From: Marivirga sp. ANT-B6
GTDB lineage: Bacteria; Bacteroidota; Bacteroidia; Cytophagales; Cyclobacteriaceae
Assembly (NCBI GenBank): GCA_001683905.1
Contig: LXQK01000027.1
Location: 1 to 54,251 of the forward strand
Reading direction: 5' to 3'
DNA length: 54,251 bases
Of the stretch, positions 1 through 54,251 are shown piece by piece. The stretch's first letter is position 1. Each line of letters opens with the position of its first letter. A program made the position numbers and the translations under genes. The notes below the pieces were generated by a model, which did no database searches, was not told the DNA's origin, and saw only the letters and a program-made list of their open reading frames with translations.

Positions 1-1
1 G

Positions 2-1177
2 GCTGAAGAAATACGACAGTTTGAACCCAATTTCACCATCATTAACGCACCGGAGTTCCTGGCCGACCCCGCCACTGATGGTACCCGGGAGGGAAATTTT
101 GCCATCGTTAATTTCACGAAAAAGATGATCTTAATAGGCGGTACAGGATATGCTGGTGAAATGAAAAAAGGTATATTCTCAGTACTTAATTTTACTTTAC
201 CCCATTACGAAAAGGTGTTGTCTATGCATTGTTCTGCCAACATAGGCGAAAAAGGCGATACGGCAATTTTCTTTGGTCTATCTGGTACTGGTAAGACAAC
301 CTTATCTGCCAACCCTGACCGCGGCCTAATAGGTGATGATGAGCACGGGTGGGACAAAGAGGGAGTTTTTAATTTTGAAGGTGGTTGTTATGCCAAAGTT
401 GTAGACCTAACCTTTGAGAAGGAACCGCAGATTTACGATGCCATTCGATTTGGAACTATTGTAGAAAATACCCGATTTATAGAAGGCACGCACGATGTCG
501 ACTACAAGAATATTACCGTTACCCAAAATACACGTACGGCCTATCCTATACATTATATTGGTAATGCTGTAGAACCCTCTGTCGGCGGAATTCCCGAAAA
601 CATATTCTTCCTAACCTGCGATGCCTATGGCGTGCTTCCCCCGATATCGAGGCTTAGCAAGGGACAGGCCATGTATCATTTTATATCCGGCTACACGGCT
701 AAAGTAGCAGGCACGGAGGCGGGTGTGACCGAGCCACAAAAGGTATTCTCAGCATGTTTTGGTGCTCCTTTTCTACCCTTGCATCCGACCCAATATGCTG
801 AGATGCTCGGCAAGAAAATGGAAGAGCATAAGGTAAAAGTCTGGATGGTAAATACTGGATGGTCCGGTGGTCCCTATGGTATAGGCTCCAGGATGAAGCT
901 TCCTTTTACACGGGCTATGATCACAGCTGCTATCAATGGCGACCTGGACAATGTGTCTTATGAAAGCCACCCTATATTTGGCATGGATATGCCTACCGCT
1001 TGCCCCAATGTACCTTCCAAAATCCTGAATCCTATCAATACATGGGAAGACAAGGATTTTTATAATAAGAAGGCCAATGACCTGGCGTATTCATTTGTTA
1101 AAAATTTCGAATCTTTTAGCGATTTTGCCAATGAGGATATCCTTTCCGGAGCACCAAAAGCTGTAGTTAATGTCTAG
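2..1177 (+). CDS. pckA: Phosphoenolpyruvate carboxykinase (ATP), 5' truncated by window edge
   Basis: Catalyses oxaloacetate + ATP to phosphoenolpyruvate + CO2 + ADP, the entry step of gluconeogenesis, in the cytoplasm. The reading frame is open from base 2, well upstream of the ATG used in the ORF track (125), and the upstream residues ([17 protein letters not shown]) belong to the family, so the start lies outside the window. About 391 C-terminal residues of a protein that is normally about 530 are present. The kinase-1a P-loop [11 protein letters not shown] and the following ANPDR are visible, as are the GDDEHGW metal-binding segment and the [10 protein letters not shown] segment. A hairpin follows the stop. 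Call is firm; only the N-terminus is missing. Confidence 0.97.
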
Positions 1178-1206
1178 TGTACAGGGATAACTTCGTATTG
1201 AATTTA

Positions 1207-1244
1207 ATATAAGCATGATGCCCCAAAAAGCATCACGCTTATAT
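1207..1244 (+). terminator. Hairpin downstream of pckA
   Basis: A long stem (ATATAAGCaTGATGC paired with GCATCAcGCTTATAT, one internal mismatch) with an 8-base loop lies 30 bases after the pckA stop. The U-tract is weak, so efficiency as an intrinsic terminator is uncertain. Confidence 0.5.
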
Positions 1245-1279
1245 TTGTAGGAAAAACAATAATTCCGCCTTGCCCTTTT

Positions 1280-1981
1280 ATGAGAAGTTCTCAAAAGAAT
1301 ATATTATTACAGTTTCAGGCTTGTATTCGTAAAGCTAAGCATAACATATCGCCTATTTTAAATTATGCGCCCGATGACCTTGTGTGGCTAGATTTCTCCG
1401 CAGCAAACGCAGCATTGGCCTCAGTAGACCTTCAAAACACTGCTTTATTTTCTGATTTTGTCAATGATCAGATCAAGGTAAAAGGTGGAAAAGTGGGTAT
1501 TGGCGGGTACAATGAAAATCGTGTGATCTATAAAAGAAGCTCAAATTTTGACGGTACGGAGCCACGCACTGTACATCTGGGGATGGATGTTTGGTTAGCG
1601 GCATACACACCCATATATGCGCCGCTGGATGCCGTTGTACATAGCTTTAAAAATAATACAGGCTTTGGGAATTATGGCGAAACGCTTATACTGCAACATC
1701 AGCAAGATGGGTTTACTTTTTACACTTTGTACGGGCATTTAAGTGCTTCCTCTACCCGCGCACTTTATCGGGGCAAGGAAATAAAATCCGGTGAGGCTTT
1801 CGCGTGGCTTGGCGACGTTCAGGATAATGGGAATTGGCCACCGCACCTGCATTTTCAGGTTATTTTCGATTTGGAAGGATATGAGGGAGATTACCCCGGT
1901 GTGGCAGCACCATCGCAGAAATCTCATTTTCTGGCCAACTGTCCCGATCCGGCTTGTTTTCTTCTCCCAAAGCAGTTGTAA
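1280..1981 (+). CDS. M23 (LytM-type) metallopeptidase-like protein without signal peptide
   Basis: A 233-residue protein whose residues 95-200 form an M23 peptidase domain. HLGMD (H99, D103) and HLHF (H191) supply the expected zinc ligands, and YGH (H153) and H189 the expected catalytic histidines. M23 enzymes normally cut peptidoglycan cross-links outside the cytoplasm. No signal peptide, lipobox or membrane segment is visible; residues 1-90 are an uncharacterised, mostly polar region. Proteins with this arrangement occur in multidomain proteins carrying aminotransferase or kinase domains, so a non-cell-wall substrate is possible. The start ATG is the only early in-frame one. Its last 58 bases overlap, tail to tail, the FHA gene on the other strand. 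Confidence 0.8.
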   Translation: MRSSQKNILLQFQACIRKAKHNISPILNYAPDDLVWLDFSAANAALASVDLQNTALFSDFVNDQIKVKGGKVGIGGYNENRVIYKRSSNFDGTEPRTVHLGMDVWLAAYTPIYAPLDAVVHSFKNNTGFGNYGETLILQHQQDGFTFYTLYGHLSASSTRALYRGKEIKSGEAFAWLGDVQDNGNWPPHLHFQVIFDLEGYEGDYPGVAAPSQKSHFLANCPDPACFLLPKQL

Positions 1982-2229
1982 GTAAGGCACTTTAAAAAGA
2001 CCTTCCAATGAAACAGAAGGGGACCGAGCCTCACTTTATCGTTGGTCGATAATTCCGTTCTTCTGTCTGTTTTTCTACCATTAAGATGGGTTCCGAAGGT
2101 TGAGTTAAGGTCTTCTATATACGTGTGACCATCATCTTCGGTCAAAGTAGCGTGTAGTGGAGGAATATATTTTCCTGAAAGCAGTATGTCTGCCTTTTCG
2201 TCTGATCCGACAGTTCTCACCAATTTCAT
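1924..2229 (-). CDS. Small FHA-domain protein with degenerate phosphothreonine-binding residues
   Basis: A 101-residue protein made almost entirely of one forkhead-associated domain: VGSDEKADI, LHATL and DLNSTFGTHLNGRK correspond to the GRS..DI, SxxHA and DLxSxNGTxVNG blocks. The usual pThr contacts are altered: the GR arginine reads as serine, the SxxH serine is proline, and the STNGT asparagine is phenylalanine. Binding may therefore be weak or recognise something else. It starts 8 bases after the hisA stop and is probably co-transcribed with hisA. Its C-terminal 19 codons are antisense to the end of the M23 gene; this tail lies outside the FHA core. No kinase or secretion gene is nearby to suggest a partner. 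Confidence 0.7.
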   Translation of the reverse strand: MKLVRTVGSDEKADILLSGKYIPPLHATLTEDDGHTYIEDLNSTFGTHLNGRKTDRRTELSTNDKVRLGPLLFHWKVFLKCLTYNCFGRRKQAGSGQLARK

Positions 2230-2237
2230 GCTTAAAA

Positions 2238-2957
2238 TTATAAAAATCGATGTAATTCCTTTAGTCGTATTTTATCTTCATAGATCGCCTTACCAATAAT
2301 GACGCCATACACCTGCAGGTCATTCAGCCGATCTACATCTTCAATACAAGATACTCCACCGCTGGCGATCAGTCGCAGCTTAGGAAACCTGCTTAGAATT
2401 TCTGCATAGAGGGTAAGCGAGGGGCCTTGCAACATCCCATCTTTGCTAACATCGGTACATATAATGTATTTTACACCTTTCGCTTGATATTCTTCTAAGA
2501 AATCAAATATCCCAATTGTAGCGCTTTCGTGCCACCCACTGATCGCGATTTTCCCACCTTTGACGTCAGCGCCAAGGATTACCTTTTCAGCCCCAAAATC
2601 CTTTAGCCATCGCTCAAACTTGCCGGGGTCTTTAATGGCAATACTACCACCAGTAACCTGGTTCGCACCAGCAATAAATGCTTTGGATATATCCTCATCG
2701 GACTGCACCCCTCCCCCAAAATCAATTTTTAAAGAGGTACTTCTGGCGATATTTTCTAACACGTCCAGGTTTTGAATGCTTTTTTGCTTAGCGCCATCGA
2801 GGTCCACCAGGTGCAGCCGTCTGATGCCGGCTTCCTCAAAGCCTTTAGCAACTTCTACAGGGTTGGTGTTATAAATCTTTTTCTCGTCGTAATTCCCCTG
2901 CGTTAGCCTTACACATTTTCCGTCAATAATATCTATGGCGGGTATTATTTCAATCAT
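2238..2957 (-). CDS. hisA: ProFAR isomerase (HisA)
   Basis: 1-(5-phosphoribosyl)-5-[(5-phosphoribosylamino)methylideneamino]imidazole-4-carboxamide isomerase, the fourth step of histidine synthesis; cytoplasmic TIM barrel. At 239 residues it has the usual length. The first strand PAIDIIDGKCVRL carries the catalytic aspartate, GADVKGGKIAISGW holds the second, and the phosphate-binding ends FGGGVQ and ASGGVS are present. It lies 23 bases downstream of fahA on the same strand and just upstream of the FHA gene, about 9 kb away from hisF and hisIE. The his genes are therefore split rather than in one operon. Family and function are secure. Confidence 0.97.
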   Translation of the reverse strand: MIEIIPAIDIIDGKCVRLTQGNYDEKKIYNTNPVEVAKGFEEAGIRRLHLVDLDGAKQKSIQNLDVLENIARSTSLKIDFGGGVQSDEDISKAFIAGANQVTGGSIAIKDPGKFERWLKDFGAEKVILGADVKGGKIAISGWHESATIGIFDFLEEYQAKGVKYIICTDVSKDGMLQGPSLTLYAEILSRFPKLRLIASGGVSCIEDVDRLNDLQVYGVIIGKAIYEDKIRLKELHRFL

Positions 2958-2980
2958 ATATTCAATTTTATAGGCCTGTT

Positions 2981-4258
2981 TTATAAAGCAGGTAAAACCT
3001 TTGTTTTCAAGTCACCAAATCCTATTCTTATATTTTCATGCTGTGCATACCCACTAAAGATAACAACATCGCCGTCTTCTATAAAGCTTCGATCGCTGCC
3101 ATCAGCCATGGTTAAAGGCTTTGTTCCCTTCCACGACAATTCAAGCATCGAACCATAGGCCTCCTCACCTGAACCACTGATGGTGCCCGAGGCATACATA
3201 TCGCCTATATTAATGTTGCATCCGTTCACGGTATGGTGTGCCAGTTGTTGGTTGATACTCCAGTACATATGCCTGAAATTGGTTCGGCATACCGTCGTTG
3301 CAGTCGTATTTTCAGGCTGTATGGCAGCTTCCAGGTGGATGTCGAAATTCCGCTTTCCAGAGATTTGCAGGTAAGGCAAAACCGGAGGATCCTGCACAGG
3401 ACCGGCTATTCGAAAGGGCTCAAGCGCATCAAGTGTAACTACCCATGGGGAAATGGAAGATGCAAAGTTCTTAGCTAGAAACGGCCCCAGCGGCACATAT
3501 TCCCATGCCTGTATATCGCGAGCAGACCAGTCGTTAAACATGACAAAACCAAATATATAATCCTCAGCGTCCGCAGTACTGATTGCGGTGCCTAATTCTG
3601 TAGATTTTCCTGTGATAAAAGCCATCTCCAGTTCAAAGTCAAGACGCCGGGTAGGTCCAAACACAGGCTGTTCTGCTTCTGGTGGCTTCGATTGCCCGTG
3701 TGGGCGATGGATGGGCACCCCCGACACGATAATTGACGAAGCACGCCCATGATATGCTACCGGCAGGTGCGTCCAGTTTGGTAGGAGGGCATTTTCAGGA
3801 TCTCTGAACATTGTACCTACATTGGTAGCGTGTTCCTTACTGGAATAAAAGTCGGTATAATCGCCAACTTTTACCGGCATCAACATTTTCAGATCCTTTC
3901 TATCAATTAAAGCCTGCTGCCTTATCTCGTGCCCACTAAGCGTAGCATTACCATGTTGTAGCAATTGGGAAATTCGGTTGCGAACACTGCTTGTAGTTGC
4001 TTTTCCTAATCCTATAAAAGCATTTAGCGTAGATTCGTAAAAAACTGAAAGATCCGGAATGTCGAGGTCATCAAACATGCCCACCTCGGCAAGTAGACTT
4101 AGATCTAAAACATGATCCCCTATCGCAACGCCTACCCGACCATCACCCCCGTCACTAAATATGCCAAAAGGTAGATTTTGGATCGGGAAATCAGAATGAG
4201 CAGGTACTTCTACCCACGATTTTAGAGTAACATCATTTGCTTGAATTGCCATAATCAA
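2981..4258 (-). CDS. fahA: Fumarylacetoacetase
   Basis: Hydrolyses fumarylacetoacetate to fumarate and acetoacetate, the last step of tyrosine/homogentisate breakdown. The 425-residue length fits the two-domain family. The N-terminal domain carries the family start SWVEVPAHSDFPIQNLPFG. The C-terminal FAH domain shows AYHGRASSIIVSG, RLDFELEMAF (metal-binding glutamates) and DWSARDIQAWEYVPLGPFL. A second in-frame ATG two codons in could be the real start. It is the first gene of a probable fahA-hisA-FHA transcript and is divergent from valS. No other tyrosine-catabolism gene lies in the window. Confidence 0.96.
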   Translation of the reverse strand: MIMAIQANDVTLKSWVEVPAHSDFPIQNLPFGIFSDGGDGRVGVAIGDHVLDLSLLAEVGMFDDLDIPDLSVFYESTLNAFIGLGKATTSSVRNRISQLLQHGNATLSGHEIRQQALIDRKDLKMLMPVKVGDYTDFYSSKEHATNVGTMFRDPENALLPNWTHLPVAYHGRASSIIVSGVPIHRPHGQSKPPEAEQPVFGPTRRLDFELEMAFITGKSTELGTAISTADAEDYIFGFVMFNDWSARDIQAWEYVPLGPFLAKNFASSISPWVVTLDALEPFRIAGPVQDPPVLPYLQISGKRNFDIHLEAAIQPENTTATTVCRTNFRHMYWSINQQLAHHTVNGCNINIGDMYASGTISGSGEEAYGSMLELSWKGTKPLTMADGSDRSFIEDGDVVIFSGYAQHENIRIGFGDLKTKVLPAL

Positions 4259-4322
4259 CTAAAAAAGTTTTTCTAATCAGAACTCGTAAAGCGTGTAAAG
4301 TAATTTTTTTTGGTGTATGTTC

Positions 4323-4330
4323 CAAAAATA
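4323..4330 (-). promoter_or_regulatory. Candidate -7 element of fahA promoter
   Basis: On the minus strand the sequence reads TATTTTTG, matching the Bacteroidota -7 consensus TAnnTTTG, about 65-72 bases before the fahA start. No clear -33 element was found, so this is tentative. Confidence 0.3.
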
Positions 4331-4394
4331 TAACCCTTTGCTGTAGTTGAAAACAAAAATTAGCGTACATTTTTCCAACCATTGTAATATTAAG

Positions 4395-4402
4395 TACCTT
4401 TG
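4395..4402 (+). promoter_or_regulatory. Candidate -7 element of valS promoter
   Basis: TACCTTTG followed by C matches the Bacteroidota housekeeping -7 consensus TAnnTTTG, 40 bases before the valS ATG. This implies a leader of roughly 30-35 bases. Confidence 0.5.
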
Positions 4403-4442
4403 CAGTCTTTACAATAATATATAGCGAAAAGAATACAAAAAA

Positions 4443-7061
4443 ATGTCCCTTTCAACAAAATATAATCCTCAGGAAGTCGAAGAAAAATGGTATAGCTATT
4501 GGCTGGAACACCGATTTTTTAGTTCAAAACCCGACCCCGATAAAGAGCCTTATACCATTGTAATTCCACCACCGAATGTAACTGGCGTATTGCATATGGG
4601 CCATATGTTGAATAATACAATTCAGGATATACTCATCAGGAAAGCACGGATGGAAGGCAAGGAAGCCTGTTGGGTACCCGGTACGGATCATGCGTCCATA
4701 GCAACTGAGGCAAAAGTGGTAGCCATGTTAAAGGAAAAAGGTATTGATAAAAAAGACTTGTCAAGGGAAGATTTTTTGAAGTACGCCTGGGAGTGGAAAG
4801 AAAAGTATGGGGGCATTATTCTTGAGCAGCTCAAGAAATTAGGTGCCTCATGCGACTGGGATAGAACCAGGTTTACCATGGAAGAAGATATGTCCGCTGC
4901 CGTTATAAAGGTATTCGTGGATCTGTATAATAAGGGACTAATCTATCGAGGTGTGAGAATGGTAAACTGGGATCCGGAGAGTCTGACAGCTATTTCGGAC
5001 GATGAAGTTATCCATAAGGAGGTCAATTCTAAATTGTACTATATTAAATATCCTATTGTAGGACAAGGGGGTTTTGTGACCATAGCTACCACCAGGCCGG
5101 AAACCATGTTGGGCGATACTGCCGTATGCATTAATCCAAATGATACCCGGTATACGCACCTCAAGGGCAAGGAGCTTTTGCTGCCACTGACAAACCGAAC
5201 GATTCCTATCATTGAAGACGATTATGTAAGCATGGAGTTTGGAACGGGTTGCTTAAAAGTAACGCCTTCGCATGATATCAATGATTATTCCCTGGGCATA
5301 AAGCACCATCTTCCCTCAATCGATATTTTTAACGATAATGGAACATTGAATAAAAATGGTGAGAAATATGAGGGCCTGGACCGCTTTGTGGCAAGGAAAA
5401 AAATCGTAGTTGACCTGGAAAAAGCTGGATTTCTTGAGAAGCAGGAAGAATATAAGAATAACATAGGTTACTCGGAACGCACCAATGCAGTGATCGAGCC
5501 TAAACTCTCTATGCAATGGTTCCTCCAGATGGATGAGCTAAAGAAACCGGCTTTAGAAAATGTAATGAATGACAATATTCAATTACACCCTCCAAAATTT
5601 AAAAATATGTACCGCTCATGGATGGAAAATATCCACGACTGGTGTATTTCTAGACAGCTTTGGTGGGGACACCAGATCCCGGCGTATTATTTACCCAACG
5701 GAACATTTGTGGTAGCTGAATCCATCGATGAGGCATTGTCATTGGCACAAAAAACTGATCCGTCGATCACTGCGGCAGACTTACAGCAGGAAGGCGATGT
5801 ATTAGATACCTGGTTTTCTGCATGGTTGTGGCCCATATCGGTCTTCAATGGTATCAAAGACCCCGACAATAAAGATATCAAGTACTACTACCCGACCAAC
5901 GACCTGGTAACCGCACCGGAGATTCTGTTCTTTTGGGTAGCCCGGATGATTATATCAGGTTATGAGTACCGGGGAGAGATGCCATTTCGAAACGTATATC
6001 TTACGGGTATCGTACGTGATAAATTAGGCAGAAAAATGTCTAAATCATTGGGTAATTCACCCGACCCGCTGGACTTGATCAGCCAGTATGGGGCCGACGG
6101 CGTAAGAACGGGGATGCTCTTCAGCAGCCCGGCAGGAAATGACCTTCCCTACGATGAAAAACTTGTAGAGCAGGGCCGCAATTTTGCCAATAAAATATGG
6201 AATGCCTTTCGCCTGATCAAAGGCTGGACAGTAGATGACCAGCTCGCAAGAGATGGAAATGAAGTGGCCATTGCCTGGTTTGATGCCCGCTTGCAACAGT
6301 CGTTAGAAATACTGCAGGAGCAGTTTGATAAATTTAAAATCTCAGACGCTTTATTAACCTCATACAAACTCGTTTGGGACGACTTCTGCGCCTGGTACCT
6401 TGAAATGATAAAGCCCGGGTTCGAACAACCCATTGATGCGCGTACCTATCAGGCTACGATCGACTTTATGGAGCAACTGATGAAGATATTGCATCCATTT
6501 ATGCCCTTTATCACTGAAGAAATATGGCATGAGATCAGGGAGAGAGAAGACAAAGATTGTATAATTGTTGCTAGTTTTCCTCGAAAGTCATCGTATGATG
6601 TCCGCCTTATTCAGGAAGCATCCTTTATTTTTGACGTCATAGGCCAGATCCGAAATGCCAGAAATGGAAAGCAAATATCTCCAAAAACGCCATTGAGCCT
6701 GTTTATCAAGACAGAAAGCATGGAGGTGTACCAAAAGTATGATGCTGTTATCAAAAAATTGGGAAATATTCACCAGATACAGTTTATCAACGAAAGTATG
6801 CGTGGTGCGCTAAGCTTCGTCATCAACGCGGACGAATTATTCATGCCTATCGTCGGCGAGGTAGATGTAGAAAAGGAAAAAATTGAAATTGAAAAAGAAA
6901 TCGCCTATATCAAAGGATTTTTGAGCACCGTCAACAAAAAGTTGAGCAATGAAAAATTCGTTGACAATGCCCCTGCAGCAGTTTTAGAAATCGAACGAAA
7001 AAAGCACTCCGACGCTGAAGCTAAACTGAGAGCCCTGGAGGATAGTCTCGCCAGCATATGA
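4443..7061 (+). CDS. valS: Valyl-tRNA synthetase
   Basis: Charges tRNA-Val with valine using ATP; cytoplasmic class I synthetase. The 872-residue length is typical. The HIGH-type motif appears as HMGH (about residue 51), the editing (CP1) domain contains [13 protein letters not shown], and the signature KMSKSLGNS lies near residue 530. The anticodon-binding domain follows, and a C-terminal coiled coil rich in Lys/Glu ([15 protein letters not shown]) closes the protein. A TACCTTTG promoter element lies just upstream. Its stop codon overlaps the ATG of a 45-codon ORF, and a strong terminator follows about 230 bases later. Confidence 0.98.
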
Positions 7062-7195
7062 AAGCTGTATATTTATCGGGTGTGAGCCTTGTAACGATGA
7101 AAAATCGCTATCCTCGCCTTTATGTCGATGAACGGGTGACCTCATCAAAGCGCAAATTGGGGGATAAAATCAGATTTATTGTTGAACATAAATGA
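7058..7195 (+). CDS. Short ORF overlapping the valS stop (ATGA), unknown
   Basis: A 45-codon ORF, below the ORF-track cutoff, begins at an ATG that shares bases with the valS TGA (ATGA overlap), the arrangement typical of translational coupling. The product is basic (many Lys/Arg, e.g. [17 protein letters not shown]) with no recognisable domain or signal peptide. It ends about 100 bases before the terminator, so it would be on the valS transcript. It may be a real small protein or chance; conservation in related genomes would decide. Confidence 0.3.
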
Positions 7196-7292
7196 ACTTT
7201 TTGTTTAAAAATTTCATTATAAAGTAATTATGATTTAATTTGTAATTAGTTAATTGAAAAACTAAACTGGTGTGGTTCAAAATTAACTTGAG

Positions 7293-7342
7293 ATGGTTTA
7301 GCTAGAGGTTTTTGGTCCTCTATCTAAGCCATTTCTTTTTTT
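7293..7342 (+). terminator. Strong intrinsic terminator after valS
   Basis: A 16-base arm ATGGTTTAGCTAGAGG pairs with CCTCTATCTAAGCCAT (one mismatch and one G-U pair) across an 8-base loop and is followed by a T-rich run (TTCTTTTTTT). It would end the valS transcript. The rest of 7196-7409 shows nothing else recognisable. Confidence 0.75.
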
Positions 7343-7409
7343 GGCTCGTTCTAATCGTTCTAAAAGGCCTGTAGATGCTTAACCTAACAGCCAAAACAGT
7401 ACTGTTACG

Positions 7410-7619
7410 CTAACTCGCCTTCTCTACCTCACTTTCTAACTTCAATACCTGATCACCATCTTCTTGTTCTATCAGGATGGCGCGGTCCTTACTACTTCCG
7501 TCTCTTGTAACCTCGGTGCCTTTTATTTTCCTGGTAATTTTATGATCAAATGCATCTTTTATCGTTCCTTCTCCATAGCCATTTCCCCATTTCCATTTTA
7601 CTTTTTCTCCTTTTTTCAT
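7410..7619 (-). CDS. DUF2945 family small protein
   Basis: A 69-residue protein matching the DUF2945 (hypervirulence-associated, Tudor-like) family: KGEKVKWKWGNGYGEGTI near the start and a terminal acidic stretch IEQEDGDQVLKLESEVEKA. These are small cytoplasmic proteins with an SH3/Tudor-like fold. Their biochemical role is not established; some members are linked to stress or virulence. It is monocistronic, flanked by the valS terminator and a 426-base gene-free stretch. Confidence 0.85.
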   Translation of the reverse strand: MKKGEKVKWKWGNGYGEGTIKDAFDHKITRKIKGTEVTRDGSSKDRAILIEQEDGDQVLKLESEVEKAS

Positions 7620-8045
7620 TTTAATACTGTTAAACGATAAAATACAATTTCTTTAATACATCAAAAACCTATTTCTAAGGGTAAGTGTTTTTAATATTAT
7701 AGTTATAAGATTTAAAAATGAATTTATATTTACGGAATAAAATTGGAAAGCTGATAGACCGGAATACAAATCCCGAACAACGTGAGGCGCTCAATTAGAC
7801 GTGAGACGTGCTTCTATAGAGATTTCCAAAACTATGTGGTGGAAGCGACACAAAATTTCCGACGCCCAAAATAGAGGAAAGTGTCCATGTGTAATCGTAA
7901 AAACTCCGGAAATCGTTCTCGCAATTTGGGCACGCTCCTGCGCAAGAGAGCGGTAGGAAGTCCGCTTCAACCTTTTTTCCCTCTCCCTTGCCCTTAAAAT
8001 AGAATTTCCCATAATTATTTAGAAACATTTGAAAAATTCAAAGAA
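7620..8045. other. Intergenic stretch with a GC-richer ORF-bearing island, unassigned
   Basis: A 426-base gap. The part at about 7740-8030 is visibly richer in G+C than neighbouring intergenic DNA. On the minus strand it carries two overlapping ORFs in different frames (77 aa at 7795-8028 and 73 aa at 7791-8012). Neither resembles a known family; the 77-aa reading holds a CxxxCxxC cluster (CAGACPNC). Two open frames over the same bases usually mean that at most one, or neither, is coding. It could be a dispersed repeat, a remnant or a structured RNA. No function is assigned. Confidence 0.3.
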
Positions 8046-8087
8046 ATGCGCGATATTTTTCCTGTTCATTTTCTAACTTTGATGGTA

Positions 8088-9920
8088 ATGACGCACATAT
8101 ATCAATTAAAAATAGAACTGGCGAATAGTAATCCCAAAATCTGGCGTAGGATACAAGTGCCAGCGGATACAGCATTTTCTGAACTTCATGAGATCATCCA
8201 GCTTTCTATGGGCTGGGAAGATAGTCACCTTTATGAGTTCTCTATTAATAAGGTTAGAGTTTATGATTTTCAGGATGATTTTGACGACGGCACAAACCTA
8301 TTTGAGCGCGACAGCCTGGATACGTTACTGGACGAATTGTTGACCAGGGTTAAAACTAAGTTTACTTATATGTATGACTTTGGCGACAACTGGGAGCATA
8401 CAATTCTGCTGGAAAAAATTCTGCAAGAAGAGGGTAACGCCCACCCTATTTGTATGGAAGGCGAAGGTGCATGCCCTCCTGAGGATTGCGGCGGTATATG
8501 GCGATATCAGGATATGCTTAAAATTATGGCGGATAAGTCGCATCCGGAGTATAATGATATTACTGAATGGATAGGCGAAGACTGGAAACCTGAGCACTTC
8601 GATTGCGATGCTGCTAATGTTTTATTGAATGATTACGCGGAAGAGTGGGAAGAGATTGACGATGAAATTGATGAACTGGACGAAAGTGCAGATGAAGTCA
8701 GTGATTACGAGGAATTGAAGAAGTTTTCCAGTCCCGAAGATGTGCTCCAGGACGAACATGAGCGTTTAAGACTGCACGGTTGGCTAGAAAATGCGCTTAA
8801 AGAGGAGAAAAGCATTGAGATTCAAACATATCAACGGTTATGCAAGTCCGGACTTGATGATCAGCGCACTAAAATCCTGATACTACAAGCGCTATCCATC
8901 GAGCGGTTTTACGACCTGAAATATGGAACAGACCTTCTGCATGATCGCTACGGGTACAATCTCCACCAACTTCCCGAACCTCCTCAGGAATTGCCCCGAC
9001 TGAAAGATGCCTTGGATGTACTGGACAATTGTTTGAAAGGCGTTCCTTTTGCTGCCATTGAATACATACAAAATGATACTTCAGAAGAGGCTACTACAGC
9101 GGTATTGGTAGCACTGAGAAACCATTCTGATCATCAATACTGCTGGGAAGATTGCACTTTCGCGCCCTTTTGGTACGCAATTGCCGCTGAAGAACACCTC
9201 TGCGAAGCATTGATCGATCCTGTGATCCAGCTATACGAGAAGAATCCTCGTAGCTCAGATTGGTTATCTGAACAGGGACAATACCTTATCGGGAAGCTAG
9301 CGCAAAAATACCCGAAACTAACGGGTCAGAAGGTGCTGGACGCGATGGAACAAGATGCTGACAAGAGCACAAAGCCGTCTATATTTTACCTATTTGACGC
9401 TTTCTATTTCTGTGATGCAGATCAATACAAAACACGTTTATTGGCACTACTTGAACGTGAAGATCTCTTCTGGTTTGAACCCCTGGCTGCCACAATTGCC
9501 GATCTGCAAATAAAAGAAGCACTTCCCATATTACGGCGAAACTTGAAAAAGCTGCAAGCTAATAATAGGAAAGATATACGGTATCGGCATGATGTGAGCG
9601 AGATAGAAGATGCCATTGACATTCTTGAAGGAAAACTGGCTGTGGACCACGATTTTATCAAACCCCTGAGTTTGAAACGGGAAGCTTCCTGGAAGGACGA
9701 GCTAATAAAAATGGAAAACGTTTTTTATAAGGCCGATGATTATACGGATAATTTTAATTGGTTTAATCCTTTTAAGTCGGATTTTCGCTCATCAACAGGA
9801 TGGCCCCAATTTTCCATCGCACAACCTTATATCAAAAAAAAAACACCGGAAAGAAATGACCCATGCCACTGCGGTAGTGGCAAGAAATACAAAAAATGTT
9901 GTATTGATAAGGACATATAG
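8088..9920 (+). CDS. pRiA4b ORF-3-like protein with C-terminal SEC-C zinc motif
   Basis: A large (about 610-residue) cytoplasmic protein. The first 180 residues form a plasmid pRiA4b ORF-3-like domain (IYQLKIELANSNPKIWRRIQVP, ELHEIIQLSMGWEDSHLYEF, YDFGDNWEHTI). An acidic linker and a long helical middle region without a recognised family follow. The C-terminus is a SEC-C motif, RNDPCHCGSGKKYKKCC, which binds zinc in SecA and many unrelated proteins. The ORF track starts at 8046, but the domain begins right after the ATG at 8088 and a TAACTTTG element sits at 8074-8081, so 8088 (or 8082) is preferred. Function is unknown; monocistronic. Confidence 0.8.
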   Translation: MTHIYQLKIELANSNPKIWRRIQVPADTAFSELHEIIQLSMGWEDSHLYEFSINKVRVYDFQDDFDDGTNLFERDSLDTLLDELLTRVKTKFTYMYDFGDNWEHTILLEKILQEEGNAHPICMEGEGACPPEDCGGIWRYQDMLKIMADKSHPEYNDITEWIGEDWKPEHFDCDAANVLLNDYAEEWEEIDDEIDELDESADEVSDYEELKKFSSPEDVLQDEHERLRLHGWLENALKEEKSIEIQTYQRLCKSGLDDQRTKILILQALSIERFYDLKYGTDLLHDRYGYNLHQLPEPPQELPRLKDALDVLDNCLKGVPFAAIEYIQNDTSEEATTAVLVALRNHSDHQYCWEDCTFAPFWYAIAAEEHLCEALIDPVIQLYEKNPRSSDWLSEQGQYLIGKLAQKYPKLTGQKVLDAMEQDADKSTKPSIFYLFDAFYFCDADQYKTRLLALLEREDLFWFEPLAATIADLQIKEALPILRRNLKKLQANNRKDIRYRHDVSEIEDAIDILEGKLAVDHDFIKPLSLKREASWKDELIKMENVFYKADDYTDNFNWFNPFKSDFRSSTGWPQFSIAQPYIKKKTPERNDPCHCGSGKKYKKCCIDKDI

Positions 9921-10047
9921 ACTAGGAGGGTTGAAGAAAGCTTCCACCCGTCTGAAGGTTGAAAAACCGTGCTGCCGGTGCACTGGTTATATAGAGAGTG
10001 CGCGGAATGAAAGATGAGCTGTTTTTTAAATCTAATTTTCGCTATTG

Positions 10048-10063
10048 ATGTGTTCCAACACAT
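10048..10063. terminator. Palindrome between convergent genes
   Basis: ATGTGTTCCAACACAT is a perfect inverted repeat (7-base arms, 2-base centre) followed by TTTT on the plus strand. It lies between the convergent pRiA4b-like and ctlX genes and could act as a weak bidirectional terminator. Confidence 0.35.
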
Positions 10064-10075
10064 TTTCCAAACGAA

Positions 10076-11020
10076 TTATATCCTGGGCAGGTGAACACCT
10101 GCCAACATACACCGTACGCTACCACCACCATATTTCTCAATGGTAGAAATACTTACAGGAACGATTTTAGCATACCGCATTAAAGTAGTAAGCTGGTCCT
10201 GCCGCAGTGCAGCATGTGCCGCGCCTGAGATAATCAGAAATTTATCCCCCAGTGCATTGGTAAGTTGTAACATATTCCCCGCAAACTGGACCATCTGCTC
10301 ATAGTCAATTATGACCAGCTCGTGTCCTGTTTCTTCTAATGTATCCAGCACCTTATCCCGGTCCTCAACACCAGGAATACATTCAGCGCATATAACGGCA
10401 AATCTATCGCCTACGCACATGACCACATTGGTATGATAGATATCGCGCCCCTGATCGTCGTGCGCCTTAAAAGAGATAAGCTTATACCCTAAACGATCGG
10501 CTACTTTTTTTAGCAAGATAGGATGCGTGCGGGGCGAGATATTGGCATAGGCAATTTTGTTGATATAATCGAAAACAATACTTCCCGTTCCTTCCAAATA
10601 TTGATCCTGTTGCTCATGGGAAGATAAATCCCATACTTCTTTGACCAAAAATTGATGCTTTTTATTAAGCTGCTCGACCAGGTCGTTCCTCCTTTCTAAC
10701 CTGCGGTTAGCAGCTTGCATAGGGTATAATATCACCGTGCCGTCATTGTGCATGGAAAACCAATTGTTAGGGAAAATCGAATCGGGCTTGTGCGGTTCGG
10801 GTGTATCTTCTACTACAATTACGTCAATCTTTAAGTCGCGAAGTTTAGCAACAAAGTCATCAAACTCCTTTAGTGCCTTCAGTTGAATGATATCCTTTTG
10901 GTCAATGCCATCTTTTTTTTGAAAAGCATTGCTGGCGGCTGTTTGTTCGTTGTAGCCGAACTTGACAGGACGGATCATTACGACAGCATTTGGTGCCTGA
11001 TTTACTGCTGAATTGGTCAT
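10076..11020 (-). CDS. ctlX: CtlX-type amidinotransferase/arginine-deiminase family hydrolase
   Basis: A 314-residue guanidino-group-modifying enzyme of the pentein fold, in the group annotated as citrulline-utilization hydrolase CtlX. Family blocks are PDSIFPNNWFSMHNDGTVILYPM, the EGTGSIVFD glutamate region, the catalytic histidine in YHTNVVM and the nucleophilic cysteine C304 in GGGSVRCMLAG. The probable reaction is hydrolysis of citrulline or a related ureido/guanidino compound. The exact substrate cannot be read from sequence, and dimethylarginine or arginine hydrolysis are alternatives. It lies 58 bases after hisIE on the same strand and may be the last gene of nupC-hisF-hisIE-ctlX. Confidence 0.85.
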   Translation of the reverse strand: MTNSAVNQAPNAVVMIRPVKFGYNEQTAASNAFQKKDGIDQKDIIQLKALKEFDDFVAKLRDLKIDVIVVEDTPEPHKPDSIFPNNWFSMHNDGTVILYPMQAANRRLERRNDLVEQLNKKHQFLVKEVWDLSSHEQQDQYLEGTGSIVFDYINKIAYANISPRTHPILLKKVADRLGYKLISFKAHDDQGRDIYHTNVVMCVGDRFAVICAECIPGVEDRDKVLDTLEETGHELVIIDYEQMVQFAGNMLQLTNALGDKFLIISGAAHAALRQDQLTTLMRYAKIVPVSISTIEKYGGGSVRCMLAGVHLPRI

Positions 11021-11078
11021 ACGGAAAGTGTTTCTTGAAATTAACCCTTTTCAACAAAAAAATAGAAGAGGTATATAC

Positions 11079-11675
11079 TTATTTTTTATGGCGAGTTTGT
11101 AAAACTTCGATTACTTCGTTCAAGTCCACTTTCTTTGCTTCCAGCAATACCAGGTAATGAAATAACAGATCGGCCGCTTCGCCTTTGAAAAGGTCCAAAT
11201 TGTTGTCCATGGCCTCAATGACAAGTTCTACAGCCTCTTCACCTACTTTTTGAGCGATCTTATTCATCCCCAGTTTAAAAAGACTACTGGTATAAGATTT
11301 TTCGTCAGGTGATTCTTTGCGCGACTTGATTATTTTTTTAAGATAATTCAAAAAAGCTGCTTTATCAACATTGCTTTCTTTGAAACAGGTATCTTCTCCT
11401 GTGTGGCAAACCGGGCCTACAGGATCTACTTTGATCAACAACGTGTCCTGATCGCAATCCAGAAGGATCTCTTTGACATACAAAAAATTGCCAGATGTTT
11501 CCCCTTTCGTCCATAGCCTCTGTTTCGACCGGCTAAAAAATGTTACTTTTCCTTCATCTACGGTTTGTTGATAGGCTGCTTCATTCAAATACCCAAGCAT
11601 CAAAACCTTGTCGGTAGAAGCGTCCTGAATAATGGCAGGCACCATTCCGTCGCCTTTATTAAAATCTATTTTCAT
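11079..11675 (-). CDS. hisIE: Bifunctional phosphoribosyl-AMP cyclohydrolase / phosphoribosyl-ATP pyrophosphatase
   Basis: Carries out steps 2 and 3 of histidine synthesis. The HisI domain (about residues 1-110) shows the zinc/magnesium site DCDQDTLLIKVD and CHTGEDTCF. The HisE domain (about 115-198) shows the helical MazG-like motif EEAVELVIEA followed by EAADLLFHYLVL. The ORF track extends to 11717, but the family N-terminus is MKIDFNKGDGMVPAI, giving 198 residues, so the inner ATG is chosen. It follows hisF by 46 bases. The two activities are fused, as is usual in Bacteroidota. Confidence 0.96.
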   Translation of the reverse strand: MKIDFNKGDGMVPAIIQDASTDKVLMLGYLNEAAYQQTVDEGKVTFFSRSKQRLWTKGETSGNFLYVKEILLDCDQDTLLIKVDPVGPVCHTGEDTCFKESNVDKAAFLNYLKKIIKSRKESPDEKSYTSSLFKLGMNKIAQKVGEEAVELVIEAMDNNLDLFKGEAADLLFHYLVLLEAKKVDLNEVIEVLQTRHKK

Positions 11676-11721
11676 GAAGAGTTTCAAATTAAGCATGATA
11701 GGTTTATGTAAACACAAACCT

Positions 11722-12501
11722 TTATTTCATTTCATTTTTCTGATAAGGGAGCCGCACCGAGACGCCATGGTTATGTAAAAAGCCCTTTAGATCATGGATA
11801 GTTATTTCTTTATAATGAAAGATACTCGCAGCTAAGGCAGCATCAGATTTCCCCTGGCTGAAGGTATCTACAAAATGTTGCATATTTCCTGCACCACCTG
11901 AAGCAATGACGGGGATGGCTAGGGAGGAGGAAATCTCTGCTAAGAGCTCGTCAGCAAAACCCTGTTTGGTACCATCATGATCCATGGAAGTAAGTAGAAT
12001 TTCGCCTGCTCCCCTATCCTGTACCTCACGGGCCCACGGTTTGGTATGCAAAGCGGTAGGCGTGCGGCCGCCATGGGTGTGGACGATATGATCTCCATTG
12101 ATATATCTGGTATCTATCGCTACCACAATGCACTGGCTACCAAAAGCTGCCGCTAATTCGTTGATTAAATCAGGACGGTTCACAGCCGCTGAATTGATAG
12201 ACACCTTATCAGCACCAGCCCTTAGCAAAGCACGGACATCAGCTACAGCGCTAATGCCACCACCAACGGTGAACGGGATGCTGATCTTTTCTGCGATCCT
12301 GCCGACAAGCGCTACCAATGTCTTTCGCTTTTCAACGGTAGCGGTAATATCCAGGAAAACAAGTTCATCAGCGCCTTCTTCTGCATAAGCAACTGCAAGT
12401 TCTACAGGATCACCAGCATCGCGTAGTTCCAGGAAGTTTACACCCTTTACTGTGCGGCCGTCTTTGATATCAAGACAAGGAATAATTCTTTTTGTTAACA
12501 T
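11722..12501 (-). CDS. hisF: Imidazole glycerol phosphate synthase cyclase subunit (HisF)
   Basis: Cyclase half of the HisFH complex. It uses ammonia from HisH and PRFAR to make imidazole glycerol phosphate and AICAR. TIM barrel with [15 protein letters not shown] (catalytic Asp), [27 protein letters not shown] (second Asp region) and ASGGAGN. The start [15 protein letters not shown] is the family N-terminus, so the eleven residues upstream in the ORF track are excluded; length is then 259. HisH is not in the window. It sits between nupC and hisIE. Confidence 0.97.
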
Positions 12502-12552
12502 TGGTAGTCGTCGGATAAAATCAAGATCCTTCAATCTTTATTAAATAATAGT

Positions 12553-13839
12553 TTAAATTGCCATAGCACCTGCAATCGTGGCTGTCATCATACAGGCTAT
12601 CGTTGCCGCCAGAAGCGCACGCATTCCCAATTTCGATAGATTGCCTTGTTGATTAGGCGCCATCCCTCCGATGCCACCCACCTGAATAGCAATAGAGCTA
12701 AAATTGGAAAACCCACACAAAGCATAGGTAGCTATTATGGTTGACTTTGCGCTTAAAGTCCCTGCGCTCTTCATGTCTGCCAGTCCAAGATAGGCGACAA
12801 ATTCGTTGATAACGGTTTTCTGGCCTAGTAAACTTCCTACCTGTAGGGTATCGGCCCATTCCACACCCATCACAAAGGCAAACAGTCGAAATCCCTGGCC
12901 AAGAATATATTCTAAAGAGAAACCTTTAAACTGTCCATTTGTTGACTCTACGATCCAGGCATTTAAGCCCGTGTACTCGCCAATAAAACCACTCAGAAAA
13001 TAATTGATAGCCGCAATAACGGCAATGAAAGCAAGGAGCATCCCCCCGACATTTAGGGCAAGCTTCAACCCTTCAGAGGCACCTTTTGATAGCGCATCAA
13101 TAAGATTAACGCCTAAGTTTTCATCGTTTACGGTCAACCGGGTATCAATTTTTTCCGGCTCTGTTTCTGGAATGATGATTTTGGAAATGACGATGGCCGC
13201 AGGGGCGTTCATGATGGAGGCGCTTAGCAGATAGGCTGCAAATCGCGCTTGTTGCACCAGGTCATCACCGCCTAAAAAGGCTACATATCCTGCCAGTACA
13301 CCACCTGCAATGGTGGCCATGCCGCCCGTCATCAGGCACATAAGCTCTGAACGGGTCATATTTGGTACAAATGGTCTTACCAGCAAGGGTGCCTCAGTCT
13401 GGCCCAGGAAGATATTCCCAGCAGCAGAAAGACTTTCTGCCCCCGAAAGCCGCATAGTGCGTGCCATGATCCAGGCTATGCCGTAAACGATTTTTTGCAA
13501 CACCCCCAGGTAGTATAAGCCTGCTGTAACGGTGGAAAAGAATATTATAGTGGGCAATACCTGGAAGGCAAAGATAAATCCGAAAGAAGTACCAGCCAGA
13601 TCGCCAAAAAGAAATCGGGCACCGTCGCCGGAAAAGCTTAAGAAAATAACGAATTTCTCACTGACAAAGCCAAAGGCCTTGGCTACAGCCGGAACCTTGG
13701 TGATTAAAAGGCCGAAGGTGATTTGCAGGGATATGCCTATGCCAACAAGTTTCCAGTCAATTTTTCGCTTATTATTAGAAAAAAGAAATGCAAAAGCAAC
13801 AAGTACAATTATACCTATTATTCCCCTGAGGTAGTCCAT
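12553..13839 (-). CDS. nupC: Concentrative nucleoside transporter (NupC/CNT family)
   Basis: A 428-residue inner-membrane protein with roughly ten hydrophobic segments, imports nucleosides by cation symport. Family signatures are the gate domain GIAWIMARTMRLSGAESLSAAGNIFLGQTEAPLLVRPF, the GGMATIAGGVLAGYV segment and the NEFVAYLGLA / ALCGFSNFSSIAIQVGGIGGMAP blocks of the CNT core. It follows a terminator after bfn, so it probably heads the nupC-hisF-hisIE transcript. Proton or sodium coupling cannot be told from sequence alone. Confidence 0.93.
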   Translation of the reverse strand: MDYLRGIIGIIVLVAFAFLFSNNKRKIDWKLVGIGISLQITFGLLITKVPAVAKAFGFVSEKFVIFLSFSGDGARFLFGDLAGTSFGFIFAFQVLPTIIFFSTVTAGLYYLGVLQKIVYGIAWIMARTMRLSGAESLSAAGNIFLGQTEAPLLVRPFVPNMTRSELMCLMTGGMATIAGGVLAGYVAFLGGDDLVQQARFAAYLLSASIMNAPAAIVISKIIIPETEPEKIDTRLTVNDENLGVNLIDALSKGASEGLKLALNVGGMLLAFIAVIAAINYFLSGFIGEYTGLNAWIVESTNGQFKGFSLEYILGQGFRLFAFVMGVEWADTLQVGSLLGQKTVINEFVAYLGLADMKSAGTLSAKSTIIATYALCGFSNFSSIAIQVGGIGGMAPNQQGNLSKLGMRALLAATIACMMTATIAGAMAI

Positions 13840-13879
13840 TCAATTGATTTAGCCTCAAAAATAAGGGAATATTTTATAC

Positions 13880-13906
13880 AAAAAAATTTTCCCTCCAAAG
13901 GAGGAA
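13880..13906 (-). terminator. Intrinsic terminator after bfn
   Basis: On the minus strand TTCCTCC-TTT-GGAGGGAA forms a tight hairpin directly followed by a T-rich run. It separates the etfBA-bfn transcript from nupC. Confidence 0.7.
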
Positions 13907-13922
13907 TACATACCCAGGTTAT

Positions 13923-14525
13923 TTAATTGCGTCGGTTCATCTCATCTCTAATTTTAGCAGCTCTCTCATAATCTTCACTTTCTAAAGCAGCATTCAGCAT
14001 CTCCTGCAGCTTATCATGAGCAAGATCTTTTAACTGGTCGCCGGTAGGCTTTGACTTCTTCGACGATGTTTTAGCCTCTGATGTCTTTATTTCACTTTCC
14101 TCCTCTTCGCTTTCATCCGTAAGTTCTATACCCGCCTCAGATAAGATGGTTTCATAAGTAAATATGGGTACATTAAACCGCAGACCTATGGCGATAGCAT
14201 CCGAAGGTCGTGCATCTATTTCTATTGCCTTTGTTCCATTTCCACAGATGATTTTAGCAAAAAAGACACCTTCTTTAAGATCGGAAATGAGAATTTCATT
14301 GACAGAATAGTCAAAACTATGGGCAAATGACTTGAACAAATCATGTGTCATGGGCCTGTTCGGCGTAATTTTTTCTATCTCTATAGCAATTGCCTGGGCT
14401 TCAAACATCCCAATGATAATTGGCAGCCGTCGTGTGCCTTTTTTTTCACCCAATACCAACGCAAAAGATCCTGACTGAGATTGGCTGGAGGACAATCCTA
14501 ATATTTCTAATTTTATCTTATCCAC
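13923..14525 (-). CDS. Bifunctional nuclease (DUF151) with C-terminal UVR motif
   Basis: A 200-residue cytoplasmic protein. Residues 1-135 form the bifunctional DNase/RNase domain (DUF151): KGTRRLPIIIGMFEAQAIAIEIE and the ARPSDAIAIGLRFNVPIF block. A charged Glu/Lys-rich linker and a UVR motif (about 165-200, LNAALESEDYERAAKIRDEMNRR) follow, as in UvrB/UvrC interaction domains. The domain pair is common in Bacteroidota; its physiological substrate is not established. It begins 5 bases after etfA and is followed by a terminator, so it is probably co-transcribed with etfBA. Confidence 0.92.
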   Translation of the reverse strand: MDKIKLEILGLSSSQSQSGSFALVLGEKKGTRRLPIIIGMFEAQAIAIEIEKITPNRPMTHDLFKSFAHSFDYSVNEILISDLKEGVFFAKIICGNGTKAIEIDARPSDAIAIGLRFNVPIFTYETILSEAGIELTDESEEEESEIKTSEAKTSSKKSKPTGDQLKDLAHDKLQEMLNAALESEDYERAAKIRDEMNRRN

Positions 14526-14530
14526 TCAGG

Positions 14531-15499
14531 CTAATTTTTAGAAGCTTTGATAGCTTCGGTTAATTTTGGAACTATTTCAAAGGCATCACCTACAATGCCG
14601 TAATCAGCAGCTTTAAAAAAAGGTGCATCAGCATCCTTGTTGATGACGACAATTGTCTTGGAAGAGTTCACCCCTGCCAAATGTTGAATAGCCCCGGAAA
14701 TTCCAACAGCAATATACAAACTTGGACTTACTTTAATACCGGTCTGCCCGACATGTTCGTGGTGCGGTCTCCAGTCCATATCAGACACTGGCTTACTACA
14801 CCCCGTAGCGGCACCTAGTTCCTTTGCAAGGTCTTCCAGCATAGACCAGTTCTCAGGCCCTTTCATCCCGCGTCCGCCTGAAACGACAATATCAGCCTCC
14901 GGAAGCAGTATATCACCTGTCGCTTTGTCTGTGGAGGTGATCCTGGCTTTGAAATCGGACTCATCGATGGTTGGCGCAAAGGCTTCGACGGTAGCAGGCT
15001 GGCCATCTTCTTTTAAATCTACGGCATTTTTCTTAATCGCAATAATTTTAGTCGGTGCCTTTAGGTCTACAACGGCGAAAGCTTTACCTGTATATATACT
15101 TTTCTTCACTTTAAAGCCATTGCTCGTATCAGGTAGCTCAACAACATTACTAACCAGGCTTGCTTTTAGTTTTACCGAAAGCCTTGCCGCGACAGGGTCT
15201 CCCAAAGACGAGGTGGCCAATACCAGCAATTTACTATTTTCCTTTTCCATGGCCTGCGCTAACACGGAGGCATAAGCTTGAATATGACCTTGATTTAGTT
15301 TCTCATCACTGACATGTAGTACCTTTTTGGCACCGCTTTTTCCTACCGCTTCAAGTTCTGCCTTATCCAGCTGCCCAAAGGCTATGGCCGTTACCTCTTC
15401 TCCTAACTTCTTAGCAGTTTCAGCAGCGTAATAAACGGCTTCCAACGATGATTTTTTAATGACTCCTTCTGTGCTTTCAATAAATACTAATACAGACAT
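14531..15499 (-). CDS. etfA: Electron transfer flavoprotein alpha subunit
   Basis: FAD-binding subunit of ETF, which takes electrons from acyl-CoA and other dehydrogenases to ETF:quinone oxidoreductase. At 322 residues it has the usual length. The C-terminal FAD domain shows VSGGRGMKGPENW, GCSKPVSDMDWRPHHEHVGQTGIKVSPSLYIAVGISGAIQHLAG and NKDADAPFFKAADYGIVGD. It lies 72 bases after etfB and 5 bases before bfn. Confidence 0.98.
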   Translation of the reverse strand: MSVLVFIESTEGVIKKSSLEAVYYAAETAKKLGEEVTAIAFGQLDKAELEAVGKSGAKKVLHVSDEKLNQGHIQAYASVLAQAMEKENSKLLVLATSSLGDPVAARLSVKLKASLVSNVVELPDTSNGFKVKKSIYTGKAFAVVDLKAPTKIIAIKKNAVDLKEDGQPATVEAFAPTIDESDFKARITSTDKATGDILLPEADIVVSGGRGMKGPENWSMLEDLAKELGAATGCSKPVSDMDWRPHHEHVGQTGIKVSPSLYIAVGISGAIQHLAGVNSSKTIVVINKDADAPFFKAADYGIVGDAFEIVPKLTEAIKASKN

Positions 15500-15571
15500 C
15501 TTATGATTTTAGGGATTAAAAACTTATAAAAAATTATTTTCACTGCTAAAAGTAGCAACAATTGGTAGCAT

Positions 15572-16309
15572 CTATAGAACCTTAGCCTCTGTTTTCAGCA
15601 ATTTTACCAGCTCAGATACATTGTCTGATGAAATCATCTTAACAGCACCTTTCGCCGGTGGCAGCTGAAAACTGTCTACGGCAGTCATCTGTTCGTCAGA
15701 TACCGGCTCTTCTACTTTCAAGGACTTGGTTCTGGCAGACATGATACCACGCATATTTGGAATTTTCCATTCGGCTATAGGCTCCTGGCATCCGGCAATA
15801 AACGGCATTTCAATCTCCAGATATTCTTTTCCGCCTTCGATTTCACGGGCCAGTTTTGCTTTATTTCCTTCAATTTCAAGCTTCATCACAGGAGATATAG
15901 AGGGAATGCCCAACATTTCTCCCACCATGCCGTGTACCTGGCCATTGTTGAAATCGATAGATTCTCTTCCCATTAGAATCATATCATAACTGTTATTTTT
16001 TGCAATATGGGCAATTTGTGATGCTACAAAAAATGCATCTTTAGGAAAGGCATTAACTCGTATGGCATCATCCGCACCAATAGCCAGTGCTTTTCTGATT
16101 GTAGGCTCAGTATCAGCCTCCCCAACATTCAGTACAGTAACGGAACCGCCGGTAGCCTCTTTAATTTCTACTGCCCTGGCCAATGCATAATCATCATAAG
16201 GACCTATGATAAATTGAACCCCTGCAGGATCTAGTTTTGTATTATTGTCTTTGAAGTTGATTTTCGAAGTAGTATCAGGAACATGAGTAATACAAACTAA
16301 TATTTTCAT
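15572..16309 (-). CDS. etfB: Electron transfer flavoprotein beta subunit
   Basis: AMP-binding subunit of the ETF heterodimer, 245 residues. Family features include VCITHVPDT at the start, the NPYDDYALAR-like GPYDDYALARAVEIKEATGG, the DMILMGRESIDFNNGQV block and the C-terminal recognition region. It heads the etfB-etfA-bfn transcript and is divergent from the TPR gene. No acyl-CoA dehydrogenase or ETF:quinone oxidoreductase gene is adjacent. Confidence 0.98.
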   Translation of the reverse strand: MKILVCITHVPDTTSKINFKDNNTKLDPAGVQFIIGPYDDYALARAVEIKEATGGSVTVLNVGEADTEPTIRKALAIGADDAIRVNAFPKDAFFVASQIAHIAKNNSYDMILMGRESIDFNNGQVHGMVGEMLGIPSISPVMKLEIEGNKAKLAREIEGGKEYLEIEMPFIAGCQEPIAEWKIPNMRGIMSARTKSLKVEEPVSDEQMTAVDSFQLPPAKGAVKMISSDNVSELVKLLKTEAKVL

Positions 16310-16500
16310 ATGTATTTTATTGATTTTTTGTTTCTATCTTTTCATCTAACCGCTTTCTTGAAGAGAAAGAGGTCATCAGGACTTAAATTTTGCAGTTTCT
16401 ACACCTTGAAATTAAATAAAAAGTGAAGGTATTATTTTATAACTTTAAAATTGACGTGAAGTTACGGAATTATAAAAAAAATAAAAATTGTTGTGATTAA

Positions 16501-16830
16501 ATGAATACCCAAAGACTAGAACAATTAATTGCCTTTTTGAAAGAAGACCCACTTGATCCATTCAATCTTTATGCCATAGGAATTGAATACGTCAGTAGCG
16601 AGCCTTTAAAGGCCCTTGAATATTTTGATCAAGTGCTCAAGCAACATCCAAAATACGTTCCTGTATATTTTCATGCAGCGGCGCTCTATAGGCTGTTAGG
16701 GGAAACAACTAAAGCTTCAAACTTGTATCAGTATGGTATCAGGGAAGCATCAGCCCAAAACAACCGACATGCCTTACGCGAGCTACAGGCCGCCTATCAG
16801 GAATTTCTTGACGATATGGATGAGATATGA
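16501..16830 (+). CDS. Small TPR-repeat protein
   Basis: A 109-residue soluble protein of about two to three tetratricopeptide helices: DPFNLYAIGIEYVSSEPLKALEYFDQVLKQHPKYVPVYFHAAALYRLLGETTKASNLYQYGI fits the TPR spacing. No signal peptide. Similar short TPR proteins are widespread in Bacteroidota next to unrelated genes; the binding partner is unknown. It is divergent from etfB and convergent with the dehydrogenase gene. Confidence 0.8.
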   Translation: MNTQRLEQLIAFLKEDPLDPFNLYAIGIEYVSSEPLKALEYFDQVLKQHPKYVPVYFHAAALYRLLGETTKASNLYQYGIREASAQNNRHALRELQAAYQEFLDDMDEI

Positions 16831-16944
16831 AAAAAACCCGTAACAAACCCGTAATAGCTCCGAAAGAACCAGCTCCCCTCAAATCATTTTTTTTCTTCTT
16901 GCATACCTTATAACATGCGAATAGTAGAAGCGCCGGCACTCTTT

Positions 16945-17946
16945 TCAGTCCATCTGAATCACTAATTTCCCAAATTGATTACCTGCCTTCATATCATCAA
17001 AAGCCGAAATAATGTCAGCGAAAGGTCGCACAGAATCTATCACCGGAATGATTTTGTGGCTGGAAACAAAATCGACCATGGCTGCAAATTCAGTATCATT
17101 ACCCATAGTTGTCCCTTGTAAAGTTCCCTGGTTCCAGAAAAGCCTGTATAAATCTAACGATGCGGGCAGGCCATTGGTAGCACCATAAAAAACCAGTTTT
17201 CCTGCGGGTTTTAGAATTTTTATAAACGTATTTAATTGATCGCCGCCGGCACTATCGATGACAAGGTTAAAACCTCTTGCCCGATTATAAGCTTGTTTAT
17301 GCCAATCTTTCAATTTGTAGTTATACCCTTCCAGAGCACCGTACGCCTTTGCCTTTTTTATCTTAGCGTCGCTTCCTGAAGTTACAGAGACCTCTGCCCC
17401 TGCTTTTAGTGCAAAAAGAAAGGCAAATTGGGCAACACCACCTCCTATGCCTGATATAAGTACTTGCTGCCCTGGCTGCACCCTCCCATGCCTAAAAACA
17501 GCCCGGTAAGCCGTTAGTGCTCCCAAAGGCAATGCGGCTGCTTGTTCGAAAGACAGGTGTTCCGGCTTTTGAACCAGTCGATCGATCCCAACAGCAACAT
17601 AATTGGCAAATGTGCCATTTTCCGGCATCCCTAAAATTCGATAATCATGTTGCTGTACATCGGGGTCCGACCCCCAGTTGATATTCGGGTTAATGATTAC
17701 CTTTTGACCAAGCCACTTATCATCCTGACTATCAAATACTTCTTCTACAAAACCAGCGCCATCTGATCCTAGTATTACATTATATTTGATAGATGGATAT
17801 TTATCTTCCCGGCACCATTGGTCGCGGTGATTCAGCGCGGCAGCTTTTATTCTTACCAAGGCCTGTCCGGGTTGTAGTTTTGGCTTGTCAATATCAACCA
17901 TTTTGATCCTGTCCTTCTGCTCATCTACCAACATGAGTGCTTTCAT
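16945..17946 (-). CDS. Zinc-type alcohol dehydrogenase-like / quinone oxidoreductase (MDR family)
   Basis: A 333-residue NAD(P)H-dependent oxidoreductase of the medium-chain dehydrogenase/reductase superfamily. The GroES-like N-terminal domain has ALNHRDQWCREDKYP and LGSDGAGFVEEV. The Rossmann half has ISGIGGGVAQFAFLFALKAGAEVSVT and the YGATNG segment. The structural zinc cysteine cluster of classic alcohol dehydrogenases is missing, so it is closer to the quinone-oxidoreductase-like branch. Substrate unknown. It stands alone between the TPR gene and satD-DUF3307. Confidence 0.88.
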   Translation of the reverse strand: MKALMLVDEQKDRIKMVDIDKPKLQPGQALVRIKAAALNHRDQWCREDKYPSIKYNVILGSDGAGFVEEVFDSQDDKWLGQKVIINPNINWGSDPDVQQHDYRILGMPENGTFANYVAVGIDRLVQKPEHLSFEQAAALPLGALTAYRAVFRHGRVQPGQQVLISGIGGGVAQFAFLFALKAGAEVSVTSGSDAKIKKAKAYGALEGYNYKLKDWHKQAYNRARGFNLVIDSAGGDQLNTFIKILKPAGKLVFYGATNGLPASLDLYRLFWNQGTLQGTTMGNDTEFAAMVDFVSSHKIIPVIDSVRPFADIISAFDDMKAGNQFGKLVIQMD

Positions 17947-18000
17947 ATCTTCAGTTTTAATTTGTATCTAAATATCTTAGACTTACCCATAGGCCTTAGG

Positions 18001-18756
18001 CTATATGATGTTCACGATATACTTGATAAATATACCTGAAACGACAGCCATAGCAAAACTTAATAAGGTGCCTATTAAGATGTATTCAGCCTCTTTTCGG
18101 TCTTTATTTCCTTTAATTTCGTTGAAGCGCAAAATCGATTTTGAGGCGATCAGGAAACCAATAAATTCGTACCTGCTAAAAAGTATGAAGGTAATAATTA
18201 AAAACCTTTCAATTCTGCCAATCCATTTACCCGCATCATTCAAACCTTTTATTTCCTCCTGGTTGAGATATTCAATTTCTTCCCGCCACCGTGCGGTTGA
18301 TTTTGCAATTAGAAATCCTGTAGGCCATATGACGATGATATAGGTCATGGCTATGGCCCAGCCTGTGGTGTGGTTGAGCGCATTTTCTAAAAATGCGTAC
18401 ATAGATGCTTCTGCTCCTGTGTAGACGACCCAGGCGAGCAGGAGCATCCCCAGATGTAGAAACTGGTCGATAATAAAATTTCTGGTATTATCTTTCTGGT
18501 ACGACTTCCATATATCGATTGCCAGGTGGGTGATCATTATAAAAAGAGGTAAAAAGATATGCAGCCAATCTGCTAAAAGCAGATAGGTGAGCCCACCTAC
18601 TACCAATGCATGAAAATAAAGATATTTTGATTTTACTTTGTTACGGACGCGCTCTATAACCCATTTATCGGGTTGCAGTATAAAGTCAGCTAATAAGTGA
18701 GCAATGATAATCCTCACCAGTATCAATACGTCTTCCTGGGTAAAAAATTGGTGCAT
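18001..18756 (-). CDS. DUF3307 polytopic membrane protein
   Basis: A 251-residue inner-membrane protein with about six hydrophobic segments. His/Asp residues sit in or beside membrane segments in a regular pattern: H20-x3-D24-x3-Q28, H49, H77-x3-D81-x2-K84, D97-x3-H101. Such clusters occur in membrane-embedded metal-dependent hydrolases, but no activity is established for DUF3307. Its ATG overlaps the satD stop by one base (TAATG), so the pair is translationally coupled. SatD and DUF3307 are repeatedly found together in bacteria. The likely role is a membrane effector or receptor partner of SatD; this is inference. Confidence 0.88.
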   Translation of the reverse strand: MHQFFTQEDVLILVRIIIAHLLADFILQPDKWVIERVRNKVKSKYLYFHALVVGGLTYLLLADWLHIFLPLFIMITHLAIDIWKSYQKDNTRNFIIDQFLHLGMLLLAWVVYTGAEASMYAFLENALNHTTGWAIAMTYIIVIWPTGFLIAKSTARWREEIEYLNQEEIKGLNDAGKWIGRIERFLIITFILFSRYEFIGFLIASKSILRFNEIKGNKDRKEAEYILIGTLLSFAMAVVSGIFIKYIVNII

Positions 18757-19424
18757 TATTGCGCTAGTTTTTGGATGATGAGGCTTTTAAACCGCTTTAA
18801 AAAGTTGTCAATGGCAAACCAGCCGGCACCTTTAAGTCTCTGATTCACGGCTGCCTGCGTAATATGCAGTTTATCGGCCATGGCTTGTTGTGTCAGTCCT
18901 TCTATCTGCAATAGTACTACTTCTGCCTGAGCGCTCGACCATTTTTGTATAATGATATCTGCCAGCGGGCAAGCGACAGCCAATTCCTGGTCTACTTCTT
19001 CCCAAGGGGTTTTAATCTGCAACCACATATCACCCGTCATCTGGTCTAATATTGGCCCCGATCTTCTATAGGCGATTCCGTCGCCCTCTGCACCGGTTTC
19101 CGACAAATAGGCTATCTCCCCTAGTCCAACTGCAATTCTTGCATCCCATAAGTCTTTAAGTCCCACGTCGACACTTTTTCTGAGGGTAGCCCGAATGATG
19201 AGTGATGCGAGTAAGGCATCTTCAGGATTGGCTAATACACCTTGAAAACTGTCGCCTCTATAGATTGAAAACGGAGCGATTAAGTTACTGCTGTTCAGGA
19301 TTTTATCTGCATTAAAAAAGGAGCTTTTCAAATCTGCCAGCAATTTTTTCCGTTGATCTTTCCCGATGCGTGAGGAGTCTACTATATCGCCGGTTAGTAC
19401 TGCGTATACCTTGGGAATAGCCAT
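18756..19424 (-). CDS. SatD family protein: cyclase-like domain plus helix-turn-helix
   Basis: A 222-residue cytoplasmic protein. The N-terminal SatD domain opens with AVLTGDIVDSSRI. Its block order resembles class III nucleotide cyclases: TGDIVDSS (D13, D16) like the FADIxGFT metal site, YRGDSFQGVL (D58) like the GDxF hairpin, ARIAVGLGEI like RIGIHxGxV, and GDGIAYRRSGPIL like the GxxVNxAARL helix. Residues 177-200 (LTQQAMADKLHITQAAVNQRL) form a helix-turn-helix. No enzymatic activity is demonstrated for SatD; it may only bind nucleotides. It is followed in coupling by DUF3307 and preceded by three repeated operators, suggesting autoregulation. Confidence 0.85.
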   Translation of the reverse strand: MAIPKVYAVLTGDIVDSSRIGKDQRKKLLADLKSSFFNADKILNSSNLIAPFSIYRGDSFQGVLANPEDALLASLIIRATLRKSVDVGLKDLWDARIAVGLGEIAYLSETGAEGDGIAYRRSGPILDQMTGDMWLQIKTPWEEVDQELAVACPLADIIIQKWSSAQAEVVLLQIEGLTQQAMADKLHITQAAVNQRLKGAGWFAIDNFLKRFKSLIIQKLAQ

Positions 19425-19460
19425 AATTTTGTTGCTTAAAAACGCAATGTATGTAAAAAT

Positions 19461-19538
19461 TATAAGCTTTCAGACTTATAATCATATAATATAAGCCTAA
19501 TACCTTATAAATACTACTTATAAGGCTATAAACTTATA
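19461..19538. promoter_or_regulatory. Three-fold operator array TATAAG-N8-CTTATA upstream of satD
   Basis: Three identical inverted repeats TATAAG-N8-CTTATA occupy 19461-19480, 19490-19509 and 19519-19538, an exact 29-base period with 9-base gaps. They fill most of the space between the dnaB stop and the satD start. The nearest copy is about 36 bases from the satD ATG, overlapping where a promoter must lie. The likely binder is the SatD helix-turn-helix itself. Confidence 0.7.
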
Positions 19539-19549
19539 CCAAGTTACTA

Positions 19550-21127
19550 TTAAAAAGGAGCTTTACCAAAGGGATTGGACTTATTATCCGGGCCGGCACC
19601 AGGTTTGTTCATCTTGCTACTCAACGTAATTGTATTGGAAGGGGAATCAAAATCAGTACCTCCAGCAGAAGGGAAGGAATTCCCATAGTTATTTCCAAAC
19701 CCACTACCGCCGTCAATATCAGCAAATTTAGTAAACTTACCAATGAACTTAAGGGTAACATTATCCAACGACCCGTTTCTATGTTTAGCTATAATCACTT
19801 CACCAGTACCTTGGGTGGACATACCACCCTCATCTTCAGTAATACCATAGTACTCGGGCCTGTAAAGGAACATTACCATATCCGCATCCTGCTCAATGGA
19901 TCCTGACTCACGTAAATCAGATAATTGTGGTCTTTTGTCACCGCCCCTAGTCTCTACGGCCCTGCTCAACTGCGAAAGCGCGATCACAGGAACTTCAAGC
20001 TCTTTGGCAATATTTTTCAAGGCGCGGGAAATGGAGGCAATTTCCTGCTCGCGATTACCACCACCACCGCCACCCTTGGAAGAATCTCCCGACATCAGCT
20101 GCAAGTAATCTATAATGATCAATTGTACATTGTGCTGGGCCTTGAGCCTCCTGCATTTGGCACGCAACTCTAAAATAGAAAGCGCTGGCGTATCATCAAT
20201 AAAAATTGGCGCATCTGTTAATTTAGCTGTCTTATGTACCAACTGCTCCCACTCGTAATCAGCCAGATTCCCTTTTTTAATTTTATCACTCTCTAACTCA
20301 GCTTCGGCAGAAATAAGCCTGTTGACAAGCTGCACTGCAGACATCTCCAGCGAAAATATAGCCACCGCATGCCCATGATCTACCGCAGCATTGCGCATAG
20401 CAGAAACCACGAAAGCAGTTTTACCCATACCTGGTCTGGCAGCAATAATAACAAGGTCAGACTTTTGCCACCCTGAAGTAACCCTATCCAGCGCGGTAAA
20501 ACCACTGGGAACACCGGTAAGGCCATTTTTTTGGTCCTTCTTCGCTTCCAGCTCTGTAATAGCCTGCCGCATGATGGATTTCATCTGGGCATAATTTTTC
20601 CTGATATTCGATTCTGATACTTCAAATAAAGATTGCTCGGTCCTATCGAGTAGTGAAAAGACATCGGTGGTATCCTCATAGGCATCGTGTTGAATTTCGG
20701 ATGCTATTCGAATCAACTCCCGTTTAATAGATTGCTCAGAGATGATACGCGCGTGGAACTCAATATTAGCGGCTGAGTTCACCCGTGTGGTAAGTTCAGT
20801 AATATGGTATGGCCCTCCAACCAACTCGAGCTTACCATTTCGCCGCAGTTGGTTGGTTACCGTCAGTAGATCTACGGGTTCCGAATTATGAAACAAGTCA
20901 ACAATGGCCGCATAAATTTCCTTATTTGTTTCCTTATAGAAGCTTTCAGGCTTAAGGATATCAATAACAGCCGTTAAAGCATCTTTTTCAAGCATCAGCG
21001 CTCCTAAAACGGCCTCCTCCAGGTCGACAGCCTGAGGCGGCAGCTTACCCAGTTGCGTACCCAGTTCATTCCTATTGGTATTCCTTTTATACCCTAACCT
21101 TAAAGCCGATGATTTTCCTAAATCCAT
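19550..21127 (-). CDS. dnaB: Replicative DNA helicase DnaB
   Basis: Hexameric 5'-3' helicase that unwinds DNA at the replication fork; 525 residues. The N-terminal domain LPPQAVDLEEAVLGALMLEKDAL is followed by a linker and a RecA-like core: Walker A ARPGMGKTAF, Walker B LIIIDYLQLM, the SQLSRAVE..DLRESGSIEQDADMVMF block. The C-terminal tail is a Gly/Asn/Ser-rich, probably disordered, region of about 60 residues. It lies downstream of the mrp operon on the same strand but has its own 264-base upstream region with DnaA boxes and a palindrome over a candidate -7 element. Confidence 0.97.
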   Translation of the reverse strand: MDLGKSSALRLGYKRNTNRNELGTQLGKLPPQAVDLEEAVLGALMLEKDALTAVIDILKPESFYKETNKEIYAAIVDLFHNSEPVDLLTVTNQLRRNGKLELVGGPYHITELTTRVNSAANIEFHARIISEQSIKRELIRIASEIQHDAYEDTTDVFSLLDRTEQSLFEVSESNIRKNYAQMKSIMRQAITELEAKKDQKNGLTGVPSGFTALDRVTSGWQKSDLVIIAARPGMGKTAFVVSAMRNAAVDHGHAVAIFSLEMSAVQLVNRLISAEAELESDKIKKGNLADYEWEQLVHKTAKLTDAPIFIDDTPALSILELRAKCRRLKAQHNVQLIIIDYLQLMSGDSSKGGGGGGNREQEIASISRALKNIAKELEVPVIALSQLSRAVETRGGDKRPQLSDLRESGSIEQDADMVMFLYRPEYYGITEDEGGMSTQGTGEVIIAKHRNGSLDNVTLKFIGKFTKFADIDGGSGFGNNYGNSFPSAGGTDFDSPSNTITLSSKMNKPGAGPDNKSNPFGKAPF

Positions 21128-21158
21128 GAAGTTTCTCTGTTATTTACTATGCGGATAA

Positions 21159-21178
21159 CAAATCTAATTAATAATTAG
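21159..21178 (-). promoter_or_regulatory. Candidate dnaB -7 element overlapped by a palindrome
   Basis: On the minus strand TAGATTTG (21159-21166) matches the -7 consensus TAnnTTTG, 32-39 bases before the dnaB ATG. The perfect palindrome CTAATTAATAATTAG (21164-21178) overlaps it and could be an operator. A -33 element is not clear. Confidence 0.35.
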
Positions 21179-21238
21179 CATAAGTAAAATCAAACTTTTG
21201 AACAAGTTTTGCCTATGTTTTATCATTATTAGCAAGGG

Positions 21239-21258
21239 TTATCCACAACTTATTCACA
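21239..21258 (+). promoter_or_regulatory. Two tandem DnaA boxes upstream of dnaB
   Basis: TTATCCACA (21239-21247) is a perfect DnaA box. TTATTCACA (21250-21258) fits TTATNCACA in the same orientation, 11 bases start to start, one helical turn. They sit 112-131 bases before dnaB in an AT-rich gap. They may regulate dnaB through DnaA or be part of a replication origin; no dnaA gene is in the window. Confidence 0.55.
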
Positions 21259-21391
21259 CCCTACAAGCAGTTGATTTATATGGTCATCTACAACTTTCGA
21301 TAACACATAAAGCTGATAAAGGACTACAGGAGCGAAATTTACCTCGCAACCATAACCAGACTCCTCAATAGAAAACCAAAATGATCTGATT

Positions 21392-21787
21392 TTATTGTTT
21401 TTTTCCTGGCAAGTCCGCTTTATCCACATTCGTTTCTGGCATAGCGCCATGTTCCTTCAGGTAAGGCTTAAATTCTTCAATAATGGTTTTTTCCCAAAAC
21501 AGTACCCTGTTGCGAAATGCGGCACGCGCAATAACATGTGCGGCCACTGGAGAGGTAAGCAACATAAAAAGAATGATCGTAATGGATTTATTCATGATCA
21601 CGACTTCATTAAAATAAATGGTGATACCCGTGACAATAAATCCTATTCCCAATGTAGCTGCTTTTGTGATGGCAGACATGCGGATATAAAAGTCAGGCAA
21701 ACGAATAATACCTACAGAAGAAATGACGAGGAAAATAACCCCGATATAAATGAATATTGCACTTACTATCTCAACCCAGCTTTCCAT
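21392..21787 (-). CDS. mrpG: Mrp Na+/H+ antiporter subunit G
   Basis: A 131-residue membrane protein with three hydrophobic segments. Subunit of the seven-part Mrp cation/proton antiporter. The family core is SSVGIIRLPDFYIRMSAITKAATLGIGFI followed by LTSPVAAHVIARAAF. The C-terminus carries a charged 40-residue cytoplasmic tail. It is the last mrp gene, 1 base after mrpF, ahead of the dnaB regulatory gap. Confidence 0.93.
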   Translation of the reverse strand: MESWVEIVSAIFIYIGVIFLVISSVGIIRLPDFYIRMSAITKAATLGIGFIVTGITIYFNEVVIMNKSITIILFMLLTSPVAAHVIARAAFRNRVLFWEKTIIEEFKPYLKEHGAMPETNVDKADLPGKKQ

Positions 21788-21788
21788 G

Positions 21789-22049
21789 TTATTTGTTTAG
21801 ATAATAGGCAAATGACATAGCACCTAAAAACGAAATCAGACTTAAGATAATGGCCACATCCATCACGGAAGTGTTGTCTGTCAGCACTGCGTATATGGCT
21901 GTAATGCCTATGATATTAGCCGAAAAAAGATCGAAAGCCGTGACACGGTCTGGCAGCGTGGGGCCCTTAAAAAAGCGGATCATCACCATGATCAGACAAA
22001 TACTGATGACGCTGATAGCAACTATTAGAGATATATGGAATGCATTCAT
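21789..22049 (-). CDS. mrpF: Mrp Na+/H+ antiporter subunit F
   Basis: An 86-residue protein with three membrane segments. The motif RFFKGPTLPDRVTAFDLFSANIIGI is the MrpF/MnhF signature. It overlaps the end of mrpE by four bases (ATGA-type), consistent with coupled translation of stoichiometric subunits. Confidence 0.93.
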   Translation of the reverse strand: MNAFHISLIVAISVISICLIMVMIRFFKGPTLPDRVTAFDLFSANIIGITAIYAVLTDNTSVMDVAIILSLISFLGAMSFAYYLNK

Positions 22050-22537
22050 CGTGTTATGGCTAGTAATTTTTTTTCAAAACCGTTTTTGATCTCCATTTTC
22101 AGCCGTTCTATGTCGCCATCAATGATATATATAGCATGTACATAAAGTATTTTTTTATCCTCCGATACATCAATACTTAAAGTTCCCGGTGTTAGCGATA
22201 TTAGATTTGCCAAAATAGTTATCTCAGCATCGGTATTGGCATCTAGCGGTAAAGCAATAACGCCGGGCTTCATATAATGAATTGGTGTGATAATGTCATA
22301 GGCAACCTTTAAGCTTGCCACAATCAACTCCTTTAGAAAATAGAAGAAAAAGCTCACCACAAGTGGTATTTTCTTGAAATAACTTCTATTGAAGAAAAAG
22401 ATGCAAAGCCATAAAACAAAGAAAGCGGCTAAAAATGTTAATGCTGCAGAAAGCGCATGATAGGGAACCTCTACCATTCGAAAAAACAAAGAGGTAAAGG
22501 TGATCGATAAGAGGAAGTGCACGATAAAAGTCTTCAT
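22046..22537 (-). CDS. mrpE: Mrp Na+/H+ antiporter subunit E
   Basis: A 163-residue subunit with two N-terminal membrane segments and a cytoplasmic C-terminal half. Family blocks are the YFLKELIVASLKVAYDIITP segment and ANLISLTPGTLSIDVSEDKKILYVHAI. Overlaps mrpD by four bases at its start and mrpF at its end. Confidence 0.93.
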   Translation of the reverse strand: MKTFIVHFLLSITFTSLFFRMVEVPYHALSAALTFLAAFFVLWLCIFFFNRSYFKKIPLVVSFFFYFLKELIVASLKVAYDIITPIHYMKPGVIALPLDANTDAEITILANLISLTPGTLSIDVSEDKKILYVHAIYIIDGDIERLKMEIKNGFEKKLLAITR

Positions 22538-24045
22538 TTGCGTAAGATAACTTTAATATAATTATCCCTATTGAATAATTGCTCTGCAGCTTGAACCGAG
22601 AAATCAAGAAATGGCTCAGCATAAAACCCCATGGCTACGATGATAATCGTAAGCAAAACAACGGGTAAGATCAATAACCTGTTTAACCTCAAAAATGATG
22701 TCTGGTTATAAAATATCTTTTCTGACCCTTCCCCATCGGGTGCTTTTTTCCAGAAGACCTCGTTCCATATTTTAGTGATATAGATAATGGATAAAGCACT
22801 TACCACCAAAGCCACACCCACGATTATAAAGTAGTTGGATGCCACCGCAGCTTTAATCAGTAGAAACTTAGCCCAAAATCCTGATAAAGGGGGAACTCCT
22901 GTAAGCGAAAAAGCCGATATAATGAATAAAAAGGCGATAAACGGGAACTTTGCGTAGATACTGCCTAGCTTTTTGAGCTTGAAAGACCCGGCCGCTGCAT
23001 ACACTACCCCACTGATTAAGAACAAGTTGGTTTTTACCAGCATATTATGAATGATAAAGTAAACAACTGCTGCAATGGCCAAAGGCGTATGAATGGCAAG
23101 CCCCATGATCATATAGCCGATTTGGCTGATTATACTGAAAGATAATATTTTCCGGAAATCATTTTGGGCTATAGCACCAAAAACACCAACAAACATCGTA
23201 AGCCCTGCAATAACGAAAAGGTAGGGCTGCAAATAAGGCACTTCTGAAAAAAAGATAAGTGTAAAAAAGCGGACCAGAACGTATACACCCACTTTTGTAA
23301 GCAATCCACCAATGATTGCTGTTATAGCGCTTGGAGGAGTATGGTAAGCAGCAGGCAACCAGAAGAACAAGGGAAATAACCCTGCTTTAATGCCAAAACC
23401 CACAAGAAAAAAGATTGCAGCCAACGTCACCAGGCCTTTATCAGCAATCTCTGGTAATAACAAAGAAATCTGGGCCATATTTAATGACCCTGTTAAGCCG
23501 TAAATAACACCGATACCAGCCAAAAATATCGAGGAAGCCAGAAAATTAATAACCAAGTATTTAACAGAGCCCTCCAGTTGGTTTTTAGTTCCTCCCAATG
23601 AAAGCAACACAAAGCTTGACATGAGCATTACCTCAAACCAGACATACAAATTAAAAATATCACCAGCAAGCAAAGCACCGCTGATCCCAAACAACAGAAA
23701 CATTAAAATAGGATAAAATCCATATTCCTTTCTCTCCAGATTGATGTTCGGGATGGAGAAAATAAAAACGAAAATACCTAACAGGCTGGTGGTTAGCAAT
23801 AGACCAGCACTTAAAAGATCGGCTACTAAAGTAATGCCAAAGGGTGCCGGCCAGTTGCCGATCTGCATAACCTGAATGCCATGCAGCCATACTTCTCGTA
23901 GGAGGAATGCGGAACCCACCAAAAGTAAAAAGCTGCCTGCCAAAACAATCATCCTTTGCCCATTGATGTTTTTCCAGCTTAGAAGGCAAAAGATAGCCGC
24001 AAAAAGAGGTATAAGTAAAGGTAAGATTACGAGAACCCCCATCAT
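22534..24045 (-). CDS. mrpD: Mrp Na+/H+ antiporter subunit D
   Basis: A 503-residue, about 14-segment membrane protein homologous to complex I subunits NuoM/NuoN. It shows the conserved proton-channel block GIKAGLFPLFFWLPAAYHTPPSAITAIIGGLLTKVGVYVLVRF with its lysine, and GVPPLSGFWAKFLLIKAA. With MrpA it forms the ion-translocating part of the antiporter. It follows mrpC after a 51-base gap and overlaps mrpE. Confidence 0.95.
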   Translation of the reverse strand: MMGVLVILPLLIPLFAAIFCLLSWKNINGQRMIVLAGSFLLLVGSAFLLREVWLHGIQVMQIGNWPAPFGITLVADLLSAGLLLTTSLLGIFVFIFSIPNINLERKEYGFYPILMFLLFGISGALLAGDIFNLYVWFEVMLMSSFVLLSLGGTKNQLEGSVKYLVINFLASSIFLAGIGVIYGLTGSLNMAQISLLLPEIADKGLVTLAAIFFLVGFGIKAGLFPLFFWLPAAYHTPPSAITAIIGGLLTKVGVYVLVRFFTLIFFSEVPYLQPYLFVIAGLTMFVGVFGAIAQNDFRKILSFSIISQIGYMIMGLAIHTPLAIAAVVYFIIHNMLVKTNLFLISGVVYAAAGSFKLKKLGSIYAKFPFIAFLFIISAFSLTGVPPLSGFWAKFLLIKAAVASNYFIIVGVALVVSALSIIYITKIWNEVFWKKAPDGEGSEKIFYNQTSFLRLNRLLILPVVLLTIIIVAMGFYAEPFLDFSVQAAEQLFNRDNYIKVILRK

Positions 24046-24096
24046 ATTGTATTGTGCTTTACAGCCGAAACATAGGTGCTCATGAAGGTGAAAGTA

Positions 24097-24456
24097 TTAC
24101 GCTGCATTGATTTTGTCAGTTGTGTTTAATTTGTCCATATCATCAGTCCCGGCTACATCGTAGTTCCTCTTAATCAAGACAATAGCAAAGGCCTGAATTC
24201 CAAAACCTATCACAATGGCTGTCAGAATGAGCGCTTGTGGAACGGGATCGGCGAAGATTCCCGTCAGCTTCTCTGCGTCACCGTCTACCAGTGCAGGTGC
24301 ACCTCTGGTTAGTCTACTGACAGAGAATAGAAACAGGTTTGTCGAATGCCCCATCATAATCAAGCCAATGATTAGCTTCACGAAGTTGCGCTGCAGCATC
24401 AGGTAAAGGCTTGCGGCATACAATATACCTACTACAAAAGGTAAGATCTCATCCAT
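24097..24456 (-). CDS. mrpC: Mrp Na+/H+ antiporter subunit C
   Basis: A 119-residue subunit with three membrane segments, homologous to NuoK. Recognised by LIIGLIMMGHSTNLFLFSVSRLTRG and DPVPQALILTAIVIGFGIQAFAIVLIKR. The charged C-terminal tail is cytoplasmic. It lies one base after mrpB. Confidence 0.94.
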   Translation of the reverse strand: MDEILPFVVGILYAASLYLMLQRNFVKLIIGLIMMGHSTNLFLFSVSRLTRGAPALVDGDAEKLTGIFADPVPQALILTAIVIGFGIQAFAIVLIKRNYDVAGTDDMDKLNTTDKINAA

Positions 24457-24457
24457 A

Positions 24458-24865
24458 CTATTCTTCTGACAAATTTAGCGTAATCCGCAATACAATGCCA
24501 ACAACGAGAATATATACACCAATATCAAACATAATGGGTGTACCAGGTTTTCCGAAAATGGGCAGGTAAAAATCTGCCCAAAGCGAACTCATAAAAGGCT
24601 GCCCTTCAAAAATAGACACCAAACCACTACTGGCTGATATCAACAACCCCAACGCGATCAAAACCATGGTGTTGATCTTAAACATCTTCTTGGTTTCCCT
24701 GGCCCCGTAGATCATGGCATGGAAGGTAAGGGGCATAGCCGCAATTAAGCCACCAATAAAACCACCGCCAGGCTCATTGTGCCCTCTGAAGAGCAAGTAA
24801 ACAGAAAATATCAGAAAGAGCGGCGTCAGTATCTTGATGGCCGTACGTACGATTAATGTATTCAT
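24458..24865 (-). CDS. mrpB: Mrp Na+/H+ antiporter subunit B
   Basis: A 135-residue subunit with four membrane segments. MnhB signature: [31 protein letters not shown], then [19 protein letters not shown]. It overlaps the end of mrpA by four bases. In this operon mrpA and mrpB are separate genes, not fused. Confidence 0.95.
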
Positions 24866-27177
24866 TTCATCTTCCCTTTCACAAGTTTCAACTTTAACAA
24901 TGCCACAATACCAATAGCAGCTATAGCCAGTACAGAGATTTCACCCATAGTATCCAGCGCACGGAAGTCTACAAGAATAACATTGACAGCATTTTTGCCC
25001 TTCCCTAATATATAGGTATTTTCGGCGAAATATGCTTTTAGGCCCGACACCATTGGATGCTCCGTTACCAAAAGCAGAACACTAGTCATCAATAGGCCAA
25101 AACCTATGGAAATAATTATATACAACCCGTTCTGGAACGACTTTAAAGGGTAGAAACGGAGTGGTGGCAACTTATGCAGTATCAGTACAAATAAAACAAC
25201 CGTTAATGTTTCTATCAAAAATTGTGTGATGGCAACATCAGGAGCACCGAAGAAAATAAATATGATGGCTACTGCATACCCCACCACACCCATTGTAACG
25301 ATAGAAGTAAGGCGTGAACGGGTTTTAAAGAAAACAAAAACAGCAACCAGTGTAAAAGCAAGTATAATGACTTCATAGAATCTGACATTATCTATATCAA
25401 AATTGGCAACTGGAAATATTTTTAGATCGAATTGCCATAGTACGCTGGCCAGCATAAAGCTGAAAAATGCTACGATAACAGCAATATAATTTCTTAAGTA
25501 GCCATTCTGGAAGTAACTAGTTTGAAGTCTTGCAAACCGTTTAATCAATTGAAGCAAACCATCGTACCATGCTGTAGGTCCATGGTTATAAAGATAATCG
25601 AGATGTAAGGGAATTTTCCGGATTCCTTTTCTAACAAAAAACAATGCCGTGCCCAGCAGTAAGGTCAAGAGACTAAGCATCAAAACCAGGTTAAATCCAT
25701 GCCAAAAGTGCAACTCCAGTGGCAAATCCTCGTTTCCAACAACATTAGATACCTGGGTGAGCAAGGGCTGTACCAGCACACCGGCGAACAAACCAAAGAC
25801 CAGACCCAATACGGCAAGTGTAACTGGCGCAACAAGCATCGCGACAGGCGCTTCTTTGTAATTTCTCTCGCTAAAGGATATATTCTGGATAAACAGGCCA
25901 TACCCTATCTCTATAGCTATAGCTACAAACGCTACGCCTGATACGATGACCGCCACCAGCAAAGCAATATGCTGTACCGTTGCATGCAAGGCAGCTTCAT
26001 AGATCAATTCTTTTCCTATAAACCCAAAAAAAGGCAATACGCCTGCCATGGAAAAGCAAGCCAAAAAAGCTGCAACACCAGTGAAAGGCATAAATTTGTA
26101 AAGCCCCGATAACTCCAGTACATCTCTTGATCCGGTTTGTTTATCAATATTTCCTGTAATTAAAAATAACGCTCCTTTATATAAGGCATGCGCCAATAGA
26201 AAAACCATGGCAGATTGAATGGCAAGCGATGTGCCGGCACCAAGCATCAGCACCAGTATCCCCAGCGCACTGATGGTCGTATAGGCAAGTATTTTTTTAA
26301 GATCTGTATGCTGTATGGCTAAAATAGCCCCTAATAACATGGTGATGCCTCCAGCAATCATCAAGGTGAACTGCCAGATTTCTGTACCACCAAGGGTTGG
26401 GTTAAATCTTGCAATCAGATAAATGCCCGCCTTTACCATGGTCGCAGAATGCAGATATGCACTTACAGGCGTAGGTGCAGCCATGGCATTGGGCAACCAA
26501 AAATGGAAAGGAAACTGCGCTGACTTTGTAAATGCACCCAGCAAAATCAATATCACAATCGCCAGGTAATAGGGATGGTCAATCACACGCTCATGTATAG
26601 ACAGGATTTCTACCAGTTCGTAAGTCTGCGTAACTTCCCCTAAGATTATAAAACCGGCAAGCAACGCCAGCCCGCCAGATGCGGTAACCAAAAATGCCTG
26701 TAAAGCAGCATTTCGCGATGTCTTGGCATTGTGACTGAATCCGATGAGAAGATACGAACTAAAACTGGTAAGCTCCCAAAAGATGAAGAGTGCAATCAAA
26801 TTTGAGGACATCACAAGCCCTAGCATAGAAGCCATGAAGATAAGCAGGTACATAAAGAACTTATCAGATTCCTTATACCCTTTCATATACGCAGCAGCAT
26901 ATACGAAAATTAAAAACCCGAAAAAACTAATGAGAAGGCCGAAGAAAAGACTTAAACCATCCAATTGAAAAGTGAAATTCACATCCAATGATGGCACCCA
27001 ATTGTATTGCCTACTGATTACCTCACCCTCAACGATCCGATTAAAATAGGTGCTGAGGTAAACAAAAACTCCCAACGGAACCAAAGCGATTAAATAGCCA
27101 TGACTCCTACCCAATGCCTTAGCGATAACCGGCACGAGTAAAGCACATATATACCCTATAAGTACGATTAAAAGCAT
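24862..27177 (-). CDS. mrpA: Mrp Na+/H+ antiporter subunit A
   Basis: The largest Mrp subunit, 771 residues with about 20 membrane segments, homologous to NuoL. The proton-channel block [37 protein letters not shown] and [19 protein letters not shown] are present. The C-terminal 170 residues match the DUF4040/MbhE-like extension ([20 protein letters not shown] and [26 protein letters not shown]). The complex exports Na+ (or other cations) in exchange for H+ and supports pH and salt homeostasis. It heads the mrpABCDEFG operon. Its upstream 218-base region is shared with the divergent mpl gene. Confidence 0.96.
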
Positions 27178-27395
27178 ATTCAGGAACGATACTTTACAAA
27201 GAGAATAGTTGTCGCTAAAATTTGTAATTTTGACGTCTATTTCCGTTTAAAAATTTAAAGTACCTAAAGAAATAGGTAAAAACCCAATAAATAAGTTAAT
27301 TAAAAGATCCTATAAATGAAAGATATTATAAATGCGTTCATTAAATTGGCACTTCTTTATCGTATACATTTTGTAGCTATACAATACTCACATCA

Positions 27396-28772
27396 ATGAA
27401 TAACAATAAGTCTCGCGTACATTTTATTGCCATAGGAGGCAGTGTCATGCATAATCTTGCTCTGGCATTACATCAAAAAGGTTACCAGGTTACTGGCTCT
27501 GACGACATCATTTACGAACCTTCTAACCAACGACTTCGGGAAAAAGGGTTACTCCCTGAGAAAGAAGGCTGGTATCCTAAAAAAATAACGCGTGATCTTG
27601 ACGCTATTATTCTAGGTATGCACGCCCGCCCGGACAATCCCGAATTGATAAAAGCCCTTGATCTGGGCATGAAAGTATACTCTTATCCTGAGTATATTTA
27701 TGAGCAGTCTAAAAACAAACAGCGAATCGTCATTGCCGGAAGCCACGGAAAAACGACCATCACTTCTATAATCCTCCATGTCCTGCAATATTGGAAAAAA
27801 GATTTTGACTATTTGGTGGGTGCACAGATAGAGGGATTTGAGCTGATGGTAAAGCTAAGCGACGCGCCTATCATCATTATAGAAGGCGATGAATATCTTT
27901 CTTCACCCATCGACCGGGTTCCAAAATTCCTCCATTACAAGCAACACATCGGTTTGATCAGCGGCATTGCCTGGGACCACATCAACGTCTTTCCGACCAT
28001 GGACGAGTATGTAAAACAATTTGATAAGTTTGCCGACGCCTCCCCAAAAGCAGGTATATTGATATACTCTGAAAACGATGCCTTAGCCACTGTAATTGGA
28101 GCCAAGGAACGCGAAGATGTGCTGAACATAGAATATAAATCGCACAAGCATAAAATTACCAACGGAACAACCTACCTGATCACCGATCATGGAGAAATAC
28201 CTGTGCAATTATTTGGCGAGCATAATATGCAAAATTTAAACGGTGCAAAGGCTGTACTGAAGAAAATTGGCATTACCTCTGAAGAATTTTATGAAGCCAT
28301 ACAAACCTTTAAGGGAGCAGCTAAACGCCTGGAATTACTATCTAAAAATCACAATACCGTTGTATACAAAGATTTTGCTCATGCCCCTTCGAAATTGGAA
28401 GCAACGACCAAAGCGTTAAAGAAGCAATATCCAAAACGGCAGTTATATGCGTGCCTGGAGTTGCATACCTTCAGCAGTCTGAATAAAAACTTTTTAAGTC
28501 AATATCAAAACACCTTCAATGCAGCGGATGTCGCCATGGTGTTTTATAGCCCTAAGACCCTGGAACATAAGAAGGTGGAATATATCTCTCCTGAAGATAT
28601 CAAAGAAGCCTTTCAGCGAAAGGACTTACTCGTTTTTACTGATAGCCAGTTGCTTGAGGCTTATCTTGTGGAAAAAGAATGGTCAGGGAAAAACCTGCTC
28701 ATGATGAGTTCGGCAAATTTTGGAGGATTAGACCTCCAGATGTTGGCTGAAAGTATAGGGCATAAACAGTAG
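27396..28772 (+). CDS. mpl: UDP-N-acetylmuramate:L-Ala-gamma-D-Glu-meso-DAP ligase (Mpl)
   Basis: Murein-recycling ligase: joins the tripeptide L-Ala-gamma-D-Glu-meso-DAP recovered from old peptidoglycan to UDP-MurNAc. A 458-residue Mur-ligase fold: N-terminal FIAIGGSVMHNLALALHQKGYQVTGSDD, P-loop IAGSHGKTTITS, the EGDEYLSSPIDRVPKFLHY block, and the C-terminal domain with KDFAHAPSKLEAT. The Mpl subfamily is distinguished from MurC by the GGSVMHN and DEYLSSPIDR segments. Divergent from mrpA; no other recycling gene nearby. Confidence 0.95.
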   Translation: MNNNKSRVHFIAIGGSVMHNLALALHQKGYQVTGSDDIIYEPSNQRLREKGLLPEKEGWYPKKITRDLDAIILGMHARPDNPELIKALDLGMKVYSYPEYIYEQSKNKQRIVIAGSHGKTTITSIILHVLQYWKKDFDYLVGAQIEGFELMVKLSDAPIIIIEGDEYLSSPIDRVPKFLHYKQHIGLISGIAWDHINVFPTMDEYVKQFDKFADASPKAGILIYSENDALATVIGAKEREDVLNIEYKSHKHKITNGTTYLITDHGEIPVQLFGEHNMQNLNGAKAVLKKIGITSEEFYEAIQTFKGAAKRLELLSKNHNTVVYKDFAHAPSKLEATTKALKKQYPKRQLYACLELHTFSSLNKNFLSQYQNTFNAADVAMVFYSPKTLEHKKVEYISPEDIKEAFQRKDLLVFTDSQLLEAYLVEKEWSGKNLLMMSSANFGGLDLQMLAESIGHKQ

Positions 28773-28812
28773 CTGTGGTCATGACTATCGGCGATATACA
28801 CCCCAAACGTAT

Positions 28813-29037
28813 CTAAATTTCATGAATATTGAAATCTTTACCTTTTCCAAACTGAAGGAAATCTTTTAAGGTAAACCGCTCGAGGGTATGTATATCTTTG
28901 AGTTTAAAATCTCCAAAACCACTGATATCTTCCACCTGAAATTCAACTTCTTCATCGAAGTTTTTCATACGATAGGTTTTTCCCAATCTCAAATTATCAA
29001 ACGAATAAGGCATATTAATTATACTATAATGCTGCAT
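28813..29037 (-). CDS. Small hypothetical protein
   Basis: A 74-residue protein with no recognised family. It is rich in aromatic and charged residues in alternation (KNFDEEVEFQVEDISGFGDFKLKDIHTLERFTLKDFLQF), suggesting a small beta-rich soluble domain. No signal peptide or membrane segment. It is convergent with mpl (40-base gap) and divergent from the prohibitin gene. The composition looks like a real protein and its frame does not shadow another gene. Confidence 0.6.
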   Translation of the reverse strand: MQHYSIINMPYSFDNLRLGKTYRMKNFDEEVEFQVEDISGFGDFKLKDIHTLERFTLKDFLQFGKGKDFNIHEI

Positions 29038-29147
29038 AGAAGTTACACGCTTAGGAGAATATTATAAACCAACAGTATACTACATCGGCTTTACTTATCG
29101 GCTTCAATCCCTTATATTTACCACTGAACTTAAATTAATACCCAAAA

Positions 29148-29966
29148 ATGGATAATCGAAAATACCTCCCATTCATCATTGTGGGAGCAATTGTTGTAGT
29201 ATTATTATTAATCCTTTCTTCTAGTATATTTGTAACCATCCGGTCGGGAGAAGCAGGTGTTTTATACAAAAAATTTGGAGAGGGAACAGTTACTGACGAA
29301 TATCTCAGTGAAGGATTTCATATTAAAGCACCCTGGAATAGTGTGTATATTTATGACGTGAGGACTCAGGAAGATAAACAAATCATGGATGTACTATCCA
29401 AAAACGGCCTATCCATCAAGTTAGATATATCTTATCGCTACTCTCCCAATATTGAAGAGCTGGGAATTTTACATAAACAAGTTGGTCAAAATTATGTTGA
29501 TAAAATTATCATCCCTGAAATAAGATCTTCCGTTAGAAAGGTAATTGGAAGTTATGACCCTGAGGAATTGTATTCTTCAAAGAGAGATACCATACAAGAT
29601 GAAATTTATAATACCACGAGAAAAAACATTGGTATGAAGTATTTAAACCTGGATGCCATATTAATTAGAAGTGTTGAATTGCCTCCTACAATTAAAACAG
29701 CTATAGAAAATAAGCTGAAGCAAGAACAAGAATCTAAAGAGTATGAGTTTAGATTGCAGAAAGAAACCAAAGAAGCTGAAAGAAAAAGGATAGAAGCTCA
29801 GGGTATTAAAGATTTTCAGGATATTGTGTCGGATGGCATTTCTGATAAATTATTAAAGTGGAAGGGAATAGAAGCAACACTCGAGCTAGCAAAGTCTCCT
29901 AATGCCAAAGTTGTTGTAGTTGGGAGTAGTAAAGATGGCCTTCCTTTAATTTTAGGGGATAATTAG
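29148..29966 (+). CDS. Prohibitin/SPFH (Band 7) family protein
   Basis: A 272-residue membrane-anchored protein: one N-terminal transmembrane segment (about 8-30, FIIVGAIVVVLLLILSSSIFV), then an SPFH domain (about 32-200, GEAGVLYKKFGEG, SIKLDISYRYSP, IRSSVRKVIGSYDPEELY) and a C-terminal coiled coil (QEQESKEYEFRLQKETKEAERKRIEAQG). Prohibitins form large ring or cage assemblies that shape membrane microdomains and hold proteases such as FtsH; the partner here is unknown. Monocistronic, upstream of gltA. Confidence 0.92.
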   Translation: MDNRKYLPFIIVGAIVVVLLLILSSSIFVTIRSGEAGVLYKKFGEGTVTDEYLSEGFHIKAPWNSVYIYDVRTQEDKQIMDVLSKNGLSIKLDISYRYSPNIEELGILHKQVGQNYVDKIIIPEIRSSVRKVIGSYDPEELYSSKRDTIQDEIYNTTRKNIGMKYLNLDAILIRSVELPPTIKTAIENKLKQEQESKEYEFRLQKETKEAERKRIEAQGIKDFQDIVSDGISDKLLKWKGIEATLELAKSPNAKVVVVGSSKDGLPLILGDN

Positions 29967-30068
29967 ACAAACATGCCTTCAATCAATAGTTTTATTTAAA
30001 ACAAAATTTAGTAATTTGCCTTGGCATTACAAGGTTCCAATTTTTAATAATAAATAGATACAAATCTT

Positions 30069-31358
30069 ATGGCAGATAATGTTGCAGCATTAAGTGTAGA
30101 TGGTAAAACCTATGAATTGCCCCTGACGACAGGTACTGAAAATGAGACAGCGGTGGATATTAGTTCGCTTCGTGCTAAATCTGGATTAATTACTTTAGAT
30201 CAGGGATTTAAGAACACAGGGTCTACAAAAAGTGCCATCACGTTTTTAGATGGAGAAAAAGGCATCCTGAGGTATCGGGGATACACCATTGAAGAACTGG
30301 CTGAGAAGTCAAGCTTCCTGGAAGTAAGTTACCTTCTCATTCACGGTGAACTTCCTACGCCAGAGCAGTATGATAAATTCAAAAAGGAAATCACAGTACA
30401 CACGCTCGTGCATGAAGATATTAAAAACATACTTGATGGATTTCCTTCCAATGCACACCCTATGGGGGTGCTGTCATCTCTGGTATGCTCATTGACTGCA
30501 TTCTACCCTAAGTCGCTGGATCCTAATCGATCGACCGAAGAGGTGAATTTAAGTATCGTACGAATACTTGCCAAAATGCCCACATTGGCAGCGTGGTCTT
30601 ATAAAAATGAAGTTGGTCACCCGGTGAATTATCCTGATAATAGCTTGGATTACTGCTCTAACTTCCTAAAAATGATGTTTGCGTTACCTGCAGAAAAATA
30701 CGAAGTAGACCCTGTGATTGCCGATGCACTGGATAAACTATTGATTTTACATGCAGACCATGAGCAAAATTGCTCTACGTCAACGGTACGAATCGTTGGT
30801 TCTTCTCAGGCAAGTTTGTACTCTTCTATATCAGCCGGTATTAATGCGCTTTGGGGCCCATTGCATGGCGGTGCTAACCAGGCAGTGATAGAAATGCTTG
30901 AAAAAATTAAAGCCGATGGCGGAAATGCCAACAAGTACATAGAGAAAGCCAAGGATAAAGACGACAGCTTCAGGCTTATGGGCTTTGGTCACCGGGTTTA
31001 CAAAAACTTCGACCCGCGCGCTAAGATCATCAAAAAGGCAGCTGATAATGTGTTGGATAAACTAGGGATCAATGACCCAATTTTAGAAATTGCCAAAGGA
31101 TTGGAAGAAGCGGCCCTTAGAGATGACTATTTTGTGGAACGGAAACTATACCCTAACGTAGACTTTTATTCTGGTATCATCTACCGCGCCATGGGCATTC
31201 CAACGGAGATGTTCACTGTAATGTTTGCCTTGGGCCGACTACCAGGTTGGATAGCACAATGGAAAGAAATGCGGGAGAACAATGAGCCTATAGGGCGGCC
31301 TCGCCAGGTGTATACCGGACACAATGAAAGACCCTACCAGGGGATTGATAAAAGATAG
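30069..31358 (+). CDS. gltA: Citrate synthase
   Basis: Condenses acetyl-CoA and oxaloacetate to citrate at the entry of the TCA cycle. At 429 residues it is the long, type II bacterial form. Catalytic histidines lie in ILHADHEQNCSTSTVR and WGPLHGGANQAV, and the aspartate in DVDFYSGIIYRAMGI-like NVDFYSGIIYRAMG. GFGHRVYKNFDPRA binds substrate. A clear intrinsic terminator follows the stop codon, separating it from the acyl-CoA-binding protein gene. Confidence 0.98.
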   Translation: MADNVAALSVDGKTYELPLTTGTENETAVDISSLRAKSGLITLDQGFKNTGSTKSAITFLDGEKGILRYRGYTIEELAEKSSFLEVSYLLIHGELPTPEQYDKFKKEITVHTLVHEDIKNILDGFPSNAHPMGVLSSLVCSLTAFYPKSLDPNRSTEEVNLSIVRILAKMPTLAAWSYKNEVGHPVNYPDNSLDYCSNFLKMMFALPAEKYEVDPVIADALDKLLILHADHEQNCSTSTVRIVGSSQASLYSSISAGINALWGPLHGGANQAVIEMLEKIKADGGNANKYIEKAKDKDDSFRLMGFGHRVYKNFDPRAKIIKKAADNVLDKLGINDPILEIAKGLEEAALRDDYFVERKLYPNVDFYSGIIYRAMGIPTEMFTVMFALGRLPGWIAQWKEMRENNEPIGRPRQVYTGHNERPYQGIDKR

Positions 31359-31363
31359 AGCGT

Positions 31364-31393
31364 AAAATAACCGGGAACACCGGTTATTTTTTT
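31364..31393 (+). terminator. Intrinsic terminator after gltA
   Basis: AAAATAACCGG and CCGGTTATTTT form a perfect 11-base-pair stem with a 5-base loop, running into a T7 tract, five bases after the gltA stop. Confidence 0.85.
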
Positions 31394-31407
31394 GTTGATA
31401 CTTTAAA

Positions 31408-31671
31408 ATGAGAAATATGCCGTCGCAAGAATTTGAAAATGCCGTAGCGCAGTCGAAGAATATACCAACCAAACCTTCTAACGAGGACCTGCTGAGCTTG
31501 TACTCACTGTATAAGCAAGCTACAGAAGGTGATGTGAGTGGAGAAAAACCTGGTGGATTTGACTTCAAAGGTGTTGCAAAATACAATGCTTGGGAAGCAC
31601 AAAAAGGAAAAGACAAGGGTGTGGCGGAAAAGGAATATATCGCGGTGGTGCGTCGTTTATCGCAAGGATAA
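31408..31671 (+). CDS. Acyl-CoA-binding protein
   Basis: An 87-residue four-helix ACBP: FENAVAQSKNIPTKPSNEDLLSLYSLYKQATEGDVSGEKPG and KYNAWEAQKGKDKGVAEKEYIAVV carry the conserved tyrosine and lysine acyl-CoA contacts. It buffers and carries long-chain acyl-CoA esters in the cytoplasm. ACBPs are common in eukaryotes but patchy in bacteria, and Bacteroidota are among the carriers. It follows the gltA terminator, so it must have its own promoter or depend on read-through. Confidence 0.95.
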   Translation: MRNMPSQEFENAVAQSKNIPTKPSNEDLLSLYSLYKQATEGDVSGEKPGGFDFKGVAKYNAWEAQKGKDKGVAEKEYIAVVRRLSQG

Positions 31672-31703
31672 AATTGGCATTAGTTATTCTCGCTTTGTAT
31701 TGC

Positions 31704-31711
31704 TACCTTTG
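31704..31711 (+). promoter_or_regulatory. Candidate -7 element upstream of DEAD-box helicase leader
   Basis: TACCTTTG followed by CGC matches the Bacteroidota -7 consensus, giving a start site near 31718. The helicase ATG is at 31886, so its leader would be about 165 bases and contain a 45-codon ORF. Confidence 0.45.
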
Positions 31712-31723
31712 CGCAACTTTTGA

Positions 31724-31861
31724 ATGAATTATAAAGCGTTGCAATCCTTATTTACCCCATATAACCTATTGTCCCCGTCTGTGTTATATGAAATAACTGA
31801 TATACATGATATGTTGAAATCAGAAGAGGTTGATCAGGATTTTTTAAACCTTGTCATTTAA
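31724..31861 (+). CDS. 45-codon ORF in the DEAD-box helicase leader, unknown
   Basis: Below the ORF-track cutoff. It starts 12 bases after the TACCTTTG element and ends 24 bases before the helicase start. The product (MNYKALQSLF start, acidic KSEEVDQDFLNLVI end) has no recognised domain, signal peptide or membrane segment. It could be a small protein, a regulatory upstream ORF, or a chance frame in a long leader. Confidence 0.3.
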   Translation: MNYKALQSLFTPYNLLSPSVLYEITDIHDMLKSEEVDQDFLNLVI

Positions 31862-31885
31862 ATCCTAACAATCTTAAAACATTTC

Positions 31886-33562
31886 ATGAAAAATTTAAAA
31901 TTTAACGAACTCTCTCTATCGTCTGAGATTTTACAGGCAGTTGAGGAGATGGGTTATGTAGAGGCCTCTCCTATCCAGTCTCAGGCTATTCCTTTTTTAT
32001 TGCAAAATCGCGATGTGATTGGGCAAGCGCAGACTGGTACCGGTAAAACCGCGGCCTTCAGTATTCCCTTGCTTGAAAAAATTGATCCAAGCCAAAAAAG
32101 TACCCAGGCACTGATTTTATGCCCTACACGTGAACTTGCCATGCAGGTGAGCGGCGAGGTAAAAAAATTATCGAAATATAAAAGAGGTGTCAATACCTTG
32201 GCGATCTACGGTGGAGACCCAATAGATAAGCAAATCAACAATTTAAAAAGAGGCGTTCAGGTAATTGTAGGAACGCCTGGTAGGGTTATTGACCATTTAA
32301 AGAGAGGTACACTCAGCTTCCGCGATGTACGTACTATCGTTTTAGATGAAGCAGATGAAATGCTGGATATGGGCTTTCGGGAAGATATAGAGATGATCTT
32401 AGATACCATGCCGGATGACAGGCAGACGGTACTTTTCTCTGCTACCATGGCAAAGCCTATCATGACGTTGACCAAGAAGTACCAAAGAAATCCGGAACTT
32501 GTACAGGTTACCAAGAATGAACTTACAGTTTCAACAATAGAACAATATTATTACGAAGTAAAGAGTACACTGAAAACACAGGTAATGACGCGTCTGATAG
32601 ACCAGCATAACCTGCAATTGATGCTGGTATTTTGTAATACCAAAAGAAAAGTAGATGAGGTGGTAGAGGAATTGCAAGGCAATGGCTATCATGCTGAAGG
32701 TTTACATGGAGATATGAACCAATCGCAAAGGAACCGCGTGATGCAAAAGTTCCGAAGTGGCAATGTAAATATACTTGTAGCTACGGATGTGGCAGCACGT
32801 GGTATTGATGTAGAAAACGTTGATGCTGTATTTAACCTTGATATTCCATTAGATCCCGAATATTATGTACATAGAATTGGGAGAACGGGCCGGGCCGGTA
32901 GATCAGGCAAGTCGTTTACATTTGCTTCCGCTCGCGAAAGAAACAAGCTAAGAGAAATTGAAAAATTCACCAAGGTGAGCATTATCCGAAGAGAAGTGCC
33001 TTCTGCTAAAGAATTGCAGGCGTTGAAACGAAGTAAATTCGCAGAAACGATAAAGGAAACAATCTTAGGAGGTAAGACAGAAGGCTATGAAGAAATCGTC
33101 GAGTCACTTACCGAGCAGGGATTTAGTAAAACAGAAATTATTTCTGCCTTGTTAAGCTTACAGCTCGGAAAAGAAGATAAGGCTGACCATATAGACTTTA
33201 GTGATAGCCGCGGTGGTGGTGAAGAAAGAGGCGATAGAGGGGACAGAGGGGACAGATCTTCGTTTAGTAAAGGCGGCGGGTCTCGAGACCGTGAACGAGT
33301 TGACAGAGGTAAAATGGCAAGGCTTTTTATCAACCTGGGCAAGAAATCTAAGATCAGGCCGGGTGATATCGTGGGTGCTATTTCTGGAGAAACGGGACTA
33401 GCAGGCGATATGATAGGCAGTATTGAGATTTACGATAAGTTTTCTTTCGTAGAAGTACCAAAAAAAGATGCTGAAAAAGTGATTGATATCATGAACAAAA
33501 GCCAGATCAAGGGCAAAAGCGTGAATATTGAAGTTGCCAAAGGAAAAAGTAGCTACCAATAG
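31886..33562 (+). CDS. DEAD-box RNA helicase with DbpA-type RNA-binding domain
   Basis: ATP-dependent RNA helicase, probably acting in ribosome assembly and RNA decay; 558 residues. Motifs in order: Q motif SPIQSQAIP, Walker A AQTGTGKTAAF, PTRELAMQV, DEAD in VLDEADEMLDMGF, SAT in FSATMAKPI, and HRIGRTGRAGRSG. After about residue 435 comes a Gly/Arg/Asp-rich linker with GDRGDRGDR repeats, then a C-terminal DbpA/CsdA-like RNA-binding domain (ARLFINLGKKSKIRPGDIVGAISGETGL). Closest to DeaD/CsdA and CshA types. A long leader with its own promoter precedes it and a strong terminator follows. Confidence 0.96.
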   Translation: MKNLKFNELSLSSEILQAVEEMGYVEASPIQSQAIPFLLQNRDVIGQAQTGTGKTAAFSIPLLEKIDPSQKSTQALILCPTRELAMQVSGEVKKLSKYKRGVNTLAIYGGDPIDKQINNLKRGVQVIVGTPGRVIDHLKRGTLSFRDVRTIVLDEADEMLDMGFREDIEMILDTMPDDRQTVLFSATMAKPIMTLTKKYQRNPELVQVTKNELTVSTIEQYYYEVKSTLKTQVMTRLIDQHNLQLMLVFCNTKRKVDEVVEELQGNGYHAEGLHGDMNQSQRNRVMQKFRSGNVNILVATDVAARGIDVENVDAVFNLDIPLDPEYYVHRIGRTGRAGRSGKSFTFASARERNKLREIEKFTKVSIIRREVPSAKELQALKRSKFAETIKETILGGKTEGYEEIVESLTEQGFSKTEIISALLSLQLGKEDKADHIDFSDSRGGGEERGDRGDRGDRSSFSKGGGSRDRERVDRGKMARLFINLGKKSKIRPGDIVGAISGETGLAGDMIGSIEIYDKFSFVEVPKKDAEKVIDIMNKSQIKGKSVNIEVAKGKSSYQ

Positions 33563-33580
33563 TAGCTTCATTTAAGAATA

Positions 33581-33613
33581 AAAAAGCGACTTGTAGAACG
33601 GGTCGCTTTTTCT
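33581..33613. terminator. Intrinsic terminator after DEAD-box helicase
   Basis: AAAAAGCGAC pairs perfectly with GTCGCTTTTT over an 11-base loop; the A-run and T-run make it usable in either direction. Confidence 0.85.
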
Positions 33614-33664
33614 ATTTTTATTCGGCCAGTGAAAGAACAGTCTGGTCCGTTAAACAAAACTAAG

Positions 33665-34366
33665 ATGCAGCTATTTTATCAACCACAAATACCTGAAGGC
33701 GTATTTCACCTCGATGAGGAGGAGTCTAAGCACGCCGTTAGGGTATTACGGCTTCAAAACGACGACCTATTGCGAATTACCGATGGTAAGGGTAAGATTT
33801 ATGAAACCGTCATTACCCGAGCCGATGCCAGAAAATGTGAGTTCAGGATAATGAACACCCTAGACGTGCCCCCCGACCCGTACCACATACACCTCGCTAT
33901 TGCGCCTACAAAAAATGCAGATAGGCTGGAGTGGATGCTTGAAAAGACCGTAGAATTAGGTGTTCATGAAATTACTTTTATCCTTTGTGATCACTCCGAA
34001 AGACGACATCTTAATACAGACAGATTGGAGAAAAAGGTTGTGAGCGCGATGAAGCAGTCATTAAAAGCTTATCTGCCTGTTCTACGTGAAGAAAAAAAAC
34101 TTCCCGCCCTGATCCAAGAATCTTCAGGAAACATTTTTAAATACATCGCTTATGTAGATAAAGAAAACCCGGACCATCTCCTACATATCGCTCCCAAGGT
34201 ACAATCTTATCTCATTCTGATAGGACCTGAAGGAGACTTTTCTGAAAAGGAGATTGAAACGGCTCTGCAACATGCGTTTAGACCGATAAGCTTAGGGAAA
34301 AGCAGGCTTAGAACCGAGACAGCGGGGATAGCTGCCTGCCACATCCTGAACCTGATCAACGAATAA
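33665..34366 (+). CDS. rsmE: 16S rRNA (uracil(1498)-N(3))-methyltransferase
   Basis: SAM-dependent SPOUT-family enzyme that methylates U1498 of 16S rRNA. The family N-terminus is MQLFYQPQIPEGVFHLDEEESKHAVRVLRL, so the inner ATG at 33665 is preferred over the ORF-track start at 33629. Length is then 233. SAM-binding knot: ILIGPEGDFSEKEIETAL and ISLGKSRLRTETAGIAA. Follows a terminator. Confidence 0.96.
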   Translation: MQLFYQPQIPEGVFHLDEEESKHAVRVLRLQNDDLLRITDGKGKIYETVITRADARKCEFRIMNTLDVPPDPYHIHLAIAPTKNADRLEWMLEKTVELGVHEITFILCDHSERRHLNTDRLEKKVVSAMKQSLKAYLPVLREEKKLPALIQESSGNIFKYIAYVDKENPDHLLHIAPKVQSYLILIGPEGDFSEKEIETALQHAFRPISLGKSRLRTETAGIAACHILNLINE

Positions 34367-34459
34367 GCATAAAAAAATTACATCATCACCAAAATAAGCG
34401 TCATTTATCCTTTTTTTATCCGATAACATCTATAAATTAGGGCTTTAAGAAAAAAATAA

Positions 34460-35692
34460 ATGGCCTTAAATTATATTTGGATCAGCTTCTTTTTGATCGC
34501 CTTTGTCGTTGCCTTATTCAAGTTTTTGTTCTTGGGAGAGGTAGATATTTTTTACAGGCTGTATATCAGTACCACTGAAAATTCGAAGACTGGTTTTGAG
34601 ATTGCCCTCTATCTTACAGGGGTAATGTGCTTATGGCTGGGCATCATGCGTATTGGAGAGAAAGGTGGTATTGTGAACATATTAGGCAAGCTTGTTGGTC
34701 CGTTTCTTGCCAAACTTTTTCCCGAAATCCCCCGCAATCATCCGGCAATTGGCGCCATGATGATGAATTTCTCAGCCAATATGCTTGGCCTGGATAATGC
34801 GGCTACACCATTCGGCCTAAAAGCCATGGAAAGCATGCAGGAGCTTAACCCTAAGAAGGATACAGCTTCTAATGCGCAAATTATGTTCCTTGTATTAAAT
34901 ACCTCCGGGCTTACCATTCTGCCGATTACCGTGATGCTTTACCGCATGGAACGCGGTGCGGGTGACCCTTCAGATGTTTTTATACCGATTTTACTAGCCA
35001 CCTACTTTTCCACCATGGCAGGACTAATTGCGGTGTCCTTTTATCAAAAAATTAATCTTTTCAATAAAGTGGTCATGGCCTATATATTAGGGTTAGCTGC
35101 ATTTATTGCATTTGTAATATGGTATTTTTCGGGTTTGAGCCAGGAAAAAATAAGCACAATTTCTTCGGCAGCCAGTAACTTCTTTTTATTTTCCATCATC
35201 ATTCTATTCATCCTGCTGGCGATGAGAAAAAAGGTCAACGTATATGAAGAGTTCATTGAAGGTGCCAAAGAAGGATTTTCGATAGCTGTTAAAATTATAC
35301 CATATCTGGTAGCAATCCTGGTCGCGATTGGTGTATTTAGAGTTTCTGGGGCATTGGAAATTCTCATCGGCGGCATCAGCCAGGTTCTGACTTTTATGCA
35401 GATCAATACAGATTTTGTACCTGCCCTGCCTACTGCCTTTATGAAACCGTTGAGTGGCAGTGGGGCCAGAGGCATGATGTTAGATGCCATGACTACCTAT
35501 GGCCCCGACTCTTTTGTGGGTAAATTAACCTCGGTAATGCAGGGTTCTACTGAAACCACTTTTTATGTGTTAGCCGTCTATTTTGGTTCTGTAAACATCA
35601 AGAAAACAAGATATGCGGTAACGTGTGGCTTAATAGCAGATTTTGCCGGGATAATTGCCGCCATCCTCTTAAGCTATATGTTCTTCCATTGA
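34460..35692 (+). CDS. SpmA/SpmB fusion, nucleoside-recognition (gate) domain membrane protein
   Basis: A 410-residue polytopic membrane protein in which the spore-maturation proteins SpmA (N-terminal half) and SpmB (C-terminal half) are fused. Each half carries a nucleoside-recognition/gate domain: NFSANMLGLDNAATPFGLKAMESMQELNP, and ALPTAFMKPLSGSGARGMMLDAMTTYGPDSFVGKLTSVMQGSTETTFYVLAVYFGS. The organism is not a spore former, so the function is different from that in Bacillus; transport of a small solute is a plausible guess. Monocistronic. Confidence 0.9.
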   Translation: MALNYIWISFFLIAFVVALFKFLFLGEVDIFYRLYISTTENSKTGFEIALYLTGVMCLWLGIMRIGEKGGIVNILGKLVGPFLAKLFPEIPRNHPAIGAMMMNFSANMLGLDNAATPFGLKAMESMQELNPKKDTASNAQIMFLVLNTSGLTILPITVMLYRMERGAGDPSDVFIPILLATYFSTMAGLIAVSFYQKINLFNKVVMAYILGLAAFIAFVIWYFSGLSQEKISTISSAASNFFLFSIIILFILLAMRKKVNVYEEFIEGAKEGFSIAVKIIPYLVAILVAIGVFRVSGALEILIGGISQVLTFMQINTDFVPALPTAFMKPLSGSGARGMMLDAMTTYGPDSFVGKLTSVMQGSTETTFYVLAVYFGSVNIKKTRYAVTCGLIADFAGIIAAILLSYMFFH

Positions 35693-36158
35693 AAGGTAAC
35701 GCTTGAAGGAATACACAATGGCCATTAATCACCATGACTGGATAATTGATCAATCCTTTCGTCCATGATTACTTTGCCGAAAATGATCCTATCCGAATAA
35801 TTTTGATAAATGTATTCTCTCTCTCATCCATTACCCTGTCCTGTAACGTCATGATGACAAGCGACTTTAATTTTATTCCCTGAAGCTAATTTTCTGGAAT
35901 GACAAAAATTAAGACCGGCAGGTTTTCCGCAACTGGCATTACCTGCTCGGCGCTTAGCCCAATTTATTCCCTATTCCCTGTAAGAGTAAGAAATCATTTT
36001 TACCATCATAAAGTAGACCGACCGCAGTTACAAGGCGTAACAGATTTAAAAAAAAACCAGCTTCTTTTGCGGAGAATCAAGTAGGTTGTCAGTCGTTGGC
36101 ATATCCGACACGTCAGTATTGTTAGCGCGTTCAAAAAAATTTAATGTGCCAACAATTA
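35693..36158. other. Gene-free stretch, possibly decayed coding sequence
   Basis: A 466-base gap. The only ORF-track entry (61 aa, 35899-36084, plus) looks random. On the minus strand short open stretches in shifting frames read as protein-like (for example QDRVMDERENTFIKIIRIGSF, followed in another frame by KVIMDERIDQLSSHGD, and upstream VAENLPVLIFVIPEN). They are interrupted by stops and frame changes. This may be a degraded gene, but no family can be named with confidence. No RNA gene or repeat was recognised. Confidence 0.25.
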
Positions 36159-36395
36159 CTATGAGCTACCATATGCCGGCTTATCGATATCGGGTTTATC
36201 GGTGTTTCTGTTTCTATTGGTAACATATAATTTATCGGTATCAGGATTTCCTTCCTCATCAGTGTATTTATTGGCTATCCGTTCCTCTCTTTCCAATGCA
36301 TCACTATCCTGCTGTTTTACTTCTGCTTTATCTTTTTCAGAACCTGAAGGTTTACCTTTACTTACCCCACCGTCGTTTTTAGATTTGTATGGCAT
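36159..36395 (-). CDS. Small disordered hydrophilic protein, unknown
   Basis: A 78-residue, highly charged protein without hydrophobic core: KSKNDGGVSKGKPSGSEKDKAE, then EREERIANKYTDEEGNPDTDKLYVTNRNRNTDKPDIDKPAYG. Rich in Lys, Asp, Asn, Gly and Ser and predicted by eye to be disordered. No known family recognised. Similar short proteins with stress-protein-like composition occur in Sphingobacteriales. It sits alone in a gene-poor region. Confidence 0.6.
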   Translation of the reverse strand: MPYKSKNDGGVSKGKPSGSEKDKAEVKQQDSDALEREERIANKYTDEEGNPDTDKLYVTNRNRNTDKPDIDKPAYGSS

Positions 36396-36525
36396 GATGT
36401 TCGATTTTATGATTTTTGAATATTATTTACATTTATAACATAATTGTTTACCATAAGTTTTTTATTTTCTTCGCATAAAAACCAAAAAATAAGCCTCAGT
36501 TAAAATAATAATAATTTTATAGTAA

Positions 36526-36537
36526 TTTCGTACGAAA
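36526..36537. repeat. 12-base palindrome upstream of the DUF7832-like gene
   Basis: TTTCGTACGAAA is a perfect palindrome. The following 45 bases repeat the elements ACGAAA, ACGAG, TTTCGAG and TTTCGT as an imperfect inverted repeat (about 36531-36578). It lies about 200 bases before the gene and may be an operator or RNA hairpin. Confidence 0.35.
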
Positions 36538-36738
36538 AATACGAGAAAATTTAGACAAAGTTTCGAGTAAAATTTCGTCAATACCGGCTCAAAAAAGCAA
36601 GATATGGCAGTAAAAACACTTATAAATGGCGTAAGATAAAACTTGAAATTGCAATTGTTTATACAGCTAATTTACACAAATTGGGTTACTAAATCACTTG
36701 AAACCATATCTATATACAAATGCCAAAATACAAGTTTT

Positions 36739-37188
36739 ATGATCGAGAAGAAGCCTGCCATTGAAAAAACCATTTATGATAATGCCAAAAACCATTTTCT
36801 AGGAAACTTTCCAGAGTCTCTTCCTATCGAACAAGCTTATGTACATATAGGTATGTTTTTAGGTTGGATGATAGAGAAAGAAATGTTTTCAGAATATTTT
36901 GAGGAAGAAACTGAAACTCAAATCTATAGATTTAAAAACCGAGACGTCTCATGTACTGTCTTAAGTGAGATTTGGGATGGATACCTGGGCTATGAGTTGT
37001 TCAATAAAGAAGGAAATATGTTTGCCTACTATTACTATGGTAGTGGTATTTATAAAAAAGACTACCAGACGCTACTGGCTACAGACCTTCCATCTATCTA
37101 TCACGTAAAAGACACCTGGGAAAATTATGCTATAGTAGCAGGGAAAATTTCTCAAAGATATCATGAATGGAAAGAATTGATCAGTTAA
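36739..37188 (+). CDS. DUF7832-like small soluble protein
   Basis: About 149 residues from the ATG at 36739 (MIEKKPAIEKTIYDNA). The ORF-track start at 36643 adds 32 residues that look non-homologous. The motif FPESLPIEQAYVHIGMFLGWMIEKEMFSEYF is typical of a family (DUF7832 type, from memory) of cytoplasmic proteins with an SxxQAxxHIGMFxxWxI block, some of which are found beside polymorphic toxins as possible immunity proteins. No toxin gene is adjacent here. Aromatic-rich C-terminal half. Function unknown. Convergent with tex. Confidence 0.65.
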   Translation: MIEKKPAIEKTIYDNAKNHFLGNFPESLPIEQAYVHIGMFLGWMIEKEMFSEYFEEETETQIYRFKNRDVSCTVLSEIWDGYLGYELFNKEGNMFAYYYYGSGIYKKDYQTLLATDLPSIYHVKDTWENYAIVAGKISQRYHEWKELIS

Positions 37189-37220
37189 TCGTTCGCTCAC
37201 AAAGCGACCGTAAAAAATTG

Positions 37221-37253
37221 AAAAGGCCGTTCCAATTATGGAGCGGCTCTTTC
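37221..37253. terminator. Bidirectional terminator between DUF7832-like gene and tex
   Basis: AAAGGCCGTTCC and GGAGCGGCTCTTT form an imperfect hairpin with a 6-base loop in the convergent gap, flanked by A- and T-runs. Confidence 0.55.
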
Positions 37254-37279
37254 GTTGTAACCATTTCAAATCCAATAAA

Positions 37280-39604
37280 CTACCTAAATTTGCCTTTAAG
37301 CATTTCGAGCATCTTTTGCATATCCTGTGGATCTTCCTGCTTTTTCTTCGACGGCATTTTTTCCTGAATAGGTTTAGCGTTATTTCGAGGTTTTTCTTTT
37401 GTCTTATTCAAATGAGAAGGGCTACTCTTCCCAACTCCCAAATTTTTATCCCTGGGTTTTTCAGCAGAAAAAGGATCCTTTTTTAACGATAACGATATCC
37501 GCTTACGGGCAGCATCAACCTCCAAAACCGTCACTTCTACTTTTTGCTGCACTGATAGGATGGTCGCTGGGTTGCTTACAAATTGATCTGAAACATGACT
37601 TACATGTACCAGGCCATCCTGGTGTACACCGATATCGACAAAGGCGCCGAAATTCGTGATATTGGTTACGATTCCTGGGAGTTTCATACCTACCGTTAAA
37701 TCTTCCATATGGTTAACACCCTCCATAAAGGAAAAGATCTCAAATTTTTCGCGTGGATCTCTGCCAGGTTTGGCAAGCTCCTGCATAATATCCGTCAAGG
37801 TTGGTAAACCTATATCCTGATTGACATATTTCTTAAGATCAACTTTACTTCTCAGTACATCCTGGGCGATCAATTCATCCACAGAACAGTTCAAATCTTT
37901 GGCAATATTCTCTACCGTTTGATATCGCTCGGGGTGTACTGCGCTCCGATCGAGCGGATTCACAGCATCAGAAATACGCAGAAATCCTGCTGCTTGCTCA
38001 AAGGCTTTGTCGCCTAGCCGAGGCACTTTTCGCAGTGCTTCCCTATCTTTAAAGGGGCCGTTTTCATTCCGATAGATAACGATGTTTTGGGCAAGCTGCG
38101 GACCAAGTCCTGAAACGTAGGTAAGCAGCTGTCTACTTGCCAAATTCACTTCCACACCAACAGCATTCACACAACTCATTACCACATCATCGAGACTTTG
38201 CTTTAGTGCTGTTTGATCAACATCATGTTGATACTGTCCTACTCCTATAGACTTGGGGTCAAGTTTGACAAGTTCAGCCAGGGGATCCATCAGTCGCCGC
38301 CCAATAGAGACGGCACCTCTTACGGTGACATCCTGATCGGGAAACTCCTCCCGCGCGATATCTGAGGCAGAGTAGATCGAGGCACCACTCTCATTGACCA
38401 TTACCGTGGTGATGTGCTTTGGCAAGGCCAGGCTTTCAATAAAACTTTCGGTCTCCCTACTAGCTGTTCCGTTGCCTATTGCGATGGCTTCGATATCAAA
38501 TTTTTCGCAAAAATACTTTACAAGCGCGCCTGATTCCTTTACCTTCTTCTGAGGCTCATTGGGGTAAATCGCCTCAAAATGTAAAAGTTTCCCTTGCTTA
38601 TCCAGGCACACCAACTTACAACCGGTACGAAAGCCAGGATCCAGCGCCATCACGTTTTTCTGGCCCAAAGGTGCCGACAACAACAGCTGCCTAAGATTGG
38701 ACGCAAAAACACCAATGGCATCATCATCCGCCTTCTTTTTAGTGCTAATACGCACATCAGTTTCAATCGATGGTTTTAATAACCTTCTATAGCTGTCTTT
38801 AATAGCCACTTCCACTTGTTTTGCTGCCTCGTTGGTCCCTTTCACGAAATGATCTTGAAGTACAGAGAGGCTATCTTCCTCGGGTGGAGCGGTATCAAGC
38901 ATAAGAATAGATTCCTTTTCGCCTCGACGCATGGCCAATACCCGATGAGACGGTGCTTTGGCAATAGGCTCTTCCAGGTCAAAATAATCCTTAAATTTCT
39001 GCCCCTCTTCTTCTTTTCCAGCGATTACTTTGGACTTAAAGACACCTTTCCTGATAAAGAGATCTCTAATCCTGGACCGGGCCTCGGGTTCCTCGTTGAT
39101 CCACTCTGCCACAATATCCCGAGCCCCCTGCAATGCTTCATCCACGTTGTTGACGCCGGCTGTTGGATTTACAAAATTTTCTGCTTCCTTCACCACGCTG
39201 CCTGCTACCTGGTCAAAAATAAGTTTGGCCAAAGGTTCAAGCCCTTTCTCCCTGGCTACGGTAGCCTTGGTTCTTCGCTTTGGTTTGTATGGAAGATAAA
39301 TATCCTCCAGAACGGCCATAGTCTCTACGTCTTCGATTTTCTTTTGTAGTTCGGGTGTCAGTTTTTCCTGCTCCTGCAATGACTTCAAAATGGCAGCTTT
39401 TCGCTTGTCCAACTCTCGCAACTGGATAATTCTATCCCTGATCTGGGTGATCGCCACCTCATCTAAACTCCCGGTAACTTCTTTTCTATACCTGGAAATA
39501 AAAGGTACTGTACCGCCTTCATCCAGTAGGGTGATCGTAGCGGCAACTTGCTTGGATTGAATATTTAACTCGGAAGCTATCTTATGAAAATAATCGGCAT
39601 GCAT
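37280..39604 (-). CDS. tex: Tex-family RNA-binding transcriptional accessory protein
   Basis: A 774-residue nucleic-acid-binding protein related to Spt6. Order of domains: Tex N-terminal HTH-like region (VPFISRYRKEVTGSLDEVAITQIRDR), YqgF/RNase H-like domain (MALDPGFRTGCKLVCLDKQGKLL), helix-hairpin-helix region (LASRQLLTYVSGLGPQLAQNIV), and an S1 RNA-binding domain (GIVTNITNFGAFVDIGVHQDGLVHVSHVS). A Lys/Pro-rich basic tail of about 60 residues closes it. It associates with transcription and RNA; precise role unresolved. Likely last gene of sixA, arginase-family, tex in the same direction. Confidence 0.96.
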   Translation of the reverse strand: MHADYFHKIASELNIQSKQVAATITLLDEGGTVPFISRYRKEVTGSLDEVAITQIRDRIIQLRELDKRKAAILKSLQEQEKLTPELQKKIEDVETMAVLEDIYLPYKPKRRTKATVAREKGLEPLAKLIFDQVAGSVVKEAENFVNPTAGVNNVDEALQGARDIVAEWINEEPEARSRIRDLFIRKGVFKSKVIAGKEEEGQKFKDYFDLEEPIAKAPSHRVLAMRRGEKESILMLDTAPPEEDSLSVLQDHFVKGTNEAAKQVEVAIKDSYRRLLKPSIETDVRISTKKKADDDAIGVFASNLRQLLLSAPLGQKNVMALDPGFRTGCKLVCLDKQGKLLHFEAIYPNEPQKKVKESGALVKYFCEKFDIEAIAIGNGTASRETESFIESLALPKHITTVMVNESGASIYSASDIAREEFPDQDVTVRGAVSIGRRLMDPLAELVKLDPKSIGVGQYQHDVDQTALKQSLDDVVMSCVNAVGVEVNLASRQLLTYVSGLGPQLAQNIVIYRNENGPFKDREALRKVPRLGDKAFEQAAGFLRISDAVNPLDRSAVHPERYQTVENIAKDLNCSVDELIAQDVLRSKVDLKKYVNQDIGLPTLTDIMQELAKPGRDPREKFEIFSFMEGVNHMEDLTVGMKLPGIVTNITNFGAFVDIGVHQDGLVHVSHVSDQFVSNPATILSVQQKVEVTVLEVDAARKRISLSLKKDPFSAEKPRDKNLGVGKSSPSHLNKTKEKPRNNAKPIQEKMPSKKKQEDPQDMQKMLEMLKGKFR

Positions 39605-39812
39605 AGGTAAGGGAATTGTATTCTTTAATGATGAAGCACAAAATTATGGATTATGAACAATTAACTTCTACTATTTTGCAAAAAATTAGTTTGTTGAGTG
39701 GAGAATCGTTCAATGCTAGAATAAATCATGTCGTTTCCGCAGATCAATCATCAATTTTTAAAAAGAAGCAAACATCAATGAGGATATTTTACCGTAAGCC
39801 AGCTTGCTACCT

Positions 39813-40880
39813 CTACCTGAAAGAAAGCTTCTGTTGAGAGACAGCCATCAGATTGGCCAGTCGATACAATACCCTGGCGCCGACATTGCCGTCCCACGCT
39901 CCTTCGTCGCCTGGTGCCACCTCGCAAAGATCGAAACCTATGATTTTTCTACCACTTCTCACCAATGTTTTAAGGAGGTACATAGCCTCTTCAAACTCGA
40001 ACCCACCTGCTACTGGCGTGCCCGTATGGGGGCAAAGCTTAGGGTCAAGCCCATCGATATCAAAACTTATATAGACATGAGACGGCAACGTGGCAACCAT
40101 TTCCTGGCACAAATTCTTCCAACTTTCACCCTCAAACATGCGTTCTTTCAGATTACGGTCGAGGTAGGTCACAATTCTTCCGGCAGATGCTTCCACCATA
40201 GCCGCCTCCGTTTCGGCATAGTCGCGGATACCGACCTGTACCAACTTGCTTACGCTGGCGAATTTTAGCGCGTTATACATGATAGAGGCATGAGAATATT
40301 GGAACCCTTCATAAGAATCTCTTAGATCGGCATGGGCATCAATTTGCAAAATGCCAAAATCGGCATACTGTTCCGTAAGTGCATCGATCAAGCCTAAGGG
40401 TGTGCTATGGTCCCCACCAAGAACACCAACCATTTTACCTCCTGCAAGCTCCTTTTTTGCCTGGCTTTTTACCCATTCATTTAGCGAAACAGAATCCTCG
40501 TTTACCTCGCGTGGAATACCTTGCAGTTCTTTTGCCGCAGCCGCGGGCTCACCTGCCTCCAACCACCTGATATGTCGCGCTGCTGTTTCTCTTAACCTGT
40601 CACTTTCCCGGCGCCACTCAAAAGAGATGGGCAGCATAGCGATACCTAATTTCCACGCATCGGGAATATCATCTATATATAGGTCGAGCTGTGATGATGC
40701 ATTTTTAGTAGCCATCGGTCCATCAGCGGCACCGGAGCTGTAAGACACCGTCACCTCCCAGGGAACGGGTATGAGGACGAGTTGTGCATTTTCGGTAGTA
40801 AATGGCAAGCCAAACAACGCCCCAGCAGCACCGACACCACTCGGATCAAAGGTTTCAAATATAGCTTCTCTCGAATCCAA
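39813..40880 (-). CDS. Arginase/agmatinase/formimidoylglutamase family ureohydrolase
   Basis: A 355-residue binuclear-manganese hydrolase. Metal-site motifs: GGDHSTPLGLIDAL, QIDAHADLRDSYEGFQYSHAS and SFDIDGLDPKLCPHTGTPVAGGF, giving the expected His and Asp ligands. The superfamily hydrolyses guanidino or formimino groups (arginine, agmatine, formiminoglutamate). The subfamily cannot be fixed by reading; Bacteroidota homologs are often annotated agmatinase-family or formimidoylglutamase. The N-terminal 60 residues (FDPSGVGAAGALFGLPFT..) fit the longer branch. No histidine-degradation or polyamine gene is adjacent. Confidence 0.88.
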   Translation of the reverse strand: MDSREAIFETFDPSGVGAAGALFGLPFTTENAQLVLIPVPWEVTVSYSSGAADGPMATKNASSQLDLYIDDIPDAWKLGIAMLPISFEWRRESDRLRETAARHIRWLEAGEPAAAAKELQGIPREVNEDSVSLNEWVKSQAKKELAGGKMVGVLGGDHSTPLGLIDALTEQYADFGILQIDAHADLRDSYEGFQYSHASIMYNALKFASVSKLVQVGIRDYAETEAAMVEASAGRIVTYLDRNLKERMFEGESWKNLCQEMVATLPSHVYISFDIDGLDPKLCPHTGTPVAGGFEFEEAMYLLKTLVRSGRKIIGFDLCEVAPGDEGAWDGNVGARVLYRLANLMAVSQQKLSFR

Positions 40881-40961
40881 AACTTAAAGTTTTTAGCGTA
40901 TGAAATAAACATGTTAAATAAAAAGGCAACCCTTCTATTAAATCCATACAACTTCAGGATC

Positions 40962-41462
40962 TCATTCTTGTTCCTTTAAAGGAACATCATAGGATTTCAA
41001 TTGGGCATTGGCTTCAGATATCTCTCTCCAGGCGCCCACCTGAAAATCGATTTCTACAATCCCTCCCGGTTGGATCGATCCTATATTTTGCTTTGTGATA
41101 AACTCTGCAAAATATGAAAACGAGGGATTATGGCCTATCAGGATGACCCGGCTCCAGCTATCACTGAGCGCATTGATTAAATTAAGCAAGGTTCGGGCGG
41201 AGGCTTCGTACAGATCCTCATCGTATATTATACTTTCATGATCAAACTTCATTTGCTCGGCCATCAACTCGGCTGTTCTCCGGGCCCTTTCAGCATGGCT
41301 TGAAATAATAATATCAGGTTTTTGATGTTTTTCGATAAATTTTCCGCCAATTCTCGAGGCATCGCTAAACCCTCTCGCGGTTAAAGCACGGTGGACATCG
41401 GTCTGTCTTCCAGTATTTTCTACTGCTTGTGTATGTCGCACAAGAAATAATTTCTTAGCCAT
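40962..41462 (-). CDS. sixA: SixA-type phosphohistidine phosphatase
   Basis: A 166-residue member of the histidine phosphatase superfamily. The catalytic RHG-type motif reads LVRHTQAVENTGRQTDVHRALTARG, the second histidine lies in ISSHAERARRTAELM, and the third in VILIGHNPSFSYFAEF. SixA removes phosphate from HPt domains of phosphorelays; other members act on small molecules, so the substrate is inferred. Lies 81 bases upstream of the arginase-family gene on the same strand. Confidence 0.88.
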   Translation of the reverse strand: MAKKLFLVRHTQAVENTGRQTDVHRALTARGFSDASRIGGKFIEKHQKPDIIISSHAERARRTAELMAEQMKFDHESIIYDEDLYEASARTLLNLINALSDSWSRVILIGHNPSFSYFAEFITKQNIGSIQPGGIVEIDFQVGAWREISEANAQLKSYDVPLKEQE

Positions 41463-41601
41463 AAATGATGAATTCTTTTTCTCCTATATCCAAAATTGTG
41501 GCTAAATATAACCAATCATTGCTGATAAAATTTGGCTTCTTTGCATTTTTCAATAAAATTTAATGATATTTGGAAATTCCCATTTTATTAAATTTTCTCT
41601 T

Positions 41602-43929
41602 ATGTCAAAAAATCTTGTAATCGTAGAGTCCCCCGCAAAAGCAAAAACGATTGAAGGCTATCTAGGTAAAGACTATAAAGTTGCTTCAAGTTACGGGCAT
41701 GTGAGGGATCTTCCGAAGGATGATAGTGCCATAGATATAGAAAATGGATTTAAGCCAACATACGCAATCACTGCCGATAAAGTAGATGTTATAAAGCAGC
41801 TAAAGAAGATGTGTAAGGAGGCTGAAATGGTTTACCTGGCGAGTGATGATGACCGTGAAGGAGAGGCCATTTCCTGGCACCTTAAAGAAGCTCTGGGCCT
41901 CAATGACACCAACACCAGGAGAATAGTATTTAGAGAAATAACAAAGAATGCCATATTAAATGCCATACAATCACCACGGGGTATCGATCTTGACCTGGTA
42001 AATGCACAACAGGCAAGGCGTATTCTGGACAGGCTCGTTGGTTTTGAACTCTCCCCTATTCTATGGAAAAAAATTAAAACAGGACTTTCTGCCGGGCGTG
42101 TGCAATCAGTGGCCGTACGCTTTGTGGTAGATAGAGAGAGGGAGATCGATAAGTTTAATGCCAAGTCTTCTTATAAAGTAACTGCAACGTTTGTACTTGA
42201 AAAGGGAAAAATCCTTTCAGCTGACTTAAGCGAAAGGTTTCCAACAGAAGAAGAAGCTCAGGTTTTCTTGCAGAAATGTGTTGGAGCAGCCTATGCCATT
42301 ACCAATCTGGAAAAGAAGCCCGCTAAAAAGACACCTGCACCGCCCTTTACTACGTCTACACTACAGCAGGAGGCAGGCAGAAAGCTAGGCTTTTCCGTCG
42401 CTCAAACGATGACCCTGGCACAGCGGCTCTACGAAGCGGGAAAGATCTCCTACATGAGAACGGATTCTCTCAACCTGTCGGAAGATGCTATCCAAAGTGC
42501 CAGCAATGAAATAGGAAAAGCTTATGGAAAAGAGTTCATTCATACCAGGCATTTTAAAACAAAATCTTCATCAGCGCAGGAAGCTCACGAAGCCATACGC
42601 CCTACCAATTTTGCTGAACATGAAGTAGATGGCGAAAGAAATGAGCAAAGACTTTACGACCTGATTTGGAAACGTGCCATTGCCTCGCAAATGGCAGATG
42701 CAGAGCTGGAAAAAACCATCGCCACCATCGGCATCTCCACTGTTCCGCAAACACTAACTGCTAGCGGCGAGGTCATCAAGTTTGAAGGCTTTCTGAAGGT
42801 ATACATGGAGTCTCATGATGACGATGAGGAGGAAGAAGAAGACGATAAAAAGGGCATGTTACCGCCCTTAAACGTGGGCCAGGCACTGGATTTAAACAAA
42901 ATGCTGGCCCGACAGGGTTTCACCCGACCACCAGCCCGGTATACAGAAGCAAGTCTGGTAAAGAAACTGGAAGAAATGGGAATAGGACGACCATCAACCT
43001 ATGCACCTACGATTTCAACTATCCAAAAACGAGGTTATATCATCAAAGAAAGTAGAGATGGCAAAGAGCGAAAATACGGCGAAATTACCCTTCAAAACGA
43101 CGTCATCAAAAATGTAGAAGCTGTAGAAATCACAGGTACAGAAAAAAATAAGCTCTTCCCTACCAACATTGCTATGGTAGTAAATGATTTTTTAGTAGAG
43201 CATTTCCCTAATGTGATTGACTTTTCTTTTACTGCTACGGTGGAAAAAGAATTTGACGAAATTGCCAATGGTGAAAAGCAATGGGATAAGATGATTGACA
43301 ATTTTTATAGCCAATTCCATCCTAAAGTTACCAGAACTGAGAATATTGAGCGATCATCGGTAGGCTCATCCCGGGAGATTGGCAAAGATCCTAAAACAGG
43401 AAAACCAGTGATAGCCAGGCTGGGAAAATTTGGACCTCTGGTACAAATCGGCGATAGCGAGGATGAGGAGAAACCATTGTTTGCAAGTCTAAGAAAAGGC
43501 CAGTTCATAGAAAATATTACTATGGAAGATGCGATGGAATTGTTTAAGCTCCCACGTGAGATTGGAGCGTTCGAAGAAACCCCCATGGTAGCAGCCATTG
43601 GCAGGTTTGGCCCTTACATCAGGCATGATAGTAAATTTTATTCCCTTGGAAAAGAGGATGATCCGCTGAGCATAACCTCAGACAGAGCAATTGAACTTAT
43701 CCAGGACAAAAGAAAAGCAGACGCTGAAAAACACATAAAGTCATTTGAAGAGAATCCTGAAGTGCAGATTCTCAATGGTCGCTGGGGACCTTATATTAAA
43801 GTGGGAAAGAAAAATGTGAAAATTCCCAAAGACAAAGAGCCCTCATCACTTACTTTGGCAGAATGTATTGAACTTTCAGAAAAACCACAACCTAAAAAAG
43901 GCAAGTTTGCCAAGAAGAAAAAAGGATAG
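41602..43929 (+). CDS. topA: DNA topoisomerase I
   Basis: Type IA topoisomerase that relaxes negative supercoils. The family N-terminus MSKNLVIVESPAKAKTIEGYLG fixes the start at 41602 rather than 41563, giving 775 residues. TOPRIM domain with the DDDREGEAISWHL metal site, catalytic tyrosine in GKISYMRTDSLNLS, and HEAIRPT. The C-terminus has repeated TopoI C-terminal beta modules (ARLGKFGPLVQIGDSEDEEKPLFASL, AAIGRFGPYIRHDSKFYSL, LNGRWGPYIKVGKKNVKIP) and a basic KKGKFAKKKKG tail. The four-cysteine zinc fingers of E. coli TopA are absent, as expected in this phylum. Confidence 0.97.
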   Translation: MSKNLVIVESPAKAKTIEGYLGKDYKVASSYGHVRDLPKDDSAIDIENGFKPTYAITADKVDVIKQLKKMCKEAEMVYLASDDDREGEAISWHLKEALGLNDTNTRRIVFREITKNAILNAIQSPRGIDLDLVNAQQARRILDRLVGFELSPILWKKIKTGLSAGRVQSVAVRFVVDREREIDKFNAKSSYKVTATFVLEKGKILSADLSERFPTEEEAQVFLQKCVGAAYAITNLEKKPAKKTPAPPFTTSTLQQEAGRKLGFSVAQTMTLAQRLYEAGKISYMRTDSLNLSEDAIQSASNEIGKAYGKEFIHTRHFKTKSSSAQEAHEAIRPTNFAEHEVDGERNEQRLYDLIWKRAIASQMADAELEKTIATIGISTVPQTLTASGEVIKFEGFLKVYMESHDDDEEEEEDDKKGMLPPLNVGQALDLNKMLARQGFTRPPARYTEASLVKKLEEMGIGRPSTYAPTISTIQKRGYIIKESRDGKERKYGEITLQNDVIKNVEAVEITGTEKNKLFPTNIAMVVNDFLVEHFPNVIDFSFTATVEKEFDEIANGEKQWDKMIDNFYSQFHPKVTRTENIERSSVGSSREIGKDPKTGKPVIARLGKFGPLVQIGDSEDEEKPLFASLRKGQFIENITMEDAMELFKLPREIGAFEETPMVAAIGRFGPYIRHDSKFYSLGKEDDPLSITSDRAIELIQDKRKADAEKHIKSFEENPEVQILNGRWGPYIKVGKKNVKIPKDKEPSSLTLAECIELSEKPQPKKGKFAKKKKG

Positions 43930-43956
43930 CCGGTGGCTGTTTTCTTCTTTTTTTAA
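43928..43956 (+). terminator. Weak terminator at topA stop
   Basis: AGCC-GGT-GGCT, overlapping the topA stop codon, is followed by a T-rich run (GTTTTCTTCTTTTTTT). The stem is short, so the call is tentative. Confidence 0.4.
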
Positions 43957-44078
43957 ATCGTTTTAAAAAAGTGTTCAGCCCCACCACTACATTACTTGCG
44001 CACTTCAGATCAATACCTTACATAGGTTTTGATTGCAGGGTTTTAGCGCTTAATTTATGCTCTAAATAAGATATTCTT

Positions 44079-44099
44079 GAATAGTTATTTAGACTATTC
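44079..44099. promoter_or_regulatory. Inverted repeat just before the sensor gene
   Basis: GAATAGT-N7-ACTATTC is a perfect inverted repeat ending 3 bases before the ATG at 44103. It could be an operator or an RNA hairpin that masks the start codon. Confidence 0.4.
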
Positions 44100-44102
44100 C
44101 AC

Positions 44103-46634
44103 ATGAATAAACATTTAAAGGGCATTATAGAGTTGAAAACGATTAGCAGCAGAATCGTTATATCCATTTTTTTATTGGGATCGTTAACGCTCATGACGCT
44201 GATCTTCAGCCTCTTTCATCTTGAGAAACTAACTGAAGCGAAAGACGATATTACTGATGTCTATACCCCTTCCCTATTACATATTGAACAGATCAGAAAT
44301 AGCTTGCAGGAGACCAATATTTTCCTTCAAGGTTATATCGATCAGGGTGATGAACTGCAAAAGGTAGCTATAACCAATATCTGGAAGGAAAATCTTGTCA
44401 TATCACAGGAGAAGTTGAAGTATGAAATTGCTCAATTTTCAGATAAAGAAACCAAAGATCTGTTTATTCCAATTTCTTCCAACCTTCATAAACTTCAATT
44501 AGACCAGCTCAACATTGCCCAACGTGTGACTGACGAACTTAAAAATACCGGATATTATAGGATTAGCTTTACTATGCGTGAAGACACTACCGACGAGATT
44601 CCTGCTATGCTGGAACTTTTGGCCGTCGAAAGAAATATTCAAAGGCAGCTAAAAGCGCAGGTTTTACCGACCATAAATGCTATCAATATCGATGCCACCA
44701 AGCTTCAAACTCAAATTCAAAATAAGATCATTGAGGCTACAGTAGCATTAGACTCCCATATCAATAGCCTAAAATTAGCGTGTTATTCGTGTTTTCTCTT
44801 ATCAGTTATCATGGGTATCGGTTTGGGCTTGTGGCTGGTAAGAAATGTTGTCAATAATTTAAAGCATATTAAAGATGTTGTAAAGGAAATTAGTAGTGGC
44901 AACATTCCTGAACTTGTACCTGAAAATAGAAATGAAACCAATATCATTATCCGCCAGATCAATATATTAATAGGCCATTTAGGTAGCGTCAAAGAACTTG
45001 CAGTAAAGGTAGGCCAGGGAGAATTCAGCCACAATATCAGCGTATTTAATAATGAAGGTGAACTTGGGGAGTCTTTATCTGGCATGAAAGAGAGTCTGGG
45101 AAAGGTTGCTTTGGAAGACAAACAAAGGAACTGGGTGAACCACGGGTACACGCATTTTGTCGAGATCATGCGAAGCAATACCAAAAATACAGTGCAGCTA
45201 TGTGAAGAATTTATCGGCCAGTTGGTGAAATATGTTGGTGCTAATCAAGGCGCTATATTTCTGGTACAGGACGAAGAAGGCCACGAACCTTATCTAAAGT
45301 TGGCTTCTTGTTTTGCCTACAACCGTAAAAAATACTTCGACAAAAAGATCCTTAAAGGAGAAGGACTTGCAGGTCAGTCATGGCAGGAAAAGGATACTTT
45401 ATATCTCACCGATATTCCGCAGGACTATCTGCAAATTAAATCAGGTATTGGTGGCAGTAGCCCGAAATGCATATTGATGGTACCGATAGCTACCAATGAC
45501 GAGGTCGTCGGAATCCTTGAAATTGCAGCCTTCAAGCCAATCGAAAACTTTGAGATAGAATTTATCAAAAAGATCGCCGAAAGCCTGGCAGCATCCATAT
45601 CTACCAACAGAAACAACGAGAAAACCGAAATTTTGCTGCTCGAGGCACAAAACATGACGGAAGAGATGCGGGCGCAGGAAGAAGAGATGCGCCAGAATAT
45701 GGAAGAACTGGAAGCCACACAGGAGGAGATGCAACGTGCGCAACAGGAAATGAGGCAGAAAGAAGCCAATCTAAATGGGCTTATCAACAATACTGAAGAT
45801 ACTATTTTTGCAATTGACAAAGATTATAAAATCACCATTGTCAACACGACGCTGAGGGCTAAATATGCCGCTATGAATATTAATCTGGAGGTAGGCTCCA
45901 ATATTTTTGACCTCTTACCAAAAGACAAATGGGAGATTTGGAAGGAAAGGTACGACCGGGCGCTGGCTGGGGAAAGTTATGTTCGAGAGGAAGAAGTGTC
46001 AGGTAGCTATGGGAAGCAGTTTTCTCATACTTACCACAATCCTATAAAAGATGAAATGGGCAATATAGTCGGCGCTTCTGTCATATCCAGAGATGTAACA
46101 GAAATGATGTTAGCCAAACAAAATACCCAGCAGAGGGAGTTAATTCTGCACTCCCTGATGAATATTGCCGAGGATGGCTTTATTGCTATAGACAAGGATT
46201 ATAAGGTCACGATGATCAATGAAACACTCCGCGAAAGGCTTGCCAAATTCGGAGCAATAGTGGCTGAAGGGGACAATATTTTTGAAAAGATAGCAAAAGA
46301 AAAGCACCAGTTGTGGAAGGATATCTATGATAGCGCTTTAAAGGGTGAAAGCTTCTCTACCCAACAGGAGCTTCAGCTACATGGCAGAAAAGTATATATG
46401 GAAGAGCTACACGCCCCAATCCTTGACGGTGAGGGACAAGTAATTGGAGCCTCTACCATGTCTCGAGACATAACCGCTTTAAAGGAAGCCATCGAAGCCT
46501 TGCAGGAGAGTGAAAAAGAGATACTTACCCTTCAGAAATTTGCCGGCGATAAAAATGCTACTGTAATATCAGCCCAAGCTCATCCCTTGCCTGCCGAGCC
46601 AGCGAAGGCGAAGCCAAGAACGGGAAACAGATAA
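44103..46634 (+). CDS. Membrane sensor: HAMP-GAF-PAS-PAS protein lacking a kinase or other output domain
   Basis: An 843-residue protein. Transmembrane segment 1 (about 16-40), a periplasmic helical sensor of about 185 residues, transmembrane segment 2 (about 228-247, SVIMGIGLGLWLV), a HAMP-like region, a GAF domain (about 345-500, GANQGAIFLVQDEEGHEPYLKLASCFAY), a Glu/Met-rich coiled coil (AQEEEMRQNMEELEATQEEMQRAQQEMRQ), and two similar PAS domains (about 556-680 and 685-805, each opening with IDKDYKxTxxN). After PAS2 there are only about 40 residues, ending with an Ala/Pro/Lys-rich tail. No histidine-kinase, GGDEF, phosphatase or methyl-acceptor domain is visible. It must signal through a partner; none is encoded next door. 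Confidence 0.85.
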   Translation: MNKHLKGIIELKTISSRIVISIFLLGSLTLMTLIFSLFHLEKLTEAKDDITDVYTPSLLHIEQIRNSLQETNIFLQGYIDQGDELQKVAITNIWKENLVISQEKLKYEIAQFSDKETKDLFIPISSNLHKLQLDQLNIAQRVTDELKNTGYYRISFTMREDTTDEIPAMLELLAVERNIQRQLKAQVLPTINAINIDATKLQTQIQNKIIEATVALDSHINSLKLACYSCFLLSVIMGIGLGLWLVRNVVNNLKHIKDVVKEISSGNIPELVPENRNETNIIIRQINILIGHLGSVKELAVKVGQGEFSHNISVFNNEGELGESLSGMKESLGKVALEDKQRNWVNHGYTHFVEIMRSNTKNTVQLCEEFIGQLVKYVGANQGAIFLVQDEEGHEPYLKLASCFAYNRKKYFDKKILKGEGLAGQSWQEKDTLYLTDIPQDYLQIKSGIGGSSPKCILMVPIATNDEVVGILEIAAFKPIENFEIEFIKKIAESLAASISTNRNNEKTEILLLEAQNMTEEMRAQEEEMRQNMEELEATQEEMQRAQQEMRQKEANLNGLINNTEDTIFAIDKDYKITIVNTTLRAKYAAMNINLEVGSNIFDLLPKDKWEIWKERYDRALAGESYVREEEVSGSYGKQFSHTYHNPIKDEMGNIVGASVISRDVTEMMLAKQNTQQRELILHSLMNIAEDGFIAIDKDYKVTMINETLRERLAKFGAIVAEGDNIFEKIAKEKHQLWKDIYDSALKGESFSTQQELQLHGRKVYMEELHAPILDGEGQVIGASTMSRDITALKEAIEALQESEKEILTLQKFAGDKNATVISAQAHPLPAEPAKAKPRTGNR

Positions 46635-46695
46635 AAAAATTAGCATGCCACCAAACATTTTCTATTAAATTCCTGTATGAATTAAAAATACAGGA

Positions 46696-47406
46696 ATGAT
46701 AAAACCAAAGATCGTAGTACTTACGGGTGCAGGGGTAAGTGCCGAAAGTGGCATTGCGACCTTCAGGGATGCAGATGGGCTATGGGAAGGCCATGACATC
46801 ATGGAAGTAGCCACCCCGCAAGGTTGGGAAGCAAACCCCGCGCTCGTGCTGGATTTTTACAACCAAAGGCGCAAAGCAGCGAAAAAAGCCGATCCAAATC
46901 CCGCGCACCTTGCATTGGCTGAATTAGAAAAACATTTTGATGTTCAGATTATCACGCAAAATGTCGATAATTTACATGAGAGGGCGGGTTCTGGAAAAGT
47001 GATCCATTTACATGGTGAGTTATTTAAATCGCGGAGCTGTGTCGATGAGGGATTAATTTATGATATAGATGGTTGGGAAATTAAAATCGGAGATAGGTGC
47101 GAAAAGGGCTCTCAGCTGCGTCCGCATATCGTTTGGTTCGGAGAGATGGTTCCGATGATGGAGAAGGCTGTACAGGCGACCATGGACGCTGATGCCTTCC
47201 TGGTGGTGGGTACCTCATTATTAGTTTACCCCGCCGCGGGGCTTATCGATTATACCCCGCCGGGCACACCATTATATATTGTTGATCCAAAAATCTCCAA
47301 TGAGTTGAAGGGAAGAAAGCATATTCATATCGTTGAAGAAAAAGCGACGACTGGAGTACCAAAATTAGCTCACCAGCTACTAGCCCACTTTAAACTAAAT
47401 TTTTAG
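46696..47406 (+). CDS. cobB: Sir2-family NAD-dependent protein deacylase, zinc cysteines mostly lost
   Basis: A 236-residue sirtuin: NAD-binding GAGVSAESGIATFRDADGLWEGHD, catalytic TQNVDNLHERAG and HLHGELF, then LRPHIVWFGEMVP. It removes acyl groups from lysines using NAD+. The zinc module, normally four cysteines, keeps only two (SRSC and DRC), with CEKG replacing the CxxC second pair. From memory this is a feature of Bacteroidota class sirtuins, which fold without zinc. Convergent with the SDR gene, 8-base gap. Confidence 0.92.
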   Translation: MIKPKIVVLTGAGVSAESGIATFRDADGLWEGHDIMEVATPQGWEANPALVLDFYNQRRKAAKKADPNPAHLALAELEKHFDVQIITQNVDNLHERAGSGKVIHLHGELFKSRSCVDEGLIYDIDGWEIKIGDRCEKGSQLRPHIVWFGEMVPMMEKAVQATMDADAFLVVGTSLLVYPAAGLIDYTPPGTPLYIVDPKISNELKGRKHIHIVEEKATTGVPKLAHQLLAHFKLNF

Positions 47407-47414
47407 CACTTGCC

Positions 47415-48191
47415 TCACCTCGGGCGAAATAAATAACTCACAGCTTTTACAGTCAATCCTTCGGGTAAAATTCTGCTCAACACAGCACCGATTTTATTTG
47501 AAAATCCTGGAATGATGACTGCATACTCATACTCGAGCCCTCTTAGGGCGGATTTCGCAACTGCTTCCGGAGTCATTTTTACATAGTTGATATCATTACC
47601 TACCCCCTCATACCCCGCTTCATCAAAAAAACTGGAATCGGTAGGGCCTGGACATAGGCAACTGACATTGATTTTTTTCCGCTTTAATTCCTGACGTAAA
47701 GCTCTCGAAAATGACAAGACAAAAGACTTTGTTGCAGCATATACGCTAAAGTAAGGCATGCTTTGGAAGGCTGCCGTACTCGAAACATTAAGAATATGCG
47801 CTTTACCAGCTTGCTGCAGCAGGGGTATGAAAAGATACGTCAGTTTAACCATCACCTCCTGATTAAGTGCCAACATACTTACTTGCTTGTCTATCGAAGA
47901 TGATGCAAACTTTCCATAAACTCCAACACCGGCATTGTTTATCAACATACCCACTTGAAGCTGTTGTTCAACACACCAGGCATAAATCTTCTCAGGTGCC
48001 TGTTCAGATAACAGGTCTATGGCAAAGACTTTTATATCGACCTTATGGTTGAGGCCGATTTCCGCCGACAACTGTTGCAGTATGTCTTTCGATCTTGCAA
48101 CAAGCACTAGGGGTGTTCCGGCAGCAGCCAACTCAAGAGCCAATGCCTTACCAATTCCTTTACTTGCACCCGTTATTAATGCATATGCCAT
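47415..48191 (-). CDS. Short-chain dehydrogenase/reductase
   Basis: A 258-residue classical SDR: NAD(P)-binding TGASKGIGKALALEL, NNAGVGVYG, catalytic serine in LNVSSTAAF and the YSVYAATKSFV tyrosine/lysine pair. The C-terminal segment (CPGPTDSSFFDEAG, YAVIIPGFSNKIGAVLSRILP) fits the DltE/YdfG-like branch with a hydrophobic end that may touch the membrane. Substrate unknown. Lies 45 bases after menC on the same strand. Confidence 0.92.
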   Translation of the reverse strand: MAYALITGASKGIGKALALELAAAGTPLVLVARSKDILQQLSAEIGLNHKVDIKVFAIDLLSEQAPEKIYAWCVEQQLQVGMLINNAGVGVYGKFASSSIDKQVSMLALNQEVMVKLTYLFIPLLQQAGKAHILNVSSTAAFQSMPYFSVYAATKSFVLSFSRALRQELKRKKINVSCLCPGPTDSSFFDEAGYEGVGNDINYVKMTPEAVAKSALRGLEYEYAVIIPGFSNKIGAVLSRILPEGLTVKAVSYLFRPR

Positions 48192-48236
48192 ATGAAATTC
48201 TCTTGAAATGAAGCCGAATATATAAAATGTATTTGA

Positions 48237-49331
48237 TTATGATGATCTGGAAAGGCGGCCCAAGTCCCAGGGAACTGTTTTAGAATACCAAAGCTCCCCA
48301 TCTTGTATAGTCAGTGGCGACGGTATATTGTTGGCGAAAAGTTTTCCCGTGCCCAATCCCTGAGGTAATTCAGGCTCGACGCTGGCAGCGAATTGGCTTA
48401 CAGCGTTCAACCCTATATTGGATTCCAGTGCCGACGTTATCCACCATCCAATATTCATTTGGCTGGCGAAGTTTATCCATTCTTTTGTTGCAGCGAAGCC
48501 GCCTAATAGCGTAGGCTTTAAGATAATATAGGCAGGCTGAATCGCTTCAAGTAACTCTTTTTTTCGCTTAAGGGAAAAGGTGCCGATCAACTCCTCATCA
48601 AGGGCAATAGGAATTGGTGCTTCTTTACAAAGTATATGCATCAGTTCAACCTGGCCAGGTTGAACAGGTTGCTCGACAGAGTGAATATTATATTGACTTA
48701 AGATGTCGAGCTTTTCGTATGCATTTTCAGCAGAAAAGGCACCGTTTGCATCCAATCGAATCTCGATGTCACCGGCACTATATTCTTTTCGAATATACTG
48801 CAATACCTCGCATTCCGAATCAAAATCTATGGCTCCTATCTTTATTTTAATACAGTTAAATCCCTGCGCTAACTTATCTTTGATCTGCTGAAGCATAAAA
48901 GATTTATTACCCATCCATATCAATCCGTTAATCCTAATGGATGCCTCTCCTGAAGAAAAATCATTATAGAAAAGTCGTCTTTTACTTCCCTGTAATAAAT
49001 CTAAAAAAGCGGTTTCGAAAGCAAATATCACCGAGGGGTAGCCTTTGTCGATCGTTTGATAAATTAATTTTTTTGCCTCTTCTACATTATCGGGCACAGC
49101 CATCGTTGAAAATTTTCGGCATACTTGCTGGATATAAGACTGCAACCCTGGACGGTAATCGATGCTTAGTCCCTGCAATGGGGCACATTCCCCAATGCCC
49201 ACCCCATCAGTATCATCTACTGCCAATAATTTGATAAAATAAGTATCCCGTGTTTTTAAGATACCACGTGAGGTACCTGCATCAAACAGAAACTGAAGTG
49301 TGTATTTAGAGTATGAGGCATATAAATGCAT
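48237..49331 (-). CDS. menC: o-Succinylbenzoate synthase / enolase-superfamily enzyme
   Basis: Enolase superfamily, muconate-lactonising subgroup. It most resembles MenC, which dehydrates SHCHC to o-succinylbenzoate in menaquinone synthesis. Motifs: KIKIGA (catalytic Lys pair), RLDANGAF, SVEQPV and LDEELI (metal ligands Asp, Glu, Asp), and LKPTLLGG (second Lys). The N-terminus MHLYASYSKYTLQF suggests the ATG at 49331 instead of 49352, giving 364 residues. A dipeptide-epimerase role is possible in this family. No other men gene is adjacent. Confidence 0.85.
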   Translation of the reverse strand: MHLYASYSKYTLQFLFDAGTSRGILKTRDTYFIKLLAVDDTDGVGIGECAPLQGLSIDYRPGLQSYIQQVCRKFSTMAVPDNVEEAKKLIYQTIDKGYPSVIFAFETAFLDLLQGSKRRLFYNDFSSGEASIRINGLIWMGNKSFMLQQIKDKLAQGFNCIKIKIGAIDFDSECEVLQYIRKEYSAGDIEIRLDANGAFSAENAYEKLDILSQYNIHSVEQPVQPGQVELMHILCKEAPIPIALDEELIGTFSLKRKKELLEAIQPAYIILKPTLLGGFAATKEWINFASQMNIGWWITSALESNIGLNAVSQFAASVEPELPQGLGTGKLFANNIPSPLTIQDGELWYSKTVPWDLGRLSRSS

Positions 49332-49497
49332 ATCTGCTGGCGTTAGTAACAATACTTTTAAAGTATACCGCTGTCTATGAAAGAATGTTTAATTACAAAT
49401 CATAAACTACTACTTATTTTCTGAAATATTAGCTGAATCATTATTACAAATATCCATATAACATTTAATTTAGCACCAACTTATCAATTTTAACCAT

Positions 49498-50205
49498 ATG
49501 GGAAGAGCATTTGAATTCAGAAAAGGCAGGAAGATGAAAAGGTGGAGCCAAATGGCGAAAACTTTTACCAAATTCGGACGGGAAATAGCCATCGCTGTTA
49601 AAGAAGGTGGCCCACACCCTGAATCTAATTCACGGCTAAGGGTAATCATCCAGAATGCCAAAAGTGCTAATATGCCAAAAGATAATATCGAAAGAGCTAT
49701 AAAACGCGCTACTTCCAAAGACCAGGAGGACTATAAGGAGATGGTTTATGAAGGTTATGGCCCCTACGGCATCGCCATAGTGGTAGAGTGTGCCACTGAC
49801 AACATCAATAGAACAGTTGCCAATGTGCGAAGTTATTTCACCCGTGCCGGTGGAAACCTTGGCACTACGGGCTCTTTGGATTTCCTTTTCGACCGAAAAT
49901 GTGTATTTAAAATCGAAGCTGGGGACTGGAATGAGGACGAGCTCGAACTCGAACTGATTGATTCTGGCGCTGAAGAAGTTTTTAAGGAGGGCGATAATAT
50001 TATAATTTACGGTAACTATCCTGATTTTGGGGCTATACAAAAAGCCTTGGAAGACCGGAACTGTGAAATTGTAGAGTCCGGCTTCGAGAGACTTCCCCTA
50101 GACACGAAACCATTATCCAGCGATGCGGAAGAGGATATTGAAAAACTTCTGGAAAAATTTGAGGAGGATGATGATGTACAGCATGTATATCATAACATGG
50201 CATAA
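49498..50205 (+). CDS. yebC: YebC/PmpR (TACO1) family protein
   Basis: A 235-residue cytoplasmic protein: MGRAFEFRKGRKMKRWSQMAKTFTKFGREI, PKDNIERAIKRAT, YEGYGPYGIAIVVECATDNINRTVANVR and the GSLDFLFDRKC block. Long thought of as transcriptional regulators; several members have been linked to translation of difficult peptide stretches by ribosomes. The exact role here is not known. Divergent from menC, upstream of ppa. Confidence 0.95.
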   Translation: MGRAFEFRKGRKMKRWSQMAKTFTKFGREIAIAVKEGGPHPESNSRLRVIIQNAKSANMPKDNIERAIKRATSKDQEDYKEMVYEGYGPYGIAIVVECATDNINRTVANVRSYFTRAGGNLGTTGSLDFLFDRKCVFKIEAGDWNEDELELELIDSGAEEVFKEGDNIIIYGNYPDFGAIQKALEDRNCEIVESGFERLPLDTKPLSSDAEEDIEKLLEKFEEDDDVQHVYHNMA

Positions 50206-50327
50206 AAGCGCTAAAATCAGCTCAATAGGGATGATTATTTGTTTTTAGCATATACAATCTCTTAAACCGATGAGGCAGCAAAGCACTTTAGTAATAGGGA
50301 AGTAAAGTATCACAAGTATATTTATAC

Positions 50328-50335
50328 TATCTTTG
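50328..50335 (+). promoter_or_regulatory. Candidate -7 element of ppa promoter
   Basis: TATCTTTG followed by CGC fits TAnnTTTG, 29 bases before the ppa ATG. Confidence 0.45.
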
Positions 50336-50364
50336 CGCTCGATTTTAAATTTTTTAATTTTGAT

Positions 50365-50880
50365 ATGAATGAAACCGAAGATTTCTCAATTGATGCCGTA
50401 GTCGAAATTCCCAAAGGAAGTCGTAATAAATATGAGTACGACTACGAAAAGAAGATGATCCGATACGATAGGATGATATTTTCTTCCATGCATTATCCCA
50501 GCGATTATGGATTTATTCCCGATTCTTTGGCTTTAGACGGTGATGCATTGGATGTATTAATCCTGGTATCCGAACCAACCTTTCCTGGCTGCTTAATAGA
50601 AGTCCGCCCTATAGGTTTGTTTAAAATGTTTGATGAAAAGGGTCCAGACGCGAAGATACTTTGCGTGCCGGTAAGTGATCCGATCTGGAACAAGATATTT
50701 ACATTAGAAGAAGTAAATCCTCACTTGATTAATGAAATCGAGCATTTTTTCCAGGTTTATAAGGATCTTGAAAAGAAAAAAGTAGGCATAGAAGGTTGGG
50801 AAAGTAAGGAAAAAGCTATTGAAGCTATCCATGATGCCAAGAAGCGTTATAAAGATAATTTAGAAACAGCCCAGAAATAA
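50365..50880 (+). CDS. ppa: Inorganic pyrophosphatase (soluble, family I)
   Basis: Hydrolyses PPi to phosphate and pulls forward biosynthetic reactions. A 171-residue protein with the family I signature: VEIPKGSRNKYEYD, HYPSDYGFIPDSLALDGDALDVLILV (metal-binding aspartates) and PDAKILCVPVSDP. Own promoter element; followed after 5 bases by queA, so probably co-transcribed. Confidence 0.97.
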   Translation: MNETEDFSIDAVVEIPKGSRNKYEYDYEKKMIRYDRMIFSSMHYPSDYGFIPDSLALDGDALDVLILVSEPTFPGCLIEVRPIGLFKMFDEKGPDAKILCVPVSDPIWNKIFTLEEVNPHLINEIEHFFQVYKDLEKKKVGIEGWESKEKAIEAIHDAKKRYKDNLETAQK

Positions 50881-50885
50881 CCACA

Positions 50886-52106
50886 TTGGACATTGATTTA
50901 AAGGACTTTCACTATTCCCTTCCGGAATCTAATATTGCTGCATTTCCTCTGGATAAACGAGATCATTCGAAGCTATTGGTTTACAAAAACCGGCAGGTCT
51001 TGCATCATCGATTTACCGATATTTTAGATCATATTCCGGAAGAAAGTATCCTCTTTTTCAACGATACAAAGGTAATACCCGCTAGGCTGGTATTCCAAAA
51101 GACCTCGGGTGCGCTGATAGAAATCTTTATTTTGCAGCCCACCGCACCTACAGATAGAGTACACCTGGCCATGCAGGTAAAAAATAGGTGTGTTTGGCAA
51201 TGTATGGTGGGCAATCTGCGTAAATGGAAGGAGGAGGAAACGCTTAAAAAGAGTGTTGAGATCTCTGGAAATAATGTAGAAGTGAGTATTCGTTTGGTCG
51301 ACAGGGATCAGAAACTGGTTGCTTTTGAGTGGGAAGAAGCGGTGACTTTTGCAGAAATTGTCGAAGCAGGTGGCGCCACTCCGCTGCCACCGTATATCAA
51401 AAGGAAAGCTACAATGGCGGATAAATCACGGTATCAAACCCTTTATTCCAAAGCAGCAGGCGCTGTAGCAGCTCCAACAGCTGGGCTTCATTTTACAGAA
51501 GAAATCCTGCAAAATCTTGATCAGAAAGGCATTAGGAAAGACTTTCTAACCTTGCATGTGAGCGCCGGCACTTTTCAACCCATCAAAAAAGATGATGTCC
51601 GCCGCCACCAAATGCATGCCGAGCAAGTCATCATCACCGAGCAAACGGTTCGGAATCTTGATCAAACGAGCCGTCGCGTGATAGCTGTGGGTACCACGTC
51701 GGTACGGACCTTGGAAAGTCTTTACTGGTATGGCGTAAAACTGCTCCGAAATGAGTCCAGTTCATTTGAAATAGCAAAGCTATACCCTTATCAATTTCAG
51801 AAGGAGGCACTCCCGTCCCGCACAGAAGCCATGCAGGCTGTCCTGGAGCACATGCAACGAGAAAACATCGGGCACTTAATTGGTAAAACCGAGATATTCA
51901 TCATGCCTGGTTATGAGTTTAAAATGTGTGATGGCCTGATTACAAACTTCCATATGCCAGGTTCTACGCTTATTTTACTCGTTGCCGCATTCGTAGGTTC
52001 CGACTGGCGCAAGATATATCAAGAGGCTTTAAACAATCAATACAGGTTTCTCAGCTATGGAGACTCGTCTCTCCTACTTCCTGGTACAACAACGGAATGG
52101 TTCTAA
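50886..52106 (+). CDS. queA: S-adenosylmethionine:tRNA ribosyltransferase-isomerase (QueA), TTG start
   Basis: Transfers the ribosyl part of SAM to preQ1-tRNA to make epoxyqueuosine in the anticodon wobble position. About 406 residues, longer than the E. coli enzyme (about 356). Blocks: HYSLPESNIAAFPLDKRDHSKLLVY, FNDTKVIPARL, ATPLPPYIKRKA, TAGLHFTEEIL, HVSAGTFQPIK, AVGTTSVRTLESL and TNFHMPGSTLILLVAAF. No ATG precedes these in frame: the frame closes at a TAA at 50856, so TTG at 50886, five bases after ppa, is the best start. Confidence 0.95.
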   Translation: MDIDLKDFHYSLPESNIAAFPLDKRDHSKLLVYKNRQVLHHRFTDILDHIPEESILFFNDTKVIPARLVFQKTSGALIEIFILQPTAPTDRVHLAMQVKNRCVWQCMVGNLRKWKEEETLKKSVEISGNNVEVSIRLVDRDQKLVAFEWEEAVTFAEIVEAGGATPLPPYIKRKATMADKSRYQTLYSKAAGAVAAPTAGLHFTEEILQNLDQKGIRKDFLTLHVSAGTFQPIKKDDVRRHQMHAEQVIITEQTVRNLDQTSRRVIAVGTTSVRTLESLYWYGVKLLRNESSSFEIAKLYPYQFQKEALPSRTEAMQAVLEHMQRENIGHLIGKTEIFIMPGYEFKMCDGLITNFHMPGSTLILLVAAFVGSDWRKIYQEALNNQYRFLSYGDSSLLLPGTTTEWF

Positions 52107-52203
52107 AATTACGAGCCATGACGGATTCAACAAACAATATAAAATGTAATTATTTCGCCATAATCTTTAAAAAGCTGCAAAAAGCATCTATATTTCGAGA
52201 GGT

Positions 52204-53115
52204 ATGAAAGACTTTTCCTTTAATAAAGAAAGCTGGCAGAATATTTTAGAGCAGATATCTGATATCTTCAATTATGCTATTTTTCATCTAGGGAAAACGG
52301 AAGTGACCCCGGCTTCCATCATCTACTTCTTATTTTTTGTTTTACTACTTGTATATCTCTCGGGCAAGATCAAATATTTGCTGGTCAACAGGATTCTTAC
52401 TAGGTATAAGCTTGACATAGGTGTACGCCAATCCATCGGTACCATTGTACGGTATATACTCTTGATCATCGGGTTCTTTATCATCATCCAAACTGCTGGT
52501 ATTGATTTGACATCCCTCGGGATCCTGGCTGGTGCATTGGGTGTTGGTATTGGGTTCGGCTTACAGAATATTACCAATAATTTTATTTCTGGCATTATCA
52601 TTCTTTTTGAAAGGCCTGTCAAAGTAGGAGACAGAATAGAGGTGGCCCAAACCCGTGGCGATGTCGTTAAAATTTCGGCTCGGGCCACCACGGTAGTTAC
52701 TAATGACAATATCTCCGTCATCGTTCCGAATTCGGAATTGATCAGTACCACGGTCATCAATTGGAGTCATAACGACCGACTGGTTCGATTTAATTTTCCT
52801 GTTTATGTTGCCTACAAAGAGAACCCCGAATATGTAAAGAAACTATTGATGGAGGTAGTTGCTGCCAATGAAGGTGTACTAAAAATTCCGGCACCTGATG
52901 TTCTTTTCGAGGACTATGGCGACAGCTCACTAACCCTTAATCTTCGGGTGTGGACATCTAAATTTACGGATCGTCCCAATGTCCTTAAAAGCCAACTGTA
53001 CTATGCAGTCTTTAAGAAATTTAGAGAAAATAACATAGAAATCCCTTTTCCTCAGCGCGATATTCACATCAAAAGCGGCTCAATTGGCTCGATAGACGCT
53101 GATAAAATTAAATAA
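52204..53115 (+). CDS. MscS-family mechanosensitive channel
   Basis: A 303-residue inner-membrane protein with about three to four membrane helices. The pore-lining and beta-domain signature is GVGIGFGLQNITNNFISGIIILFERPVKVGDRIEV, followed by RATTVVTNDNISVIVPNSELISTTVINWS. Releases solutes when membrane tension rises. It lacks the periplasmic extensions of larger MscK types. Monocistronic; about 100 bases after queA. Confidence 0.94.
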   Translation: MKDFSFNKESWQNILEQISDIFNYAIFHLGKTEVTPASIIYFLFFVLLLVYLSGKIKYLLVNRILTRYKLDIGVRQSIGTIVRYILLIIGFFIIIQTAGIDLTSLGILAGALGVGIGFGLQNITNNFISGIIILFERPVKVGDRIEVAQTRGDVVKISARATTVVTNDNISVIVPNSELISTTVINWSHNDRLVRFNFPVYVAYKENPEYVKKLLMEVVAANEGVLKIPAPDVLFEDYGDSSLTLNLRVWTSKFTDRPNVLKSQLYYAVFKKFRENNIEIPFPQRDIHIKSGSIGSIDADKIK

Positions 53116-53327
53116 TGTAAGATTTGCTGCCACTTTAGCGCTTACAACGAATTTATTTGCAGCTTATTCTCAGGCTCCGAGCTTTTAGAATTTTTTTTAA
53201 AATTTATAGGTCTGCCAGTGAAGCAGTTAGTCGTTTCTTAAAATTTCCCGTTGGTTATTATCCTAAGTTTTTATTAATTTTATAACACATGTAGTATTAT
53301 TGTAGTTTAAATCAAAAATACTTCGGT

Positions 53328-53942
53328 ATGAAAAACATCGCCATATCTTTCGTTCTATCTTGTCTCAGCTTTGTATGCTTCGCGCAGATCTCTACAAATA
53401 ACTTAGCGTTCAACAGTTCGAGGGATCCGATAAAGATCGTGGAGTCAGCACCAGCGACTGGGTCGGAATTTGAAAAAGGAGACTTTAAAGATGGCAGCAA
53501 GGTTGGTATCTGGGAATATTATGATATCAATCGCAAACTGATTCAGAAATTTGATCACTCATCTCATGTTTTGGTATATGACAGGTCACCGTCAAAACCA
53601 GTATCTTTTTCAATGCTGGGTGAGCGTGGATGGGTAAACGTAGTTTCCAGTACGCCTCCCATGTATGTTGGTGGAGCCGACCGCATGATCCGGCAGCTGT
53701 CTGAAAAGCTGCGTTTTCCAGACGAAGCGGCTCGAAAAGGATTTTCGGGCGTAGTAAAAGTGTCCTTTACTATCAATGAAAAAGGTAAAGTCGGCAATTA
53801 TGTAATTGAAGAAGCCGTTGGTGGCGGTTGTGAAGAAGAAGCAGTTCGCGCGTTGAGGTCGATACCGAATGAATGGATACCAGGACGAGTAAACGGTAAA
53901 GCTGTAACTTCTAAGTATATTATACCTATAAAGTTTAATTAA
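53328..53942 (+). CDS. Secreted TonB C-terminal domain protein
   Basis: A 204-residue protein with a signal peptide (about 1-19, AISFVLSCLSFVCFAQ), a MORN-like central stretch (FKDGSKVGIWEYYDINRKLIQKFDH), and a TonB C-terminal domain (about 110-204, YVGGADRMIRQLSEKLRFPDEAARKGFSGVVKVSFTINEKGKVGNY..VRALRSIPNEWIPGRVNGKAVTSKYIIPIKF). It has no N-terminal inner-membrane anchor, so it is not a classical energising TonB. Such periplasmic TonB-box binders are numerous in Bacteroidota. Role unknown. Confidence 0.88.
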   Translation: MKNIAISFVLSCLSFVCFAQISTNNLAFNSSRDPIKIVESAPATGSEFEKGDFKDGSKVGIWEYYDINRKLIQKFDHSSHVLVYDRSPSKPVSFSMLGERGWVNVVSSTPPMYVGGADRMIRQLSEKLRFPDEAARKGFSGVVKVSFTINEKGKVGNYVIEEAVGGGCEEEAVRALRSIPNEWIPGRVNGKAVTSKYIIPIKFN

Positions 53943-53943
53943 C

Positions 53944-54138
53944 CTAGGCAGACCTCAGAAGCTTTATCCCAGAGCCCATGAAAATACCTCCTAGTATAAA
54001 AGGAACAAAAGCACCGATAACAGTCACTTCAGTCCCAAAAAGCATACCTCCCCCCTGCATAATCGTGTAACAAGCCAACAACATAATTGCAACACCAGCA
54101 ATAGTGAGAACTGCGCCAAATATTTTTGTAATATCCAT
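53944..54138 (-). CDS. Small two-helix membrane protein
   Basis: A 64-residue protein with two membrane segments (about 5-27 and 38-60), glycine-rich (GGGMLFGTEVTVIGAFVPFILGGIFMGSGIKLL). No family recognised. Convergent with the TonB-domain gene. The 113 bases upstream to the window end are AT-rich and show no other gene. Confidence 0.65.
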   Translation of the reverse strand: MDITKIFGAVLTIAGVAIMLLACYTIMQGGGMLFGTEVTVIGAFVPFILGGIFMGSGIKLLRSA

Positions 54139-54251
54139 AAAGCTATAAATTTATTGTAATTTTAAAATTAAATTATTTGTCAATTTAATACCAAATAATT
54201 TAATTTTATTGTTTAAATATGATATATTGAAAATATAATGGATACTATAAT

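Follow-up and report, generated by a model that had tools for sequence, protein, structure and literature searches.

The 264-bp gap upstream of dnaB in Marivirga sp. ANT-B6 is very probably a promoter under DnaA control, as judged from the conservation, the orientation and the helical phasing of the DnaA boxes found there. We infer from these sequence patterns that DnaA is the binding protein and that transcription of dnaB responds to it. The window, i.e., the whole stretch of 54,251 nucleotides analyzed, is contig C176 of a draft genome (G000) that consists of 255 contigs, is 82.7% complete and does not contain a closed chromosome.

The dnaB upstream region and its DnaA boxes

A previous sequence-only reading of this DNA had described two tandem DnaA boxes of the same direction, one helical turn apart, in an AT-rich 264-base gap upstream of dnaB. 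The description proved accurate. The two boxes are direct repeats, both on the + strand, and are spaced 11 bp start to start, which leaves 2 bp between them; the gap, comprised between dnaB and mnhG (21128–21391), has a GC content of 32.6%, against 41.6% for the window. The relevant features are the following:

19550–21127, - strand: dnaB, replicative DNA helicase (TIGR00665; score 549 bits, cut-off 385)
21159–21166, - strand: predicted -7 element of the dnaB promoter, TAGATTTG (consensus TANNTTTG), lying 39 bp ahead of the dnaB start codon
21196–21204, + strand: TTTTGAACA, a weak site that matches at 6 of 8 positions and is in register, at a distance of 38 bp to the -7 element
21239–21247, + strand: DnaA box TTATCCACA; start-to-start distance to the dnaB -7 element, 81 bp
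21250–21258, + strand: DnaA box TTATTCACA, forming a double box with the preceding one; distance to the dnaB -7 element, 92 bp
21420–21428, + strand: third box matching the consensus, TTATCCACA, located within mnhG at its 3′ end
21392–27177, - strand: Mrp/Mnh sodium-proton antiporter operon, between dnaB and the Mur ligase gene in this genome
27396–28772, + strand: Mur ligase gene (MurC/Mpl-like), the divergent neighbor of dnaB in most relatives

The third consensus box, absent from the sequence-only reading, may be a chance occurrence. Single TTATNCACA boxes are not rare by themselves, the window containing three of them against 2.6 in shuffled sequences; all three are located within 190 bp of the 54 kb. 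The tandem pattern TTATNCACANNTTATNCACA occurs a single time in the 3.6-Mb draft genome and the reversed control pattern does not occur at all. A second close box pair in the draft (contig C111) lies inside the IF-2 gene, and we judged it to be due to chance. Both boxes of the pair upstream of dnaB are in phase with the helical register to the dnaB promoter. DnaA may bind the weak site at 21196–21204 as well, and the word TGTTCAAAA of this site is kept near the dnaB promoter in relatives. A full DnaA protein is encoded by the draft (contig C79; TIGR00362, 534.6 bits) and carries the DNA-binding signature GGRDHSTVIHA. Several hallmarks of a member of the DnaA regulon are found together: consensus boxes upstream of a promoter, a double box with a 2-bp gap, and a DnaA protein with its signature.

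The dnaB promoter was predicted on the basis of the -7 element consensus of the Bacteroidetes (PMC7366714). In the window, its -33 region is non-canonical and the start site is a predicted one. Among 103 dnaB loci, this element is present at 125 bp or less from the dnaB start in 85, where 12 would be expected. The -33 TTG was found in 11 of 56 dnaB promoters, in 20 of 57 Mur promoters and at 15% of random positions; its being scarcer at dnaB than at Mur promoters may be taken as a weak hint of activator dependence. At 42 dnaB loci of relatives, only 11–14 bp separate the -7 element from the start codon, so that the dnaB transcript would have little or no leader; in Bacteroides, mRNAs of the leaderless type are uncommon (PMC7366714). 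A scan for sigma-70 promoters and terminators yielded nothing above chance, and the Rfam scan of the window gave zero matches. SatD-family and DUF3307 genes (18001–19424) follow directly 3′ of dnaB on the same strand and are apparently co-transcribed with it.

Conservation of the boxes upstream of dnaB

The gap was then compared in related genomes, as the sequence-only reading had proposed, and the boxes proved to be conserved across a family of the Cytophagales. The comparison covered dnaB loci of the family and of named genomes. The 500 bp upstream of dnaB at 110 loci contain 60 TTATNCACA boxes, when 2.7 are expected from Markov shuffles (maximum, 7), and 55 of these boxes have the orientation seen in the window, on the strand opposite dnaB. 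The dnaB coding regions include four boxes in 165 kb. When near-identical upstream regions were dropped, which left 103 loci, box density was 1.74 per kb in dnaB gaps and 0.035 per kb in the other gaps of the same loci, a difference of about 50-fold. With no motif assumed, the 9-mer most widely shared upstream of dnaB was TGTGGATAA, the complement of TTATCCACA, followed by the promoter word TACATTTGT. Close box pairs are few in 60 whole genomes (mostly none to three per genome), and such a pair is located just upstream of dnaB in six genomes (G000, G013, G014, G016, G036, and G051). Not every lineage has the boxes: they are missing from many Hymenobacter, Spirosoma-type, flavobacterial and chitinophagal loci, and also from the dnaB upstream regions of G010, G012, G028, G029, and G033, which belong to the same family.

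Box clusters are also present elsewhere in the relatives. At loci L113, L115, L243, and L250, from four genomes (G009, G012, G025, and G022), groups of four to six variously oriented boxes occur in, or between, a gene for a TPR protein and a DUF2141/Ig-like gene; these clusters would be either a variant of the origin or a titration site. Double boxes are found ~450–550 bp upstream of a sodium:alanine symporter gene in two genomes, G014 and G056 (L258, 1991–2034; L262, 2003–2023). At locus L269 (1500–2180; G009, C279:18148–18179), three tandem boxes precede, by ~210 bp, a small gene that weakly matches the ribonucleotide-reductase N-terminal domain (PF00317); the identity of this gene is uncertain, as the equally sized gene of G037 (L260) matches MarR instead.

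Helical phasing of the boxes to the dnaB promoter

Twenty-nine loci of the Algoriphagus-Belliella-Cecembia type retain a box (TTATCCACA, TTATCAACA, or ATATCCACA) at 48–50 bp from the dnaB -7 element, while they differ about sevenfold in their distance to the Mur gene (~160 to 1182 bp). For the rest of the loci, the spacing between the nearest box and the dnaB -7 element follows a period of 10.75 bp (R = 0.66, n = 36), with a p-value of ~1e-7 which, as the remaining phasing p-values, is optimistic because the loci are related and relatedness was reduced, not removed. The distances cluster near 27, 38, 49, 60, 71, 82, and 92 bp. Upon thinning of the loci by DnaB identity (100, 92, 88, and 85%), R was 0.74–0.79, and none of 5000 random shifts matched the observed value at any level (p < 1/5000). 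Held-out loci were scored against the pre-set phase and gave a mean cosine of 0.79 (p = 8e-6); three duplicates and one locus sharing ~11% of its words with a used locus had been removed from this set, leaving n = 15. It is by helical phasing that the boxes keep a conserved position relative to the target promoter, and they share with class I sites whole-turn distances upstream of a core promoter. Degenerate boxes were found in register at offsets 38 and 27, with a mean of 4.2 of 8 matches against ~2, an arrangement that would be compatible with a short oligomer of DnaA extending to the -33 region.

Phasing also bears on whether another gene or another function could account for the boxes. It appears very unlikely that they regulate the divergent Mur ligase gene and not dnaB. 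The Mur gene is their neighbor in most relatives and the gene toward which they point, and ~60 bp separate a box from the Mur -7 element in several loci. However, the same phasing test performed against the Mur promoter gave R = 0.04, that is, no phasing, and it is relative to dnaB that the Algoriphagus-type boxes hold their place. In the window, moreover, the Mur ligase gene is 6 kb away with the Mrp operon in between, its upstream gap includes no DnaA box, and the boxes have stayed with dnaB. Despite the ~60-bp constancy in several loci, the Mur ligase was rejected as the target, having failed both the phasing and the Algoriphagus-group tests. We regard as equally unlikely a datA- or DARS-like role, in which the boxes would serve for titration or reactivation of DnaA and would lie beside dnaB by chance: double boxes are also carried by E. 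coli DARS and datA (PMC11317965), but neither phasing nor a fixed distance to the dnaB promoter would be expected of such a site.

The boxes and the chromosomal origin

The sequence-only reading had left two alternatives for the gap, DnaA control of dnaB transcription or a part of the chromosomal origin. The former is strongly supported by conservation, orientation and phasing; the latter did not hold up. An origin in the gap, or a part of one, was suggested by the presence of DnaA boxes within an AT-rich region beside a replication gene, and the genome's own origin was not located in the fragmented draft. We nevertheless regard it as most improbable. In two relatives with complete genomes, G036 and G047, both with boxes upstream of dnaB, the gene is ~2–3 Mb away from the skew switch. 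The skew was sampled at fourfold sites. In G036 it switches at ~0.80–0.94 Mb and again near 3.9–4.2 Mb, and the position of dnaB with its boxes is 4.35 Mb of 6.52. G047 has its switch at ~1.43–1.71 Mb and dnaB at 5.01 Mb of 5.69. The sampled skew of G013 is patchy. No skew switch is seen at the gap (21 kb) in the window, and an origin would not be expected to show phasing to the dnaB promoter. The origin reading was rejected on the basis of the skew in G036 and G047. The two observations that the sequence-only reading had named as contrary to its proposal hence came apart: in relatives the skew minimum is indeed far away, but the boxes are conserved.

In addition, a separate origin-like array recurs in many relatives. 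It consists of three boxes with a pitch of 10 bp (TTATCCACATTTATCCACACTTATCCACA) or of two boxes 9–20 bp apart, in many cases with an inverted box ~78 bp further on, and is located beside thioredoxin-like and CLC chloride-channel genes. The loci are:

L229, L230, L232, L233, L237, L253, L256 (about 1501–1530)
L117, L121, L125, L128, L239, L240

This recurrent three-box array is probably the oriC of the family. The array of G047, at 1,556,566, is on the skew switch; that of G036, at 650 kb, is ~200 kb off. Arrays and dnaB boxes have in common the same 9-mer in tandem. The arrays differ in their 10-bp pitch, in the often inverted fourth box and in their genomic place, and the dnaB gap contains just two boxes at 11 bp. 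In the genome of the window, the CLC-channel locus, which borders the array in relatives, has no strict boxes, and a search of the draft for the array pattern with three mismatches allowed found nothing.

Discussion

In the explanation that we favor, DnaA would bind cooperatively to the two boxes of the pair, probably as a dimer, might extend over the weaker in-register sites toward the promoter, and would act on RNA polymerase at the TANNTTTG dnaB promoter from one fixed face of the helix; helicase supply would then follow the level or the nucleotide state of DnaA. With respect to the sign of this control, activation seems somewhat likelier than repression, by analogy, because distances repeating at whole turns resemble class I activator sites. 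Class I CRP sites are active at -61.5, -71.5, and -82.5 but not when displaced by half a turn (PMC6301791), and the positions of the dnaB boxes likewise repeat at whole turns; CRP is a different protein, and it is by analogy that polymerase contact and activation would extend to dnaB. The mechanism of transcription activation by DnaA has been described as poorly understood (PMC11317965).

Repression, a variant of opposite sign within the same DnaA-controlled promoter, for instance by an oligomer covering the -33 region, seems somewhat less likely. The degenerate boxes run in register as far as offsets 38 and 27, beside the -33 region, and many promoters are repressed by DnaA, its own included (PMC8203912, PMC11317965). 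On the other hand, many loci have boxes only 60–150 bp upstream, too far for a direct block of the polymerase, and the scarcity of the -33 TTG at dnaB hints weakly in the other direction. Tentatively, and with rather less confidence than we place in DnaA control as such, we propose that DnaA could be a face-of-helix-dependent activator of dnaB across the Cyclobacteriaceae and neighboring lineages, in which a register-locked oligomer would offset the weak -33 region and tie helicase supply to initiator activity.

Comparable arrangements exist in other bacteria. In vivo, E. coli DnaA prefers double boxes with a 2–3-bp gap, and nrdA, polA, and purH have two boxes of the same direction, so spaced, upstream of these replication or nucleotide genes (PMC11317965). 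dnaB is not among the 16 regions bound in E. coli (PMC11317965) and, unlike the E. coli double boxes, many of the relatives compared here combine one strong box with weak ones. A closer likeness is found in Caulobacter crescentus, where, according to a review's account, dnaB has predicted DnaA boxes upstream and responds to DnaA as a member of its regulon (Hottes et al., 2005, cited in PMC8203912). Caulobacter differs in phylum and promoter type; the conserved phased series was observed at the dnaB loci compared here. Given Caulobacter, DnaA control of dnaB is of a known kind and has been proposed before. Our literature search found no report of it in Bacteroidota, which is not proof that none exists; the phase-locked geometry of the boxes and their occurrence in this phylum appear to be new.

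These loci constitute a series of over 60 natural promoters whose DnaA boxes are shifted by whole turns relative to the same core promoter. The series tells where DnaA must stand and makes contact with the polymerase directly testable. Taken with Caulobacter, the presence of such boxes in Bacteroidota suggests that the coupling of helicase supply to the initiator is a recurrent strategy.
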